Positions 1 through 52,187 of a stretch of 52,187 nucleotides of DNA are shown one piece after another. The stretch's first letter is position 1. Every line of letters starts with the position of its first letter. Position numbers and translations under genes: made by a program. The stretch comes from Gemmatimonadota bacterium (lineage in GTDB: Bacteria; Gemmatimonadota; Gemmatimonadetes; Longimicrobiales; RSA9). The stretch spans positions 1 through 52,187 of the forward strand of contig JADGQX010000006.1 of assembly GCA_017881445.1 (NCBI GenBank). The letters are read 5' to 3'. The notes under the pieces were generated by a model. It saw nothing but the letters and a program-made list of their open reading frames with translations. It was not told the origin of the DNA and did not search any database.

Positions 1-1
1 C

Positions 2-175
2 GCGCAGGCGGCGCCGGCGGGCGCCTTGCCGCGCGCGGGCGACTGGCCCCGGGCCGCGCTCCAGCTGCTGGACGAGGCCGACCGCCGCCTGCGCGCCGGC
101 GATTTCGCGGGCTTCGGCGCCACCTGGAAGCAGCTGCACGAGGTGCTGGACTCCGCGAACAAGCCGCGGCGCTGA
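2..175 (+). CDS. C-terminal fragment, probable UPF0182 family membrane protein
   Basis: Only the last 57 codons are in the window; the start lies upstream. The reading frame has G or C at almost every third position, so it is coding. The tail contains ALQLLDEADRRLRAGDFAGF followed by GATWKQLHEVLD. This resembles the end of UPF0182 (COG1615) proteins, where the large membrane protein finishes in a soluble helical hairpin with a GD(W/F)xxY/F-type motif. The family function is unknown. The assignment rests on this short tail alone, so another protein with a helical C-terminus remains possible. Confidence 0.5.
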   Translation, partial: AQAAPAGALPRAGDWPRAALQLLDEADRRLRAGDFAGFGATWKQLHEVLDSANKPRR

Positions 176-213
176 GGCAGCGGCGCCGCTTGCACCGCCC
201 GAGGGGGGTCCCT

Positions 214-1227
214 ATGATTGCCCGGCCCGCGTCCGGAGGCGAAGCGGAAAGCGGACGGGCGGACGAGCACACCATTGTCGTGGCGCTGGGCGGCAACGCC
301 CTCCTGCCCGCGGGCGAGCGTGGGGACATCCACGACCAGTTCGCCCATACCCGCGAGAGCCTCGCGCCCATCGTGGCCCTGGCCCAGGCCGGCTGGCGCA
401 TCGCCCTCGTGCACGGCAACGGCCCCCAGGTCGGCGACGAGCTGTACCGCAACGAGATGGCCCGCGCCCAGCTGCCGCCGCTGCCGCTGGGCGTGCTTGT
501 GGCCGGGACCGCGGGCTGGATCGGCTACATGATCCAGCAGTCGCTCCAGAACGCGCTCGAGCGCGCCGGGGTCCGCCGCCGCGTCGTGACGCTGATCACG
601 CAGGTGCTGGTCGATCCGGACGACCCGGCCACCCGGGAGCCCGTGAAGCCGATCGGTCGCGTGCTGGACGAGGAGACCGCACAGCTCCTCGCGCGCGACC
701 TCGGCTGGACGGTGGCCCCGGTCGCCCCGGTCGCCCCGGTCGCCCCGTCCGGCGACGGCTGGCGCAGGCTCGTGCCCTCGCCCAGGCCCCAGGCCATCGT
801 GGAGCGCGACCTCATCCGCCGACTGGTCGATCACGGCACCATCGTGATCGCCGCCGGCGGCGGCGGCACGCCCGTGTACCACGACCCGCTGCTGCGGCTC
901 GAGGGCGTGGATGGCGTCATCGACAAGGACCGCGCCGCCGCCGTGCTCGCCCGGGAGATCGGCGCGGCGGTGCTCTTGATCCTGACCAACGTGGACGGCG
1001 TCTTCCGTGGTTGGGGCACCGATGCCCCCGAGATGGTGCGGCGCATGAGCGTCGACCAGGCGGAGCGGCTCCTGGCCTCGGGCGAGCTGGGACGCGGCAG
1101 CATGGCGCCCAAGGTGGAGGCGGCGGTGGCCTTCGTGCGCGGCGGCGGCAGCGCCGCCTACATTGGACGGCTCGACCGGGGACAGGAAACCGTGGCCGGT
1201 GCCGCGGGAACGATGATCGTGGCCTAG
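214..1227 (+). CDS. arcC: Carbamate kinase
   Basis: A 337-residue cytosolic amino-acid-kinase-fold enzyme that interconverts carbamoyl phosphate plus ADP with carbamate plus ATP. Diagnostic stretches are VALGGNALL near the N-terminus, HGNGPQVGDE, LITQVLVDPDDPA, PVKPIGR, GGGGTPV, GVDGVIDKDRAA, LLILTNVDGV and GSMAPKVEAA. The ATG at 214 is chosen because a GAGGGGGG ribosome-binding site ends 5 nt before it; a TTG at 190 is also in frame. Residues 167-178 are four VAP tripeptides coded by a 9-bp tandem repeat, lying in the loop after the PVKPIGR region where family members vary in length. No arginine deiminase or ornithine carbamoyltransferase gene is adjacent, so a catabolic arginine pathway is not shown here. 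Confidence 0.93.
   Translation: MIARPASGGEAESGRADEHTIVVALGGNALLPAGERGDIHDQFAHTRESLAPIVALAQAGWRIALVHGNGPQVGDELYRNEMARAQLPPLPLGVLVAGTAGWIGYMIQQSLQNALERAGVRRRVVTLITQVLVDPDDPATREPVKPIGRVLDEETAQLLARDLGWTVAPVAPVAPVAPSGDGWRRLVPSPRPQAIVERDLIRRLVDHGTIVIAAGGGGTPVYHDPLLRLEGVDGVIDKDRAAAVLAREIGAAVLLILTNVDGVFRGWGTDAPEMVRRMSVDQAERLLASGELGRGSMAPKVEAAVAFVRGGGSAAYIGRLDRGQETVAGAAGTMIVA
712..747 (+). repeat. 9-bp tandem repeat inside arcC (GTCGCCCCG x4)
   Basis: Four head-to-tail nonamers, the first with one mismatch (GTGGCCCCG), coding for VAPVAPVAPVAP. The same unit recurs at 47361-47393 in the same reading phase, and a two-base variant, GACCGCCCC, is repeated at 40302-40328. Confidence 0.9.
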
Positions 1228-1251
1228 GAAGCTTCGGCCGGAGACGAACGG

Positions 1252-2397
<1,146 letters not shown>

Positions 2398-2401
2398 CCC
2401 G

Positions 2402-3283
2402 ATGGCGATCTTCATCGACGAGAGCACCCGGCTGCTGGTCCAGGGGATCACGGGCCGGGATGGGTCGTTCCACACGCGCCAGATGATGGACTACGGCACG
2501 AACGTGGTCGGCGGTGTAACCCCCGGGAAGGGCGGCCAGCGCTTCGAGGGGCCATCCGGCAAGGGCTGCCCGATCTTCGACACCGTCCGCCAGGGCGTGC
2601 AGGCGACGGGGGCGAACGCCTCCATCATCTACGTCCCACCCGCCTTCGCCGCCGACGCCATCATGGAGGCCGCCGAGGCCGGTATCCCCTTCATCGTCGC
2701 CATCACCGAGGGCGTGCCCGTCCTGGACATGACGCGCGTCTACCCGTACGTGGTCGAGCACGGCGCGCGCCTGCTCGGACCCAACTGCCCGGGGCTGCTG
2801 GCTCCCGGACGCAGCAAGGTCGGCATCATGCCCGGCAACATCGCGCTGCAGGGCAACGTGGGCGTGGTCTCCCGCTCCGGTACCCTGACCTACGAGGTCG
2901 TCTACCAGCTCACCCGCGCCGACATCGGCCAGAGCACGTGCGTCGGCATCGGCGGCGACCCCATCGTCGGCACCAATTTCATCGACTGCCTCGCCGCCTT
3001 CCAGGCCGACCCCGATACCCGCGCCATCGTCATGATCGGCGAGATCGGCGGCACCGACGAGCAGAAGGCCGCCGAGTTCATCAAGGCCAACGTCAGCAAG
3101 CCCGTCGTGGGCTTCATCGCCGGCCAGACCGCGCCTCCCGGACGCCGCATGGGGCACGCGGGCGCCATCATCAGCGGCTCCGCCGGCACCGCCGCCGAGA
3201 AGATCCAGGCCTTCCAGGACAACGGCATCCAGGTGATGAAGCGGCCGTCCGACGTCGTGCCGCTCATCCGGGAAGTCATCTGA
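2402..3283 (+). CDS. sucD: Succinyl-CoA synthetase (ADP-forming), alpha subunit
   Basis: A 293-residue CoA-binding subunit that pairs with SucC. It shows the N-terminal [13 protein letters not shown] CoA-binding Rossmann region, [29 protein letters not shown], and [17 protein letters not shown], which carries the active-site histidine phosphorylated during catalysis. Length is normal. The GGAG before the ATG lies inside the end of sucC, consistent with translational coupling. The gene is followed 4 nt later by the EIIA-CBS gene. Confidence 0.97.
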
Positions 3284-3287
3284 GCCC

Positions 3288-4166
3288 ATGCAACTGAGGC
3301 AGCTGCTCCCGCCCGAGCACATCTTCGCGCCGCTGGACGCCCGCACGCTGCGCGAGGCCATCGCGGCCATGGTCGCCGGACTGGCCCGCGCCGGCGCGCT
3401 CCGCGACGCCGGCGTCATGGAGCGCCTGCTGGGCCAGTCGCACTACCGCGTGGTCGTGCCCATCGGCGAGCGCGCTGTGCTGCCCCACCAGCGCACGGAC
3501 GCCGTGGACGAGCTCGTCCTGGCCGTGGGCGTGTCCCCCACGCCCCTGGACGCCGCGGACCTCGGCCTCCACGCCGCGCCTCAGGTCGTCGCCCTCGTGC
3601 TGGCGCCGCCCGAGGCCTCCACCCTCTACCTCCAGACCGTCTCCACCATCGCGCGACTCGTCCGCCGCGACGACATCATCGATGCCCTGGCCGCCGCCCG
3701 CTCGCCCGAGGAGGTGCTGCGCATCGGCGACCTGAGCGATGCCAAGATCCAGCCGTCGCTCACCGTGCGCGACATGATGGGCCACCGGCCGCCCGTCCCT
3801 CCCGCCGCCCCGGTGCGCGATGCCGTCGCCATCATGATCGAACAGCGCGTCAAGGCGCTGCCGGTCGTGGGCGACAAGGGCGAGGTCCTCGGCATCGTCA
3901 CCGAGTGGGACGTCATGCGCGCCCTGCTCCCCCAGGTGCCCCGCGGGGAGGATGCCCAGCCCCAGAACCTTCGCATTCCCGGCGATCTCACCGTCCGCGA
4001 CGTCATGACCCGGTCCGTCCTCTGCATTGCCGAGGACATGGGGCTGGACGAGGTCGCCAACCTCATGCTCAACAAGGACGTCGAGCAGTTCCCCGTCATC
4101 GGGGAGGGCAAGCTCGTCGGCTTCCTCTCCCGCGGGGACATCGTTCGCAAACTCTTCGGAAACTGA
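3288..4166 (+). CDS. PTS EIIA (PtsN-like) domain fused to a CBS-domain pair
   Basis: A 292-residue soluble protein. Residues 1 to about 150 look like a PTS EIIA type-2 (fructose/nitrogen, PtsN-like) domain. The core IGERAVLPHQRTDAVDELVL keeps a histidine, H67, at the place where EIIA domains are phosphorylated. Two CBS domains follow: about 160-220 (TVRDMMGHRPPVPPAAPVRD, then ALPVVGDKGEVLGIVTEWDV) and about 235-292 (TVRDVMTRSVLCIAEDM, then FPVIGEGKLVGFLSRGDIV). CBS pairs usually bind adenine nucleotides. No PTS permease or EI/HPr gene is nearby, so a regulatory role reading phosphorylation and adenylate state is inferred rather than shown. It sits between sucD and ndk in a tight same-strand run. 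Confidence 0.8.
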   Translation: MQLRQLLPPEHIFAPLDARTLREAIAAMVAGLARAGALRDAGVMERLLGQSHYRVVVPIGERAVLPHQRTDAVDELVLAVGVSPTPLDAADLGLHAAPQVVALVLAPPEASTLYLQTVSTIARLVRRDDIIDALAAARSPEEVLRIGDLSDAKIQPSLTVRDMMGHRPPVPPAAPVRDAVAIMIEQRVKALPVVGDKGEVLGIVTEWDVMRALLPQVPRGEDAQPQNLRIPGDLTVRDVMTRSVLCIAEDMGLDEVANLMLNKDVEQFPVIGEGKLVGFLSRGDIVRKLFGN

Positions 4167-4169
4167 CCC

Positions 4170-4592
4170 ATGGATCTGACGCTGACCATCATCAAGCCCG
4201 ACGCCGTCGCGGCCGGCCATGTCGGCCGCATCCTCGCCCTGCTCGAGGAGAAGGGCTTCCGCATCCGCGCACTCCGCCTCATGCACCTCACCGAGCCCCA
4301 GGCGCGCGAGTTCTACGCCGTGCACAGGGAACGGCCGTTTTACGCATCCCTCGTGAAGTTCATGACTTCCGGCCCCTGCATCCCGGCCGTGCTGCAGAAG
4401 CCGGGCGCCGTGGCCGCGCTGCGCGAGGCCATCGGCGCCACCGACCCCGCCGAGGCCGCGCCCGGCACCGTCCGCGCCCTCTACGCCGAGTCCAAGGAGC
4501 GCAATGCTATCCACGCGTCCGACTCGGACGCGAACGCCGTGCGCGAGGCGGGTTTCTTTTTTGCCGAATCGGACGTGCTGGCGGCGGAGTGA
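4170..4592 (+). CDS. ndk: Nucleoside diphosphate kinase
   Basis: A 140-residue cytosolic enzyme that equilibrates the NTP and dNTP pools by a phospho-histidine ping-pong mechanism. It begins MDLTLTIIKPDAV, the family start, and contains RNAIHASDSDANAVREAGFF with the catalytic His at residue 115. It differs from common Ndk by FMTSGPCIPAVLQKPGAV in place of the usual GPVVAMVLEG stretch and by GTVRALYA in place of GTIRGDF. All catalytic features remain. It lies 3 nt after the EIIA-CBS gene and appears to end the sucCD transcription unit. Confidence 0.95.
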   Translation: MDLTLTIIKPDAVAAGHVGRILALLEEKGFRIRALRLMHLTEPQAREFYAVHRERPFYASLVKFMTSGPCIPAVLQKPGAVAALREAIGATDPAEAAPGTVRALYAESKERNAIHASDSDANAVREAGFFFAESDVLAAE

Positions 4593-4633
4593 CCTTTCCC
4601 CCCGGCCACAAGCTGTGCGGCAGGCGCATCCGG

Positions 4634-4662
4634 TTGACAGGGTAGGGGAAAACGGGCATCTT
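4634..4662 (+). promoter_or_regulatory. Candidate promoter of the DUF177-rpmF-plsX-fab operon
   Basis: A perfect TTGACA (4634-4639) is followed after 17 nt by CATCTT (4657-4662), a weak -10 match. Transcription would start near 4669, almost on the ATG at 4671, which has no visible Shine-Dalgarno sequence. The first gene may therefore be read from a leaderless mRNA. Confidence 0.45.
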
Positions 4663-4670
4663 TCTCAGCT

Positions 4671-5180
4671 ATGCTGAAAGTCGATCTGGGCCGCCTGGAC
4701 CGGCTGCGGCGGCTGCGGCTGGACGACGAGGTGGCACCGGACGATCCGATCTGGGCGGGCTCGGGGCTCAACCTGGCCCGCCCGCTCGATGTCCGCCTCG
4801 AGGTGCAGCAGGTCGGCCACGACGTGGTGGTCCGCGGGAGCGTGGCGGGTGAGGTGGCGATGGACTGTCGCCGATGCCTGTCGCCCGTGCGTGTGCCGGT
4901 CGGCGAGGAGATCGCCGTGCTGTACCAGCCGGGCGTGACCCGGACGGAGGCGGAGGAATCGGAAGTGTACCCGCTTCCGGAGCGGGGGCGCGAGCTGGAC
5001 CTGTCGGAGATGGTGCGGGAGCAGGTGATGCTGGCGGTGCCGGCGTACGCGAGCTGCACCGAGACGTGCCGGGGACTGTGCCCGACGTGCGGCAAGAACC
5101 TGAACGAGGGAGCATGCGCCTGCGAGCCGGCGGTGGGGGACGACCGCTGGGGGGCGCTGCGCAAGCTGAAGTCCGAGTGA
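4671..5180 (+). CDS. DUF177 / YceD family protein
   Basis: A 169-residue protein of the YceD (DUF177) family, which almost always precedes rpmF and is linked to 23S rRNA or ribosome homeostasis in other bacteria; its exact activity is unsettled. Visible features are MDCRRCLSPV in the middle and the C-terminal zinc-ribbon-like CTETCRGLCPTCGKNLNE with CAC close behind, which is typical of the family. The ATG at 4671 has no ribosome-binding site and may be leaderless. It is the first gene of the fatty-acid operon. Confidence 0.85.
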   Translation: MLKVDLGRLDRLRRLRLDDEVAPDDPIWAGSGLNLARPLDVRLEVQQVGHDVVVRGSVAGEVAMDCRRCLSPVRVPVGEEIAVLYQPGVTRTEAEESEVYPLPERGRELDLSEMVREQVMLAVPAYASCTETCRGLCPTCGKNLNEGACACEPAVGDDRWGALRKLKSE

Positions 5181-5192
5181 GGAGAGGGATCA

Positions 5193-5378
5193 ATGGCGGT
5201 ACCGAAGAGACGAGTTTCGAAGCAGCGCAAGCACAAGCGGCGGGGCGAGCACAAGGCCGAGGTGGTGAATTACGCCGCCTGCCCGAAGTGCGGTGACCCC
5301 AAGCTGCCGCACAGGGTCTGCCGCAACTGCGGGTACTACAACGGCGAGCAGGTCCTGAAGATCGAAGACGAGATCTAG
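5193..5378 (+). CDS. rpmF: Large ribosomal subunit protein bL32
   Basis: A 61-residue basic ribosomal protein. It has the usual N-terminus [17 protein letters not shown] and a zinc-binding ribbon, [20 protein letters not shown]. This is the four-cysteine form rather than the zinc-free paralogue. The GAGGAGAGGG ribosome-binding site is strong. It is placed between DUF177 and plsX as in many phyla, linking ribosome and membrane-lipid synthesis. Confidence 0.96.
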
Positions 5379-5396
5379 CCCCTCGGAGGCAGCCCG

Positions 5397-6404
5397 TTGC
5401 GCATTGCGCTGGACGCCATGGGGACGGACCTCCATCCGAGGGTGGAGGTCCAGGGAGCGGTCGAAGCGCTCCGCCAGCTGCCGGGCGATTTCGAGGTGCT
5501 GCTGGTCGGTGACCGGGCCCTCGTCGAGCGGGAGCTGGCGACGTACGGCGACTACCCGAAGGCGCGGCTGCAGGTGGTGCCGGCGTCACAGGTGATTGCG
5601 CCCGGCGAGCCCGCGGCCGCGGGCGTGCGCCGCAAGCCGGACTCCTCGATCGTGGTGGGGCTGACGCTGCAGCGGGAGGGGAAAGCGGACGCTTTCGTGA
5701 GCGCCGGCTCGACCGGCGCGGTCATGGCGGCGTCCCTTTTCATATTGCGGCCGTTGCCGGGAGTGGACCGGCCCGCGATCGCCACGCTCCTGCCCACGGT
5801 CTCGGAGCCGGTGCTGATGCTGGACTCCGGGGCGAACGTGGACAGCAAGCCCCACCACCTGCTGCAGTTCGCGCAGCTGGGCATGGTGTACGCCACGGAC
5901 GTGCTGGGGCGGGCGGAGCCGCGAGTGGGGCTGCTGAACATTGGCGAGGAGCCCGAGAAGGGAAACGAGCTCTCCGTGGAGGCGCACCGCATCCTGGCGG
6001 ACAGCGGGCTGAACTTCGTGGGCAACGTCGAAGGGCGGGACGTCATCAGGGGCGTGTGCGACGTGTTGGTGACGGATGGCTTCGTCGGCAACGTCCTGCT
6101 CAAGTTCTACGAGTCCGTGGCCGGCTTCGTATGCCAGGTGGTGACGGGAACGGAGCCGCCGGCGCCGGGGAAGGCTCCCTCGAAGCTCTGGGAGGCGCTG
6201 GACTACACGACGTATGGCGGTGCGCCGCTGCTGGGGGTGAACGGCGTGTGCATCATCTGCCACGGCGGCTCGCCCCCGGTGGCGATCCGCAACGCGATTT
6301 CGACGGCCATCCAGGCCGTCCAGGCGAACATAGTGGGACATATTCAGCAGCAGATGGCCGGCGGGAAGGTTGTCGGTGAGCGTCGGCTGGCGGGGGGCGC
6401 ATGA
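5397..6404 (+). CDS. plsX: Phosphate acyltransferase PlsX
   Basis: A 335-residue peripheral membrane enzyme that turns acyl-ACP into acyl-phosphate for PlsY, the first step of phospholipid synthesis. The start is TTG, with GGAGG 7 nt upstream, giving MRIALDAMGTDLHP, close to the family's usual MxIAlDaMGGD. Other landmarks are AFVSAGSTGAVMAAS, RPAIATLLPT, MLDSGANVD, GLLNIGEEPEKGNEL and CDVLVTDGFVGNVLLK. Its stop overlaps the fabH start in an ATGA, so the two are translationally coupled. Confidence 0.95.
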   Translation: MRIALDAMGTDLHPRVEVQGAVEALRQLPGDFEVLLVGDRALVERELATYGDYPKARLQVVPASQVIAPGEPAAAGVRRKPDSSIVVGLTLQREGKADAFVSAGSTGAVMAASLFILRPLPGVDRPAIATLLPTVSEPVLMLDSGANVDSKPHHLLQFAQLGMVYATDVLGRAEPRVGLLNIGEEPEKGNELSVEAHRILADSGLNFVGNVEGRDVIRGVCDVLVTDGFVGNVLLKFYESVAGFVCQVVTGTEPPAPGKAPSKLWEALDYTTYGGAPLLGVNGVCIICHGGSPPVAIRNAISTAIQAVQANIVGHIQQQMAGGKVVGERRLAGGA

Positions 6405-7393
6405 AGGAACCGAAGCCGATCGTGGAGATCGCGGCGACGGGGCGGTGGCTGCCGGAACGGGTGGTGACGAACGCCGACCTGGAGAAGGAGCTGGACACGT
6501 CGGATGCCTGGATCCGGGAGCGGACAGGCATCCGCGAGCGGCGCATCGCGGGGCCGGAGGTCGGGGCCGCGGATATGGGCGCCCGCGCGGCTCGCATTGC
6601 CATGAAGCGCGCCGGCGTGCACGCCGGTGAGATCGATTTCATCATCGTGGCTACGGCGACACCGGACCGGCTTCTGCCCTCCACGGCCTGCGACATCCAG
6701 GCGATGTTGGGGGCGACGAACGCGGCAGCGTACGACATTTCGGCCGCGTGCTCCGGCTTCCTCTTCGCCATGGAAATCGCCGAGGGGCACATCGCGGCCG
6801 GTCGGGGCGACCTGGCGCTGGTGATCTCCACCGAGAAGATGACGGGCATCGTCGACTGGACCGACCGCTCCACGGCGGTGCTGTTCGGCGACGGCGCGGG
6901 CGCGGCGCTAGTGCGGCGCTCCTCGAACGGCCGGGGAGTGATGTCGAGCTACATCCGCTCGGATGGCACGCTGGCGGAGCTGCTCTGGCGTCCGGCGGGC
7001 GGAGTGCGGATCCCCATGGATGCGGGGGTGCTCGAGCGCAGGGACCACCTGGTGAAGATGGCCGGGCGCGAGGTCTTCAAGCACGCGGTGAAGGCCATGG
7101 CGGATGCCGCGGACCAGGCGCTGGTGCGCGCGGGACTCACGGGCGACGATATCGACCTGTTCATCCCGCACCAGGCCAACATGCGCATCATCGAGGCGAC
7201 AGCGAAGTTCGCCAAGATCCCCATGAGCAAGGTGTACATCAACGTCGACCGCTACGGCAACATGAGCTCGGCCACGATCCCCGTCGCGCTCGACGAGGCG
7301 CTGGAGCAAGGCCGGATCGGGCCGGGCGACAACGTGCTGATGGTCGCGTTCGGCGCGGGCTTCACCTGGGCTTCCTCGGTGGTGCGGTGGTAG
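6401..7393 (+). CDS. fabH: Beta-ketoacyl-ACP synthase III
   Basis: A 330-residue thiolase-fold enzyme that condenses acyl-CoA with malonyl-ACP to start fatty-acid chains. The catalytic triad is visible: C117 in ISAACSGF, H257 in PHQANMRI and N287 in YGNMSSATIP. The N-terminal TSDAWIRERTGIRERRI is the family signature. Length is normal. The start overlaps plsX by 4 nt and the end overlaps fabD by 7 nt. Confidence 0.97.
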   Translation: MKEPKPIVEIAATGRWLPERVVTNADLEKELDTSDAWIRERTGIRERRIAGPEVGAADMGARAARIAMKRAGVHAGEIDFIIVATATPDRLLPSTACDIQAMLGATNAAAYDISAACSGFLFAMEIAEGHIAAGRGDLALVISTEKMTGIVDWTDRSTAVLFGDGAGAALVRRSSNGRGVMSSYIRSDGTLAELLWRPAGGVRIPMDAGVLERRDHLVKMAGREVFKHAVKAMADAADQALVRAGLTGDDIDLFIPHQANMRIIEATAKFAKIPMSKVYINVDRYGNMSSATIPVALDEALEQGRIGPGDNVLMVAFGAGFTWASSVVRW

Positions 7394-8316
7394 CGCTGCT
7401 CTTCCCGGGGCAGGGCTCGCAGTTCGTGGGCATGGGCCGCGAGCTGGCGGACCGGTTCCCGGCCGCTCGCGACACGTTCGCAGAGGCGGACGCGGTGCTG
7501 GGCTTCCCGCTGGCGCGGCTGATGTGGGAAGGCCCCGAGGACGAGCTGACCGCGACGCGCAATGCGCAGCCCGCCATCCTGACCCACTCCGTGGCCGTGC
7601 TCCGCTGCATGGGCGGGCGAACGGGCGCGGTGGACTACGCTGCCGGGCACTCGCTGGGCGAGTTCAGCGCCTACGTGGCCGCGGGCTCGCTCGGCTTCGC
7701 CGATGCGTTGCGCACCGTGCGGCGGCGCGGCGAGCTGATGTTCGAGAGCGGGCAGCAGCGCCCGGGCACCATGGCGGCGTTGCTGGGGCTGGAGGACGCG
7801 GAAGTCGAGCGCATCTGCCGGGAGGCGTCCGCGGAGGGGGAGGGGGAGGGGGAGGTCGTTCCGGCCAACTACAATGCGCCGTCGCAGGTGGTGATCAGCG
7901 GCGATGTCGCGGCCGTGGAGCGGGCCATGGAGCTGGCGAAGGCCGCGGGCGCCAAGCGGGTTGTGGCCTTGAACGTGTCGGGCGCGTTCCATTCGCCGCT
8001 CATGGCGGTGGCGGAGCAGGGCTTGCGGGCGCAGCTCGAGGGCGTGACGATGCGAGCGCCCCGCTTTCCGGTGCTGTCCAACGTCACGGCCGCGCCGGTG
8101 ACGGACGCGGAGGAAGCGCGGCGCCTGCTGGTCCGGCAGCTCACTTCGCCGGTGCGCTGGACGGCGAGCATGCGCGCCCTGGTCGATGCGGGCGTGGACC
8201 GGTTCCTGGAGCTGGGCCCGGGCGGCGTGCTGAGCGGATTGCTGCGGCGCGTGACGAAGGAGCTGCCGGCGCGGACGATCGGGACCGCCGAAGAGACCGA
8301 GGCGTTCCTGGCATGA
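7387..8316 (+). CDS. fabD: Malonyl-CoA:ACP transacylase
   Basis: A 309-residue alpha/beta hydrolase-like enzyme that loads malonate onto ACP. It starts with LLFPGQGSQFVGMG and carries the nucleophile S89 in GHSLGEFSA and the catalytic H202 in SGAFHSPLM. The GTG at 7387 is the only start that gives the normal N-terminus, and it overlaps the end of fabH by 7 nt. Residues 149-157 (AEGEGEGEV) come from a small GAGGGG direct repeat in a surface-loop position. Confidence 0.95.
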   Translation: MVALLFPGQGSQFVGMGRELADRFPAARDTFAEADAVLGFPLARLMWEGPEDELTATRNAQPAILTHSVAVLRCMGGRTGAVDYAAGHSLGEFSAYVAAGSLGFADALRTVRRRGELMFESGQQRPGTMAALLGLEDAEVERICREASAEGEGEGEVVPANYNAPSQVVISGDVAAVERAMELAKAAGAKRVVALNVSGAFHSPLMAVAEQGLRAQLEGVTMRAPRFPVLSNVTAAPVTDAEEARRLLVRQLTSPVRWTASMRALVDAGVDRFLELGPGGVLSGLLRRVTKELPARTIGTAEETEAFLA

Positions 8317-9059
8317 GCGAGGCCATGGAGCTGGCGGGGCAGGTGGCGCTGGTCACGGGTGGCTCTCGTGGCATCGGGCGCGCGCTGGCGGGGGAGCTGG
8401 CGGCGGCGGGCGCGCGCGTGGCCGTGGTGGCCCGCGACGCCGGGCGGGCGCAGGCCGCGGCCGCGGAGCTCCCCGGGGAGGGGCACCGTGGCTTCGGCTG
8501 CGACGTCGCCGACTCCGGTGCCGTGAACGAGCTGGTGAAGACGGTGGAGGCCGAGATGGGTGGCCTCGAGATCCTCGTCAATAACGCGGGCATCACGGAG
8601 GACAACCTCCTGGTGCGCATGAGCGACGAGGCGTGGGATCGCGTCCTGAACACGAATCTGAAGGGCGCGTTCAACCTGATCCGCGCGGCGGCCCGCGGCA
8701 TGATGCGGCGCCGCAGCGGGCGGATCATCAACATCACGAGCGTGGTCGGGATCACCGGAAACCCGGGACAGGCGAACTATGCCGCGTCCAAGGCCGGCCT
8801 GATCGGGCTTACGAAATCCGTGGCCAGGGAGCTGGCGTCGCGGGGCGTGCTGTGTAACGCCGTGGCGCCCGGCTTCATCGACACGGAGATGACGGCGGCG
8901 CTCCCGGAGGCCGCGCGCGAGGCCCTGCTGGCGCAGATCGCGCTGGGGCGCCTCGGGCGGCCGGAGGATGTCGCCTGTGTCGTACGGTTTCTCGCCGGTC
9001 CCGCAGCGAGCTACGTGACGGGACAGACGCTGGTCGTCGACGGCGGCATGGTGATGTGA
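8313..9059 (+). CDS. fabG: 3-oxoacyl-ACP reductase
   Basis: A 248-residue short-chain dehydrogenase that reduces beta-ketoacyl-ACP with NADPH. It has the TGGSRGIG cofactor loop (residues 15-22), NNAG, and the catalytic S143, Y156 and K160 (ITSVVGITGNPGQANYAASK). The ATG overlaps the fabD stop (ATGA). The C-terminal SYVTGQTLVVDGGMVM is the family ending. Confidence 0.96.
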   Translation: MSEAMELAGQVALVTGGSRGIGRALAGELAAAGARVAVVARDAGRAQAAAAELPGEGHRGFGCDVADSGAVNELVKTVEAEMGGLEILVNNAGITEDNLLVRMSDEAWDRVLNTNLKGAFNLIRAAARGMMRRRSGRIINITSVVGITGNPGQANYAASKAGLIGLTKSVARELASRGVLCNAVAPGFIDTEMTAALPEAAREALLAQIALGRLGRPEDVACVVRFLAGPAASYVTGQTLVVDGGMVM

Positions 9060-9086
9060 GCACACCCCCAACCCGAGAGGGATCCG

Positions 9087-9329
9087 ATGGCGGAAAACGT
9101 GGCGGATAAGGTCAAGGAGATCATCGTCAACGAGCTGGGCGTCGAGCCGGAGAAGGTCACGCCGCAGGCATCGTTCGTCGAGGACCTCGGGGCCGATTCG
9201 CTCGACACGGTCGAGCTGGTCATGGCGTTCGAGGAGGAGTTCGGCATCGAGATCCCGGACGAGGATGCCGAGAAGCTCCAGAACGTCGGCGACGCGATCA
9301 ACTACCTCAAGGAGAAGGGGGTCGAGTAG
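9087..9329 (+). CDS. acpP: Acyl carrier protein
   Basis: An 80-residue acidic four-helix protein that carries growing acyl chains on 4'-phosphopantetheine. The attachment serine is S38 in [33 protein letters not shown] ribosome-binding site precedes the ATG. It lies between fabG and fabF in the standard order, separated by short gaps that allow high independent translation. Confidence 0.97.
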
Positions 9330-9360
9330 TGACCCGCTTCACTCCGAGTCGGGAGGCAAC

Positions 9361-10647
9361 ATGGCTCGCCCCGTGACGTCGGCTGGCGAACGTCGCGGGG
9401 CGGTCCGCGTCGTGGTCACCGGAATCGGCATGGTGACCCCGGTCGGCAACGACGTGGAGTCCAGCTGGAGTGGTTTGCTCGCCGGGCGCAGCGGTGGAGG
9501 TCCGATCACGCATTTCGAGGCCGGGCCGGACTTCGACGTCCGGTTCGCCTGCGAGGTCAAGGGCTTCCAGCCCGAGCAGGTCATGGATCGCAAGGAAGTC
9601 CGCCGCACGGACCGCTTCGCCCAGTTCGCCATCGTCGCATCCGAGCAGGCCGTGCGCGCCTCGGGACTGGTGGAGGAGCCCAACGCCCTCGACCGGGACC
9701 GCGTGGGCGTGCTCATCGGCAGTGGCATCGGAGGCATCGCCACCTTTGAGGAGCAGGCCCGCGTCATGGTGGAGCGCGGGCCGAAGCGCATCAGCCCCTT
9801 CTTCGTGCCCATGTTCATCCCGGACATTGCCGCCGGGCACGTCTCCATGCGCTACGGCTTCCGCGGACCCAACTTCGCCACCGTCTCCGCCTGCGCCTCC
9901 AGCGCGCACGCGGTGGGCGAGGCGATGAGGCTCATCCAGCACGGCGACGCCGACGTCATGATCGCCGGCGGCGCCGAGGCCAGCATCACGCCACTGACCA
10001 TTGCCGGCTTCGCCAACATGAAGGCGCTCTCAGTGCGCAACGAATCGCCGGAGACGGCCAGCCGGCCCTTCGATGCCACCCGGGACGGCTTCGTGCTGGG
10101 CGAAGGCGCCGCCACGCTCGTGCTTGAGTCGCTGGAGCACGCCCGGGCGCGCGGCGCGCGCATCCTGGCGGAGGTCGCGGGCTTTGGCCAGAGTGCCGAC
10201 GCCTACCATCTGACGGCGCCGGCGCCGGAAGGGGCCGGCGCCCAGCTCGCCATGCGGCGCGCGCTGGCCGACGCGGGGGTGGAGCCCGCCGACGTGCAGT
10301 ACATCAACGCGCACGGCACCTCCACACCCATGAACGACCTGAACGAGACGCTGGCGATCAAAGCCGTCTTCGGCGCCGACGCCCGCCGGCTGGTGGTGGG
10401 CTCCACCAAGTCCATGACCGGGCACCAACTCGGCGCCGCGGGCGCGGTGGAGGCGGCCATCTGCACGCTGGTCGTGCGCGAGGGCAAGATCCCGCCCACC
10501 ATCAACTTCCAGGAACAGGACCCCGCCTGCGACCTGGACTACGCGCACAACCGCAGGGTGGAGCGCGAGGTCCGGGTCGCGCTCACCAATTCCTTCGGTT
10601 TCGGCGGCCACAACGTCACCCTGGCCATTGCGGCCTTCCGGGAGTAA
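9361..10647 (+). CDS. fabF: Beta-ketoacyl-ACP synthase II
   Basis: A 428-residue elongating condensing enzyme. The active site is C178 (SACASSAHAVGEA), H318 (NAHGTSTPMND), K350 (GSTKSMTGH) and H355 (GHQLGAAGAVE). The ATG at 9361 follows GGGAGGCAAC; longer in-frame starts would run back into acpP. The first 15 residues precede the usual VVVTGIGMVTPVG start, so the N-terminus is slightly longer than in most FabF. It is the last gene of the operon and is followed by a hairpin. Confidence 0.96.
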   Translation: MARPVTSAGERRGAVRVVVTGIGMVTPVGNDVESSWSGLLAGRSGGGPITHFEAGPDFDVRFACEVKGFQPEQVMDRKEVRRTDRFAQFAIVASEQAVRASGLVEEPNALDRDRVGVLIGSGIGGIATFEEQARVMVERGPKRISPFFVPMFIPDIAAGHVSMRYGFRGPNFATVSACASSAHAVGEAMRLIQHGDADVMIAGGAEASITPLTIAGFANMKALSVRNESPETASRPFDATRDGFVLGEGAATLVLESLEHARARGARILAEVAGFGQSADAYHLTAPAPEGAGAQLAMRRALADAGVEPADVQYINAHGTSTPMNDLNETLAIKAVFGADARRLVVGSTKSMTGHQLGAAGAVEAAICTLVVREGKIPPTINFQEQDPACDLDYAHNRRVEREVRVALTNSFGFGGHNVTLAIAAFRE

Positions 10648-10678
10648 CGCAGGGCGCCGGCAAACCAGGGACAGGGAA

Positions 10679-10718
10679 CGAGGGGGGGCGTCCGTCGGGT
10701 TCGCGGGCGCCCCCCTCG
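10679..10718 (+). terminator. Hairpin after fabF
   Basis: CGAGGGGGGGCG (10679-10690) pairs with CGCCCCCCTCG (10708-10718) with one bulged base and a loop of about 17 nt. It lies 32 nt past the fabF stop. There is no T-run, so it is terminator-like rather than a textbook intrinsic terminator. Confidence 0.55.
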
Positions 10719-10887
10719 TCTGGCGGGGACCGCCGCGAACATGCTTGAGCGGGTGCCGCCGGGGCGGCAACTTCGAGTGACTTCCCCACGAGAGCACATG
10801 AACGCGCGGCCCCGGGCGGTACCGGCGCCGCGATCGGCCGAAGCTGGCCTTGGTCGGTTTTTCGCCTCTGCACCGGAGGTGCAATCG

Positions 10888-12198
10888 ATGTCTCGCGTCC
10901 TCGCCCTCGCCGCCTTCCTGCTGCTGGTGCCGTTCCATGCAGGAGCCCAGACGATCAACCTCACGACCGACCCGCCGGGCGCGAAGCTCTACCGGGTGGA
11001 CAGGTCCGGCATCCGGACGCTGATCGGCACGGGCATGGCCCGCTTCAAGGTGGAGAAGGACGATCCCAACCAGCTGGTGGTGGAGTCGGACGGGTTGGAG
11101 CCGCTCAACCAGGTGTTCCGCAAGGGCGACAAGTACCCGAAGGACCTGCGCATCACGCTGCTGAACCGGTTGGTGAAGGTGAGCGCGCTCCCCTACGACG
11201 CCCAGATCCTGGTGAATGGCCGCACGGCGGGCATGCAGTTGGTGGATGTGGTGATCCTGGCGGGTACGCTGGCCACGGTGGAGGTGAAGAAGCCGGGCTT
11301 CCGTACCGTCTCCCGCACCTACCGCAACCAGCCGGGCGCGGACCTGCCGCCGGAAAGCGACCACTTCGAGCTGAAGGACAGGGTCGTCCTGGTCACCGTG
11401 AGGCCCAGCGACGCCAACATCCTGGTGGACGGCGCGCCCCAGGGCGAGCGCGGCTCCGCCGATGTCGTCGTGCCCTACGACAAGTGCGTCAACGTGCAGG
11501 TCTCGATGCTCGGCTTCAAGCCCGAGGAGGAACGGTTCTGCAACAAGGAGCAAGCGGATCAGCCGATCCGGCCCACGGCCACCATCGAGCTCAAGAACCG
11601 GCTGACCAAGCTGCACACCACGCCGGCCAGCGCCTCCATCAAGGTGGACGGCCGCATCGTCGGCAACGGTGATTTCCCGCTCACCGTCCCGCTGGGGCAG
11701 TGCGTCGAGGTGATCGCCTCGGCGGACGGGTTCGTGCCGGTGAAGAAGCAGTACTGCAACCAGACGAACATGCCCGAGCCGCCGCCCGAGGAGCACCTGG
11801 CGCTGCAGCAGGACGAGGCCTACGGCGCCGCCACTTTGAGCGACCAGGCCAACGTCAACTTCACCCTCGAGGTCAACCCGGCGAAGACGGTGGACCAGGC
11901 ATGGTCCACCATCAGCCAGATCATCCTGAACAAGTTCGACGTGCTCGAGATCACCGACAAGGAAACGGGCTACATGAGGACCGCCTGGGAGGTGAACTAC
12001 TTCACCAACAGCACGGTCCGGACCCGGGTGATCGTTAAGCTGGGCAGCGCCCGGCCGCTCAAATATGTGGTCAAGATCGCCAGCGAGCACGCGCCGGGGC
12101 ACCAGAACGCCAAGGACGACGAGGCCTTCCAGGAGTGGGGCTGGATCCACAATTCCTACAAGGACATCGTCACGGAGCTGCAGGCCCGCCTGAGATAG
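10888..12198 (+). CDS. Exported PEGA-repeat protein with a C-terminal alpha/beta domain
   Basis: A 436-residue secreted protein. Residues 1-20 are a signal peptide ending AGA, cut before QTINL. Three or four PEGA-like beta-sandwich repeats follow at about 22-90, 95-160, 167-235 and 240-295, each with a D/NGxxxG turn (ILVNGRTAGM, ILVDGAPQGE, IKVDGRIVGN). Repeats three and four each hold a cysteine pair spaced 18 residues apart (C200/C218, C272/C290), probably disulfides. Residues 323-436 (TVDQAWSTISQIILNKFDVL, then TRVIVKLG and LKYVVKIA) form a separate domain that looks like a helix-grip fold such as BamC; that resemblance is only by eye. A GGAGGT ribosome-binding site sits 7 nt before the ATG. 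PEGA domains are usually surface or periplasmic binding modules; the function here is unknown. Confidence 0.75.
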   Translation: MSRVLALAAFLLLVPFHAGAQTINLTTDPPGAKLYRVDRSGIRTLIGTGMARFKVEKDDPNQLVVESDGLEPLNQVFRKGDKYPKDLRITLLNRLVKVSALPYDAQILVNGRTAGMQLVDVVILAGTLATVEVKKPGFRTVSRTYRNQPGADLPPESDHFELKDRVVLVTVRPSDANILVDGAPQGERGSADVVVPYDKCVNVQVSMLGFKPEEERFCNKEQADQPIRPTATIELKNRLTKLHTTPASASIKVDGRIVGNGDFPLTVPLGQCVEVIASADGFVPVKKQYCNQTNMPEPPPEEHLALQQDEAYGAATLSDQANVNFTLEVNPAKTVDQAWSTISQIILNKFDVLEITDKETGYMRTAWEVNYFTNSTVRTRVIVKLGSARPLKYVVKIASEHAPGHQNAKDDEAFQEWGWIHNSYKDIVTELQARLR

Positions 12199-12781
12199 GG
12201 CGGGAGGTCAGATCCGCCGCCGCCGAGGCGGCGACGGACCGCACGCTCGGTGAGCGCAGGGCCCGGCGGCACCCCAGGTGCCGCCGGGCCCTGCGCGCAT
12301 CCGCTCGCCTCGGGCACGTGCCGCCCTGCGGCACGCGCGGTAATCCCGGGCGACCATCACGCTGCCGCGCCGCCGGGCCGACCGGGCGGCACAAACCGTC
12401 GGCGGGGAAGCGTGCCGGCCAGCGGTGGCCGCTTTTCGTGTTGTGACCGGCTGCATGTAGCGCACGCGCTACGCCTAGGGTCCGGGCACGACAGCGCCCA
12501 GGCGGGGCGACCTCGCCCCGACGGCGGATGAGAGCGTGTAACTCCAAGCAAAGAGCGCAATAGCGCCGTCCGCGTGCCGGCGCTCGCGACCGGGCGATGC
12601 CGCGTGTTTGCCCGGTATAAGCCCTGCGGTTGCGGTTCGCCCGTTCCCCTGGTCGACGTGTCGCCCTGCAATCGATGAGAGCCATGCCCATTCGCAGCCC
12701 GCGCGTGCCGGACGGCGGCGGCCTTCGGCCGTCGGCGCTTTCCCCCGCTGCGCGTCCTGACCCGGGTCGCGCGGAGGACGG
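12199..12781. other. 583-nt intergenic region with no convincing gene
   Basis: It holds the two hairpins described at 12254-12335. The rest has mixed codon-position composition and short conflicting frames only. The downstream gene has its own GGAGGACGG ribosome-binding site just before its ATG at 12782. I see no clean -35/-10 pair. Confidence 0.6.
12254..12296 (+). terminator. Strong 19-20 bp hairpin after the PEGA gene
   Basis: A perfect 19-bp inverted repeat: arms 12254-12272 and 12278-12296, loop CCCAG, of which the outer C and G can also pair. It starts 56 nt beyond the PEGA stop and is the strongest hairpin noticed in the window. No T-run follows. A second, smaller hairpin (8-bp arms, 12317-12324 and 12328-12335) lies just downstream. 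Confidence 0.6.
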
Positions 12782-14623
12782 ATGCCCGGGGTGGTAGGGG
12801 CGGGGAGGGCGGTCCGCGAACGGGAGCCGGTGCAGGTCACGCCGCCAGCCGATGCCAGGGCGCTCCCGGGCTCGCTCGGCCCGGGGTTGCTGGCGTTCAT
12901 GTCCGCGATCCCGCTGGCGCTCGCCGTGGGCGCTGTCGCCGGTGGCTTCGGCGACTCCCCCGAGCGGGCGGTGCTGGCCACGGCTGCGCTGCTGGCCTGC
13001 GCGCTGCCGGTCCCGCTGGCGTTCTACCTGATCCGGCGCCGGCGCGACGCACTTCCAGGCACCGCTGCGTTGGTCCTGCTGATGACGCTGACCGTGCTGG
13101 CGCTCGCCATTGCCATGTACGTGCTCGAGTCGCAGGTGGCGTTCCCCGCGGACTTCCTGATCTGGTCGGAGAGCGACTTCGTCAACGACATCCTGAAGCT
13201 GCGCGTGGGCTATCCGCTGTTCACGCCGCAGATCAACAACGAGTCCTTCACGTATCCGCCCGGGTCTCAGCTGCTGACGTACTTCTTCGCCTGGCTGAGC
13301 GGGCACCCCACGTCCGTGGCCGCGTACCGCACCGTCCAGGTCGGCTTCACGGTGGGCGCGGCCATGGTGGCGATGGCGTGTGCACGCCGGATCCTGTCGG
13401 TGGCGCTGGGCACGCGGGGCGTGCGGGATGCCCGGCTCTGGAGCGCGCTCTGGCTGCCGTTCTTCGCGCTGCTCGCCACCAATCCGCTCACGAACGCCTA
13501 CGTCGTCGAGCTGCACGAGGACGGGTTGGCGCAGCTCCTCTCGGTGGTCGCGTTCTGGCTGCTGCTGCGGTACGCGATGCAGCGCGAACGCGGCGTGCTG
13601 GTGGCCATGGCGTTCGTGCCCGCCGCCGGCTTCCTCGTCAAGCAGAGCCTGATCATCTGGGGCGTGTTCTACGCCCTGCAGCTCGCCGTGTTCGACCGGC
13701 CGCGCTCGCTGCGTCGCTTCCTGGCGTTCGCGCTCGGATCCGGCGCGCTCCTCGGAGGTGTCGTCCTGGCGGGCTACGGGCTCTGGGGCGAGCCCTTCGT
13801 CTACTGGATCTTCGAGGTGCTGGGGAAGCACGGCGTCTCGCCGCTGCGCGCCTTCGATCACATGCGGCTGGCGTGGGCGTACTTCGCCATGGCGCTGGTC
13901 GCGGGGCTGCTCCTTCTCGACCGCGAGCGCTCGCGCCGCATCCTGCTCGGTCCCTGGGTCGCCGCCTTCGCGCTGCTGAGCATCGAAACGTATACCAGCG
14001 GCGTCGCCTGGATGCTGAATCACATGGGGCCCGGCAGCCTGCTGGCCGGGATCTGGTTCGTCGCGGCCGTGACGGCGCTCTGGTCTGCGCCAACCGATTC
14101 CGGGGCGCGGCCCTCCGGCGCCGCCGCCTGGCTGCGGCCGGGGCTCGCCGCCGCGTGTGGGCTGCTGCTGCTCTCGGGGCTCGGACTCCTGCGGATTCCG
14201 CTCCCGGGCGTGCCGCGCGACGCACGGCGCTACGCGGCGGAGATCGAGCAGGAGTTCCGCGGCGTGAAGCCGCAGGACGTGCTGCTGGACGTCGGCAGCT
14301 GGGTCTACCTGAAACCGGGCGTGGTCATGAAGGACCGCGCGCCCTCCATCGGCGAGCGCGGCTACTCCGGCACCGGTGACTTCTCCGGCATCCTGCAGCG
14401 CATTCGGGAGCGGCGCTACGCCCGGATCATCCTGCGCGGCTACCACCAGCCCGACTTCTGGTACGACGAAGCCATCTGGCAGCGGTCGAGTGGGATCCGG
14501 GCCGCGCTCAACGACAACTATCGCGAGGTGCGCACGATCGCGGCCGTGCGCCCGTCGCTGCCGAGCGAAGCGCGCAGCTACACCCTGCAGACCGTCAGCG
14601 TCCTGGAGCCCAGGACGCCGTGA
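12782..14623 (+). CDS. Polytopic membrane protein, probable GT-C type glycosyltransferase
   Basis: A 613-residue integral membrane protein with about ten or more hydrophobic segments from residue 38 to about 475, then a soluble C-terminal domain of about 135 residues. The first periplasmic loop holds IWSESDFVNDILKLRVGYPL and NESFTYPPGSQLL, an acidic-loop arrangement seen in GT-C enzymes that use polyprenyl-phosphate sugars. The C-terminal part (QDVLLDVGSWVYLKPGVVMK, then RAPSIGERGY) resembles soluble tails of GT39/GT83-like proteins. The next genes are a sugar-nucleotide epimerase and a GT2, which supports a role in surface glycan assembly. Substrate and exact family are not determined. Confidence 0.6.
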   Translation: MPGVVGAGRAVREREPVQVTPPADARALPGSLGPGLLAFMSAIPLALAVGAVAGGFGDSPERAVLATAALLACALPVPLAFYLIRRRRDALPGTAALVLLMTLTVLALAIAMYVLESQVAFPADFLIWSESDFVNDILKLRVGYPLFTPQINNESFTYPPGSQLLTYFFAWLSGHPTSVAAYRTVQVGFTVGAAMVAMACARRILSVALGTRGVRDARLWSALWLPFFALLATNPLTNAYVVELHEDGLAQLLSVVAFWLLLRYAMQRERGVLVAMAFVPAAGFLVKQSLIIWGVFYALQLAVFDRPRSLRRFLAFALGSGALLGGVVLAGYGLWGEPFVYWIFEVLGKHGVSPLRAFDHMRLAWAYFAMALVAGLLLLDRERSRRILLGPWVAAFALLSIETYTSGVAWMLNHMGPGSLLAGIWFVAAVTALWSAPTDSGARPSGAAAWLRPGLAAACGLLLLSGLGLLRIPLPGVPRDARRYAAEIEQEFRGVKPQDVLLDVGSWVYLKPGVVMKDRAPSIGERGYSGTGDFSGILQRIRERRYARIILRGYHQPDFWYDEAIWQRSSGIRAALNDNYREVRTIAAVRPSLPSEARSYTLQTVSVLEPRTP

Positions 14624-14654
14624 GCGGACTCCATTGCACCCCCGAGGGCAGGCT

Positions 14655-15746
14655 ATGAAATCGAGGTACCTCATTACGGGCGGCGCCGGCTTCATCGGCA
14701 GCAACGTCGCGCACCACTATCTCTCGCAGGGATGCCGCGTCACGATCGTGGACAACTTCGCCAGGCGCGGCAGCCGGGATAACGCCGCCTGGCTCAGGAG
14801 CACGCACGGGCGCAACGTGACCGTGGTGGAGGGCGACATCTCCCGCACCGACCGCACACTGCAGCAGCTGGTCGAGAAGGTGGACGTCGTCTTCCACCTC
14901 GCGGCGCAGGTGGCGGTGACGACCTCGGTGATCGATCCGCGGCTCGACTTCCAGGTGAACGCGCTGGGCACGTTCAACGTGCTCGAGGCCGTGCGCGCCT
15001 CGAGCACGAAGCCGATCCTGATCTACGCGTCCACCAACAAGGTCTACGGCGAGCTCGTGCAGCTCGAGGCGGAGCGAAGCGGATCCCGCTACGTCTACCG
15101 CGACTGCCCGCACGGAGTAGGCGAGGCGATGAACCTCGACTTCCACTCGCCGTACGGCTGCTCCAAGGGGACTGGCGACCAGTACGTGCTGGACTACGCC
15201 CGGATCTACGGGCTGCGAACCGTCGCCTTCCGCCAGTCGTGCATCTACGGCCCGCACCAGTTCGGCATGGAGGACCAGGGGTGGGTGGCGTGGTTCGCGC
15301 TGCGGGCGCTGAAGCAGCTGCCGGTCACCATCTTCGGCGATGGCCAGCAGGTGCGGGACGTCCTGCACGTGTACGACCTGATCCGCGCCTACGACGCGGC
15401 CATCGCCGCCATCGACCGGACCTCGGGGCAGGCGTTCAACATCGGCGGCGGGCCCGCGAACACCCTGTCGCTGCTCGAGCTGATCCGCATGCTGGAAGTC
15501 CGCCTCGGGCACCCGGTCCAGTACTCGTTCGACGAGTGGCGCCCCGGCGACCAGCGCATCTACGTGAGCGACATCCGCAAGGCCCGCGAGCGGCTGGCCT
15601 GGGAGCCCCAGATCGTGCCGGAGGAGGGAATCCGGCAGATGATCGAATGGCTGGCCGAGAACGAGCATCGCGTGTCGTTCGCCAACGACACGCTCGAGTT
15701 CGTGCCGCGGCCCGCCCACGCGCCGACCAACGTCGCCGTCGGCTGA
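14655..15746 (+). CDS. NAD-dependent sugar-nucleotide epimerase/dehydratase (CDP-paratose 2-epimerase-like)
   Basis: A 363-residue extended short-chain dehydrogenase. It has the Rossmann motif TGGAGFIG (8-15), HLAAQVAV, and the catalytic Y/K in HSPYGCSKGTGDQYV. The substrate-side residues STNKVYGE and FRQSCIYGPHQFGMEDQGW are close to what is seen in CDP-paratose 2-epimerases (tyvelose epimerases) rather than in GalE or RfbB. The ATG at 14655 gives the family N-terminus; upstream in-frame codons lie inside the preceding gene. Together with the neighbouring glycosyltransferases it probably makes a sugar precursor for a surface polysaccharide. The precise substrate is an inference. Confidence 0.8.
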   Translation: MKSRYLITGGAGFIGSNVAHHYLSQGCRVTIVDNFARRGSRDNAAWLRSTHGRNVTVVEGDISRTDRTLQQLVEKVDVVFHLAAQVAVTTSVIDPRLDFQVNALGTFNVLEAVRASSTKPILIYASTNKVYGELVQLEAERSGSRYVYRDCPHGVGEAMNLDFHSPYGCSKGTGDQYVLDYARIYGLRTVAFRQSCIYGPHQFGMEDQGWVAWFALRALKQLPVTIFGDGQQVRDVLHVYDLIRAYDAAIAAIDRTSGQAFNIGGGPANTLSLLELIRMLEVRLGHPVQYSFDEWRPGDQRIYVSDIRKARERLAWEPQIVPEEGIRQMIEWLAENEHRVSFANDTLEFVPRPAHAPTNVAVG

Positions 15747-15791
15747 GACACGCCGCGCCGTGTGCCAGGAACCCTTTTCGACAGGTTGCCC

Positions 15792-16595
15792 GTGACGAGT
15801 CTGAGCGTCGTGATCCCGGCCAAGAACGAGGAAGACACCATCGGCCACGTCCTCGAGGAGCTGAACCTGACCATCCCCGGGATCCGGGGCTACACGGTCG
15901 AGGTGATCGTCGTCGATGACGGGTGCAGCGACCGCACGGCAGAGATCGCTACGGCGTTCGGCGCGCGCGTCGTCCGCAACACCGGGCCGGGGGGGAAGGG
16001 AGTGGCGCTGCGCGCCGGCTTCGCGGCCGCCACCGGCGACTTCGTGGTCATGCTCGATGCGGACTTCTCCCACCGCTCCGAGGAGATCCCGGCCATGCTC
16101 GCGGAGATGCGCCCCGGCGTGGGCCTGGTCATCGGCTCGCGCGTGGTCGGCGGCAGCGAGGAGTACACGCACATTCGCGCGCTCGGGAACGTCTTCCTGA
16201 GCGCCGCGCTCGGCATCTGCACCCGGCGCTACCTCTCGGATGCGCTCAACGGCTTCAAGCTCTTCCGGCGGGACGTGTTCACGGACTTCCGCTACACATC
16301 GAAGGCGTTCGAGATCGAGATCGAGCTGATCGCGAACGCGATGCGGAAGGGCTACCGGATCGTGGAGGTGAGCAGCCACGAGCGCGCGCGGGCCGGCGGC
16401 GAGATGAAGTCGCGGGCGATCCGGCACGGCACGCGCTTCCTGGCCCGCATCGTGTGGGAGGGCATGCGCGGGGTCCGGCCGCCCGAGGCCCTGGCGGCGC
16501 GGCGCCGGGCGGCGCAGGTGGCGCCGCTCCAGCCCATCTACGCCCCCCGCCAGCGGAGCGCCGACGACCAGCGCGAGGCCGCGCTAGGCTCCTGA
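15792..16595 (+). CDS. Family 2 glycosyltransferase (DPM1/GtrB-like)
   Basis: A protein of about 267 residues with a GT-A fold: LSVVIPAKNEEDTIGHVL, VIVVDDGCSDRTAE, and the metal-binding VMLDADFSHRSEEI. FSHRSEEIPAML and DALNGFKLFRRDVF are typical of polyprenyl-phosphate sugar transferases. No C-terminal membrane helices are seen, so it is likely cytosolic and handles a lipid acceptor at the membrane face. The GTG at 15792 gives a family-length N-terminus and has AGG upstream; an in-frame GTG at 15762 would add ten residues. It ends the glycan group with the epimerase. Confidence 0.85.
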   Translation: MTSLSVVIPAKNEEDTIGHVLEELNLTIPGIRGYTVEVIVVDDGCSDRTAEIATAFGARVVRNTGPGGKGVALRAGFAAATGDFVVMLDADFSHRSEEIPAMLAEMRPGVGLVIGSRVVGGSEEYTHIRALGNVFLSAALGICTRRYLSDALNGFKLFRRDVFTDFRYTSKAFEIEIELIANAMRKGYRIVEVSSHERARAGGEMKSRAIRHGTRFLARIVWEGMRGVRPPEALAARRRAAQVAPLQPIYAPRQRSADDQREAALGS

Positions 16596-16623
16596 TCGGC
16601 CGACGTTCCGCGGCGCCCGGTCA

Positions 16624-16669
16624 GGGCGTGGCCGGCGCCGCTCCGCCCGGGCCGGCGCCGGCCACGCCC
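16624..16669. terminator. Bidirectional hairpin between convergent genes
   Basis: A 17-bp perfect inverted repeat (16624-16640 and 16653-16669, loop 12 nt) lies between the GT2 gene ending at 16595 and the minus-strand regulator ending at 16719. Its position suits termination from both sides. There is no T-run. Confidence 0.6.
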
Positions 16670-16718
16670 GGGATGTCGGACGGCGACGCTGTCCGATCCT
16701 GGCTCCCTGCATCCTCCG

Positions 16719-17357
16719 TCATGACGCTCCGCCCGCGTTCTGCGTGCCCTGGTCCTCCACCGGCCGCGGATAGACCGCGGCGATCAAACGGAAGGAACGG
16801 CCCGCCGGGGCGTGCTCGTCGTGGTACTTCGCCACCACCCGCGCCACCGCGTCCGCCAGCTCGCGCGTCATGGACTGGAAGCTGTCGGGATGGGCCAGGC
16901 GAACCTCGGCCTCGATGGATAACGTCGCCACGCGCTTGCGCTCCTCCCGCGCCCGCTGCATCACCGCCGCCACCTCACGCACCGCCCGCGCGCCCAACGC
17001 CACCACGTACGTGGCCGAGAAACGGTCCCCCATCTCCGCCGGCTCAGCCCCCAGCGACCCCAGGACCCCGGGATCGACCACGAAACGCCGCGCCGTCGAC
17101 CGCATCACACGCTCGAAGCAGTTCCCCTTCCGCCGCTCCTCGTGCAGCTCCACCAGGTCCAGCCGCTCCAGCGCCCGCAGGTGGTAGTTCACCTGCTGCC
17201 GCGTTCCCCCCAGCCGCCGGGCCAGTCCCGAGGCCGAATCGGGATCCTCGATCAGGGCCTCGACCAGACGCCGCCGCTCCGGATCCAGCAGCGCCGTGGC
17301 CCTCTCCGGCTCCCGTACCACCTGGAGCTCGGCCGTTTCCATCGTGTCGGTCGTCAT
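16719..17357 (-). CDS. Winged-helix (ArsR-like) transcriptional regulator
   Basis: A 212-residue protein. The N-terminal 75 residues form a winged helix-turn-helix: LLDPERRRLVEALIEDPDSA, SGLARRLGGTRQQVNYHLRA (recognition helix) and LERLDLVELHEERRKGN (wing). The remaining 130 residues are an unassigned alpha/beta domain, seen in a group of regulators without a clear ligand. The ATG at 17357 is preferred; an in-frame TTG at 17366 would add three residues. It is transcribed divergently from mqnE, so regulation of the menaquinone genes is possible but unproven. Confidence 0.75.
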   Translation of the reverse strand: MTTDTMETAELQVVREPERATALLDPERRRLVEALIEDPDSASGLARRLGGTRQQVNYHLRALERLDLVELHEERRKGNCFERVMRSTARRFVVDPGVLGSLGAEPAEMGDRFSATYVVALGARAVREVAAVMQRAREERKRVATLSIEAEVRLAHPDSFQSMTRELADAVARVVAKYHDEHAPAGRSFRLIAAVYPRPVEDQGTQNAGGAS

Positions 17358-17399
17358 GGGGGGCAACGATGGTATCGGAGGGAATAGTTGTCAAGGAGG

Positions 17400-17405
17400 A
17401 TTATA
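17400..17405 (-). promoter_or_regulatory. Candidate -10 element (TATAAT) for the winged-helix regulator
   Basis: On the minus strand this reads TATAAT, about 43 nt upstream of the regulator's ATG. No good -35 lies 16-18 nt before it. A TTGACA (minus strand, 17394-17389) is just downstream but lacks a matching -10. Promoter activity is plausible, not certain. Confidence 0.35.
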
Positions 17406-17728
17406 CGGACAGTGGGGAGGGCGGTGCGGGGGGCCCGGCTCGTCTCCGTCTCGAGCAGGGCTGCCGGAGACGGCTGGTGCAGGGCGGACGTCAGCCTTGA
17501 GCCTGTCGCCTGTCGCCTCCCTCCCTCCCGCGCCTGCTTCCCGTGCCCGTCCCCGTGCGTACCTGCCTGCATCGCCCGGACAAGAAGCACGAGCATTCCG
17601 ACGATGCGCTCCGCCCTGTTCCGGAGCGGCTCGGCTTCGCCGGCGGCCGCGCACTCCGTTGCCGATCTGCGGGCGATTCGGCAGAAGCGCGCCTTTTCCC
17701 GGGGAGTGAGCTCGCCGGCGCCTTCGGC

Positions 17729-17757
17729 TTGCCTGGCCTTGCCGCCTTTCCTATTCT
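17729..17757 (+). promoter_or_regulatory. Weak candidate promoter for mqnE
   Basis: TTGCCT (17729-17734) and TATTCT (17752-17757) are separated by 17 nt, each matching four of six consensus bases. The implied start would give a leader of about 34 nt before the mqnE ATG at 17798. Confidence 0.3.
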
Positions 17758-17797
17758 TCGGCCTTCACTTGCGACGACCTGCCTCATGGGATGGCAC

Positions 17798-18937
17798 ATG
17801 AGCTTTGCGGTGGCTGAGGAGCTGGTGGTGCAGCCGACGGACCCACGCCTGCATCCCATTGCGGAAAAGGTGCTGGGGGGCGAGCGGCTGACGAAGGAGG
17901 ACGGGGTCGCGCTCTTCGAGACGCACGACCTGCTGGCGGTGGGGGCCATGGCGGACCGGGTGAACCGGAAGAAGAACGGGGACCGGGTCTTCATCGTGGC
18001 GAACCAGCACATCAACCCGACCAACGTCTGCATCCTGCGCAATACCTGCGTGTTCTGCTCCTATGCGCGCACGCCCAAGGAGGAGGGGGCGTACACGATG
18101 TCGGTGGCGGAGGCGGTGGCGGAGGGGGACGTCATCAAGGACACGCCCATCCGGGAGTTCCACATCGTGGGCGGTCTGCACCCGAAGCTGAAGGTGGCGT
18201 ATTACGCGGACATGATCCGGGGGCTGAAGGAGCGGCACCCGGGGGTGGAGATCAAGGCGCTGACGGCGGTGGAGATCGCGAACCTGGCGCGGGTGGAGAA
18301 GACGAGCTACGCGGATGTGTTGCAGCGACTGAAGGAAGCGGGGCTGGACACCATGCCGGGCGGGGGCGCGGAGGTCTTTTCGGGGGAGGTGCGGGCGACC
18401 ATCGCGGAGCGGAAGCTGGTGGCGGACGAGTGGCTGGAAGTGCACCGCGTCGCCCACGGGCTGGGGATCCGCACGAACTGCACGATGCTCTACGGACACG
18501 TGGAGACCTACGCGGACCGCATGGACCACCTGGCCATGCTGCGGGAGCTGCAGGACGAGACGGAGGGCTTCCTGACGTACATCCCGCTGGCGTACCACCC
18601 GGACAACAACGAGCTGGGGGAGCGGCTGGGCCGGCAGGGGACGGCGACGACGGGGGTGGACGACCTGAAGAACCTGGCGGTGGGGCGACTGTTCCTGGAC
18701 AACTTCGACCACATCAAGACCCACTGGATCATGAACACGCCCAAGGTGAGCCAGATCGCGCTGCACTTCGGGGTGGACGACCTGGAGGGGACGGTGGTGC
18801 GGGAGAAGATCTACCACGAGGCCGGCGCCCACACGCCGCAGGGCCTCACGTTCCAGGAGATCATCCGTATCGTGAAGGATGCGGGCAAGCGGCCGGTGGA
18901 GCGGGATGCACACTACCGCGAGTTGCGCGCGTGGTGA
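17798..18937 (+). CDS. mqnE: Aminofutalosine synthase (radical SAM)
   Basis: A 379-residue radical-SAM enzyme of the futalosine menaquinone pathway; it joins SAM to 3-enolpyruvylbenzoate to give aminofutalosine. Family stretches are HINPTNVC, EFHIVGGLHPKLKVAYYADM, IKALTAVEI, LKEAGLDTMPGGGAEVFSGE, TNCTMLYGHVET and IPLAYHPDNNEL. The cluster cysteines are C78, C84 and C87 (CILRNTCVFC), a CX5CX2C spacing, not the usual CX3CX2C. The ATG at 17798 (MSFAVAEEL) is chosen over 17786 because GGGATGG lies just upstream of it. mqnC follows 17 nt downstream. Confidence 0.9.
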   Translation: MSFAVAEELVVQPTDPRLHPIAEKVLGGERLTKEDGVALFETHDLLAVGAMADRVNRKKNGDRVFIVANQHINPTNVCILRNTCVFCSYARTPKEEGAYTMSVAEAVAEGDVIKDTPIREFHIVGGLHPKLKVAYYADMIRGLKERHPGVEIKALTAVEIANLARVEKTSYADVLQRLKEAGLDTMPGGGAEVFSGEVRATIAERKLVADEWLEVHRVAHGLGIRTNCTMLYGHVETYADRMDHLAMLRELQDETEGFLTYIPLAYHPDNNELGERLGRQGTATTGVDDLKNLAVGRLFLDNFDHIKTHWIMNTPKVSQIALHFGVDDLEGTVVREKIYHEAGAHTPQGLTFQEIIRIVKDAGKRPVERDAHYRELRAW

Positions 18938-18954
18938 ACGGGAAGGGAAGTGGC

Positions 18955-20199
18955 ATGACGCGGATCGCCCCCGAGCAGCGCGCGCTGCCGATCCTCTCCA
19001 GCGTGTCGCCGCGGCTGCGGGACCCGACGCCGGAGGGTTCCATGGGGCTCGGCAAGCCGCTGGCGCAGCCGGTCTACGTGCCGCCGGCGCTGGAGACGCG
19101 CCCGCACTCGGACGAGATCGCGCACTGGCTGCAGACGCTGGAGGCGACGCCGTTCCTTGAGCTGGCCGGGCGCGCGGACGCGCTGCGTCGCCAGAAGCAC
19201 CCGGAGGGCGTGGTCAGCTACATCGTGGACCGGAACATCAACTACACCAACACCTGCATCACGGACTGCAAGTTCTGCGCGTTCTACCGCCGGCCCAAGG
19301 ACGAGGAGGGGTACGTCCTGAGCTACGCGGAGATCGGCGCCAAGATCGACGAGACCAGGGCGCTGGGCGGCGTGCAGATCCTGATGCAGGGCGGGCACAA
19401 CCCCTACCTGTCCTTCGACTGGTACCTGGGTCTGCTGCGCTACATCAAGGAGCGTCACCCGATCCACGTGCACGGGTTCAGCGCCTCCGAAGTAGAGCTG
19501 ATGACGAAGGTGACGAAGCTGCCGCTGAACGAGGTGCTGCGGCAGCTGAAGGAAGCGGGGCTGGACTCGATCCCGGGCGCCGGTGCCGAGATCCTGGTGG
19601 ATGCGGTCCGGGATTTCATCGCGCCCAAGAAGATCGATTCCAGCCGCTGGCTGGAGATCCACGAGGCGGCGCACGAGCAGGGACTGCACACCACCGCCAC
19701 CATGATGTACGGCGTGGGCGAGGTCTGGGCGGACCGGATCGAGCACCTGGTGCGGCTGCGGGCATCGCAGGAGCGCAGCCTGCGGCGGGGGAAGGGCCAC
19801 TATACGGCGTTCATCGCCTGGTCGTTCCAGCCGACGCACACGGAGATGCAGGACTGGGCGCTGCCCCACGGCACGGGCATGGACTACCTGCGGACCACGG
19901 CGCTGTCCCGCCTGGTGCTGGACAACTTCGACAACATCCAGGTGTCGTACGTGACGCAGGGGCCGAAGATGGCCCAGCTGGCGCTGCGCATGGGCGCCAA
20001 CGACTTCGGCTCGCTCATGCTGGAGGAGAACGTGGTCAGCGCGACGGGCATCGACTTCATCATGCCCGAGGCGGAGATCCGGCGCATCATCCAGGATGCC
20101 GGCTTCGCGCCCCAGCGTCGCTACCAGGACTACACGCCCTGGTCCGAGAGCGACGCCGGCTGCCCGTGCTGCTCCTGGCGTGGCCGGGCCGCGGCCTGA
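18955..20199 (+). CDS. mqnC: Cyclic dehypoxanthinylfutalosine synthase (radical SAM)
   Basis: A 414-residue radical-SAM enzyme that cyclises dehypoxanthine futalosine, a later step of the same menaquinone pathway. The cluster motif is C101, C105 and C108 (CITDCKFCAF), followed by RRPKDEEGYVLS, GVQILMQGGHNPYLSFDWY, HVHGFSASEV, LKEAGLDSIPGAGAEIL and a C-terminal GIDFIMPEAEIRRII. A GGAAGGGAAG ribosome-binding site precedes the ATG. The protein has about 40 extra N-terminal residues compared with typical MqnC and an unusual ending, ESDAGCPCCSWRGRAAA. MqnA, MqnB and MqnD are not in the window. Confidence 0.92.
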   Translation: MTRIAPEQRALPILSSVSPRLRDPTPEGSMGLGKPLAQPVYVPPALETRPHSDEIAHWLQTLEATPFLELAGRADALRRQKHPEGVVSYIVDRNINYTNTCITDCKFCAFYRRPKDEEGYVLSYAEIGAKIDETRALGGVQILMQGGHNPYLSFDWYLGLLRYIKERHPIHVHGFSASEVELMTKVTKLPLNEVLRQLKEAGLDSIPGAGAEILVDAVRDFIAPKKIDSSRWLEIHEAAHEQGLHTTATMMYGVGEVWADRIEHLVRLRASQERSLRRGKGHYTAFIAWSFQPTHTEMQDWALPHGTGMDYLRTTALSRLVLDNFDNIQVSYVTQGPKMAQLALRMGANDFGSLMLEENVVSATGIDFIMPEAEIRRIIQDAGFAPQRRYQDYTPWSESDAGCPCCSWRGRAAA

Positions 20200-20322
20200 C
20201 TCCTGTGCTGCGGACCCGAATCTCCCACCGCCGAGAGCGCCCGGGGTCGCCGAGGACGGCAGCGCCGAGGAATCACGGGACCACGGAAGCCGCACGTGGC
20301 AGTCCAATGAATGAAATAGTCT

Positions 20323-20380
20323 GTTCTCTGCGTGGTGTTCCTCAGCGTCCTCCGTGTCCTCTGTGGTGAATGTGGTGAAT
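20323..20380 (+). repeat. Partial copy of the CACAGAGG-type intergenic repeat
   Basis: It contains GTCCTCCGTGTCCTCTGTGG followed by TGAATGTGGTGAAT, matching the right arm type of the element at 36819-36946. A clear opposing arm is not seen, so this is a half copy or a decayed one. It lies in the 225-nt gap between mqnC and ispF. Confidence 0.6.
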
Positions 20381-20424
20381 GAGGTTTCGGTGACGACGAA
20401 CCACGGGGCGCCCTCGCGATTTCC

Positions 20425-20904
20425 ATGAGAATCGGCATAGGCTACGACTCGCACCGCTTTGCCTCCGGGCGCCGCCTCGTGCTGGCCGGCGTGGAGGTGC
20501 CCCACACTCTGGGGCTGGCCGGGCACTCCGACGCCGACGTCGTCGCCCACGCGGTCACGGACGCGGTACTGGGCGCCGCGGCGCTGGGCGACATCGGCCA
20601 GCATTTCCCACCCTCGGATCCGCACTGGCAGGATGCCGACTCCCTGGAGCTGCTCCGGCGGGCCGTGGAGCTGGCGGCGGCGGCGGGGTACCGCGTCGGC
20701 AACGTGGACGTGACGCTGGTCGCCGAGGCGCCGCGCGTGGGGCCGCACATCCCGGCCATGCGCGAGAAGCTGGGGCTGACGCTCGGCACCGGGCCCGCCG
20801 GTGTCTCGATCAAGGGGAAGACGAACGAGGGCATGGGCTGGATCGGGCGGGGCGAGGGGATCGCGGCCGTCGCGGTGGCGCTGCTGCGCTCCAACGGCCC
20901 CTGA
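20425..20904 (+). CDS. ispF: 2-C-methyl-D-erythritol 2,4-cyclodiphosphate synthase
   Basis: A 159-residue trimeric enzyme of the MEP isoprenoid pathway. The zinc ligands D8, H10 and H42 are present in GYDSHRF and GHSDADVVAHAVTDAVLGAA. Other signatures are GDIGQHFPPSD, NVDVTLVAEAPRVGPHIPAM and GVSIKGKTNEGMGWIGRGEG. No strong ribosome-binding site is visible before the ATG. The isoprenoids it supplies are used for menaquinone side chains, which fits the mqn genes just upstream. Confidence 0.96.
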   Translation: MRIGIGYDSHRFASGRRLVLAGVEVPHTLGLAGHSDADVVAHAVTDAVLGAAALGDIGQHFPPSDPHWQDADSLELLRRAVELAAAAGYRVGNVDVTLVAEAPRVGPHIPAMREKLGLTLGTGPAGVSIKGKTNEGMGWIGRGEGIAAVAVALLRSNGP

Positions 20905-20922
20905 GCCGCCGGCCGCGAGCGC

Positions 20923-21531
20923 ATGGACGCGATCCTGCGGGCCCTGGCCGACCTGCCACCGCTCCTGACCTACGTCGTGCTGGGGCTGGGCGCGGCGGCG
21001 GAGAACCTGGTGCCGCCGGTGCCCGCGGATACCGTGGTGCTGTTCGGCGCCTTCCTGGCCGCCCAGGGCCGGGCGCGGCCGCTGCTGGTCTGGCTGTGCA
21101 CCTGGCTGCCCAACGCGGCCTCCGCCATGGGCGTCTACTGGCTCTCCCGGCACTACGGCCGCGCCTTCTTCGATACGCGCATCGGCCGGCTCTTGCTGCA
21201 TCCGCGTCAGCTCGAGGGAGTGCACCGCTTCTACGATCGGTGGGGCACGCCCGCCATCTTCTTCAGCCGGTTCCTGCCCGGGTTCCGCGCCGTGGTGCCG
21301 GTGTTCGCCGGCACGGCCCACGTGGGGGCGCTGCGCACGGGCCTGCCCGTGCTGGTCGCCTCGGGCCTCTGGTACGGCCTGCTGGTCTACCTGGGCACGG
21401 TGGCCGGGGAGAACTGGCCCACGCTGGAGCACGCCTTCTCGCACTATTCGCGGGCGCTGCTCTGGATCGCGCTGCCGCTCGCCGCCGCGCTGCTGGTCTG
21501 GTGGTGGCGCACCCGGCGCCACAGGGGCTGA
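20923..21531 (+). CDS. DedA family membrane protein
   Basis: A 202-residue inner-membrane protein with about five hydrophobic segments. It has the DedA/SNARE-associated signature: an N-terminal re-entrant region (ENLVPPVPADTVVLFGAFLA), the RFLPGFRAVVPVFAG motif, and a C-terminal helix pair. Members recycle polyprenyl phosphate or phospholipid carriers across the membrane. It lies between ispF and xerC/D with an 18-nt gap upstream; co-transcription is likely. The individual substrate cannot be told from the sequence. Confidence 0.88.
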   Translation: MDAILRALADLPPLLTYVVLGLGAAAENLVPPVPADTVVLFGAFLAAQGRARPLLVWLCTWLPNAASAMGVYWLSRHYGRAFFDTRIGRLLLHPRQLEGVHRFYDRWGTPAIFFSRFLPGFRAVVPVFAGTAHVGALRTGLPVLVASGLWYGLLVYLGTVAGENWPTLEHAFSHYSRALLWIALPLAAALLVWWWRTRRHRG

Positions 21532-21533
21532 GC

Positions 21534-22418
21534 GTGTTTCACCTCGACGCCTTCATCGACCACCTCACCGTCGAGAGAGGGCTCTCGCCCCGCACGCTGG
21601 ACGCATACGGCCGCGATGTCGGCCGGCTGGTGGACTTCCTCCGCTCCCGGGGCGTGAAGCGGCCGGGCGAGGCGAGCGCGCTGGACCTGCGCGAATTCGT
21701 CTACCATCTGAAGGACCAGGGACTGCAGCCGACGTCGATCCGCAGGGCCATCTCCGCGTCCCGCACCTACTTTGCCTTTCTGCTCGCCGAGGGCGCCGTG
21801 GTCAGCGACCCCAGCGACCGGCTGGAGCTGCCCCGGACCTGGCGCCGGCTGCCGGACGTGCTCTCGCGCGAGGACATGGTGCGGCTGCTGGAGGCCCCCG
21901 ACGTGGCCGACCGCCTCTACTGGCGCGACAAGGCCGTGCTGGAGTTCGCCTATGCCACGGGCGTGCGCGTGAGCGAGCTCACCTCCATTCGCATCCGCGA
22001 CCTGGCCCTGGAGGACGGCTTCGCCTCCGTCTTCGGCAAGGGCTCCAAGGAGCGACTGGTGCCGGTGGGGCGGAGCGCCGTGCGCGCCGTCGATCTCTAC
22101 CTGCGCGAGCTGCGCCCGAAGCTCGACCGCGGCGGCGGCGAGGGCGCCGTCTTCCTGAGCGGGCAGGGGCGACCGCTCAGTCGCATGGGCGTCTGGAAGA
22201 TCCTGCGCAAGCATGTGGAGCGTGCCGGCATCGCCAAGCGGGTCAAGCCGCACACGCTCCGCCACACCTTCGCCACCCACCTGCTGGAGGGGGGCGCGGA
22301 CCTGGCCGCCGTGCAGGAGATGCTGGGCCACGCCGACATCGCCACCACGCAGATCTACACCCACGTGGACCGCGAGTACCTGCGGGAGGTCCACAAGCAG
22401 TTCCATCCCAGGGCATAA
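21534..22418 (+). CDS. xerD: Site-specific tyrosine recombinase, XerC/XerD family
   Basis: A 294-residue recombinase that resolves chromosome dimers at dif. The SAM-like N-terminal domain covers residues 1-90, and the catalytic domain carries R145 (TGVRVSEL), K172 (GKGSKERLVP), H240 and R243 (HTLRHTFATHLL), H266 (LGHADIATTQIYTHV) and the nucleophile Y275. Length and the short C-terminus match XerD. The GTG at 21534 is 2 nt after the DedA stop and gives the normal N-terminus. No integrase-style extension or attachment site is seen, so a housekeeping role is likely. XerC cannot be excluded. Confidence 0.9.
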   Translation: MFHLDAFIDHLTVERGLSPRTLDAYGRDVGRLVDFLRSRGVKRPGEASALDLREFVYHLKDQGLQPTSIRRAISASRTYFAFLLAEGAVVSDPSDRLELPRTWRRLPDVLSREDMVRLLEAPDVADRLYWRDKAVLEFAYATGVRVSELTSIRIRDLALEDGFASVFGKGSKERLVPVGRSAVRAVDLYLRELRPKLDRGGGEGAVFLSGQGRPLSRMGVWKILRKHVERAGIAKRVKPHTLRHTFATHLLEGGADLAAVQEMLGHADIATTQIYTHVDREYLREVHKQFHPRA

Positions 22419-22466
22419 CGAGGAGAGCGTAGCGGCCGGCCGGCCGCGGTTACGGGCTCCGGCCGT

Positions 22467-22493
22467 GCCCGGCGATCCGCTCGGTCGCCGGGC
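22467..22493. terminator. Hairpin between convergent xerD and the HAF lipoprotein
   Basis: GCCCGGCGA (22467-22475) pairs perfectly with TCGCCGGGC (22485-22493), loop 9 nt. It lies between two converging genes and could stop both transcripts. There is no T-run. Confidence 0.5.
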
Positions 22494-22526
22494 CCGGCCT
22501 TGCCAGCGTGTGGCTGGCAGCTCGGG

Positions 22527-23636
22527 TCAGGGGAAGTAGATGACGGCGTGGCGGACGCCGGCCGCGTCCGCCGCCTGGGCCGCGACGACGCCGCGGGCAT
22601 TCACGCCGCCCGCCTGTGACCAGGTTCCGCCGAGTCCGGGCATCTCGATCATGCCGCCGGCGAGCGTCCAGCGGAACGAGCGTCGCTCGCCGAGGGCGTT
22701 CTCGGCCCAGCCGTAGACGTCATGGTGCACCCCCACGGCCCAGGCGATGCTGTTGCGGCCGCCGAGCGTGCCGAGGTCGATGATCCCGGTGTCCTCGCTC
22801 CAGAAGAACGCATGCGTTGCCAGCCTGCCGGCCAGGCCGGCGTTGCCTGGGGGCCCAGGCGACACGAACGGCTCCAGCTCCGAGTGGCCGACGACGTCGC
22901 CCAGGGCGTTCATGGCGAGCGCGAACGCACTGCCTCCGAGCGAGGGCAGCAACGTCATTCCGCGCTTCGGGTCCCACAGGAAGGCGCGTCTGTCGCAGCA
23001 TCTGACGGTACGGTCCGTCCAGCCGATGACGCGGCCCCGGTTGTCGATGGCCGTGGCGCCCGAGCGTAGGCCCGGACCGAGCGAGGGTATCTCCGCCAGC
23101 CCATCCCGCCGGGACCAGACGAACGCCGTCTGGGTCGAGCCCGGGGCCAGCGCGCTGCGGCTGCCGACCACGGCGCCCGCCTCGTTGATGCCCCATGCCT
23201 GGGACGAGTGCGCCGCATCGTCGAGGTTCTCGAACCCGCCCTTCGCGGTCAGCAGCACGGCTCGAGTGACGTTCGGCGTAGACGTCGGGACCCAACCCGT
23301 CAGGTCCCCACGGTTGTTCTCCCGGAGCACCTCGAACAGCTGGCCCCCGAAGTCGCCGAGGTCACGCATGCCGTCGTGGGCGTCCCAGGCGAAAGAGCGC
23401 TGGGCGGCGCCGCCGCCGTACCGCCCGACGACCGTGCCCGGATCGTTGATCTCGAACGCCTGCGCCTGGTCGGCGCCGAACGTGCCCACATCCAGGATGC
23501 TGTAGGCGACCTCGCCGCCGGCGGCGGCTGCCAGCGCGCTCGCCCGATTCGGAGCGACCGCCCGGTCCTCTGCGCCGCAGGCCGCGAGCGCGGCCGTGAG
23601 CGCCAACATCCCCAGCTGCAACGCAACCCGTCTCAT
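22527..23636 (-). CDS. HAF-repeat exported lipoprotein
   Basis: A 369-residue protein. A lipoprotein signal ends in LAAC with the lipidated cysteine at residue 20. The rest is about six to seven HAF-type repeats of roughly 45-50 residues, each like FxWd...GmxdLGxxGG...A..IN..G.VVG (for example [19 protein letters not shown] and [20 protein letters not shown]). Such repeats form beta-propeller-like surface proteins of unknown function. The ATG at 23636 has a GGAGGTGCC ribosome-binding site directly before it. Attachment is to the inner or outer membrane; nothing here identifies a partner. Confidence 0.85.
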
Positions 23637-23892
23637 GGCACCTCCGTCGGTGAAGGGATGCGCGACTGCACCGCGGCGGCCGGGCCGCCTCCGGCGACGG
23701 GCCGGCAGGCGCGGAATGGTCCAGGGCAATCCTGGCGAGGAGGCTCCCGCCGAGGCGCTTCACGCGCGGGCCGGGGTGCATGAGCACGGCGGCGGCGGCG
23801 CGGCCCGCGGACTTGTTCCCCCACGCCCGCGCCCGTACGTTCCGGCACGGTGCCAGGCGCTTGAGGCAGACTGCCACGGAAGGAAGCAAGTC

Positions 23893-24471
23893 GTGTTGCT
23901 GGTTATCGATAACTACGATTCCTTCACCTGGAATCTCGTCCAGTTCCTGGGCGAGCTGGGGGCTGACCCGGTGGTCCGCCGCAACGACGAGGTCACCCTC
24001 GACCAGATCGAGGCGATGCACCCGGAGCGGATCGTGATCTCCCCCGGGCCGTGCACGCCGGCGGAGGCGGGCGTGAGCGTGGACGTGGTGCGCCGTTTCG
24101 GCGCCGGCACGCCGCTGCTGGGCGTGTGCCTGGGGCACCAGTCGATCGGCGAGGCGTACGGGGCGCGGGTCGTGCGTGCACGCCGGGTCATGCACGGGAA
24201 GGTTTCGCCGGTGCGGCACACCGGCGTGGGCCTCTTCGAGGGGCTGCCGACACCGCTGGCGGTGACGCGCTACCATTCCCTTGTGATCGAGCCGGGGTCG
24301 CTCCCCGATGACCTGGAGGCGGTGGCGTGGACGGACGAGGCGGGGTGGGAGGACGAGATCCAGGCGGTGCGCCATCGGCAGCACCCGGTGTGGGGCGTGC
24401 AGTTCCACCCGGAGTCGATTGCCAGCGAGGGCGGCAAGGCGCTGCTGGCCAACTTCCTGGCGACCGGCTGA
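23893..24471 (+). CDS. pabA: Glutamine amidotransferase of anthranilate/aminodeoxychorismate synthase
   Basis: A 192-residue class-I glutamine amidotransferase that hands ammonia to TrpE or PabB. It begins [20 protein letters not shown] and has the triad C79 ([14 protein letters not shown]), H172 and E174 ([14 protein letters not shown]). A GGAAGG ribosome-binding site lies upstream of the GTG at 23893. No trpE, pabB or trpD is beside it, so whether it serves tryptophan, folate or both cannot be decided. The following gene begins 2 nt after its stop. Confidence 0.93.
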
Positions 24472-24473
24472 CG

Positions 24474-26102
24474 GTGTACCCGGTCACGCGCCTGCGGGCG
24501 GGGCTCTCCCGCGGCCGCTCCCTTCGCGGCGTGCGGCAGGCCGGTCGGGGCCGGCCCTTTCCCCGCGCCCGCGTCCTCGTCCGTGCGGCCGCCCTGGCGG
24601 CGCTGGTGCTGGCCGCCGCGCTGCCCGCGCGCGCGCAGCAGGTGACGTTCTCGGGGCGCGCGGACCCGGAGCTGGACCGGCACATCGCCGCGCTGCTGCG
24701 CTCGGACCGCTACACCCTGCTGGCGCGGGACACCACCATCCGCGCCGGCGACACGCTGCGCGGCCCGGTCCTGGCCCCGGGAATCAAGCTCCGGCTCGAT
24801 GGCACGGTGCAGGGGGAGCTGATCGGCGTCGCCTCGGACCTCTTCCTCCATCCCACGGCGGTGGTCACGGGGGAGGTGGTCAACGCCGGCGGCGGGCTCT
24901 ACCCCGCGACGCGAGCACAGCTCGGCGGCACCGTGGACCGGCCGCTGGCGCGCTATACCGTCACGCGGGAAGGGCCGGCGATCCGCATCCGGGCCAGCGG
25001 TCTGGCCGGTCCCACCCTCGCGCTCGATCCCTTCAGCGGGATCCACCCGCCGCAGTACGACCGGGCCGATGTGCTCTGGTTGCAGGCGGGTGCGGGGCTC
25101 CGGCTGCCGGCGCCCGAGGCCCTCGACTCCGCGCGACTGCACCTGGTAGGCGGCTACCGAACGGGCGCGCCCGGCGCCACGTACACGGCTGACCTGCAGC
25201 TTCACCGAGGCCGGTACACGCTCCTCTTCGGGGGCGAGCGGCTCACCGCCACGCAGGATCTCTGGATCCGTGGCGACCTGGCCAATACGCTGGCGTTCCT
25301 CGCCTCCGGGTCGGACTACCGCGACTATTACGATGTGCGGCGGTTCTTCGGCTTCGTCGCCCGGGACTTCGATGCCGGGCGCTGGGGCGGGCACCTGGCG
25401 CTGCGCGCGGGCCGGGAGCAGGACCTCTCGCTGCGGGCCCACGACCCCTGGGCCCTGTTCCGGCCCGACTCGCTCCGGCCCAACCCCGGGGTCGCGGAGG
25501 GGGTCATCAGCTCCGCGGGCGCGGAGGTGGTCGTGGGCTGGACCGGCGCCAGCGCCAACTTCGTGGTGGGGGGCGAGCTGGAGGCCGCGGGCCGGACCCT
25601 GGGCGGGGACTTCGCCTTCGGTCGGTACCTGACCTGGGGGCGCGCCAACATCCAGGCGCTCTGGACTCACACGCTCACGGTCGAGTGGCACGTGCGCGGC
25701 CCGCTGCCCGGCACCGACTCGCTGCCGCGCCAGCGCTGGTCTCACGTCGGCGGCGGCGGCACCCTGCCCACCTTCCCGGTCCAGCGCTTCCCCGGCGACC
25801 GCCTCGCCTTCGTCTCGTCCGAGTACGTCATGCCCCTGCCCCGCGCCCTGGCCCTTCCGCAGCTGGGCCCCCCCAGGCTGGTCATCCTCCATGCCGCGGG
25901 CATGAGCTGGACCCGCGGCGGCAGTGCCACCCTCGAGCAGAACCTGGGCCTCGAGCTGCGCGTCATGGGGCTTTCGGTCAACGTCATGACCAATCCCGCT
26001 AACGCGCGCCACGACCTGCGTTTCGGCGGTGGGCTGGGCTTCAATACGGGGCGGGGCGCGGCGGCGCGACCCTACTTTGACACGCGCGCCGCGGAGCGTT
26101 AG
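24474..26102 (+). CDS. Exported protein: bactofilin-like segment plus probable beta-barrel region
   Basis: About 542 residues. A signal peptide is visible (hydrophobic core 37-50, cleavage after ARA at 54), but its N-terminal arm is unusually long, so the true start may be downstream of the GTG at 24474. Residues about 82-155 (DTLRGPVLAPGIKLRLDG, GELIGVASDLFLHPTAVVTG) look like the repeated beta-helix turns of polymer-forming bactofilins. Residues about 180-542 are rich in alternating strands with aromatic and arginine residues, ending LGFNTGRGAAARPYFDT, which suggests an outer-membrane beta-barrel. Family membership is unrecognised. It lies 2 nt after pabA but is unlikely to share its function. 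Confidence 0.65.
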   Translation: MYPVTRLRAGLSRGRSLRGVRQAGRGRPFPRARVLVRAAALAALVLAAALPARAQQVTFSGRADPELDRHIAALLRSDRYTLLARDTTIRAGDTLRGPVLAPGIKLRLDGTVQGELIGVASDLFLHPTAVVTGEVVNAGGGLYPATRAQLGGTVDRPLARYTVTREGPAIRIRASGLAGPTLALDPFSGIHPPQYDRADVLWLQAGAGLRLPAPEALDSARLHLVGGYRTGAPGATYTADLQLHRGRYTLLFGGERLTATQDLWIRGDLANTLAFLASGSDYRDYYDVRRFFGFVARDFDAGRWGGHLALRAGREQDLSLRAHDPWALFRPDSLRPNPGVAEGVISSAGAEVVVGWTGASANFVVGGELEAAGRTLGGDFAFGRYLTWGRANIQALWTHTLTVEWHVRGPLPGTDSLPRQRWSHVGGGGTLPTFPVQRFPGDRLAFVSSEYVMPLPRALALPQLGPPRLVILHAAGMSWTRGGSATLEQNLGLELRVMGLSVNVMTNPANARHDLRFGGGLGFNTGRGAAARPYFDTRAAER

Positions 26103-26149
26103 ACTCCGGGCAAGGAAATTGCAAGTAGGAGCTTGATTTCCCCATAAAC

Positions 26150-29436
<3,287 letters not shown>

Positions 29437-29444
<8 letters not shown>

Positions 29445-30039
29445 GATGATTCCGGGCGACGTCGCCCGCAGGATTCGCTGCGTTCTCCTCGACGTGGACG
29501 GCGTCCTCACGGACGGCGGCGTCTACGTGGGCGAGACCGACGACGGACGGGTCGTGGAGCTGAAGCGCTTCGACATCATCGACAACGTGGGCGTGCACAT
29601 GCTGAAGCAGGCGGGGATTCGAGTGGCCATCGTGAGCGGCCGCGTATCCCCCGCCACGCGGGTGCGGGCGGAAGAGCTCGGCATCGAATGCGAGCAGCAG
29701 GAAGGCGGCTTCAAGCTGCAGGCCGCGGCGGAGCTGGTCCGCAGGCACGGCCTGAGCTGGGAGGAGGTGGCGTTCCTGGGAGACGACATCCCGGACGTCG
29801 CCATCCTGTGTCGCGTGGGGCTGCCCGTGGTCGTGGCCAACGCCTCCGCTGAGGCCCGCGCCGTCGCCGCGTACCAGACGCGTCGCAGCGGAGGCCGGGG
29901 CGCGGTGCGGGAGCTGGCCGAAGTGCTCCTGCAGGCGAGCGGCGAATGGAACCGCCTGATGGAGGAGTACCTGGTGGAGCGCGATCCCGAGCGCGCCCCG
30001 GGCGGACCCGCGGCCCCGGCGAATGCAGCCGGTGCTTGA
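29437..30039 (+). CDS. kdsC: 3-deoxy-manno-octulosonate-8-phosphatase
   Basis: A 200-residue HAD-family phosphatase. The catalytic aspartates D19 and D21 lie in LLDVDGVLTDGGVYVG; later motifs are IVSGRVSPATRVRAEELGI, GFKLQAAAELV and VAFLGDDIPDVAILCRVGLP. GTG at 29437 is chosen because GGAGGT ends 5 nt before it; ATG at 29446 is the alternative. It overlaps kdsA by 8 nt and kdsD by 17 nt. The C-terminal 25 residues (a proline/alanine-rich tail) are longer than usual. Confidence 0.92.
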
Positions 30040-31021
30040 GACGCCCGCCGCCCTCACGGGCGAGGCGCTGCTGGAGCGCGCCCGGGCCGTGCTCGTGGCG
30101 GAGGCCGAGGCGGTGGCGTCCCTCGCCCCGCGCCTGGGCGACGACTTCCTGGAGGCGGTGCGCCTGATCGCGGAGTGCGACGGGCGCGTGATCGTGAGCG
30201 GGGTAGGGAAGAGCGGGCTGGTGGCCCGCAAGATCGCCGCGACGCTCACCTCCACCGGCACGCCCGCCGTGTTCCTCCACGCGGTGGAGGGGTTGCACGG
30301 CGACCTGGGCATCGTCGGTCGCGGCGACGTGGCTGTGCTGGTCTCCAAGAGCGGAGAAACCGAGGAGCTGGGCGGGCTGGTGGAGTACCTGAGCCGGCTG
30401 GGCGTCAGCATCGTGGCCATGCTGGGCCGAGGCGCCTCGAGCATCGCCCGGGCCTCCCGCGTGGTGCTGGATTGCTCGGTGGTCCAGGAAGCGTGCCCGT
30501 TCGACCTGGCGCCCACGACCTCCACCACGGCCACCCTGGCCATGGGTGACGCGCTGGCGGTGGCGCTCCTGCTGCGCAAGGGCTTCAGCCGCGAGGACTT
30601 CGCCCGGCTGCACCCGGGCGGGGCACTGGGCCGCAAGCTCACGCTGCGCGTGCGGGACCTGATGATCGGCGAGGGCGCGCCCTGCCTGGGCGCCGGCGCC
30701 ACCATGCGCGAGTGCGTGGTGCTGCTGGCGGAGAAGCGCGGCACCGTTCCCATCGTGGAGGGCCCGGAGCGCCGCATCGTCGGGGTAGTGACGGCGGGCG
30801 ACCTGACCCGCCTCATGGAGCGCGAGGACGATTTCCTCGGGCGCGCCGTCGGCGACGTCATGAATCGCGCCCCGAAAACGATCTCACCGGAGGCGCTGGC
30901 CGCCGCGGCCGTCTACCAGATGGAGACCCACGGCATCATGGCCTTGCCCGTGGTGGACGACGAGCGCCGGCTGCTCGGGATCGTGCACCTGCATGACCTT
31001 TTGCGTGCCGGCGCGGTATGA
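30023..31021 (+). CDS. kdsD: Arabinose-5-phosphate isomerase (SIS + CBS)
   Basis: A 332-residue isomerase that converts ribulose 5-phosphate to arabinose 5-phosphate, the first step of Kdo synthesis. The SIS domain (about 40-175) has SGVGKSGLVARKIAAT and VLVSKSGETEELGG. Two CBS domains follow (about 212-265: VRDLMIGEGAP and VPIVEGPERRIVGVVTAGDL; about 277-332: VGDVMNRAPKTISPEAL and LPVVDDERRLLGIVHLHDL). No ribosome-binding site is visible, and the start lies inside kdsC, so translation is coupled. GutQ or KpsF are related names. Confidence 0.94.
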   Translation: MQPVLETPAALTGEALLERARAVLVAEAEAVASLAPRLGDDFLEAVRLIAECDGRVIVSGVGKSGLVARKIAATLTSTGTPAVFLHAVEGLHGDLGIVGRGDVAVLVSKSGETEELGGLVEYLSRLGVSIVAMLGRGASSIARASRVVLDCSVVQEACPFDLAPTTSTTATLAMGDALAVALLLRKGFSREDFARLHPGGALGRKLTLRVRDLMIGEGAPCLGAGATMRECVVLLAEKRGTVPIVEGPERRIVGVVTAGDLTRLMEREDDFLGRAVGDVMNRAPKTISPEALAAAAVYQMETHGIMALPVVDDERRLLGIVHLHDLLRAGAV

Positions 31022-31028
31022 TGGAGCT

Positions 31029-31574
31029 ATGAGAACGAAATCTCTCTGGGCCGTCCTGGCGGGCGCCACGCTGGCCGCGTGCGGCGGAGGCGGCACGGGG
31101 CCGCGAGCTGCGGACCTGTACCGCGACCTGCCCGCCGACTACGTGATGCTGGACGTGAACCACTACCTCACCGACGACGGCGTACGGCGTGGCATCCTGA
31201 ACGCCGACACCGCCTTCGTGTATGTGGACTCGGCGACCGTGGACCTGCGCAAGGTGCACCTGCTGCTCTACGGCACCGACGGGAAGGATGCCGCGGACCT
31301 GGTCTCGCGCACGGGCAAGCTGAACCAGCGCACCAGTGCCATGGTCGCGCGCGGTGCGGTGGTGCTGGTGGCGAAGAACACCGGCGACCGCATCGAGACC
31401 GAGGAGCTGCACTACGATCCCAACATGCACAAGGTCTGGAGCACCGTGCGTACGGTGCGCATCCAGAACGGCAACCGCGTCACCGCCGATGGCTTCACGG
31501 CGGACGACCAGATGCGGAACGTGGAGATGACGCGGCCGCGCGGCCAGGTGCAAGGATTGAAGGTGACGTTCTGA
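31029..31574 (+). CDS. lptC: LPS export protein LptC, lipoprotein form
   Basis: A 181-residue protein. A signal peptide ends LAGATLAAC, a lipobox with C18, so it is probably a lipoprotein rather than the membrane-anchored LptC of enterics. The rest is a beta-jellyroll of the LptC/OstA type (YVMLDVNHYLTDDGVRRGIL, TEELHYDPNMHKVWS, RVTADGFTADDQM). In the Lpt system it links the LptB2FG extractor to the LptA bridge. It follows kdsD after 7 nt, and its stop overlaps the next start (TGATG), supporting the pairing with lptA. Confidence 0.85.
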   Translation: MRTKSLWAVLAGATLAACGGGGTGPRAADLYRDLPADYVMLDVNHYLTDDGVRRGILNADTAFVYVDSATVDLRKVHLLLYGTDGKDAADLVSRTGKLNQRTSAMVARGAVVLVAKNTGDRIETEELHYDPNMHKVWSTVRTVRIQNGNRVTADGFTADDQMRNVEMTRPRGQVQGLKVTF

Positions 31575-33112
31575 TGCGCCGTATCTCGCTGGTATGCATG
31601 ATGATCGTGGCCCCGGCCGCGCTGGCGATGACGGCGGGTTCGGCCCGGGCACAGGATTGCAGCACGGCGGCCGGACACTCGACCACGCTCAACGGGGGCA
31701 CGCCCGCGGAGCAGACGTTCCTGAGCGGGGGCGTGACCTTCACCTGCCAGGACGGCAAGGTGGTCCGATCGGACAGCGCCGTAGTGGTGCAGGCCGCCCA
31801 GCAGCAGTTCCTCATCGGGCACGCATATTACTCCGACAAGGAGAAAATGCTGACCGGTGATCGGATATACTACTGGGGCAAAGACAAGCACCTGACGGCG
31901 CAGACCGGCGTCGTGCTGACGGACAAGGTGAACGGTGCCGTGTTCCACGCCGAGTTCCTGGACTACTACCAGCCGCGGCCGGGGCAGCCCGAGTCGAAGG
32001 GAACCCTCTACGGCGTGGGCACGGGTGGCCGGCCACACGCGGTGTTCCGAGGCAAGACCGCCGCGGCTACGGCGGCCCGGCCGGCTGCTGCGCCGGGCAA
32101 GCCGGCGGCTCCCGCGGACACCGCGGCGACGCTCGTGGACGCCGACCGCATGGAGATCCAGGGGCAGAAGACGTTCCACGCCATGGGTAACGTGGTGCTC
32201 ACCCGCGCGGACATGCGGGGGACCGCGGAAGAGGCCTTCTACTCGCCGGACGACGAGCACCTGAAGCTGAGCGGCAGCGCCAAGATCACGGGACAGGAGT
32301 TCTCGCTCGCGGGCGGGGTCATCGATGGCACGCTGGCGGGCAACCAGTTCAAGGACGTGACCGCCACCTTCCGCGCGGTGCTGGACGCCAAGGACCTGCA
32401 CGTGAAGGCGCCATCGCTCACGGTCGCCTTCGATTCCGGGCAGGTGCGGCGCCTGATCGCCCTCTCGGCCGAGCGCTCGAAGCGCACGGCCACGGATGGC
32501 AACGTCCTGGCGGAGGCGCTCGCGCAGGACTTCCGACTCACCGCCGACTCCATTGACGCGCTCGCGCCCAAGCAGAAGATCGAGCGCGTGGTCGCCGTCG
32601 GCCGGGCCTACGGCGAATCGCAGAACGATTCGATCAAGGTGAAGATGCCGGACATCGCGTCCAAGGACTGGCTGCGGGGCGACACCATCACCGGTTTCTT
32701 CGCCGACGCCAAACCCAAGGCGGGCGCCCGCGTCGCGCCCCGCAACGGGCGCAGCGCCACGTCCACCGCCAGGCCCGCCGACCGGCCGCCAGCCGGCGCC
32801 GCCGCGGCGCCTGCGGACACCGTCGAGCGGGTGCTGGAGCGGATCGTCGCCGTGGGCAGCACGCCGCCGGCCAGCTCGATGTATCGCATCGTGGACCAGA
32901 AGAAGCCCGCCGCGGCCCCGGCGATCAGCTACCTGCTGGCCCAGCGGATCACGGTCGCCTTCCGCGATGGCCAGGTGAGCGAGGTGCGCGCGGAGGGCGA
33001 GATCCGCGGCATCCACCTGGAGCCCCAGGAGAAGAAACCGGCGAAGAAGGCGAGTCCCGCGGACAAGAACGTGGCGCAGGCGCCCAAGCCTGCCGGGAGC
33101 AAGCGGCCGTGA
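31574..33112 (+). CDS. lptA: LptA/OstA-like LPS transport protein (large form)
   Basis: A 512-residue periplasmic protein with a signal peptide (about 1-26, ending SARA). It contains tandem OstA/LptA-type jellyroll stretches: SGGVTFTCQDGKVVRSDSAV, then GDRIYYWGKDKHLTAQ, and later VDADRMEIQGQKTFHAMGNV, then FYSPDDEHLKLSGSAKI. It is two to three times longer than enteric LptA (about 185 residues), so it probably forms a longer bridge segment. Linkers near 165-185 and 395-420 are alanine/proline-rich. No LptD beta-barrel follows. It overlaps lptC by 1 nt and lptB by 4 nt. Confidence 0.8.
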   Translation: MRRISLVCMMIVAPAALAMTAGSARAQDCSTAAGHSTTLNGGTPAEQTFLSGGVTFTCQDGKVVRSDSAVVVQAAQQQFLIGHAYYSDKEKMLTGDRIYYWGKDKHLTAQTGVVLTDKVNGAVFHAEFLDYYQPRPGQPESKGTLYGVGTGGRPHAVFRGKTAAATAARPAAAPGKPAAPADTAATLVDADRMEIQGQKTFHAMGNVVLTRADMRGTAEEAFYSPDDEHLKLSGSAKITGQEFSLAGGVIDGTLAGNQFKDVTATFRAVLDAKDLHVKAPSLTVAFDSGQVRRLIALSAERSKRTATDGNVLAEALAQDFRLTADSIDALAPKQKIERVVAVGRAYGESQNDSIKVKMPDIASKDWLRGDTITGFFADAKPKAGARVAPRNGRSATSTARPADRPPAGAAAAPADTVERVLERIVAVGSTPPASSMYRIVDQKKPAAAPAISYLLAQRITVAFRDGQVSEVRAEGEIRGIHLEPQEKKPAKKASPADKNVAQAPKPAGSKRP

Positions 33113-34320
33113 GCGACGCCCAGGATCTGACTCGATTCGCGGAGCGGCTTCGCCCCCACGAGGCGTCGGTCGGCCTGGCCCTGCTGGAGCTCGTGCGCCG
33201 AGCGGACGAGGATGGCACGGTGGACCGGGGCGATTGGCTGACCGCCGTTCGCCACGCCTATGCGGTCTCCATGCCGCGCTCGGGCTCCTTCGGCAGCGGG
33301 TCGGACCCGATCCCGGCGGAAGAGCTGCCGCGCTACCTGCAGGAACAGGTGCTGGCCCGCCTCACCGCCGAGGCCCTGGCCGTGGCCGAGCCGGCCGCCG
33401 ACGACTGGGACAGAGTCCGCTTCGACCGGGCAATCTGGGCCTCCGTCCTGCCGCGGCGGCACGAGATTCTTGCCGAGCTGGACGGCACGGTCAGGAACTT
33501 GCTTGCAGAGGGTCGCCGCCTGGCCGAGGGGCCGACCGAGGCCGAGAAGCACATGCCGGGCAGCACGCTGGAGGCGCGCCACCTGGTGAAGGTGTTCCGC
33601 AAGCGCAAGGTGGTGAACGACGTGGACGTCCGCGTCTCCCAGGGCGAGATCGTGGGCCTGCTCGGGCCCAACGGCGCCGGCAAGACGACGACGTTCTACA
33701 TGATGGTCGGGCTCATCCAGCCCAACGCGGGCGAGGTCTACCTGGACGAGCACGAGCTGACGGATGTGCCGATGTTCAAGCGGGCGCGAGCGGGGATCGG
33801 CTACCTGGCGCAGGAGCCCTCTATCTTCCGCCGGATGACCGTCGAGGAGAATATCCTGGCGATCCTGGAGACCATGCCGTTGCCGCGAGCCGCGCGGAAG
33901 GCACGACTGGAGCGGCTGCTGGACGAGCTGGGGCTCAAGCACCTGCGGGGTGCCCGCGCATACTCGCTCTCCGGCGGCGAGCGCAGGCGGCTGGAGATTA
34001 CCCGGGCGCTGGTGAGCGAGCCCAAGTTCATGCTGCTGGACGAGCCCTTTGCCGGGGTGGACCCCATCGCCGTCCACGACATCCAGCAGATCGTCGCCGG
34101 ATTGCGCCACCGCGGGATTGGCGTGATCATCACGGATCATAACGTGGAGCAGACTCTGGACATCGTGGACCGGGCCTACATCATGTACGACGGTCGCGTG
34201 CGCGTCTCCGGTACCGTGCAGGAGCTCGTCTGGAACGACGAGGTGGCCGAGATCTACTTCGGTCCCACCCTGACGGCGCGGATGCGCGAGCGCTACCGCC
34301 GACCCGAACTCGTAGTGTGA
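33109..34320 (+). CDS. lptB: LPS export ABC transporter ATPase LptB with N-terminal extension
   Basis: 403 residues. Residues about 152-403 are a complete LptB: Walker A GPNGAGKT (186-193), YLAQEPSIFRRMTVEENI, signature SLSGGERRRLEI, Walker B FMLLDEPFAGVDP and the switch ITDHNVEQTL, then YIMYDGRVRVSGT. Residues 1-148 are an additional, mainly helical region (for example ERLRPHEASVGLALLELVRR) with no family I recognise; normal LptB is about 240 residues. An internal ATG at 33553 would give a standard LptB, but the frame is open throughout and the GTG at 33109 overlaps the lptA stop. It powers LPS extraction with LptF/LptG, which are not in the window. Confidence 0.9.
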   Translation: MSDAQDLTRFAERLRPHEASVGLALLELVRRADEDGTVDRGDWLTAVRHAYAVSMPRSGSFGSGSDPIPAEELPRYLQEQVLARLTAEALAVAEPAADDWDRVRFDRAIWASVLPRRHEILAELDGTVRNLLAEGRRLAEGPTEAEKHMPGSTLEARHLVKVFRKRKVVNDVDVRVSQGEIVGLLGPNGAGKTTTFYMMVGLIQPNAGEVYLDEHELTDVPMFKRARAGIGYLAQEPSIFRRMTVEENILAILETMPLPRAARKARLERLLDELGLKHLRGARAYSLSGGERRRLEITRALVSEPKFMLLDEPFAGVDPIAVHDIQQIVAGLRHRGIGVIITDHNVEQTLDIVDRAYIMYDGRVRVSGTVQELVWNDEVAEIYFGPTLTARMRERYRRPELVV

Positions 34321-34324
34321 CGAA

Positions 34325-35797
34325 ATGAAGACGGGCCTCTACCAGGGGACACAGCTCAGGCAGGAGATGAAGATCAATCCACGCCTGTACCAGGCGATGG
34401 ATCTGCTCTACATGCCCCTGCTGGACCTGCAGCAGCACATCAAGCAGGAGCTGCTGAACAACCCCTTCCTGGAGCTCGAGGAGCCCGTCGTCGAGCAGGA
34501 TGAGACCGCGCTCAAGGACGAGCAAAAGGAGCAGGAGGGGAAGGACAAGGAGGACTCCAAGAAGGACGAGATCGACTGGGAGGAGATCCTCCTCGACGGC
34601 TTCGAGGCCGGCGGCCGGCGCCAGGAATACGAGGAGAAGGAGTACTACGAGCCTGTCTCCGTCGATACGCAGGACCTCTACGACCACCTCCGGGACCAGC
34701 TCCTGCTCATGCGGCTCTCGGAGCGGCAGCTGCTGCTGGGCGAGGAGATCGTCGGCAACATCGACGAGAACGGCTACCTCACGTGCTCCGTGGACGAGGT
34801 CATCGAAGGCCTCAACCACTGGATCGAGGACGAGGGCGGCGACTGGGTGGCGGATGCGGGAGAGGTGTTGAAGCCGTTCGCGGGTCCCGAGGGCGAGGAT
34901 ATGCTCCACATCATCCAGACCCTGGACCCGCCGGGGATCGGCGCCCGCAACCTGCGTGAATGCCTGGTACTGCAGCTCCAGGACAGCGAGAAGGAGGACA
35001 CGCTCGCCTACCGGATCGTCCGCGACTACTTCGACCAGCTCATCAACCACCGCTGGTCGGAGATCTCGAAGGAGCTGTCGATCACGCCCAAGGACGTGCA
35101 GACGGCGGCCGACGACGTCGCCAAGCTGGACCCCAAGCCCGGCCTCAAGTACGCGGCACCCTCCGACAACTACATCATCGCCGATCTCATCGTGGAGAAG
35201 ATCGACGGCGAGTACATGGTGTTCCTGAACGACACCAGCCTGCCGCGACTCAAGCTGTCGCGGGCGTACCGGGAGATCGCCAGGGACAAGAACAAGTTCA
35301 AGGGCGAGAACAAGGAGTTCATCTCCAACAAGCTCAACAGCGCCAACTGGATGATCCAGGCGATCGAGCAGCGGCGCCAGACGATGCTCAAGGTGATGAA
35401 CTTCATCGTGGACCGGCAGCGCGAGTTCTTCGAGAAGGGCGTGCAGTACCTCAAGCCCCTGACGCTGCGGGAAGTGGCCGAGGTCATCAACATGCACGAG
35501 TCCACGGTCTCGCGCGTGACCAACGAGAAGTTCGTGCAGACGCCCCGGGGCGTGCTGCCCCTCAAGTTCTTCTTCTCCAGCGGGCTGTCCACCACCTCGG
35601 GCGAGGACGTCAGCGCCCGCGGCATCAAGGCCAAGATCGAGAAGCTGGTGACCGAGGAGGAGCCCCGGCGGCCGCTGACGGACCAGGCGATCGTCAACAT
35701 CCTGAAGGAAGAGGGGATCCAGATCGCCCGCCGCACCGTGGCCAAGTACCGGGACCAGCTCGGCATCCTTTCCGCGCGGATGAGGAAGCGGGTCTAG
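34325..35797 (+). CDS. rpoN: RNA polymerase sigma-54 factor
   Basis: 490 residues with all RpoN regions. Region I has QGTQLRQEMKINPRLYQAMD and QELLNNPFLELEEP; a long acidic region II covers about 56-110; the core-binding domain includes LDPPGIGARNLRECLVLQLQ; the DNA-binding region has LTLREVAEVINMHESTVSRV; the RpoN box ARRTVAKYR is at 468-476. It lies 4 nt after lptB, as in many proteobacteria (lptB-rpoN). Its activator genes are not here. Region I uses fewer glutamines than enteric RpoN. Confidence 0.97.
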   Translation: MKTGLYQGTQLRQEMKINPRLYQAMDLLYMPLLDLQQHIKQELLNNPFLELEEPVVEQDETALKDEQKEQEGKDKEDSKKDEIDWEEILLDGFEAGGRRQEYEEKEYYEPVSVDTQDLYDHLRDQLLLMRLSERQLLLGEEIVGNIDENGYLTCSVDEVIEGLNHWIEDEGGDWVADAGEVLKPFAGPEGEDMLHIIQTLDPPGIGARNLRECLVLQLQDSEKEDTLAYRIVRDYFDQLINHRWSEISKELSITPKDVQTAADDVAKLDPKPGLKYAAPSDNYIIADLIVEKIDGEYMVFLNDTSLPRLKLSRAYREIARDKNKFKGENKEFISNKLNSANWMIQAIEQRRQTMLKVMNFIVDRQREFFEKGVQYLKPLTLREVAEVINMHESTVSRVTNEKFVQTPRGVLPLKFFFSSGLSTTSGEDVSARGIKAKIEKLVTEEEPRRPLTDQAIVNILKEEGIQIARRTVAKYRDQLGILSARMRKRV

Positions 35798-35807
35798 GGC
35801 GGAAACC

Positions 35808-36791
35808 GTGAGCGAAAACCTGGTAGCGACGACGCCCCCTCTGGAGCTGCGCCGGCTCGACGATGTCCGGCGCGATTTCGCCGTGCTCGTCCCCGCGCTG
35901 GACGAGGCCGGGAACATCCCCGAGCTGGTGGCCGAGCTGCGCGCCACCTTCGAGCGCCACGGCCTCGAGGGCGAGGTGGTCATCGTGGACGACGGCTCGC
36001 GCGATGGCACCGCCGCGATTGCCGCCGCCGAGGCCGAGCGCTGGGACCGCCTCACCGTCGTGCGCCACCGTCGCAACTTCGGCAAGACCGAGGCGATGAC
36101 CACCGGCGCCGAGGCGACCTCGAAGAAGTACCTCGTCCTCTTCGACGCCGACCTGCAGCATTCGACCGAGGAGATCCCGCGCTACCTCGACAAGCTCGCC
36201 GAGGGCTGGGACATCGTCACCGGCCGGAAAGTGGGGAAGTATGAGAAGCGGGGCGTGTCCAGCATCTACAATCGCCTGAGCCGCAAGCTCTTCGAGATCC
36301 CGGTCTCGGATCTCAACTCCATGAAGGCGTTCCGGCGCGAGGTCCTGGACGAGGTGGCGCTCCGCCATGACTGGCACCGCTTCTTCGTCGTCCTGGCGTA
36401 CGCCCGCGGCTTCACGGTCACCGAGCTGGACATCGCCCTGCTGCCAAGGCGCCACGGCGAGCCCAAGTACTCCGGGCGCGGCCGCATCCTGGTCGGACTG
36501 CTGGACCTCGTCTCCGTGGCGTTCTTTCTCTTCTTCTCCCGCAAGCCGATGATCCTCTTCGGCATGAGCGGGCTCTTCATGGCGACCATGGGCGGCGTGG
36601 TAGGGCTGCTGACCGTGGTGCTGCGCGTGCTGCAGTGGATGCCGCCTTTCGGCTTCCGCCCGCTGCTCTACCTGGTGATCCTGCTGGAGACCCTCGGCTT
36701 CCTACTCTTCGGCTTCGGCTTCCTGGCCGAGCAGGTCGCGCAACAAAGTGCCGAGATCGATGCGCTCAACCGCCGCCTCTCCCGCCGTTAG
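35808..36791 (+). CDS. Family 2 glycosyltransferase with C-terminal membrane helices
   Basis: 327 residues. The GT-A domain has VLVPALDEAGNIPELV, VIVDDGSRDGT, LFDADLQHSTEEIPRYL and SDLNSMKAFRREVLDE. Two hydrophobic segments follow near 235-265 and 275-305, giving an ArnC/GtrB-like layout that adds sugars to polyprenyl phosphate at the inner membrane. The GTG start has GGGCGGAAACC before it and lies 10 nt after rpoN. It ends the Kdo/Lpt/rpoN run and is probably an envelope enzyme; the sugar is not known. Confidence 0.85.
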   Translation: MSENLVATTPPLELRRLDDVRRDFAVLVPALDEAGNIPELVAELRATFERHGLEGEVVIVDDGSRDGTAAIAAAEAERWDRLTVVRHRRNFGKTEAMTTGAEATSKKYLVLFDADLQHSTEEIPRYLDKLAEGWDIVTGRKVGKYEKRGVSSIYNRLSRKLFEIPVSDLNSMKAFRREVLDEVALRHDWHRFFVVLAYARGFTVTELDIALLPRRHGEPKYSGRGRILVGLLDLVSVAFFLFFSRKPMILFGMSGLFMATMGGVVGLLTVVLRVLQWMPPFGFRPLLYLVILLETLGFLLFGFGFLAEQVAQQSAEIDALNRRLSRR

Positions 36792-36818
36792 GCGCTCGCA
36801 GACGCCCGGAACAGCGAT

Positions 36819-36946
36819 TTCACCACAGAGGCACAGAGGGCACAGAGAACGGATGTTGTTGTGGTTTAACAACAAAACGGATCCGGGGGGCGCCTCCGAC
36901 GCTTCCGTAGACCGCCTCTGTGAGCTCTGTGGCTCTGCGGTGAAAT
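36819..36946. repeat. 128-bp intergenic element with 31-bp imperfect inverted arms
   Basis: The left arm 36819-36849 (TTTCACCACAGAGGCACAGA...) and the right arm 36916-36946 match as an inverted repeat at about 26 of 31 positions. A nested GTTGTT/AACAAC hairpin lies near 36855-36874. It is non-coding and sits between the GT2 and methyltransferase genes. The CACAGAGGCACAGAG motif family is known as a dispersed intergenic repeat in several phyla. A related half copy is at 20323-20380. Confidence 0.8.
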
Positions 36947-37053
36947 GAAGTTGTCGTTGGCGTGGGGCGGCTGGTTGACTTGACCCGGATCGCGGGCGAG
37001 ATTCAGCCGATTCCCCGCGCCGCGGCGCGGTTTTCCCCCTCTGAGCGCATCCC

Positions 37054-37992
37054 GTGACGCCGACCGAGACCCCCGCCCGGCCGCCGCTGCCTCATGGCTA
37101 CCCACCGGCCGAGCTGTACGCCCGGCTGGGGCATGACGCGCTGCACGCCGCATTGCGCCGCTTCGACGACGAGTTCCTGGGCGCCAACCGGGAGGCGCTG
37201 CGCGACTATGCCGCGCACTGGGTGGCGGACCCGCTGCAGCACTGGTCGCGGCGCTGGGAGTATCCGTACGTCTTCGAGCGGCTGGCGGCCTGGAGCGAGC
37301 GGCGCGCAAGCGGCGCGGCAGGACTCCGCATCCTGGACGCGGGCTGCGGCCTCACCTTCTTCCCGCACTACCTGACCTCCGCGCTGCCGGTGGATGAGAT
37401 CGATTGCTGCGACCGGGACCCGGCCATGGAGCGGGACGCCCGGCGGCTGCAGCCGCCGGCGAGCGCCCGCGTGCACTATGGCACGCAGGACCTGGCGCGG
37501 CTGGGCTACGGCGACGCCGTCTTCGACTGCATCTACTGCATCTCCGTGCTGGAGCATACGACGGAGCGGGGGCGCATCGCGGACGAGTTCCAGCGCACGC
37601 TGCGGCCGGGGGGGCTGCTGGTGGTCACCATCGACGTCTCCCTGGACGGGCGGGCGGAGATTCCCCGGCAAGAGGCGGGGCGGCTGATGGAGGAGCTGGA
37701 GCGACGCTTCCAGCCGCTCGAGCCGTTCGTGGCCGGCGTCGCAGATCCGGGGCCGGCCGTGCTGACCACGCGCAACGTGGGACGGTACGAGCCCTCGCTG
37801 GTGCCGCCCCGCACCTACGCCAGCGCCGGCGGCGTGGCGCGGCGGCTGCTGAAGCCGCACACCTTCCCCTGGGGCAAGGCGTTTCGCCGGCTGCTGGGTG
37901 GTGGCGGAGGTGGGTCGGCGGCGTCGGAGCTGACCTTCTTCTGCACCGCCTGGGTGAAGGCGCCGGGCGTTGCTGCGCCGGTCGGCGCATGA
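37054..37992 (+). CDS. Class I SAM-dependent methyltransferase
   Basis: 312 residues. The Rossmann methyltransferase core covers about 85-205: ILDAGCGLTFFPHYLTSALP (SAM loop), DEIDCCDRDPAME, and FDCIYCISVLEHTTERGRIA followed by TLRPGGLLVVTIDV. Residues about 1-85 and the basic C-terminus are unassigned. It starts the second surface-glycan cluster and overlaps the 2-epimerase gene by 4 nt, so a role in sugar or lipid methylation is likely but not shown. The GTG at 37054 is chosen as the first in-frame start. Confidence 0.75.
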   Translation: MTPTETPARPPLPHGYPPAELYARLGHDALHAALRRFDDEFLGANREALRDYAAHWVADPLQHWSRRWEYPYVFERLAAWSERRASGAAGLRILDAGCGLTFFPHYLTSALPVDEIDCCDRDPAMERDARRLQPPASARVHYGTQDLARLGYGDAVFDCIYCISVLEHTTERGRIADEFQRTLRPGGLLVVTIDVSLDGRAEIPRQEAGRLMEELERRFQPLEPFVAGVADPGPAVLTTRNVGRYEPSLVPPRTYASAGGVARRLLKPHTFPWGKAFRRLLGGGGGGSAASELTFFCTAWVKAPGVAAPVGA

Positions 37993-39137
37993 CGCCGCGC
38001 GTCCTGGTGGTGATCGGCACGCGGCCGGAAGGGATCAAGCTGGCGCCGGTGATCGAGGCGCTGCACGGGCGCTCCGAGCTGGAGACCCGCGTAGCGCTCA
38101 CCGGCCAGCACACCGACCTGCTGGACCAGGCGCTGCAGGCGTTCTCGGTACAGGTGGACTGGGACCTCGGCATCATGCGCGAGGGGCAGGACCTCTTCGA
38201 CCTCGCCTACGGCTGCCTGCGGGAGCTGCGGGGCGTGGTCGAGTCCTACCGGCCCGAGCTGCTGCTGGTGCAGGGCGACACGGCCAGCGTCTTCTTCGGC
38301 GCGCTGGTCGCCTACTTCGAGCGCACCCGCGTCGGGCACGTCGAGGCGGGCCTGCGCAGCGGCGACAAGTGGCGGCCGTTCCCGGAGGAAGTGTTCCGGC
38401 ACATGACGGGCGTGGTCGCGGACCTGCACTTCGCGCCCACGCCGGACGCGCGCCGCAACCTGCTGGCGGAGAATGTCGATCCCGCCACGATCCACCTGAC
38501 CGGCAACACGGTGGTGGACGCGCTGCAGCGGATCGCGGCCCAGGATCGCCCGGTCGAGAGCGCCGAGCTGCGCGCCGCGCTCGAGGAGGGCCGGCGGCTG
38601 GTGCTGATCACGGCGCACCGGCGCGAATCGTTCGGGGAGCCGCTGCGGCGCGCCTTCGGCGCCATCCGCGATGCGGCGGACCGCTATCCGGATGCGCTCT
38701 TCCTCTACCCGGTGCACCCGAATCCCGCGGTGCGGGAAGCCGCCGCTGAAGTGCTCAGCGACCACCCGCGCATCCGCCTGAGCGAGCCGCTCTCGTACAC
38801 GGACCTGCTGACGGCGCTGCGACGCTCCACCCTGGTGCTGACGGACTCCGGCGGCATCCAGGAGGAGGCGCCCAGTTTCGGCGTGCCCGTGCTGGTGCTG
38901 CGGGAGGTGACGGAGCGGCCCGAGGGCGTGCGGGCGGGTGCGGCGCGGCTCGTGGGCACGGACCCCGTCGCCATCGGGGAGGGGATCGACGCCGTGCTGG
39001 GCGCCGGGCCGGGCGAGCGACCTCCGCTGCGCAATCCCTACGGCGACGGGCGGGCGGGGGAGCGCATCGCCGACATCGTGGCGCATGCGCTGGCGGACCA
39101 GCCGCGCCGCACCAGCGACTGGGACGGCGCCTCGTGA
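37989..39137 (+). CDS. wecB: UDP-N-acetylglucosamine 2-epimerase (non-hydrolysing)
   Basis: A 382-residue GT-B fold enzyme that makes UDP-ManNAc from UDP-GlcNAc. Diagnostic motifs are VVIGTRPEGIKLAPVIEAL, TGQHTDLLDQ, VQGDTASVFFGAL, GHVEAGLRSGDKWRPFPEE, TAHRRESFGEPL and LTDSGGIQEEAPSFGVPVLV. Length fits. It overlaps its neighbours on both sides (ATGA and GTGA). It supplies a sugar precursor for the glycan built by this cluster. Confidence 0.95.
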   Translation: MTPRVLVVIGTRPEGIKLAPVIEALHGRSELETRVALTGQHTDLLDQALQAFSVQVDWDLGIMREGQDLFDLAYGCLRELRGVVESYRPELLLVQGDTASVFFGALVAYFERTRVGHVEAGLRSGDKWRPFPEEVFRHMTGVVADLHFAPTPDARRNLLAENVDPATIHLTGNTVVDALQRIAAQDRPVESAELRAALEEGRRLVLITAHRRESFGEPLRRAFGAIRDAADRYPDALFLYPVHPNPAVREAAAEVLSDHPRIRLSEPLSYTDLLTALRRSTLVLTDSGGIQEEAPSFGVPVLVLREVTERPEGVRAGAARLVGTDPVAIGEGIDAVLGAGPGERPPLRNPYGDGRAGERIADIVAHALADQPRRTSDWDGAS

Positions 39138-40243
39138 AGATCCTGCAGCAGTGCATCTACTTCCCGCCCGAGGTGGGCGGCCTGGAGAGTCACGTCTACT
39201 ACCTGTGCCGGGAGCTCGTGCGCCTGGGCCACGACGTCACCATGGTGACGTCGCTCTCGATGGCGGGCTCCGCCAGCGACGAGGTGGTGGACGGCGTGAA
39301 GGTGGTGCGCCGCTGGTTCCCGTCCAGGAACCCGGCCGGCTGGATCGCCCACACCCTGGCGACCATCCCGACCTACCTGCCGCTGGCGCGGCATGCCGAC
39401 GTGCTGCACGGGCAGACCTTCGCCTCGGCGCTGCCGGGGGTGATCGCGAAGCGGCTCTATGGCAAGCCGCTGGTGGTCACCCTGCACACCTCGCACTTCC
39501 TGAAGATGGCGAAGCAGGCGCGGTGGAAGCCGGTGCTGCGCCGCATCATCGCCAGCGCGGACTGGCTGCTGGCGGCCAGCGAGGAGATCCGCGACGTCGC
39601 CCTGGGGCTGTACCCGCATCCGCGGGCGGAGGCGCTGACCAACGGCGTGGACACGGGGATATTCCAGCCGGTGGCGCCCTCTCTTCCGCGCCAGCCCGGG
39701 CGTTACCGGCTGATCGTGCCCCGGCGGTTGTTCGAGAAGAACGGCGTGGAGTACCTGGTGCGTGCCATGCCGCAGATCGCGCGCGAGCTGGACGCGGAGG
39801 CGATCCTGGTGGGTGACGGGCCCGAGCGCCCGCGCCTGGAGGCGCTGGTGGACGAGCTGGGGGTGCGCGAGCGTGTGCGCTTCCTGGGCGCCCGCCCCAA
39901 CACGGAGCTGCCCGCCCTGTTCGCGTCCAGCGACATCGCCGTGATCCCATCGCTCATGGAGGCCACCAGCGTGGCCGGGCTGGAGGCGCTGAGCTGCGAG
40001 AAGCCGGTGGCGGCATCGCGGGTGGGCGGGCTGCCGCAGATCGTGGATGAGACCGTGGGGACGCTATTCCAGCCCGCGGACCCCGCGGACCTGGCGGCGC
40101 ACGTCGTTGCCCTGCTGCGCCGTCCGGACCTGCCCGAGACCGGCCGGCGTGCCCGGGCCCGCGTGGTGGAGAACTGGAGCCTGACGCGGCTGGCGCGCCG
40201 CCACGAAGAGATCTACCGCACCCTGCTGAGCGAGAGGCGCTGA
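39134..40243 (+). CDS. Family 4 glycosyltransferase
   Basis: A 369-residue GT-B enzyme. It has the N-terminal FPPEVGGLESHVYYLCRELV, the central LTNGVDTGIFQPV, and the C-terminal donor-binding region LVGDGPERPRLEALV followed by EATSVAGLEALS (EX7E). The GTG start overlaps the wecB stop. A single-sugar transferase using a nucleotide sugar is likely; acceptor and donor are unknown. Confidence 0.9.
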   Translation: MKILQQCIYFPPEVGGLESHVYYLCRELVRLGHDVTMVTSLSMAGSASDEVVDGVKVVRRWFPSRNPAGWIAHTLATIPTYLPLARHADVLHGQTFASALPGVIAKRLYGKPLVVTLHTSHFLKMAKQARWKPVLRRIIASADWLLAASEEIRDVALGLYPHPRAEALTNGVDTGIFQPVAPSLPRQPGRYRLIVPRRLFEKNGVEYLVRAMPQIARELDAEAILVGDGPERPRLEALVDELGVRERVRFLGARPNTELPALFASSDIAVIPSLMEATSVAGLEALSCEKPVAASRVGGLPQIVDETVGTLFQPADPADLAAHVVALLRRPDLPETGRRARARVVENWSLTRLARRHEEIYRTLLSERR

Positions 40244-40244
40244 C

Positions 40245-42821
40245 GTGGCTGCTCCCACCCGACGTTCGACCCCGCCGCCGCCGCCCCGGCGCTCCACGCC
40301 GGACCGCCCCGACCGCCCCGACCGCCCCGGCCGCGGCGGACGGCCCCTGGCGCCTGCCGACCGCCCCGAGCGGCTGCCGCGCTGGCTGCCGCCGGCGGTG
40401 TACGCGCTCATGGCGCTGCTGCTGTTCCGGGAGTTCATCTTCGGGGGGGCCAACCTGCTGGGGATGGACACGCTGGCGCTGGCGTACTTCGCTCGGGACT
40501 TCTACACCGGCTTCGTGCGCCACTTCCACCAGTTCCCGCTCTGGGACCCGTACCTCTACGGCGGGCTGCCCTTCGTCGAGGCCACCCACGGCGACATCTT
40601 CTACCCGCCCTCGCTCGCGCTCTTCTTCCTCTCCGCCACGGCCATGTGGGGCTGGAAGATCATCCTGCACGTGTTCCTGGCGGGGATCTTCGGCTACATG
40701 TGGCTGCGGGAGATCGGCGCCCGGCGCACCAGCGCCTTCCTGGGCGGGCTGGTCTACATGATGGGTGCGGAGATCGTCAGCCTGGTGTACCCGGGCGCCG
40801 ACGCCAAGATCTTCGTCTCCGCCCTGGCGCCGCTCGCGTTCTGGCTCACCGAGAGGGCGCTGGCGCGCCGGGGCATCGCGGATTTCGCCTGGCTGGCGCT
40901 GGGCATCGCCCTGCTCATGTTCACCTCCCACCTGCAGCTGGTCTACTTCCTGGTCTGGGGCATCTCGCTCTACGCCTTCTTCCGCCTCTGGCAGCTCTGG
41001 CGGGAGTCGCGCAGCGCGGGACTGGTGGCGCGGCTGCTCGGCATGTTCGCCCTGGCCGGCATCCTGGGCGTGGGCGCGTCCGCCGTCCAGCTCCTGCCCC
41101 CCTACGACTACCTCAAGACCTACTCGCGGCGCACCGAGACCACGCTCAAGGCCAAGGGCCCCGAAGCGTACGCCTACTCCACCTCCTGGTCCATGCACCC
41201 GGAGGAGGTCATGTCGTTGCTCGTCCCCGACTTCGTGGGCGACAACGCGCCTACCGAGGTGAAAAGCGGTGCGACGTACTGGGGGCGCAACGCCCTCAAG
41301 TTCAACCTGGAGTACGCGGGGATCGTGCTGCTGCTGCTGGCACCCCTGGTGTTCCTGCGACGCCGCCGGCCGAGGGACTGGTTCTTCCTCGGGCTCGGAG
41401 TGCTTTCGCTGCTCTACGCCGTGGGGGCGACGACGCCCCTCTTCCACCTGTTCTACCTGATCCCGGGGGTGAAGCTGTTCCGCGCGCCCTCGCTCATCAT
41501 CTTCCTCTACGCCATCTCCCTGGTCACGCTCGGCACCTTCGGCTTCGAGCGCTACCTGGACTGGGGGCGCGGGGGCGATGCCGGCGACCGGCGCGCCGCG
41601 CGCCTCTACCTCTGGGGCGCCGCCGGCGTCATGGTCCTGCTGGCGCTCCTCGCCCAGAGTGGCGCGCTGCTCTCACTCTGGCAGTCCGTGGTTTACACCG
41701 GCATGACGCCGGACAGGGTCCAGGCGTTCGAGGGCAACCTGCCGGCGCTGCAGGCCGGGTTCTGGATCGCGGCGTTCCTGGCGGTCGTGCTGGCGGGCGC
41801 CTGGGAGGCGATTGCCGCCGGAGTGATGGGCTGGCGCGGCGCACTGGCCACGGTCGTGGTTCTGGGCGCCCTCGACCTCTACCGCGTCGATCGCCCCTTC
41901 ATCCGGGCCACGGAGCTGGTGGACGGTGCGCCCGAGTTCGCCACCGTGTTCCAGCCCAACGACGTCGTCCGCTTCCTCCAGGGGCGGCAGGCCGCGGGCG
42001 AGGTGTTCCGGGTACTGGACCTGGGGCCGCTCCTGCCGGGCGTGGGGGGCAATAACCTGAACTGGCTGCCGCTCTGGGGCATCGAGCAGCTGGCCGGGCA
42101 CCACCCCAACGAGCTGGGTCGCTATCGCGACCTGATCGGCGGCGAGATGCCCGCCAACCTGTTCAGCTCGAAGATGCGCCTGCTGGACCTCACCAACACG
42201 GTCTACCTCGTGGCGCCGCAGCCGGCGCAGGTGCCGGGGTATGCGGTGGCCTTTCAGGGCGCGGGCGTCACGGTCTACCGCAATCCGACCGCGCTGCCGC
42301 GGGCGTTCCTGGTGGGACAGGTGGAGGTAGTGCCGGACAGCGGGGCGGTCGAGCACATCCTGATGGGCCCCTTCGACTTCAGCCGGGTGGCCGCGCTGCC
42401 GGCGCCGCTGCCGGCGGGCGTGGCCATCCAGCCGGACCCGAAGGGACAGGTCACGTGGACCACCCGCGGGGCCAACGAGCTGGCGCTGAGCGTCACCACC
42501 GACCGGCCAGCGCTGCTGGTGGTCACGGACAACTACTTCAACGCCTGGCACGCGGAAGTGGACGGCCGGCCCACGCCCATCCTGCGCGCGGATTACACCT
42601 TCCGCGCGATCCCGCTGGGCACGGGAACGCACCGGGTGCGCATGTACTACCAGTCGGGGGTGGTCTCGCGCTCGGCCACGGCGTCCTCGGTGCTGCTCGC
42701 GCTGCTGGCCCTGGTGGCAATGGGCGGCACGCTGTTGCAGCGCCGGCGCGGGGCGGCCGGCGCGAGCGGCGGCGAGGGCACGCCCGCCCCCGGCGGCAAG
42801 AGCGGGGATACGTCGGCGTGA
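40245..42821 (+). CDS. YfhO-type polytopic membrane protein
   Basis: 858 residues with about a dozen hydrophobic segments from residue 50 to about 545, then a large extracytoplasmic domain and a final helix near 805-830. GPEAYAYSTSWSMHPEEVMS, SLLVPDFVGDN and NAWHAEVDGRPTPILRADYT are typical of the YfhO family, GT-C-like proteins that glycosylate lipoteichoic acid or other envelope polymers. The N-terminal 40 residues are low-complexity and rich in arginine and proline, including the DRP repeat. It lies in the glycan cluster between the GT4 and flippase-like genes. Confidence 0.85.
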   Translation: MAAPTRRSTPPPPPRRSTPDRPDRPDRPGRGGRPLAPADRPERLPRWLPPAVYALMALLLFREFIFGGANLLGMDTLALAYFARDFYTGFVRHFHQFPLWDPYLYGGLPFVEATHGDIFYPPSLALFFLSATAMWGWKIILHVFLAGIFGYMWLREIGARRTSAFLGGLVYMMGAEIVSLVYPGADAKIFVSALAPLAFWLTERALARRGIADFAWLALGIALLMFTSHLQLVYFLVWGISLYAFFRLWQLWRESRSAGLVARLLGMFALAGILGVGASAVQLLPPYDYLKTYSRRTETTLKAKGPEAYAYSTSWSMHPEEVMSLLVPDFVGDNAPTEVKSGATYWGRNALKFNLEYAGIVLLLLAPLVFLRRRRPRDWFFLGLGVLSLLYAVGATTPLFHLFYLIPGVKLFRAPSLIIFLYAISLVTLGTFGFERYLDWGRGGDAGDRRAARLYLWGAAGVMVLLALLAQSGALLSLWQSVVYTGMTPDRVQAFEGNLPALQAGFWIAAFLAVVLAGAWEAIAAGVMGWRGALATVVVLGALDLYRVDRPFIRATELVDGAPEFATVFQPNDVVRFLQGRQAAGEVFRVLDLGPLLPGVGGNNLNWLPLWGIEQLAGHHPNELGRYRDLIGGEMPANLFSSKMRLLDLTNTVYLVAPQPAQVPGYAVAFQGAGVTVYRNPTALPRAFLVGQVEVVPDSGAVEHILMGPFDFSRVAALPAPLPAGVAIQPDPKGQVTWTTRGANELALSVTTDRPALLVVTDNYFNAWHAEVDGRPTPILRADYTFRAIPLGTGTHRVRMYYQSGVVSRSATASSVLLALLALVAMGGTLLQRRRGAAGASGGEGTPAPGGKSGDTSA
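40302..40328 (+). repeat. 9-bp tandem repeat GACCGCCCC in the YfhO-type gene
   Basis: Three perfect copies coding for DRPDRPDRP within a low-complexity basic N-terminus (PTRRSTPPPPPRRSTPDRP). It differs from the GTCGCCCCG unit (rotated: GGTCGCCCC) at two positions. Confidence 0.8.
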
Positions 42822-42861
42822 ACCGGGTAGGGGTGGCGCCGTGGTGTGGGGCGGGGAAGCC

Positions 42862-43884
42862 ATGAGGCACCTGAAGCGCGGGCTCATGCTGACGCTGCGC
42901 CTGGCGCTGCTGGCGCTGGTGGCATGGGCGGTCTGGCGGCGTCTGGGGCCCGCCCTCCAGGGCGTCCGGGTGCAGGATTTCGGGCAGTGGCGCCCGGCCG
43001 TGGGCCCGCTCGTCGCTTCCACGATCGGACTGACGCTGCTGCACCTGTTCCAGGCGTATCTCTGGCGGCGCGTGGTCATCGACGTGGGCGCGCCGCCGCC
43101 GGACGCGCGCACCACGGTGCGCGTCTATTTCGTGGCGGGGCTCGCCCGCTTCATTCCGGGCAGCCTCTGGCAGTTTGCGGGGCTGGCGGTGCTGGGCAGG
43201 GAATCCGGCATCCCCGCCCTGGCCTCCGCGGCCGCGGGCGCGATCGGCAACGTGGTGTTCCTGGGCGCGGGCGTGGTGTTCCTGGCGTTCACCATGCCGG
43301 GGTTGAACGGCGCCACGGCGCTGTTCGCCGGCACCGGGGTGGCGGCCGGCCTGGGCGCCGCCGGTTGGCTGTTCGCGGCCTCCGGACCGGGAGCCCGGGC
43401 CCGGGTGTGGCTGGCGCGGCGGGCGCCGGAGCGCGTCCGGCCCGCGCTCGAGCTGGTCGGGCGGATCCGGCCGGCCCACGCCCTGGCGTGGACGTTGGGG
43501 TATGGCGCCTCCTGGGTGCTGCTGGGCGCATCCTTCACCGTGTTCGTAACCGCGTTCGTGCCAGGGTCGCTCGAGCACTTCCGGGCGCTGAGCGGGGTCA
43601 TGGCCTTTGCGTACATCGGCGGCTATATCGTGCTGTTCGCCCCGGCAGGGATCGGCGTTCGGGAGGGGATCATGGGCCTGGCTCTGGTCGGCCTGGTGCC
43701 CGCACCGGCGATCGTGCTCATCTCCCTGGCGCAGCGGGTGTGGTTCTTCGCGGCCGAGCTGCTGGCGCTCGGCACTTTCCCGCTCCTGCCCGGGCGGCGC
43801 CATGGCGACGCGGGCGGACCGGGACGGCTCGACCCGCAGGGGCGGGGCGGGGCGGAGGCGTGGAAGCCGAGGGAGATCCAGTGA
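42862..43884 (+). CDS. Flippase-like membrane protein (LPG synthase TM / UPF0104 family)
   Basis: 340 residues with about eight hydrophobic segments. YFVAGLARFIPGSLWQFAGL and IVLFAPAGIGVREGIMGLAL are the family signatures of the lysylphosphatidylglycerol-synthase membrane region, found alone in many glycan clusters as AglD/YbhN-like proteins. The ATG at 42862 follows GGGGAAGCC; a GTG at 42841 would add seven residues. Its stop overlaps the next GT2 start (GTGA). It may move a lipid-linked sugar made by that GT2; this is an inference from context. Confidence 0.8.
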   Translation: MRHLKRGLMLTLRLALLALVAWAVWRRLGPALQGVRVQDFGQWRPAVGPLVASTIGLTLLHLFQAYLWRRVVIDVGAPPPDARTTVRVYFVAGLARFIPGSLWQFAGLAVLGRESGIPALASAAAGAIGNVVFLGAGVVFLAFTMPGLNGATALFAGTGVAAGLGAAGWLFAASGPGARARVWLARRAPERVRPALELVGRIRPAHALAWTLGYGASWVLLGASFTVFVTAFVPGSLEHFRALSGVMAFAYIGGYIVLFAPAGIGVREGIMGLALVGLVPAPAIVLISLAQRVWFFAAELLALGTFPLLPGRRHGDAGGPGRLDPQGRGGAEAWKPREIQ

Positions 43885-44654
43885 ATCCTGAGGAAACGAG
43901 CGGTACGCCAGGCGACGCCGCTCCGGCGCCGGGCGCCGGCCGTGTGCTCGTCATCGTGCCGACCTACAATGAGCGCGACAACGTCCCCAAGATCGTGCCG
44001 CTGGCGCTGGCTCAGGATGCACGCATCGACATCCTGGTCATCGACGACAACTCGCCCGACGGCACCGGCGCCATTGCCGACGAGATCGCCCGTGTCGAGC
44101 CGCGCGTCAGCGTGCTGCACCGGCCGGGCAAGCTGGGGCTCGGCACGGCGTACCTTGCCGGCTTCCGCTGGGGCATCGAGCACCGCTACGACCTGCTGCT
44201 GCAGATGGACGCCGATTTCTCGCACGACCCGTCGCACCTGCCCCAGTTCCTGGACGCCGCCCGGCAGTACGACGTCGTGCTCGGCTCCCGCTACCTCGAG
44301 GGCCGCGTCACCATCGTGAACTGGCCCATCAAGCGACTGCTCCTTTCCTACTACGCCAACGTCTACGCCCGCATCGTCACCGGGCTGCCGCTCTGGGATG
44401 CCACGGGCGGCTACAAGTGCTTCCGCCGGCAAGTGCTCGAGGCGATTCCGCTGGAGCGCGTCGAGTCGCAGGGCTATTCCTTCCAGATCGAGATGAGCTT
44501 CCGCGCCTGGCGCCGCGGCTTCAAGCTGGGCGAGATCCCCATCGTCTTCGTCGATCGCACGCTGGGCGAGTCCAAGATGTCCAAGCGCATCGTGCGGGAG
44601 GCGGTCTTCAAGGTCTGGAAGCTGCGCTGGCTGCAGGTGCGAGGGAAGCTGTGA
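43881..44654 (+). CDS. Polyprenol-phosphate mannosyltransferase-like GT2
   Basis: 257 residues with the dolichol-phosphate-mannose synthase pattern: VLVIVPTYNERDNVPKIVPL, ILVIDDNSPDGTGAIADE, LGLGTAYLAGFRWGIEH, LLLQMDADFSHDPSHLPQFL and DATGGYKCFRRQVLEAI. It has no membrane helices, as in mycobacterial Ppm1 catalytic domains. A ribosome-binding site GAGGGAG precedes the GTG start at 43881. It would make the polyprenyl-phosphate sugar used by GT-C enzymes such as the upstream YfhO-type protein. Confidence 0.9.
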   Translation: MNPEETSGTPGDAAPAPGAGRVLVIVPTYNERDNVPKIVPLALAQDARIDILVIDDNSPDGTGAIADEIARVEPRVSVLHRPGKLGLGTAYLAGFRWGIEHRYDLLLQMDADFSHDPSHLPQFLDAARQYDVVLGSRYLEGRVTIVNWPIKRLLLSYYANVYARIVTGLPLWDATGGYKCFRRQVLEAIPLERVESQGYSFQIEMSFRAWRRGFKLGEIPIVFVDRTLGESKMSKRIVREAVFKVWKLRWLQVRGKL

Positions 44655-44685
44655 CCCGGTCCTCTGCGGCAGTCCCGGCCTGAGC

Positions 44686-45339
44686 ATGGCGATCCGCGAT
44701 CTCCTCTGGGCCTGCCCACTCTGCGGGTCGGTCGGGGGACTCGCGCGTTCACGCGGGGGCGACGCCTGTCGAACCTGCGGAGCCAGCTTCCGCCGCGTGA
44801 GCGGCTCCGCCATCCAGGCGCGCCTGCCGGACGGAAGCGTGCAGACACGCCCGTCCGCGGAGTGGGCCGCGGCGCTGCCGCCCGAGCCGTCGCCCGCCGG
44901 GGAAGGGGGGCGGGATCCGGCCGGAAGGGCAGGGGGAGACCGGCTCTGGCGGCGCGACCGCGTCCTCGCCCGCTTCGCCCTGGGCGACGAGCCCATCCGC
45001 CTTGGCGGCGAGTTCCTGGGCACCATGGAGCGGCTGGGGCCCAAGCGGCCCGGGGAGCTCGCGCTGACCGGTGCCGCCCTCGAGCTGCGCCTGGACGACG
45101 GCGAGGTCCACCGCTGGCCGCTGGAGGAGCTGTCCGCGCTCCAGGCCAGCTCCGGAACAGTGCAGATCCGGCCCCGGGGCCGACCCATCGTCTCGTTCGC
45201 CTTCCCCGACTCCTCCGCCCGCCTCTGGGAGGAGTCCATCGCCGCCGCGCTGCGCGTCCGCTGGCGCGGCCTCGGCCGCGGGGAGATCGTGGAGTTCCAG
45301 CCGCGCATCGTCGGCCGGCCCGCGGGGAGGGTCGGATGA
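44686..45339 (+). CDS. Hypothetical zinc-ribbon protein
   Basis: 217 residues, not recognised. The N-terminus has a zinc-ribbon, CPLCGSVGGLARSRGGDACR followed by TCG. The middle (65-90) is low-complexity, and the C-terminal half (about 100-200) has strand-rich patterns ending LWEESIAAALRVRWRG, resembling a PH-like small domain. No ribosome-binding site is visible. Its stop overlaps the plsC-like start (ATGA), so the two are translated together and may act together in lipid or membrane work. Confidence 0.7.
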   Translation: MAIRDLLWACPLCGSVGGLARSRGGDACRTCGASFRRVSGSAIQARLPDGSVQTRPSAEWAAALPPEPSPAGEGGRDPAGRAGGDRLWRRDRVLARFALGDEPIRLGGEFLGTMERLGPKRPGELALTGAALELRLDDGEVHRWPLEELSALQASSGTVQIRPRGRPIVSFAFPDSSARLWEESIAAALRVRWRGLGRGEIVEFQPRIVGRPAGRVG

Positions 45340-45956
45340 TCCTCTACCCGCTCTTCCAGTGGACCGTGCGCACATTCTGGCACGCCATCGGCCCGGTGGA
45401 GATCCGCGGGCTGGAGCACGTGCCCGCTTCCGGGCCCGTGCTCGTGATCGCCAACCATCAGAGCATCCTCGACCCGATCCTGATCCAGTCGTTCTGCCCG
45501 CGGCCGATCCACACCATGGCCAAGAGCACCCAGTACGCCTCACCCATCATGCGGCGGCTGCTGCCCCGCCTGCTGGCGTTCCCCGTCCGGCGCTACCAGG
45601 TCGACCCCCAGGCGGTGCGCAACGTGCTCCGCCACCTCCGGCAGGGCGACGCCGTCGGCATCTACATCGAGGGCGAGCGCAGCTGGGACGGTCGCCTCCA
45701 GCCTCCGCGCCTGGGCACCCTGCGCGTCATCCTGAAGAGCGGGGCACCGGTCGTCCCCGTGGCCATTGCCGGCTCGTACGACGTCTGGCCGCGCTGGCAC
45801 CGTGGGATCCACCGCGCCCCCGTGCGCATCACCTTCGGTTCCCCCCTCCGCTTCCCCCGCCTCGACCGCCGGCGCGACCGCGACGCCGCGCTCGACGACA
45901 CCGCCGCCACCATCATGGGCGCGCTCCGCCGGCTGCTGGAGGGAAGCGGCCGCTGA
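45336..45956 (+). CDS. plsC: 1-acyl-sn-glycerol-3-phosphate acyltransferase-like protein
   Basis: 206 residues of the PlsC fold. The HX4D motif is ANHQSILDPIL, followed by IYIEGERSWDGRLQPPRLGT (the motif III equivalent of EGTRS) and APVVPVAIAGSYDVW. It acylates lysophosphatidic acid or a related lipid at the inner membrane. A GGGGAGGG sequence lies before the ATG at 45336. As the last gene of the cluster it could act on a glycolipid instead of phospholipid. Confidence 0.88.
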   Translation: MILYPLFQWTVRTFWHAIGPVEIRGLEHVPASGPVLVIANHQSILDPILIQSFCPRPIHTMAKSTQYASPIMRRLLPRLLAFPVRRYQVDPQAVRNVLRHLRQGDAVGIYIEGERSWDGRLQPPRLGTLRVILKSGAPVVPVAIAGSYDVWPRWHRGIHRAPVRITFGSPLRFPRLDRRRDRDAALDDTAATIMGALRRLLEGSGR

Positions 45957-45962
45957 CCGCCG

Positions 45963-45983
45963 GTCCGGCGTTGGCAGCCGGAC
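45963..45983 (+). terminator. Short hairpin after plsC
   Basis: GTCCGGC (45963-45969) pairs with GCCGGAC (45977-45983), loop 7 nt, starting 7 nt after the plsC stop. No T-run; a weak terminator candidate. Confidence 0.35.
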
Positions 45984-46018
45984 GACCCGCCTTGCGGCTT
46001 CCGCCCGAAAACGGGCCC

Positions 46019-46076
46019 TCGAGCGCTCGACCGCTTTCGACCGTTTTCGAGCGCTCGACCCCCCTCGAGCGCTCGA
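46019..46076. repeat. Three copies of the 12-bp palindrome TCGAGCGCTCGA
   Basis: Perfect palindromes at 46019-46030, 46047-46058 and 46065-46076, interleaved with TTTCGACC and CCCCC spacers. Related half sites (CGAACGCTCGG near 46108 and TTCGAGCGCC near 46132) continue downstream. The stretch is in the non-coding gap between plsC and the HxlR regulator. Confidence 0.85.
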
Positions 46077-46254
46077 CTGCCTTCGATCGGGCGTCGGCTC
46101 CGGCCGCGGTTCCGAACGCTCGGCCGGCCCCTTCGAGCGCCGCCCGTTCCATCGACCTCCCGCACCTCCTCCCACAAAACCCTGGACTTCTGCGTCCTAC
46201 CACTACAAAATCATCTACCGTGGGCACGATGTTCACTTCAGTTTCGTATAGGCG

Positions 46255-46269
46255 CGAACTACACGTTCG
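46255..46269. promoter_or_regulatory. Candidate operator CGAAC-N5-GTTCG upstream of the HxlR gene
   Basis: A 5-5-5 inverted repeat (CGAAC TACAC GTTCG) followed directly by TATACA (46270-46275), which could be a -10. It is 37 nt before the HxlR ATG. An autoregulatory site is the simple guess. Confidence 0.4.
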
Positions 46270-46305
46270 TATACAAGGTCATCCAGGCCGTTGGAAGGAC
46301 AGGAG

Positions 46306-47082
46306 ATGGGTGTAGTTGTGCAGCGTGTAGTGAAGGCGGGCAGACGGAGCTACGGACAGGGGTGCGCCGTGGCGCGCGCCCTCGATGTGGTGGGAGAGCG
46401 CTGGACGCTGCTCCTGGTGCGAGAGCTCATGTTCGGTCCCCGGCGCTTCGGTGAGCTGCTGGAGGCGCTGGCGGGGATCGGCCCGAACCTGCTCTCGGCC
46501 CGGCTCAAGGCGCTGACGGACGAGGGCGTCGTGCGCCGGATCGCGCTCAGGTCCGGCCGCGGAAGCCGGAGCGCGCGGGCGGAGGCGCCGGGGCCGCAGG
46601 AGGGCGCCGCGCGGGGGGGCGGGGGCGGGGCAGCCGGGAACGGCATCGGCTACGAGCTGACCGAGAGCGGCCGGGCGCTGCAGACCGTCGTGCTGGACCT
46701 GGCTCGCTGGGAGCTGTCGCGCCCGCGCCGGGCGGCCAGCAGCCCTTCGGACGCCGTCTTGCCAGAATGGGGTATCCTGGCACTCCAGGCCCGGTTAGAC
46801 GCGACTACATCAAGTGGAATCTCGGAGGTGTATCGCCTCGACTGCGAGGGGCGCCCGTTCCGGGTCAGGGTCGAGAGCGGGGCGGTCGACATCCGCGTCG
46901 GGGCGGACCCGGCGGCGGCGGTCGTCCTGGAGCTGGACTCGGCCACGCTGGCCCGGCTGGCGCTGGGCGAGCTCTCGCTGGAGAGCGCCGCCGTCGCCGG
47001 GCAGGTGCAGGTGCGCGGCTCGCCCTTCGCCGTGGCGCGATTCGCCCGCGCCTTCCGCCTCGAGCAAGGAGAAGCGGCATGA
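46306..47082 (+). CDS. HxlR-family regulator with SCP2-like C-terminal domain
   Basis: 258 residues. The N-terminal HxlR winged helix is clear: C20 in QGCAVARALDVVGERWTLLL, LMFGPRRFGELLEALAGIGP, and LLSARLKALTDEGVVRR. The wing at about 82-113 carries a low-complexity glycine/arginine insert (RSGRGSRSARAE ... RGGGGGAAGNG) before YELTESGRAL. Residues about 175-258 (VYRLDCEGRPFRVRVESG, then LELDSATLARLALGEL) look like an SCP2 sterol-carrier-like domain, found fused to some HxlR proteins. ATG at 46306 follows GGAAGGACAGGAG; a TTG at 46291 is upstream in frame. The target is unknown. Confidence 0.8.
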   Translation: MGVVVQRVVKAGRRSYGQGCAVARALDVVGERWTLLLVRELMFGPRRFGELLEALAGIGPNLLSARLKALTDEGVVRRIALRSGRGSRSARAEAPGPQEGAARGGGGGAAGNGIGYELTESGRALQTVVLDLARWELSRPRRAASSPSDAVLPEWGILALQARLDATTSSGISEVYRLDCEGRPFRVRVESGAVDIRVGADPAAAVVLELDSATLARLALGELSLESAAVAGQVQVRGSPFAVARFARAFRLEQGEAA

Positions 47083-47360
47083 GCGTTTCGGGCGACCGGA
47101 GTGGTGGCACCGCCCCCGGCGGTGTGGCACCCGGCAGCGGGGCGGGGGCGGGGGCGGGGGCGGGGGCGGAGCGGGGAGCGCCGGCGCGTGCCGTGCTCGC
47201 CCAGAACTCACGCCGCTGGCTGCGGCGATCCGCGGCCGGAACCCCAGCGCGCCCGGGCGGGGCTCCGAGCCCGGACGAAGGCGTCCCGGCCGTCGGATCG
47301 CCGCCGTTCGCGCCGGCCGACGGCCTCGCTGCCGTCGCCACGATCGCTCGGGGCTCCGGT

Positions 47361-47393
47361 GTCGCCCCGGTCGCCCCGGTCGCCCCGGTCGCC
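47361..47393 (+). repeat. 9-bp tandem repeat GTCGCCCCG (3.7 copies)
   Basis: The same unit as inside arcC at 712-747, here in the low-complexity stretch between the HxlR gene and ku. Confidence 0.9.
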
Positions 47394-47485
47394 GAAGGCG
47401 TTGATGTGGCGGCGGTTGGCGCCGTAGCCCCGGGGTCGCTCGCGGGCGGCGGGGAGCCGCGCCGTCGCCGTCTGCGCTGGGTGGG

Positions 47486-47510
47486 GTGGATAAGGGCGCG
47501 GGTTATCCAC
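47486..47510. promoter_or_regulatory. Inverted pair of DnaA-box-like 8-mers
   Basis: GTGGATAA (47486-47493) and TTATCCAC (47503-47510), 9 nt apart, form a perfect inverted repeat. Each matches the DnaA box TTATCCACA at eight of nine positions. One pair only, so an origin is not indicated; a DnaA-controlled site or a simple hairpin are both possible. Confidence 0.4.
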
Positions 47511-47532
47511 GAGGATCGCGCCTCCAAGTTTA

Positions 47533-47548
47533 CATAATGATTATTATG
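47533..47548. promoter_or_regulatory. AT-rich palindrome with a Fur/PerR-like core, at the ku promoter
   Basis: CATAATGATTATTATG is a perfect 6-4-6 palindrome in otherwise GC-rich DNA. It contains ATAATGATTAT (47534-47544), which equals the 5-1-5 core of PerR/Fur-type boxes (ATAATNATTAT). TATTAT (47542-47547) inside it is a good -10 match, so a bound regulator would block the promoter. The site is 66 nt before the ku ATG. Confidence 0.5.
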
Positions 47549-47613
47549 CGAAGTGGCGCGAGGATTGCACCCTCGCCCTCACTTCGCCTCGAAACGTCGC
47601 CCAGGAGCGGATC

Positions 47614-48486
47614 ATGGCACGTGCGATCTGGAAAGGCAGCATCAGCTTCGGCCTGGTGAACATCCCGGTGGCGCTCTTCTCCGCCGAGAACCGGAGTGAT
47701 GAGCTGAGCTTTCACATGCTGGACAAGCGCGACATGGGTCCGGTCGGCTACAAGCGCATCAACAAGAAGACCGGCAAGGACGTGCCCTGGGACGAGATCG
47801 TGAAGGGCTACGAGTACGAGGACGGGCGCTTCGTGGTGGTGACGGACGAGGATTTCATCAAGGCGAACGTCGAAGCGACGCGCACGGTGGAGATCGTGGA
47901 CTTCGTGGACGGCCGGGAGATCGACCCGGCGTTCTACGAGAAGCCGTACTACCTGGCGCCGGCGAACAAGTCGGCGAACAAGAGCTATGCCCTGCTCCGG
48001 GAGACGCTGAGGCGTACGGGCAAGGTCGGGATCGCCAAGGTGGTGATCCGTACGCGAGAGTACATCGCGGCCGTGATCGCCCATGGCCCGGTGATGCTGC
48101 TGGACGTGATGCGCTTCGGGTACGAGGTGAGGGACGCCTCGGAGGTCGATGTGCCGGAGGACGATGCGAAGAAGCTGGGGCTCTCGGAGAAGGAGCTGAA
48201 GCTGGCGGAGACGCTGGTGGAGTCGATGGTGGGCGCGTGGGAGCCCGGGAAGTACCAGGACACGTACCGTGAGGACGTGCTCTCGCTCATCCGCAAGAAG
48301 GTGGAGCGCGGCGACGTGCGCGAGGTGCACGAGCCGCAGCGCGACGAGGAGGATGGCGCCCGGGGCGGCGTGGTGGACATCATGAGCCTGCTCAAGAAGA
48401 GCGTGGCGGAGCGGCAGAAGGCGGCCAAGCCCGCCCCCGCCCGGCGGGCGGCCGCGCCCAAGCGGGCGCAGCGCAAGAGCGCGTAG
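47614..48486 (+). CDS. ku: Non-homologous end-joining protein Ku
   Basis: 290 residues. A homodimeric ring protein that binds DNA double-strand ends and recruits LigD. The start RAIWKGSISFGLVNIPVALF is the bacterial Ku signature; SFHMLDKRDMGPVGYKRINK, YYLAPANKSANKSYALLRE and VESMVGAWEPGKYQDTYRED are further family stretches. The C-terminus is basic (KKSVAERQKAAKPAPARRAA), as in Ku proteins that use the tail for DNA and LigD contact. A CAGGAGCGGATC ribosome-binding site precedes the ATG. ligD follows with no gap. Confidence 0.97.
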   Translation: MARAIWKGSISFGLVNIPVALFSAENRSDELSFHMLDKRDMGPVGYKRINKKTGKDVPWDEIVKGYEYEDGRFVVVTDEDFIKANVEATRTVEIVDFVDGREIDPAFYEKPYYLAPANKSANKSYALLRETLRRTGKVGIAKVVIRTREYIAAVIAHGPVMLLDVMRFGYEVRDASEVDVPEDDAKKLGLSEKELKLAETLVESMVGAWEPGKYQDTYREDVLSLIRKKVERGDVREVHEPQRDEEDGARGGVVDIMSLLKKSVAERQKAAKPAPARRAAAPKRAQRKSA

Positions 48487-51117
48487 ATGGCGCTGGAGAA
48501 GTACCGGCAGAAGCGAGACTTCCGGAAGACGCCGGAACCGAAGGGGGCCCCCGCGCGCAAGGCGGCGCGGGCGCCCCTTTCGTTCGTGATCCAGAAGCAC
48601 GCGGCCAGTCACCTCCACTACGACTTCCGCCTGGAGCTGGAGGGCGTGCTGAAGAGCTGGGCGGTACCCAAGGGCCCCAGCCTCGATCCGGCCGTAAAGC
48701 GGCTGGCCGTGCACGTGGAGGATCACCCGCTGGAGTACGGCACGTTCGAGGGCATCATCCCCGAGGGCGAGTACGGCGGCGGCACGGTGTTGCTCTGGGA
48801 CCGGGGCCGCTGGCTTCCCGAAACTGAGCCGAAAGAGGCGTATCGCAAAGGAAAGCTTGTATTTACGCTCGACGGCCAGAAGCTGCGCGGCCGCTGGCAC
48901 CTGGTACGGCAGCGGCGGGCCGGGTCCGACGACGGCGATGGCAAGGAGCAGTGGCTGCTGATGAAGGACGACGATGCCTTCGCCGCGGCGGGCAGCGAGG
49001 ACGCCGTGCTGCGGGACGAGCCGGCCAGCGCGGCGACGGGGCGCACGCTGGAGCAGGTGGCGGCGGCGGGCGACCGGGTGTGGCACTCGGGGGAGAAGGG
49101 CGGCGGGAAGGCCGCGGCGAGGGTGTTGGACCCGGCCGGGGCGAAGGGCGCCCGCCGCGCGCGCCTGCCCGAGCGGCTGGACCCCGAGCTGGCCACCCTG
49201 GTGGACGAGGCCCCGGATGGCGACGACTGGCTGCACGAGATCAAGTTCGACGGCTACCGTGCCCTGGGGCGGATGAGCGGGGGCCGTGCCCGGATCCTGA
49301 CGCGCAGCGGACAGGACTGGACCGAGCGCTTCTCCGCCCTGGCGCGGGAGCTGGAGCGGCTACCCGTGGACGAGGCGGTGGTGGACGGCGAGATCGTGGT
49401 GCTGGGGGCGGAGGGCACGTCCAGCTTCCAGGCGCTGCAGCAGGCGCTGTCGCAGGGGGGGGGGCGCCAGCGGGACATGGTCTACTACCTCTTCGACCTG
49501 CTCTACCTGGACGGCTACGACATGCGCGGCGTGGCGCTGGAGGAGCGCAAGCGGCTGCTGGGGCAGCTCCTGCCCTTCTCCGCCGCGGGCCCGCTCCGGG
49601 CTAGCGAGCACCTCCTCGGCCATGGCGCCGTCTTCCACCAGGAGGCGTGCCGGCTGGGGCTGGAGGGCATCATCTCCAAGCGGCGTGACTCGCGCTACCG
49701 GGGCGGCCGCGGGCGCGACTGGCTCAAGGTGAAGTGCCAGCGGGAGCAGGAGTTCGTCATCGGCGGCTTCACGGACCCGTCCGGCAGCCGCATCGGTTTC
49801 GGGGCGCTGCTGCTAGGGGTCTACGACGACGATGGCGCCCTCCGTTACGCGGGCAAGGTCGGCACCGGGTTCGACGACATCCTCCTGCGCGCTTTGAAGA
49901 AGCGGCTGCACGAGCTGGATCAGGCGACGTCGTCCTTCGCGAACCCGCCCCGGGAGCGCGGCGTGCACTGGGTCCGGCCCGAGCTGGTGGCGCAGGTGGC
50001 CTTCGCCGAGTGGACCAGGGAGGGCAACATCCGGCATGCCACGTTCCGCGGCCTGCGGGAGGACAAGCCCGCCACGGAGGTCCGGCGGGAAAGGACCCAT
50101 GAGGCTGGGGCTGAGGCTGAGGCTGAGGCTCGGGCTGAGGCTGAGGCTGAGGACGGCGGGGGCTCGGGAACGAAGGGCAAGGGTCGCGCCGGTGACCGGC
50201 GGCGGCATCCCCCGCCTCAGCCCCAGCCGCTGCCTCGGTCGGTCCGGCTCTCCCATCCCGAGCGGGTGCTCTACCCCGGCCTGGGCCTGACCAAGCTCGA
50301 TCTGGCCCGCTACTACGAGAGCGTGTCGGCGCTGATGGTGCCGCTGATCGCGCATCGTCCTCTCATGCTGGTGCGCTGCCCTTCGGGGACCGAGGGACCG
50401 TGTTTCTTCCAGAAGCACGCCAACGACCAGGTGCCGGCGAGCGTGGCGCGGGTGACGATCCCCGAGAAGGAGCAGGCGGTCGAGTACATGTACGTGACCT
50501 CCCTCGGGGGAATCCTGACCTTGCTGAACCTGGGCGCCCTGGAGCTGCACAGCTGGGGCTCGCGCATCGACCTCGTGGAGCGGCCCGACCGCGTGGTTTT
50601 CGACCTGGACCCTGACCCGAGCGTGGGCTGGGCGGGCGTGGTGGAGCTGGCGCTGGAGATGAAGCGGCGCCTGGACGCGCTCGGGCTCGAGAGCTTCCCC
50701 AGGACCACCGGCGGCAAGGGCGTGCACGTGGTCGTGCCGCTGGCGCGGCGGAGCGGCTGGGACGAGGTCGCGGAGTTCGCCCGCGCCTTTGCCGCGCGCA
50801 TCGCGGAGGAGGATCCGGCCCGCTACACGCTCAACATGTCCAAGGCGCGGCGGAAGGGCCGGATCTTCATCGACTACCTGCGCAACGCCCGCGGTGCCAC
50901 GGCCGTGGAGTCCTACTCCACGCGAGCCCGGCCGGGCGCGCCGGTCTCCACCCCCGTCCGCTGGGAGGAGATCGGTCCCCGGCTGAAGCCGGACCAATGG
51001 ACGGTCGCCAACTTCGGCAAGCGTCTCGCGGCGCTGGGTGGGGACGACCCCTGGACGGGTTACCTCGAGGCCAGGCAGGCACTTACGGTGAAGATCATGA
51101 AGGCCGTGGGAGCATAG
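48487..51117 (+). CDS. ligD: Multifunctional NHEJ ligase LigD (phosphoesterase-ligase-polymerase)
   Basis: 876 residues in the Pseudomonas order. The 3'-phosphoesterase domain (about 10-165) has H38, H44, D46, R48, H80 and Y84, with spacing identical to the P. aeruginosa catalytic set. The ATP-dependent ligase domain (about 228-530) has the adenylated K253 in EIKFDGYRAL and GLEGIISKRRDSRYRGGRGR. A linker (about 538-585) contains a hexamer-coded AEAEAEARAEAEAED run. The primase/polymerase domain (about 586-876) has VVFDLDPDPSVGW with D706 and D708. It acts on ends held by Ku. The ATG directly follows the ku stop, so both are made from one mRNA. Confidence 0.97.
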   Translation: MALEKYRQKRDFRKTPEPKGAPARKAARAPLSFVIQKHAASHLHYDFRLELEGVLKSWAVPKGPSLDPAVKRLAVHVEDHPLEYGTFEGIIPEGEYGGGTVLLWDRGRWLPETEPKEAYRKGKLVFTLDGQKLRGRWHLVRQRRAGSDDGDGKEQWLLMKDDDAFAAAGSEDAVLRDEPASAATGRTLEQVAAAGDRVWHSGEKGGGKAAARVLDPAGAKGARRARLPERLDPELATLVDEAPDGDDWLHEIKFDGYRALGRMSGGRARILTRSGQDWTERFSALARELERLPVDEAVVDGEIVVLGAEGTSSFQALQQALSQGGGRQRDMVYYLFDLLYLDGYDMRGVALEERKRLLGQLLPFSAAGPLRASEHLLGHGAVFHQEACRLGLEGIISKRRDSRYRGGRGRDWLKVKCQREQEFVIGGFTDPSGSRIGFGALLLGVYDDDGALRYAGKVGTGFDDILLRALKKRLHELDQATSSFANPPRERGVHWVRPELVAQVAFAEWTREGNIRHATFRGLREDKPATEVRRERTHEAGAEAEAEARAEAEAEDGGGSGTKGKGRAGDRRRHPPPQPQPLPRSVRLSHPERVLYPGLGLTKLDLARYYESVSALMVPLIAHRPLMLVRCPSGTEGPCFFQKHANDQVPASVARVTIPEKEQAVEYMYVTSLGGILTLLNLGALELHSWGSRIDLVERPDRVVFDLDPDPSVGWAGVVELALEMKRRLDALGLESFPRTTGGKGVHVVVPLARRSGWDEVAEFARAFAARIAEEDPARYTLNMSKARRKGRIFIDYLRNARGATAVESYSTRARPGAPVSTPVRWEEIGPRLKPDQWTVANFGKRLAALGGDDPWTGYLEARQALTVKIMKAVGA

Positions 51118-51150
51118 AACGGCGGCAGACGGCCGCAAGCGCAGGGCGTG

Positions 51151-51185
51151 AAAAAAGGCGGGCCTCTCCGTTCGAGAGGCCCGCC
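51151..51185 (-). terminator. Intrinsic terminator of the TPR-like gene
   Basis: A 12-bp perfect stem (51157-51168 with 51174-51185, loop CGTTC) followed, on the minus strand, by six Ts (A-run 51151-51156). It is the clearest intrinsic terminator in the window, 22 nt past the minus-strand stop. It also lies 39 nt after ligD and may stop that transcript too. Confidence 0.85.
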
Positions 51186-51206
51186 TCCGTTCCCTGCCCC
51201 GCTTCC

Positions 51207-51908
51207 CTACTTCTTCGCGGGCTGACCCTGGGCCTGGGCCTGGGCCTCGGCCAGCCGCATCTGGTAGATCGGGCGCCCCGTGGCCGTGTCCGGCATCTGC
51301 GCCAGGATCCGCTCGTACAGCGACGCCGCGCCCGCGGGGTCGCTGTGCTGCAGCTTGAGACGCGCGGCCCCCTCGTAGGCGTCGCGCCGCTGGAACTCGA
51401 AGCGCGCCTTGTCCGCGATGCGCAGGTAGGTGGCTTCCGCCTGGCGCACGTCTCCGCTGGCCTCGTAGGCGGCGGCCAGCAGGAACGCGGCCGCGGGGCC
51501 GAGCGGCTGGCCCAGGTTGGAGGCGAGGGGCTGCACAAAGGGGATCGCGTCCTTGGCCGCATTCTGGTCCAGCAGCGACTGCGCCAGCAGGATCCGCCCC
51601 TCGTTCGCCCCGTTGGTGCTGCCGTACTTGACCACGAACTGCCGCAGCTGCCGTGTGGCCAGCGGCAGGTTGCCAGCGGCCGCGATCTGACGGATCTGCG
51701 TCAGCTCGGTCGCGGCACGCTCCTCGAGGGCCGAGCGGTAGCTCCGGTAGTAAAGCACGCCCAGGAAAACGACGACCACCGCGACCAGGGCGATGATGAT
51801 CGAAATCACGTGCTGACGGGTCCAGACGGTGGCGCCCACGACGCCGCTGACGAAGTTGTCGTCGTCGAGAGCGGGCGGCCGGTGCCGTACGGTCGTTTGA
51901 CGAGCCAT
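51207..51908 (-). CDS. Membrane-anchored TPR-like protein (YfgM-type layout)
   Basis: 233 residues: a short cytosolic N-terminus, one transmembrane helix at about 34-54 (VISIIIALVAVVVVFLGVLY), then helical-hairpin repeats (AAGNLPLATRQLRQFVVKYG, AAYEASGDVRQAEATYLRIA, YEGAARLKLQHSDPAGAASL). The layout is that of YfgM-like ancillary SecYEG/BamB partners or tetratricopeptide proteins; identity beyond that is not clear. It has its own promoter and terminator, so it is probably monocistronic. No Shine-Dalgarno sequence is obvious upstream of the ATG. Confidence 0.75.
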   Translation of the reverse strand: MARQTTVRHRPPALDDDNFVSGVVGATVWTRQHVISIIIALVAVVVVFLGVLYYRSYRSALEERAATELTQIRQIAAAGNLPLATRQLRQFVVKYGSTNGANEGRILLAQSLLDQNAAKDAIPFVQPLASNLGQPLGPAAAFLLAAAYEASGDVRQAEATYLRIADKARFEFQRRDAYEGAARLKLQHSDPAGAASLYERILAQMPDTATGRPIYQMRLAEAQAQAQGQPAKK

Positions 51909-51982
51909 GGGTCTGATGAGAGGGGTTCGAGAGGCGGTCTCCGGCGACGCGGGGCGCGTAGCCGGAGTGGTCCCAAACCAGT

Positions 51983-52011
51983 AAAATACGCGTCGTTACG
52001 GGCACCGTCAA
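51983..52011 (-). promoter_or_regulatory. Sigma-70 type promoter for the TPR-like gene
   Basis: On the minus strand: TTGACG (52011-52006), 17-nt spacer, TATTTT (51988-51983). Both boxes and the spacing are good. Transcription would start near 51976, giving a leader of about 68 nt. It is the best promoter match seen in the window. Confidence 0.75.
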
Positions 52012-52036
52012 CCCGACGCGGCGCCCCGCCTGCGCG

Positions 52037-52187
52037 TCAGTGGGTGCTGTCGCGCGGGGTCTTCGTCAGACCGGGGACGGGCTTGCCCAGGATCCTGGGG
52101 CCGCTGGGCCGGCGTGGGCGCGCGACGCCCGTCGCGGGAGCCGTGCCGGGCGAGGTCGTGGCCGCGGGCGCGCCCGGCGTCGCGGTG
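52037..52187 (-). CDS. C-terminal fragment of an unidentified protein
   Basis: The last 49 codons of a minus-strand gene that begins beyond the window. The frame has G or C in almost every third position. The sequence is rich in A, P and T (TPGAPAATTSPGTAPATG), then basic (VARPRRPSGPRILGKPVPGL), ending TPRDSTH. It could be a disordered C-terminal tail. I do not recognise a family. Confidence 0.5.
   Translation of the reverse strand, partial: TATPGAPAATTSPGTAPATGVARPRRPSGPRILGKPVPGLTKTPRDSTH

Follow-up and report, generated by a model that had tools for sequence, protein, structure and literature searches.

A predicted outer-membrane protein of Gemmatimonadota in which a bactofilin-like solenoid precedes a divergent Omp85-type barrel

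Outer-membrane assembly centres on Omp85 barrels, and in BamA and TamA the POTRA domains stand ahead of the barrel. Bactofilins are normally cytosolic scaffolds. What kind of protein, then, arises when a bactofilin-like stretch is exported and joined to a barrel, and what might it do beside genes for Kdo-LPS synthesis and export? We addressed this for P0001, a protein of 542 residues encoded in a 52,187-nucleotide stretch of DNA from a Gemmatimonadota bacterium (the window). From sequence and profile comparisons, P0001 is very probably an exported outer-membrane protein, consisting of a divergent Omp85-superfamily barrel and, at the POTRA place, a helix followed by a short bactofilin-like beta-solenoid.

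The gene, its export signal and its neighbours

The P0001 frame is open on the plus strand from a GTG at 24474 through the stop at 26102 (24474..26102) and starts two bases past the stop of a trpG/pabA-type glutamine amidotransferase gene on the same strand (23890..24471; NCBIfam TIGR00566 above cut-off). The true start may be a second GTG of the frame, at 24531, from which 523 codons run with the stop counted (522 residues), since a signal peptide that begins there is nearer the length in the orthologues. We aligned 30 orthologue loci, the window's own included, and one paralogue; the resulting alignment A1 has 29 rows and omits L029, cut by a contig end, the paralogue fragment L002 and the paralogue L032. 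A long mechanical frame of 580 residues lies on the minus strand opposite the gene, and the conservation in the alignments is that of the plus-strand protein. The gene is real, since the same protein aligns in all 30 loci. A1 contains 22 invariant columns, 20 of them in the barrel half.

Read by eye, the signal peptide region covers residues 1-54 (24474..24635, plus strand) and ends in A-x-A|Q, with cleavage expected after A-R-A and before Q55. At least 90% of the A1 rows keep A54 and Q55, which agrees with the original prediction of an exported protein, and the presence of the signal peptide disfavours a cytosolic location.

The genes downstream of P0001 all lie on the plus strand and match their families above cut-off. 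They are kdsB (26150..26944; NCBIfam TIGR00466), followed by pyrG, kdsA, kdsC, kdsD and lptC in this order (26941..31574; NCBIfam PyrG, KDO8P_synth, KdsC-phosphatas, kpsF and LptC_YrbK), and an lptA-like frame with lptB (31079..34320; Pfam LptD_N and NCBIfam LPS_export_lptB). LptD_N is the LptA/LptD N-terminal domain and matches in the lptA-like frame. By these family assignments, the P0001 gene sits in a Kdo-LPS operon. The mechanical start of the lptA-like frame at 31079 overlaps lptC in another frame, and the true start is later. The frame (31079-33112) looks long for LptA, the LptA-type domain occupying only residues 356-415 of its mechanical extent.

This arrangement recurs among the 40 loci fetched for synteny, which were hand-picked from the matched loci and are not a random draw: in 35, kdsB follows on the same strand within 1.5 kb, while xerD lies upstream in 37 and trpG upstream in 29. 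The exceptions for kdsB are L111, L119, L137 and L150, where none was found in the stretch, and L117, where it is 5.6 kb away. In the window, a gene for a predicted exported protein (22527-23729, minus strand; DUF3466 above cut-off) stands in reversed orientation between xerD and trpG.

A solenoid at the POTRA place of an Omp85-type barrel

The Omp85-type beta-barrel, assigned by profile homology and alternation, covers about residues 193-525 and starts from a P-x-Y-D/N-R motif (25050..26048, plus strand). Strong alternation was found in 27% of columns 181-542, whereas 500 shuffles averaged 11% and never exceeded 23%, and the analysis gave 22 peaks from residue 171 onward, which are not a count of strands, of which Omp85 barrels have 16. 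P0001 alone has no match to Pfam Omp85 (PF01103), and just one of the 29 orthologues matches it directly, at 0.16. The same genome encodes a paralogue of 565 residues, L035:3883-5577, which has the layout of P0001 and exceeds the Pfam Omp85 cut-off (45 bits vs 24). It aligns with P0001 over most of the length, with a BLASTP E of 2e-13 in this comparison alone, and a search of the genome with the A1 profile recovers it at 1e-35, over profile positions 5-409 of 500. The profiles of the orthologue and paralogue families align with a probability of 100 and an E of 2e-46 over 449 columns, spanning solenoid and barrel. Within the paralogue family, 20 of 22 members match Pfam Omp85 at E<=0.1 (best 2.3e-15), and the family profile matches the solved POTRA-domain protein 9ccg at 2.8e-8, with the best stretch near the C-terminus. 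Because the paralogue passes Pfam Omp85 and the profiles of both families align, we read the P0001 barrel as a divergent Omp85-type barrel, a membrane barrel whose homology to Omp85 is reached transitively, via the paralogue.

The barrel-like C-terminal part of the original prediction is thereby substantiated, by alternation above all 500 shuffles and by Omp85 profile homology. Structure prediction, which had been suggested as a check, returned the helix and solenoid in residues 55-166, but in the full-length AlphaFold2 model, built on a two-sequence alignment, the barrel had a pLDDT of about 20-30 and was not resolved, so that its assignment rests on homology. That no described family was recognised is borne out insofar as P0001 passes the cut-off of no model in Pfam or NCBIfam, but not for the barrel, which is kin to the Omp85 superfamily.

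In a tree of the barrels, 49 orthologue-group tips split from the 22 paralogues with a local support of 0.997; given this split, the non-monophyly of the paralogues on the rooted tree is taken as a rooting artefact. Members of the paralogue family share the solenoid-barrel layout and include L035 (contig C250 of the same genome) at 3883-5577 and L032 at 4827-6563; in both loci the gene follows a presumed sigma54-type response regulator and a presumed sensor kinase-like gene. The A1 profile also found two barrels in the same genome with other N-terminal parts, L039 (C19; 1.2e-11) and L040 (C159; 4.4e-8). Five of the 29 orthologues match DUF5686 (PF18939) at E<=1, the best at 1.4e-4, whereas P0001 itself has no match; L039 matches that family at 4.4e-7, under cut-off.

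Ahead of the barrel, no POTRA family was among the Pfam families listed for the 29 orthologues (E<=1) or the 22 paralogues (E<=0.1). The region instead contains a predicted helix at residues 65-77 (24666..24704, plus strand), present at about the same place in the full-length model, and a bactofilin-like beta-solenoid at about residues 86-144 (24729..24905, plus strand), identified from a weak Pfam match, hhalign and AlphaFold2. The family comparisons thus support a bactofilin-like solenoid at the usual POTRA place. For residues 55-166, AlphaFold2, given two sequences (P0001 and its L032 counterpart), produced a helix followed by stacked short strands with a mean pLDDT of 76.3 and a pTM of 0.71 in the best model, in which a beta-helical core, a feature of bactofilins, is predicted; two of the five models were good (pLDDT 76 and 70) and three poor (38-40).

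The match of P0001 to Pfam Bactofilin (PF04519) is weak (E 0.29; 11.9 bits, below the cut-off of 27.9) and spans about half of the profile (2-47 of 98). It is shared by 16 of the 29 orthologues at E<=1 (best 0.0016) and by 14 of the 22 paralogue-family members at E<=0.1 (best 6e-5). Aligned by hhalign with a set of 32 bactofilin fragments from 32 loci, two of which (L033 and L036) are the same gene of the window's own genome, the orthologues scored 36.0 (48 columns) and the paralogues 44.8 (69 columns). The maxima of 100 column shuffles each were 18.6 and 23.6, but reversed columns still scored 28.4 and 33.0, and much of the bactofilin signal therefore reflects generic solenoid or repeat periodicity. 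With shuffles low and reversed columns still scoring, the presence of a solenoid in the N-terminal part is well supported and its descent from bactofilins only moderately so. Matches to the N-terminal model in fold searches were mostly assorted low-score solenoids and some plainly unrelated folds, none convincing (best VIA Z 6.0, 4kh3; best Foldseek E 0.03, SV2A), and no bactofilin was among the matches listed; against solved structures, the A1 profile placed a carbonic anhydrase solenoid (0.083) before the bactofilin 6ria (weak, E 0.39). The bactofilin-like beta-helix of the original prediction is recovered, as weak Pfam matches and a predicted solenoid within residues 55-166.

P0001 resembles the Omp85/TpsB proteins in its order of signal peptide, N-terminal module and C-terminal barrel, the last homologous by profile and with a paralogue passing PF01103, and differs in having a solenoid and no detected POTRA. 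The excerpted text of Heinz and Lithgow (2014, PMC4104836) distinguishes ten Omp85/TpsB subfamilies by their N-terminal parts, POTRA-less ones included; the superfamily comprises BamA, TamA, PlpD, FhaC and the 'noNterm', WD40 and metallo subfamilies, and a bactofilin-like module is not named among the subfamilies in that excerpt. The terms 'Gemmatimonad' and 'polymer-forming' are absent from the paper's main text. At least one POTRA domain is the criterion for Omp85 in the excerpted text of PMC11116518, on PlpD, whereas that of Heinz and Lithgow has no such requirement. A pairing of Omp85 with bactofilin was not found in the literature searched, which consisted partly of excerpts and had most subscription papers outside its scope. 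The combination of a solenoid with an Omp85-type barrel is unusual; the Omp85 kind of barrel itself is known.

Lid-lock residues and the mode of action

According to the excerpted text of PMC4490367, the L6 tip carries (V/I)RG(Y/F) and strand 13 carries (F/G)xDxG; these are the two most conserved motifs of the Omp85 family, and a salt bridge joins them. In our alignment, the L6 position of P0001 reads GGGGTLPTF in place of ...(V/I)RG(Y/F) (25749..25775, plus strand) and the strand-13 position LHAAGMSW in place of (F/G)xDxG (25887..25910, plus strand). At the aligned positions, none of the 29 orthologues has the L6 arginine and none the strand-13 aspartate, a further difference from the Omp85/TpsB proteins. 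The paralogues have an LPGY-type L6, with proline for arginine in 22 of 22, and keep the strand-13 aspartate in 20 of 22. As a control, we searched nine other Omp85-like regions of the same genome, each read from where its Pfam match begins until the frame ends; by this pattern search, which is not an alignment, RG(Y/F) stands at an L6-like place in eight (the exception being L046) and (F/G)xDxG occurs in all nine.

The loss of both lid-lock residues in all 29 orthologues, with most of the other regions in the genome keeping both, argues against ordinary activity of the BamA/FhaC type. An active outer-membrane insertase or translocase like BamA or TamA, whose solenoid would present unfolded clients by beta-augmentation, would fit the homology to Omp85 barrels, but the missing residues and the motifs retained elsewhere in the genome make it an unlikely account of P0001.

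As a mechanism, we tentatively propose an accessory outer-membrane biogenesis factor, expressed with the Kdo-LPS synthesis and export genes and working by solenoid docking with no gated cycle. The barrel would sit in the outer membrane with the solenoid hanging in the periplasm, a position predicted from the Omp85 layout. The exposed beta edges of the solenoid would dock a periplasmic partner or client and so do the docking job of POTRA, while the barrel, having neither lid-lock residue, would go through no gated BamA/FhaC cycle and would more likely hold or organise its partner at the membrane. The sequence comparisons themselves show the export signal, the order of the domains, the homology, the loss of the motifs, the synteny and the lack of the module or of the whole gene in some relatives. 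We infer an outer-membrane location, a periplasmic solenoid and an accessory envelope role tied to LPS supply, with docking and not gated insertion. For the explanation as a whole, architecture and mechanism together, we lean slightly in favour. A shared operon neighbourhood does not prove a common pathway.

The same genome spans a series from Omp85-like proteins that keep both motifs, through a paralogue that has lost one of the two residues, to P0001, which has lost both. Together with the presence or absence of the solenoid at one locus (below), this series offers a natural comparison for the contributions of the L6 lock and the periplasmic module. P0001 would also be a case of a bactofilin-like module at work outside the cytoskeleton.

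Spread of the gene and alternative roles

A protein search of 61 genomes, the window's own and 60 relatives, matched 38 at E<=0.001, its own included; a single-sequence search for related loci led to one locus. When 395 genomes of the phylum were searched with the profile, 279 were matched at 1e-15 (106 of 138 genera), with orthologues and paralogues counted jointly and no more than three candidates scored in each genome; this provides the phylum spread that the original prediction had left to a homologue search. At least 19 of the matches listed begin at profile position 127-160 and are possible solenoid-less forms. Three of them were fetched (L147, L148 and L149); each fills the same xerD-trpG-X-kdsB slot with a barrel that has no solenoid, and each has a signal peptide when read by eye. 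In the barrel tree they nest in a nine-member clade (support 1.0), the other six members of which align over the solenoid; because barrel-only forms nest among solenoid-bearing members, the solenoid was probably lost in their line.

No match to the gene was found in nine genomes of a related family (f2), and kdsB is present in all nine. In these, kdsB, pyrG, kdsA and kdsC are near each other, and lptC is found in eight of the nine stretches. In six (L184, L187, L188, L189, L190 and L192), no more than about 200 bases separate trpG from kdsB, and no family member stands between them; the gap is about 800 bases in L191 and about 5 kb in L186, and the L185 stretch contains no trpG. Other f2 genomes gave weaker matches of paralogue strength. 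A general requirement of the LPS genes for P0001 is ruled out, since these nine genomes keep them with no match. With three syntenic relatives having no solenoid and nine genomes having no gene yet retaining kdsB and its neighbours, P0001 looks accessory.

The accessory docking role has to be weighed against a reading near the original prediction, in which the barrel is passive, porin-like or structural, and the solenoid serves as its plug or anchor. The loss of the signature motifs is in line with this, as are the barrel-only forms in the same slot, where the barrel persists although the module is absent. The crowding of invariant columns into the barrel half (20 of 22) and the strongly kept operon position (35 of 40) are more than we would expect of a general pore, and we find the passive barrel improbable.

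P0001 might also be a partner in LPS transport, its solenoid stacking on the LptA/LptC bridge and its barrel assisting or guiding LPS insertion beside LptD. LptD is an outer-membrane barrel with a periplasmic beta-rich N-terminal domain, a layout that P0001 resembles, and the gene order with kdsB, pyrG, kdsA, kdsC, kdsD, lptC, lptA and lptB would agree with such a partnership. The likeness to LptD and LptD_2 is confined to this layout and to the encoding with LPS genes here, however: no LptD family is among the Pfam matches of P0001, and LptD_2 was matched in 39 of 41 genomes, the window's own included (C54). PF04453 was matched in one of the 41. Seven of the nine f2 genomes that have no P0001 gene were in the LptD_2 set, and all seven have LptD_2. 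P0001 as a substitute for LptD is thus ruled out by the 39 genomes, and since the nine f2 genomes also retain LPS genes without P0001, we consider the partner role quite unlikely.

On a more far-reaching interpretation, a widespread, vertically inherited Omp85 branch would have swapped POTRA for a bactofilin-derived solenoid and lost the lid lock, by half in the paralogues and fully here, giving a new class of outer-membrane docking barrel tied to Kdo-LPS production that would work unlike BamA, TamA, FhaC or LptD. This is possible but doubtful.

That P0001 is a polymer scaffold of the bactofilin type, relocated to the periplasm and held there by its barrel, is highly improbable: the Bactofilin matches of both families and the predicted solenoid, with its short hydrophobic repeats, speak for it, but only 48-69 columns align to bactofilins, and P0001 is exported, lies under the Pfam cut-off, matches about half of the profile, has a helix before and a barrel after its shorter solenoid, and has three syntenic relatives with no solenoid at all. 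The genome also encodes a separate bactofilin, its only one above the Pfam cut-off (L036, on contig C46), which stands downstream of a presumed ParB-like gene.
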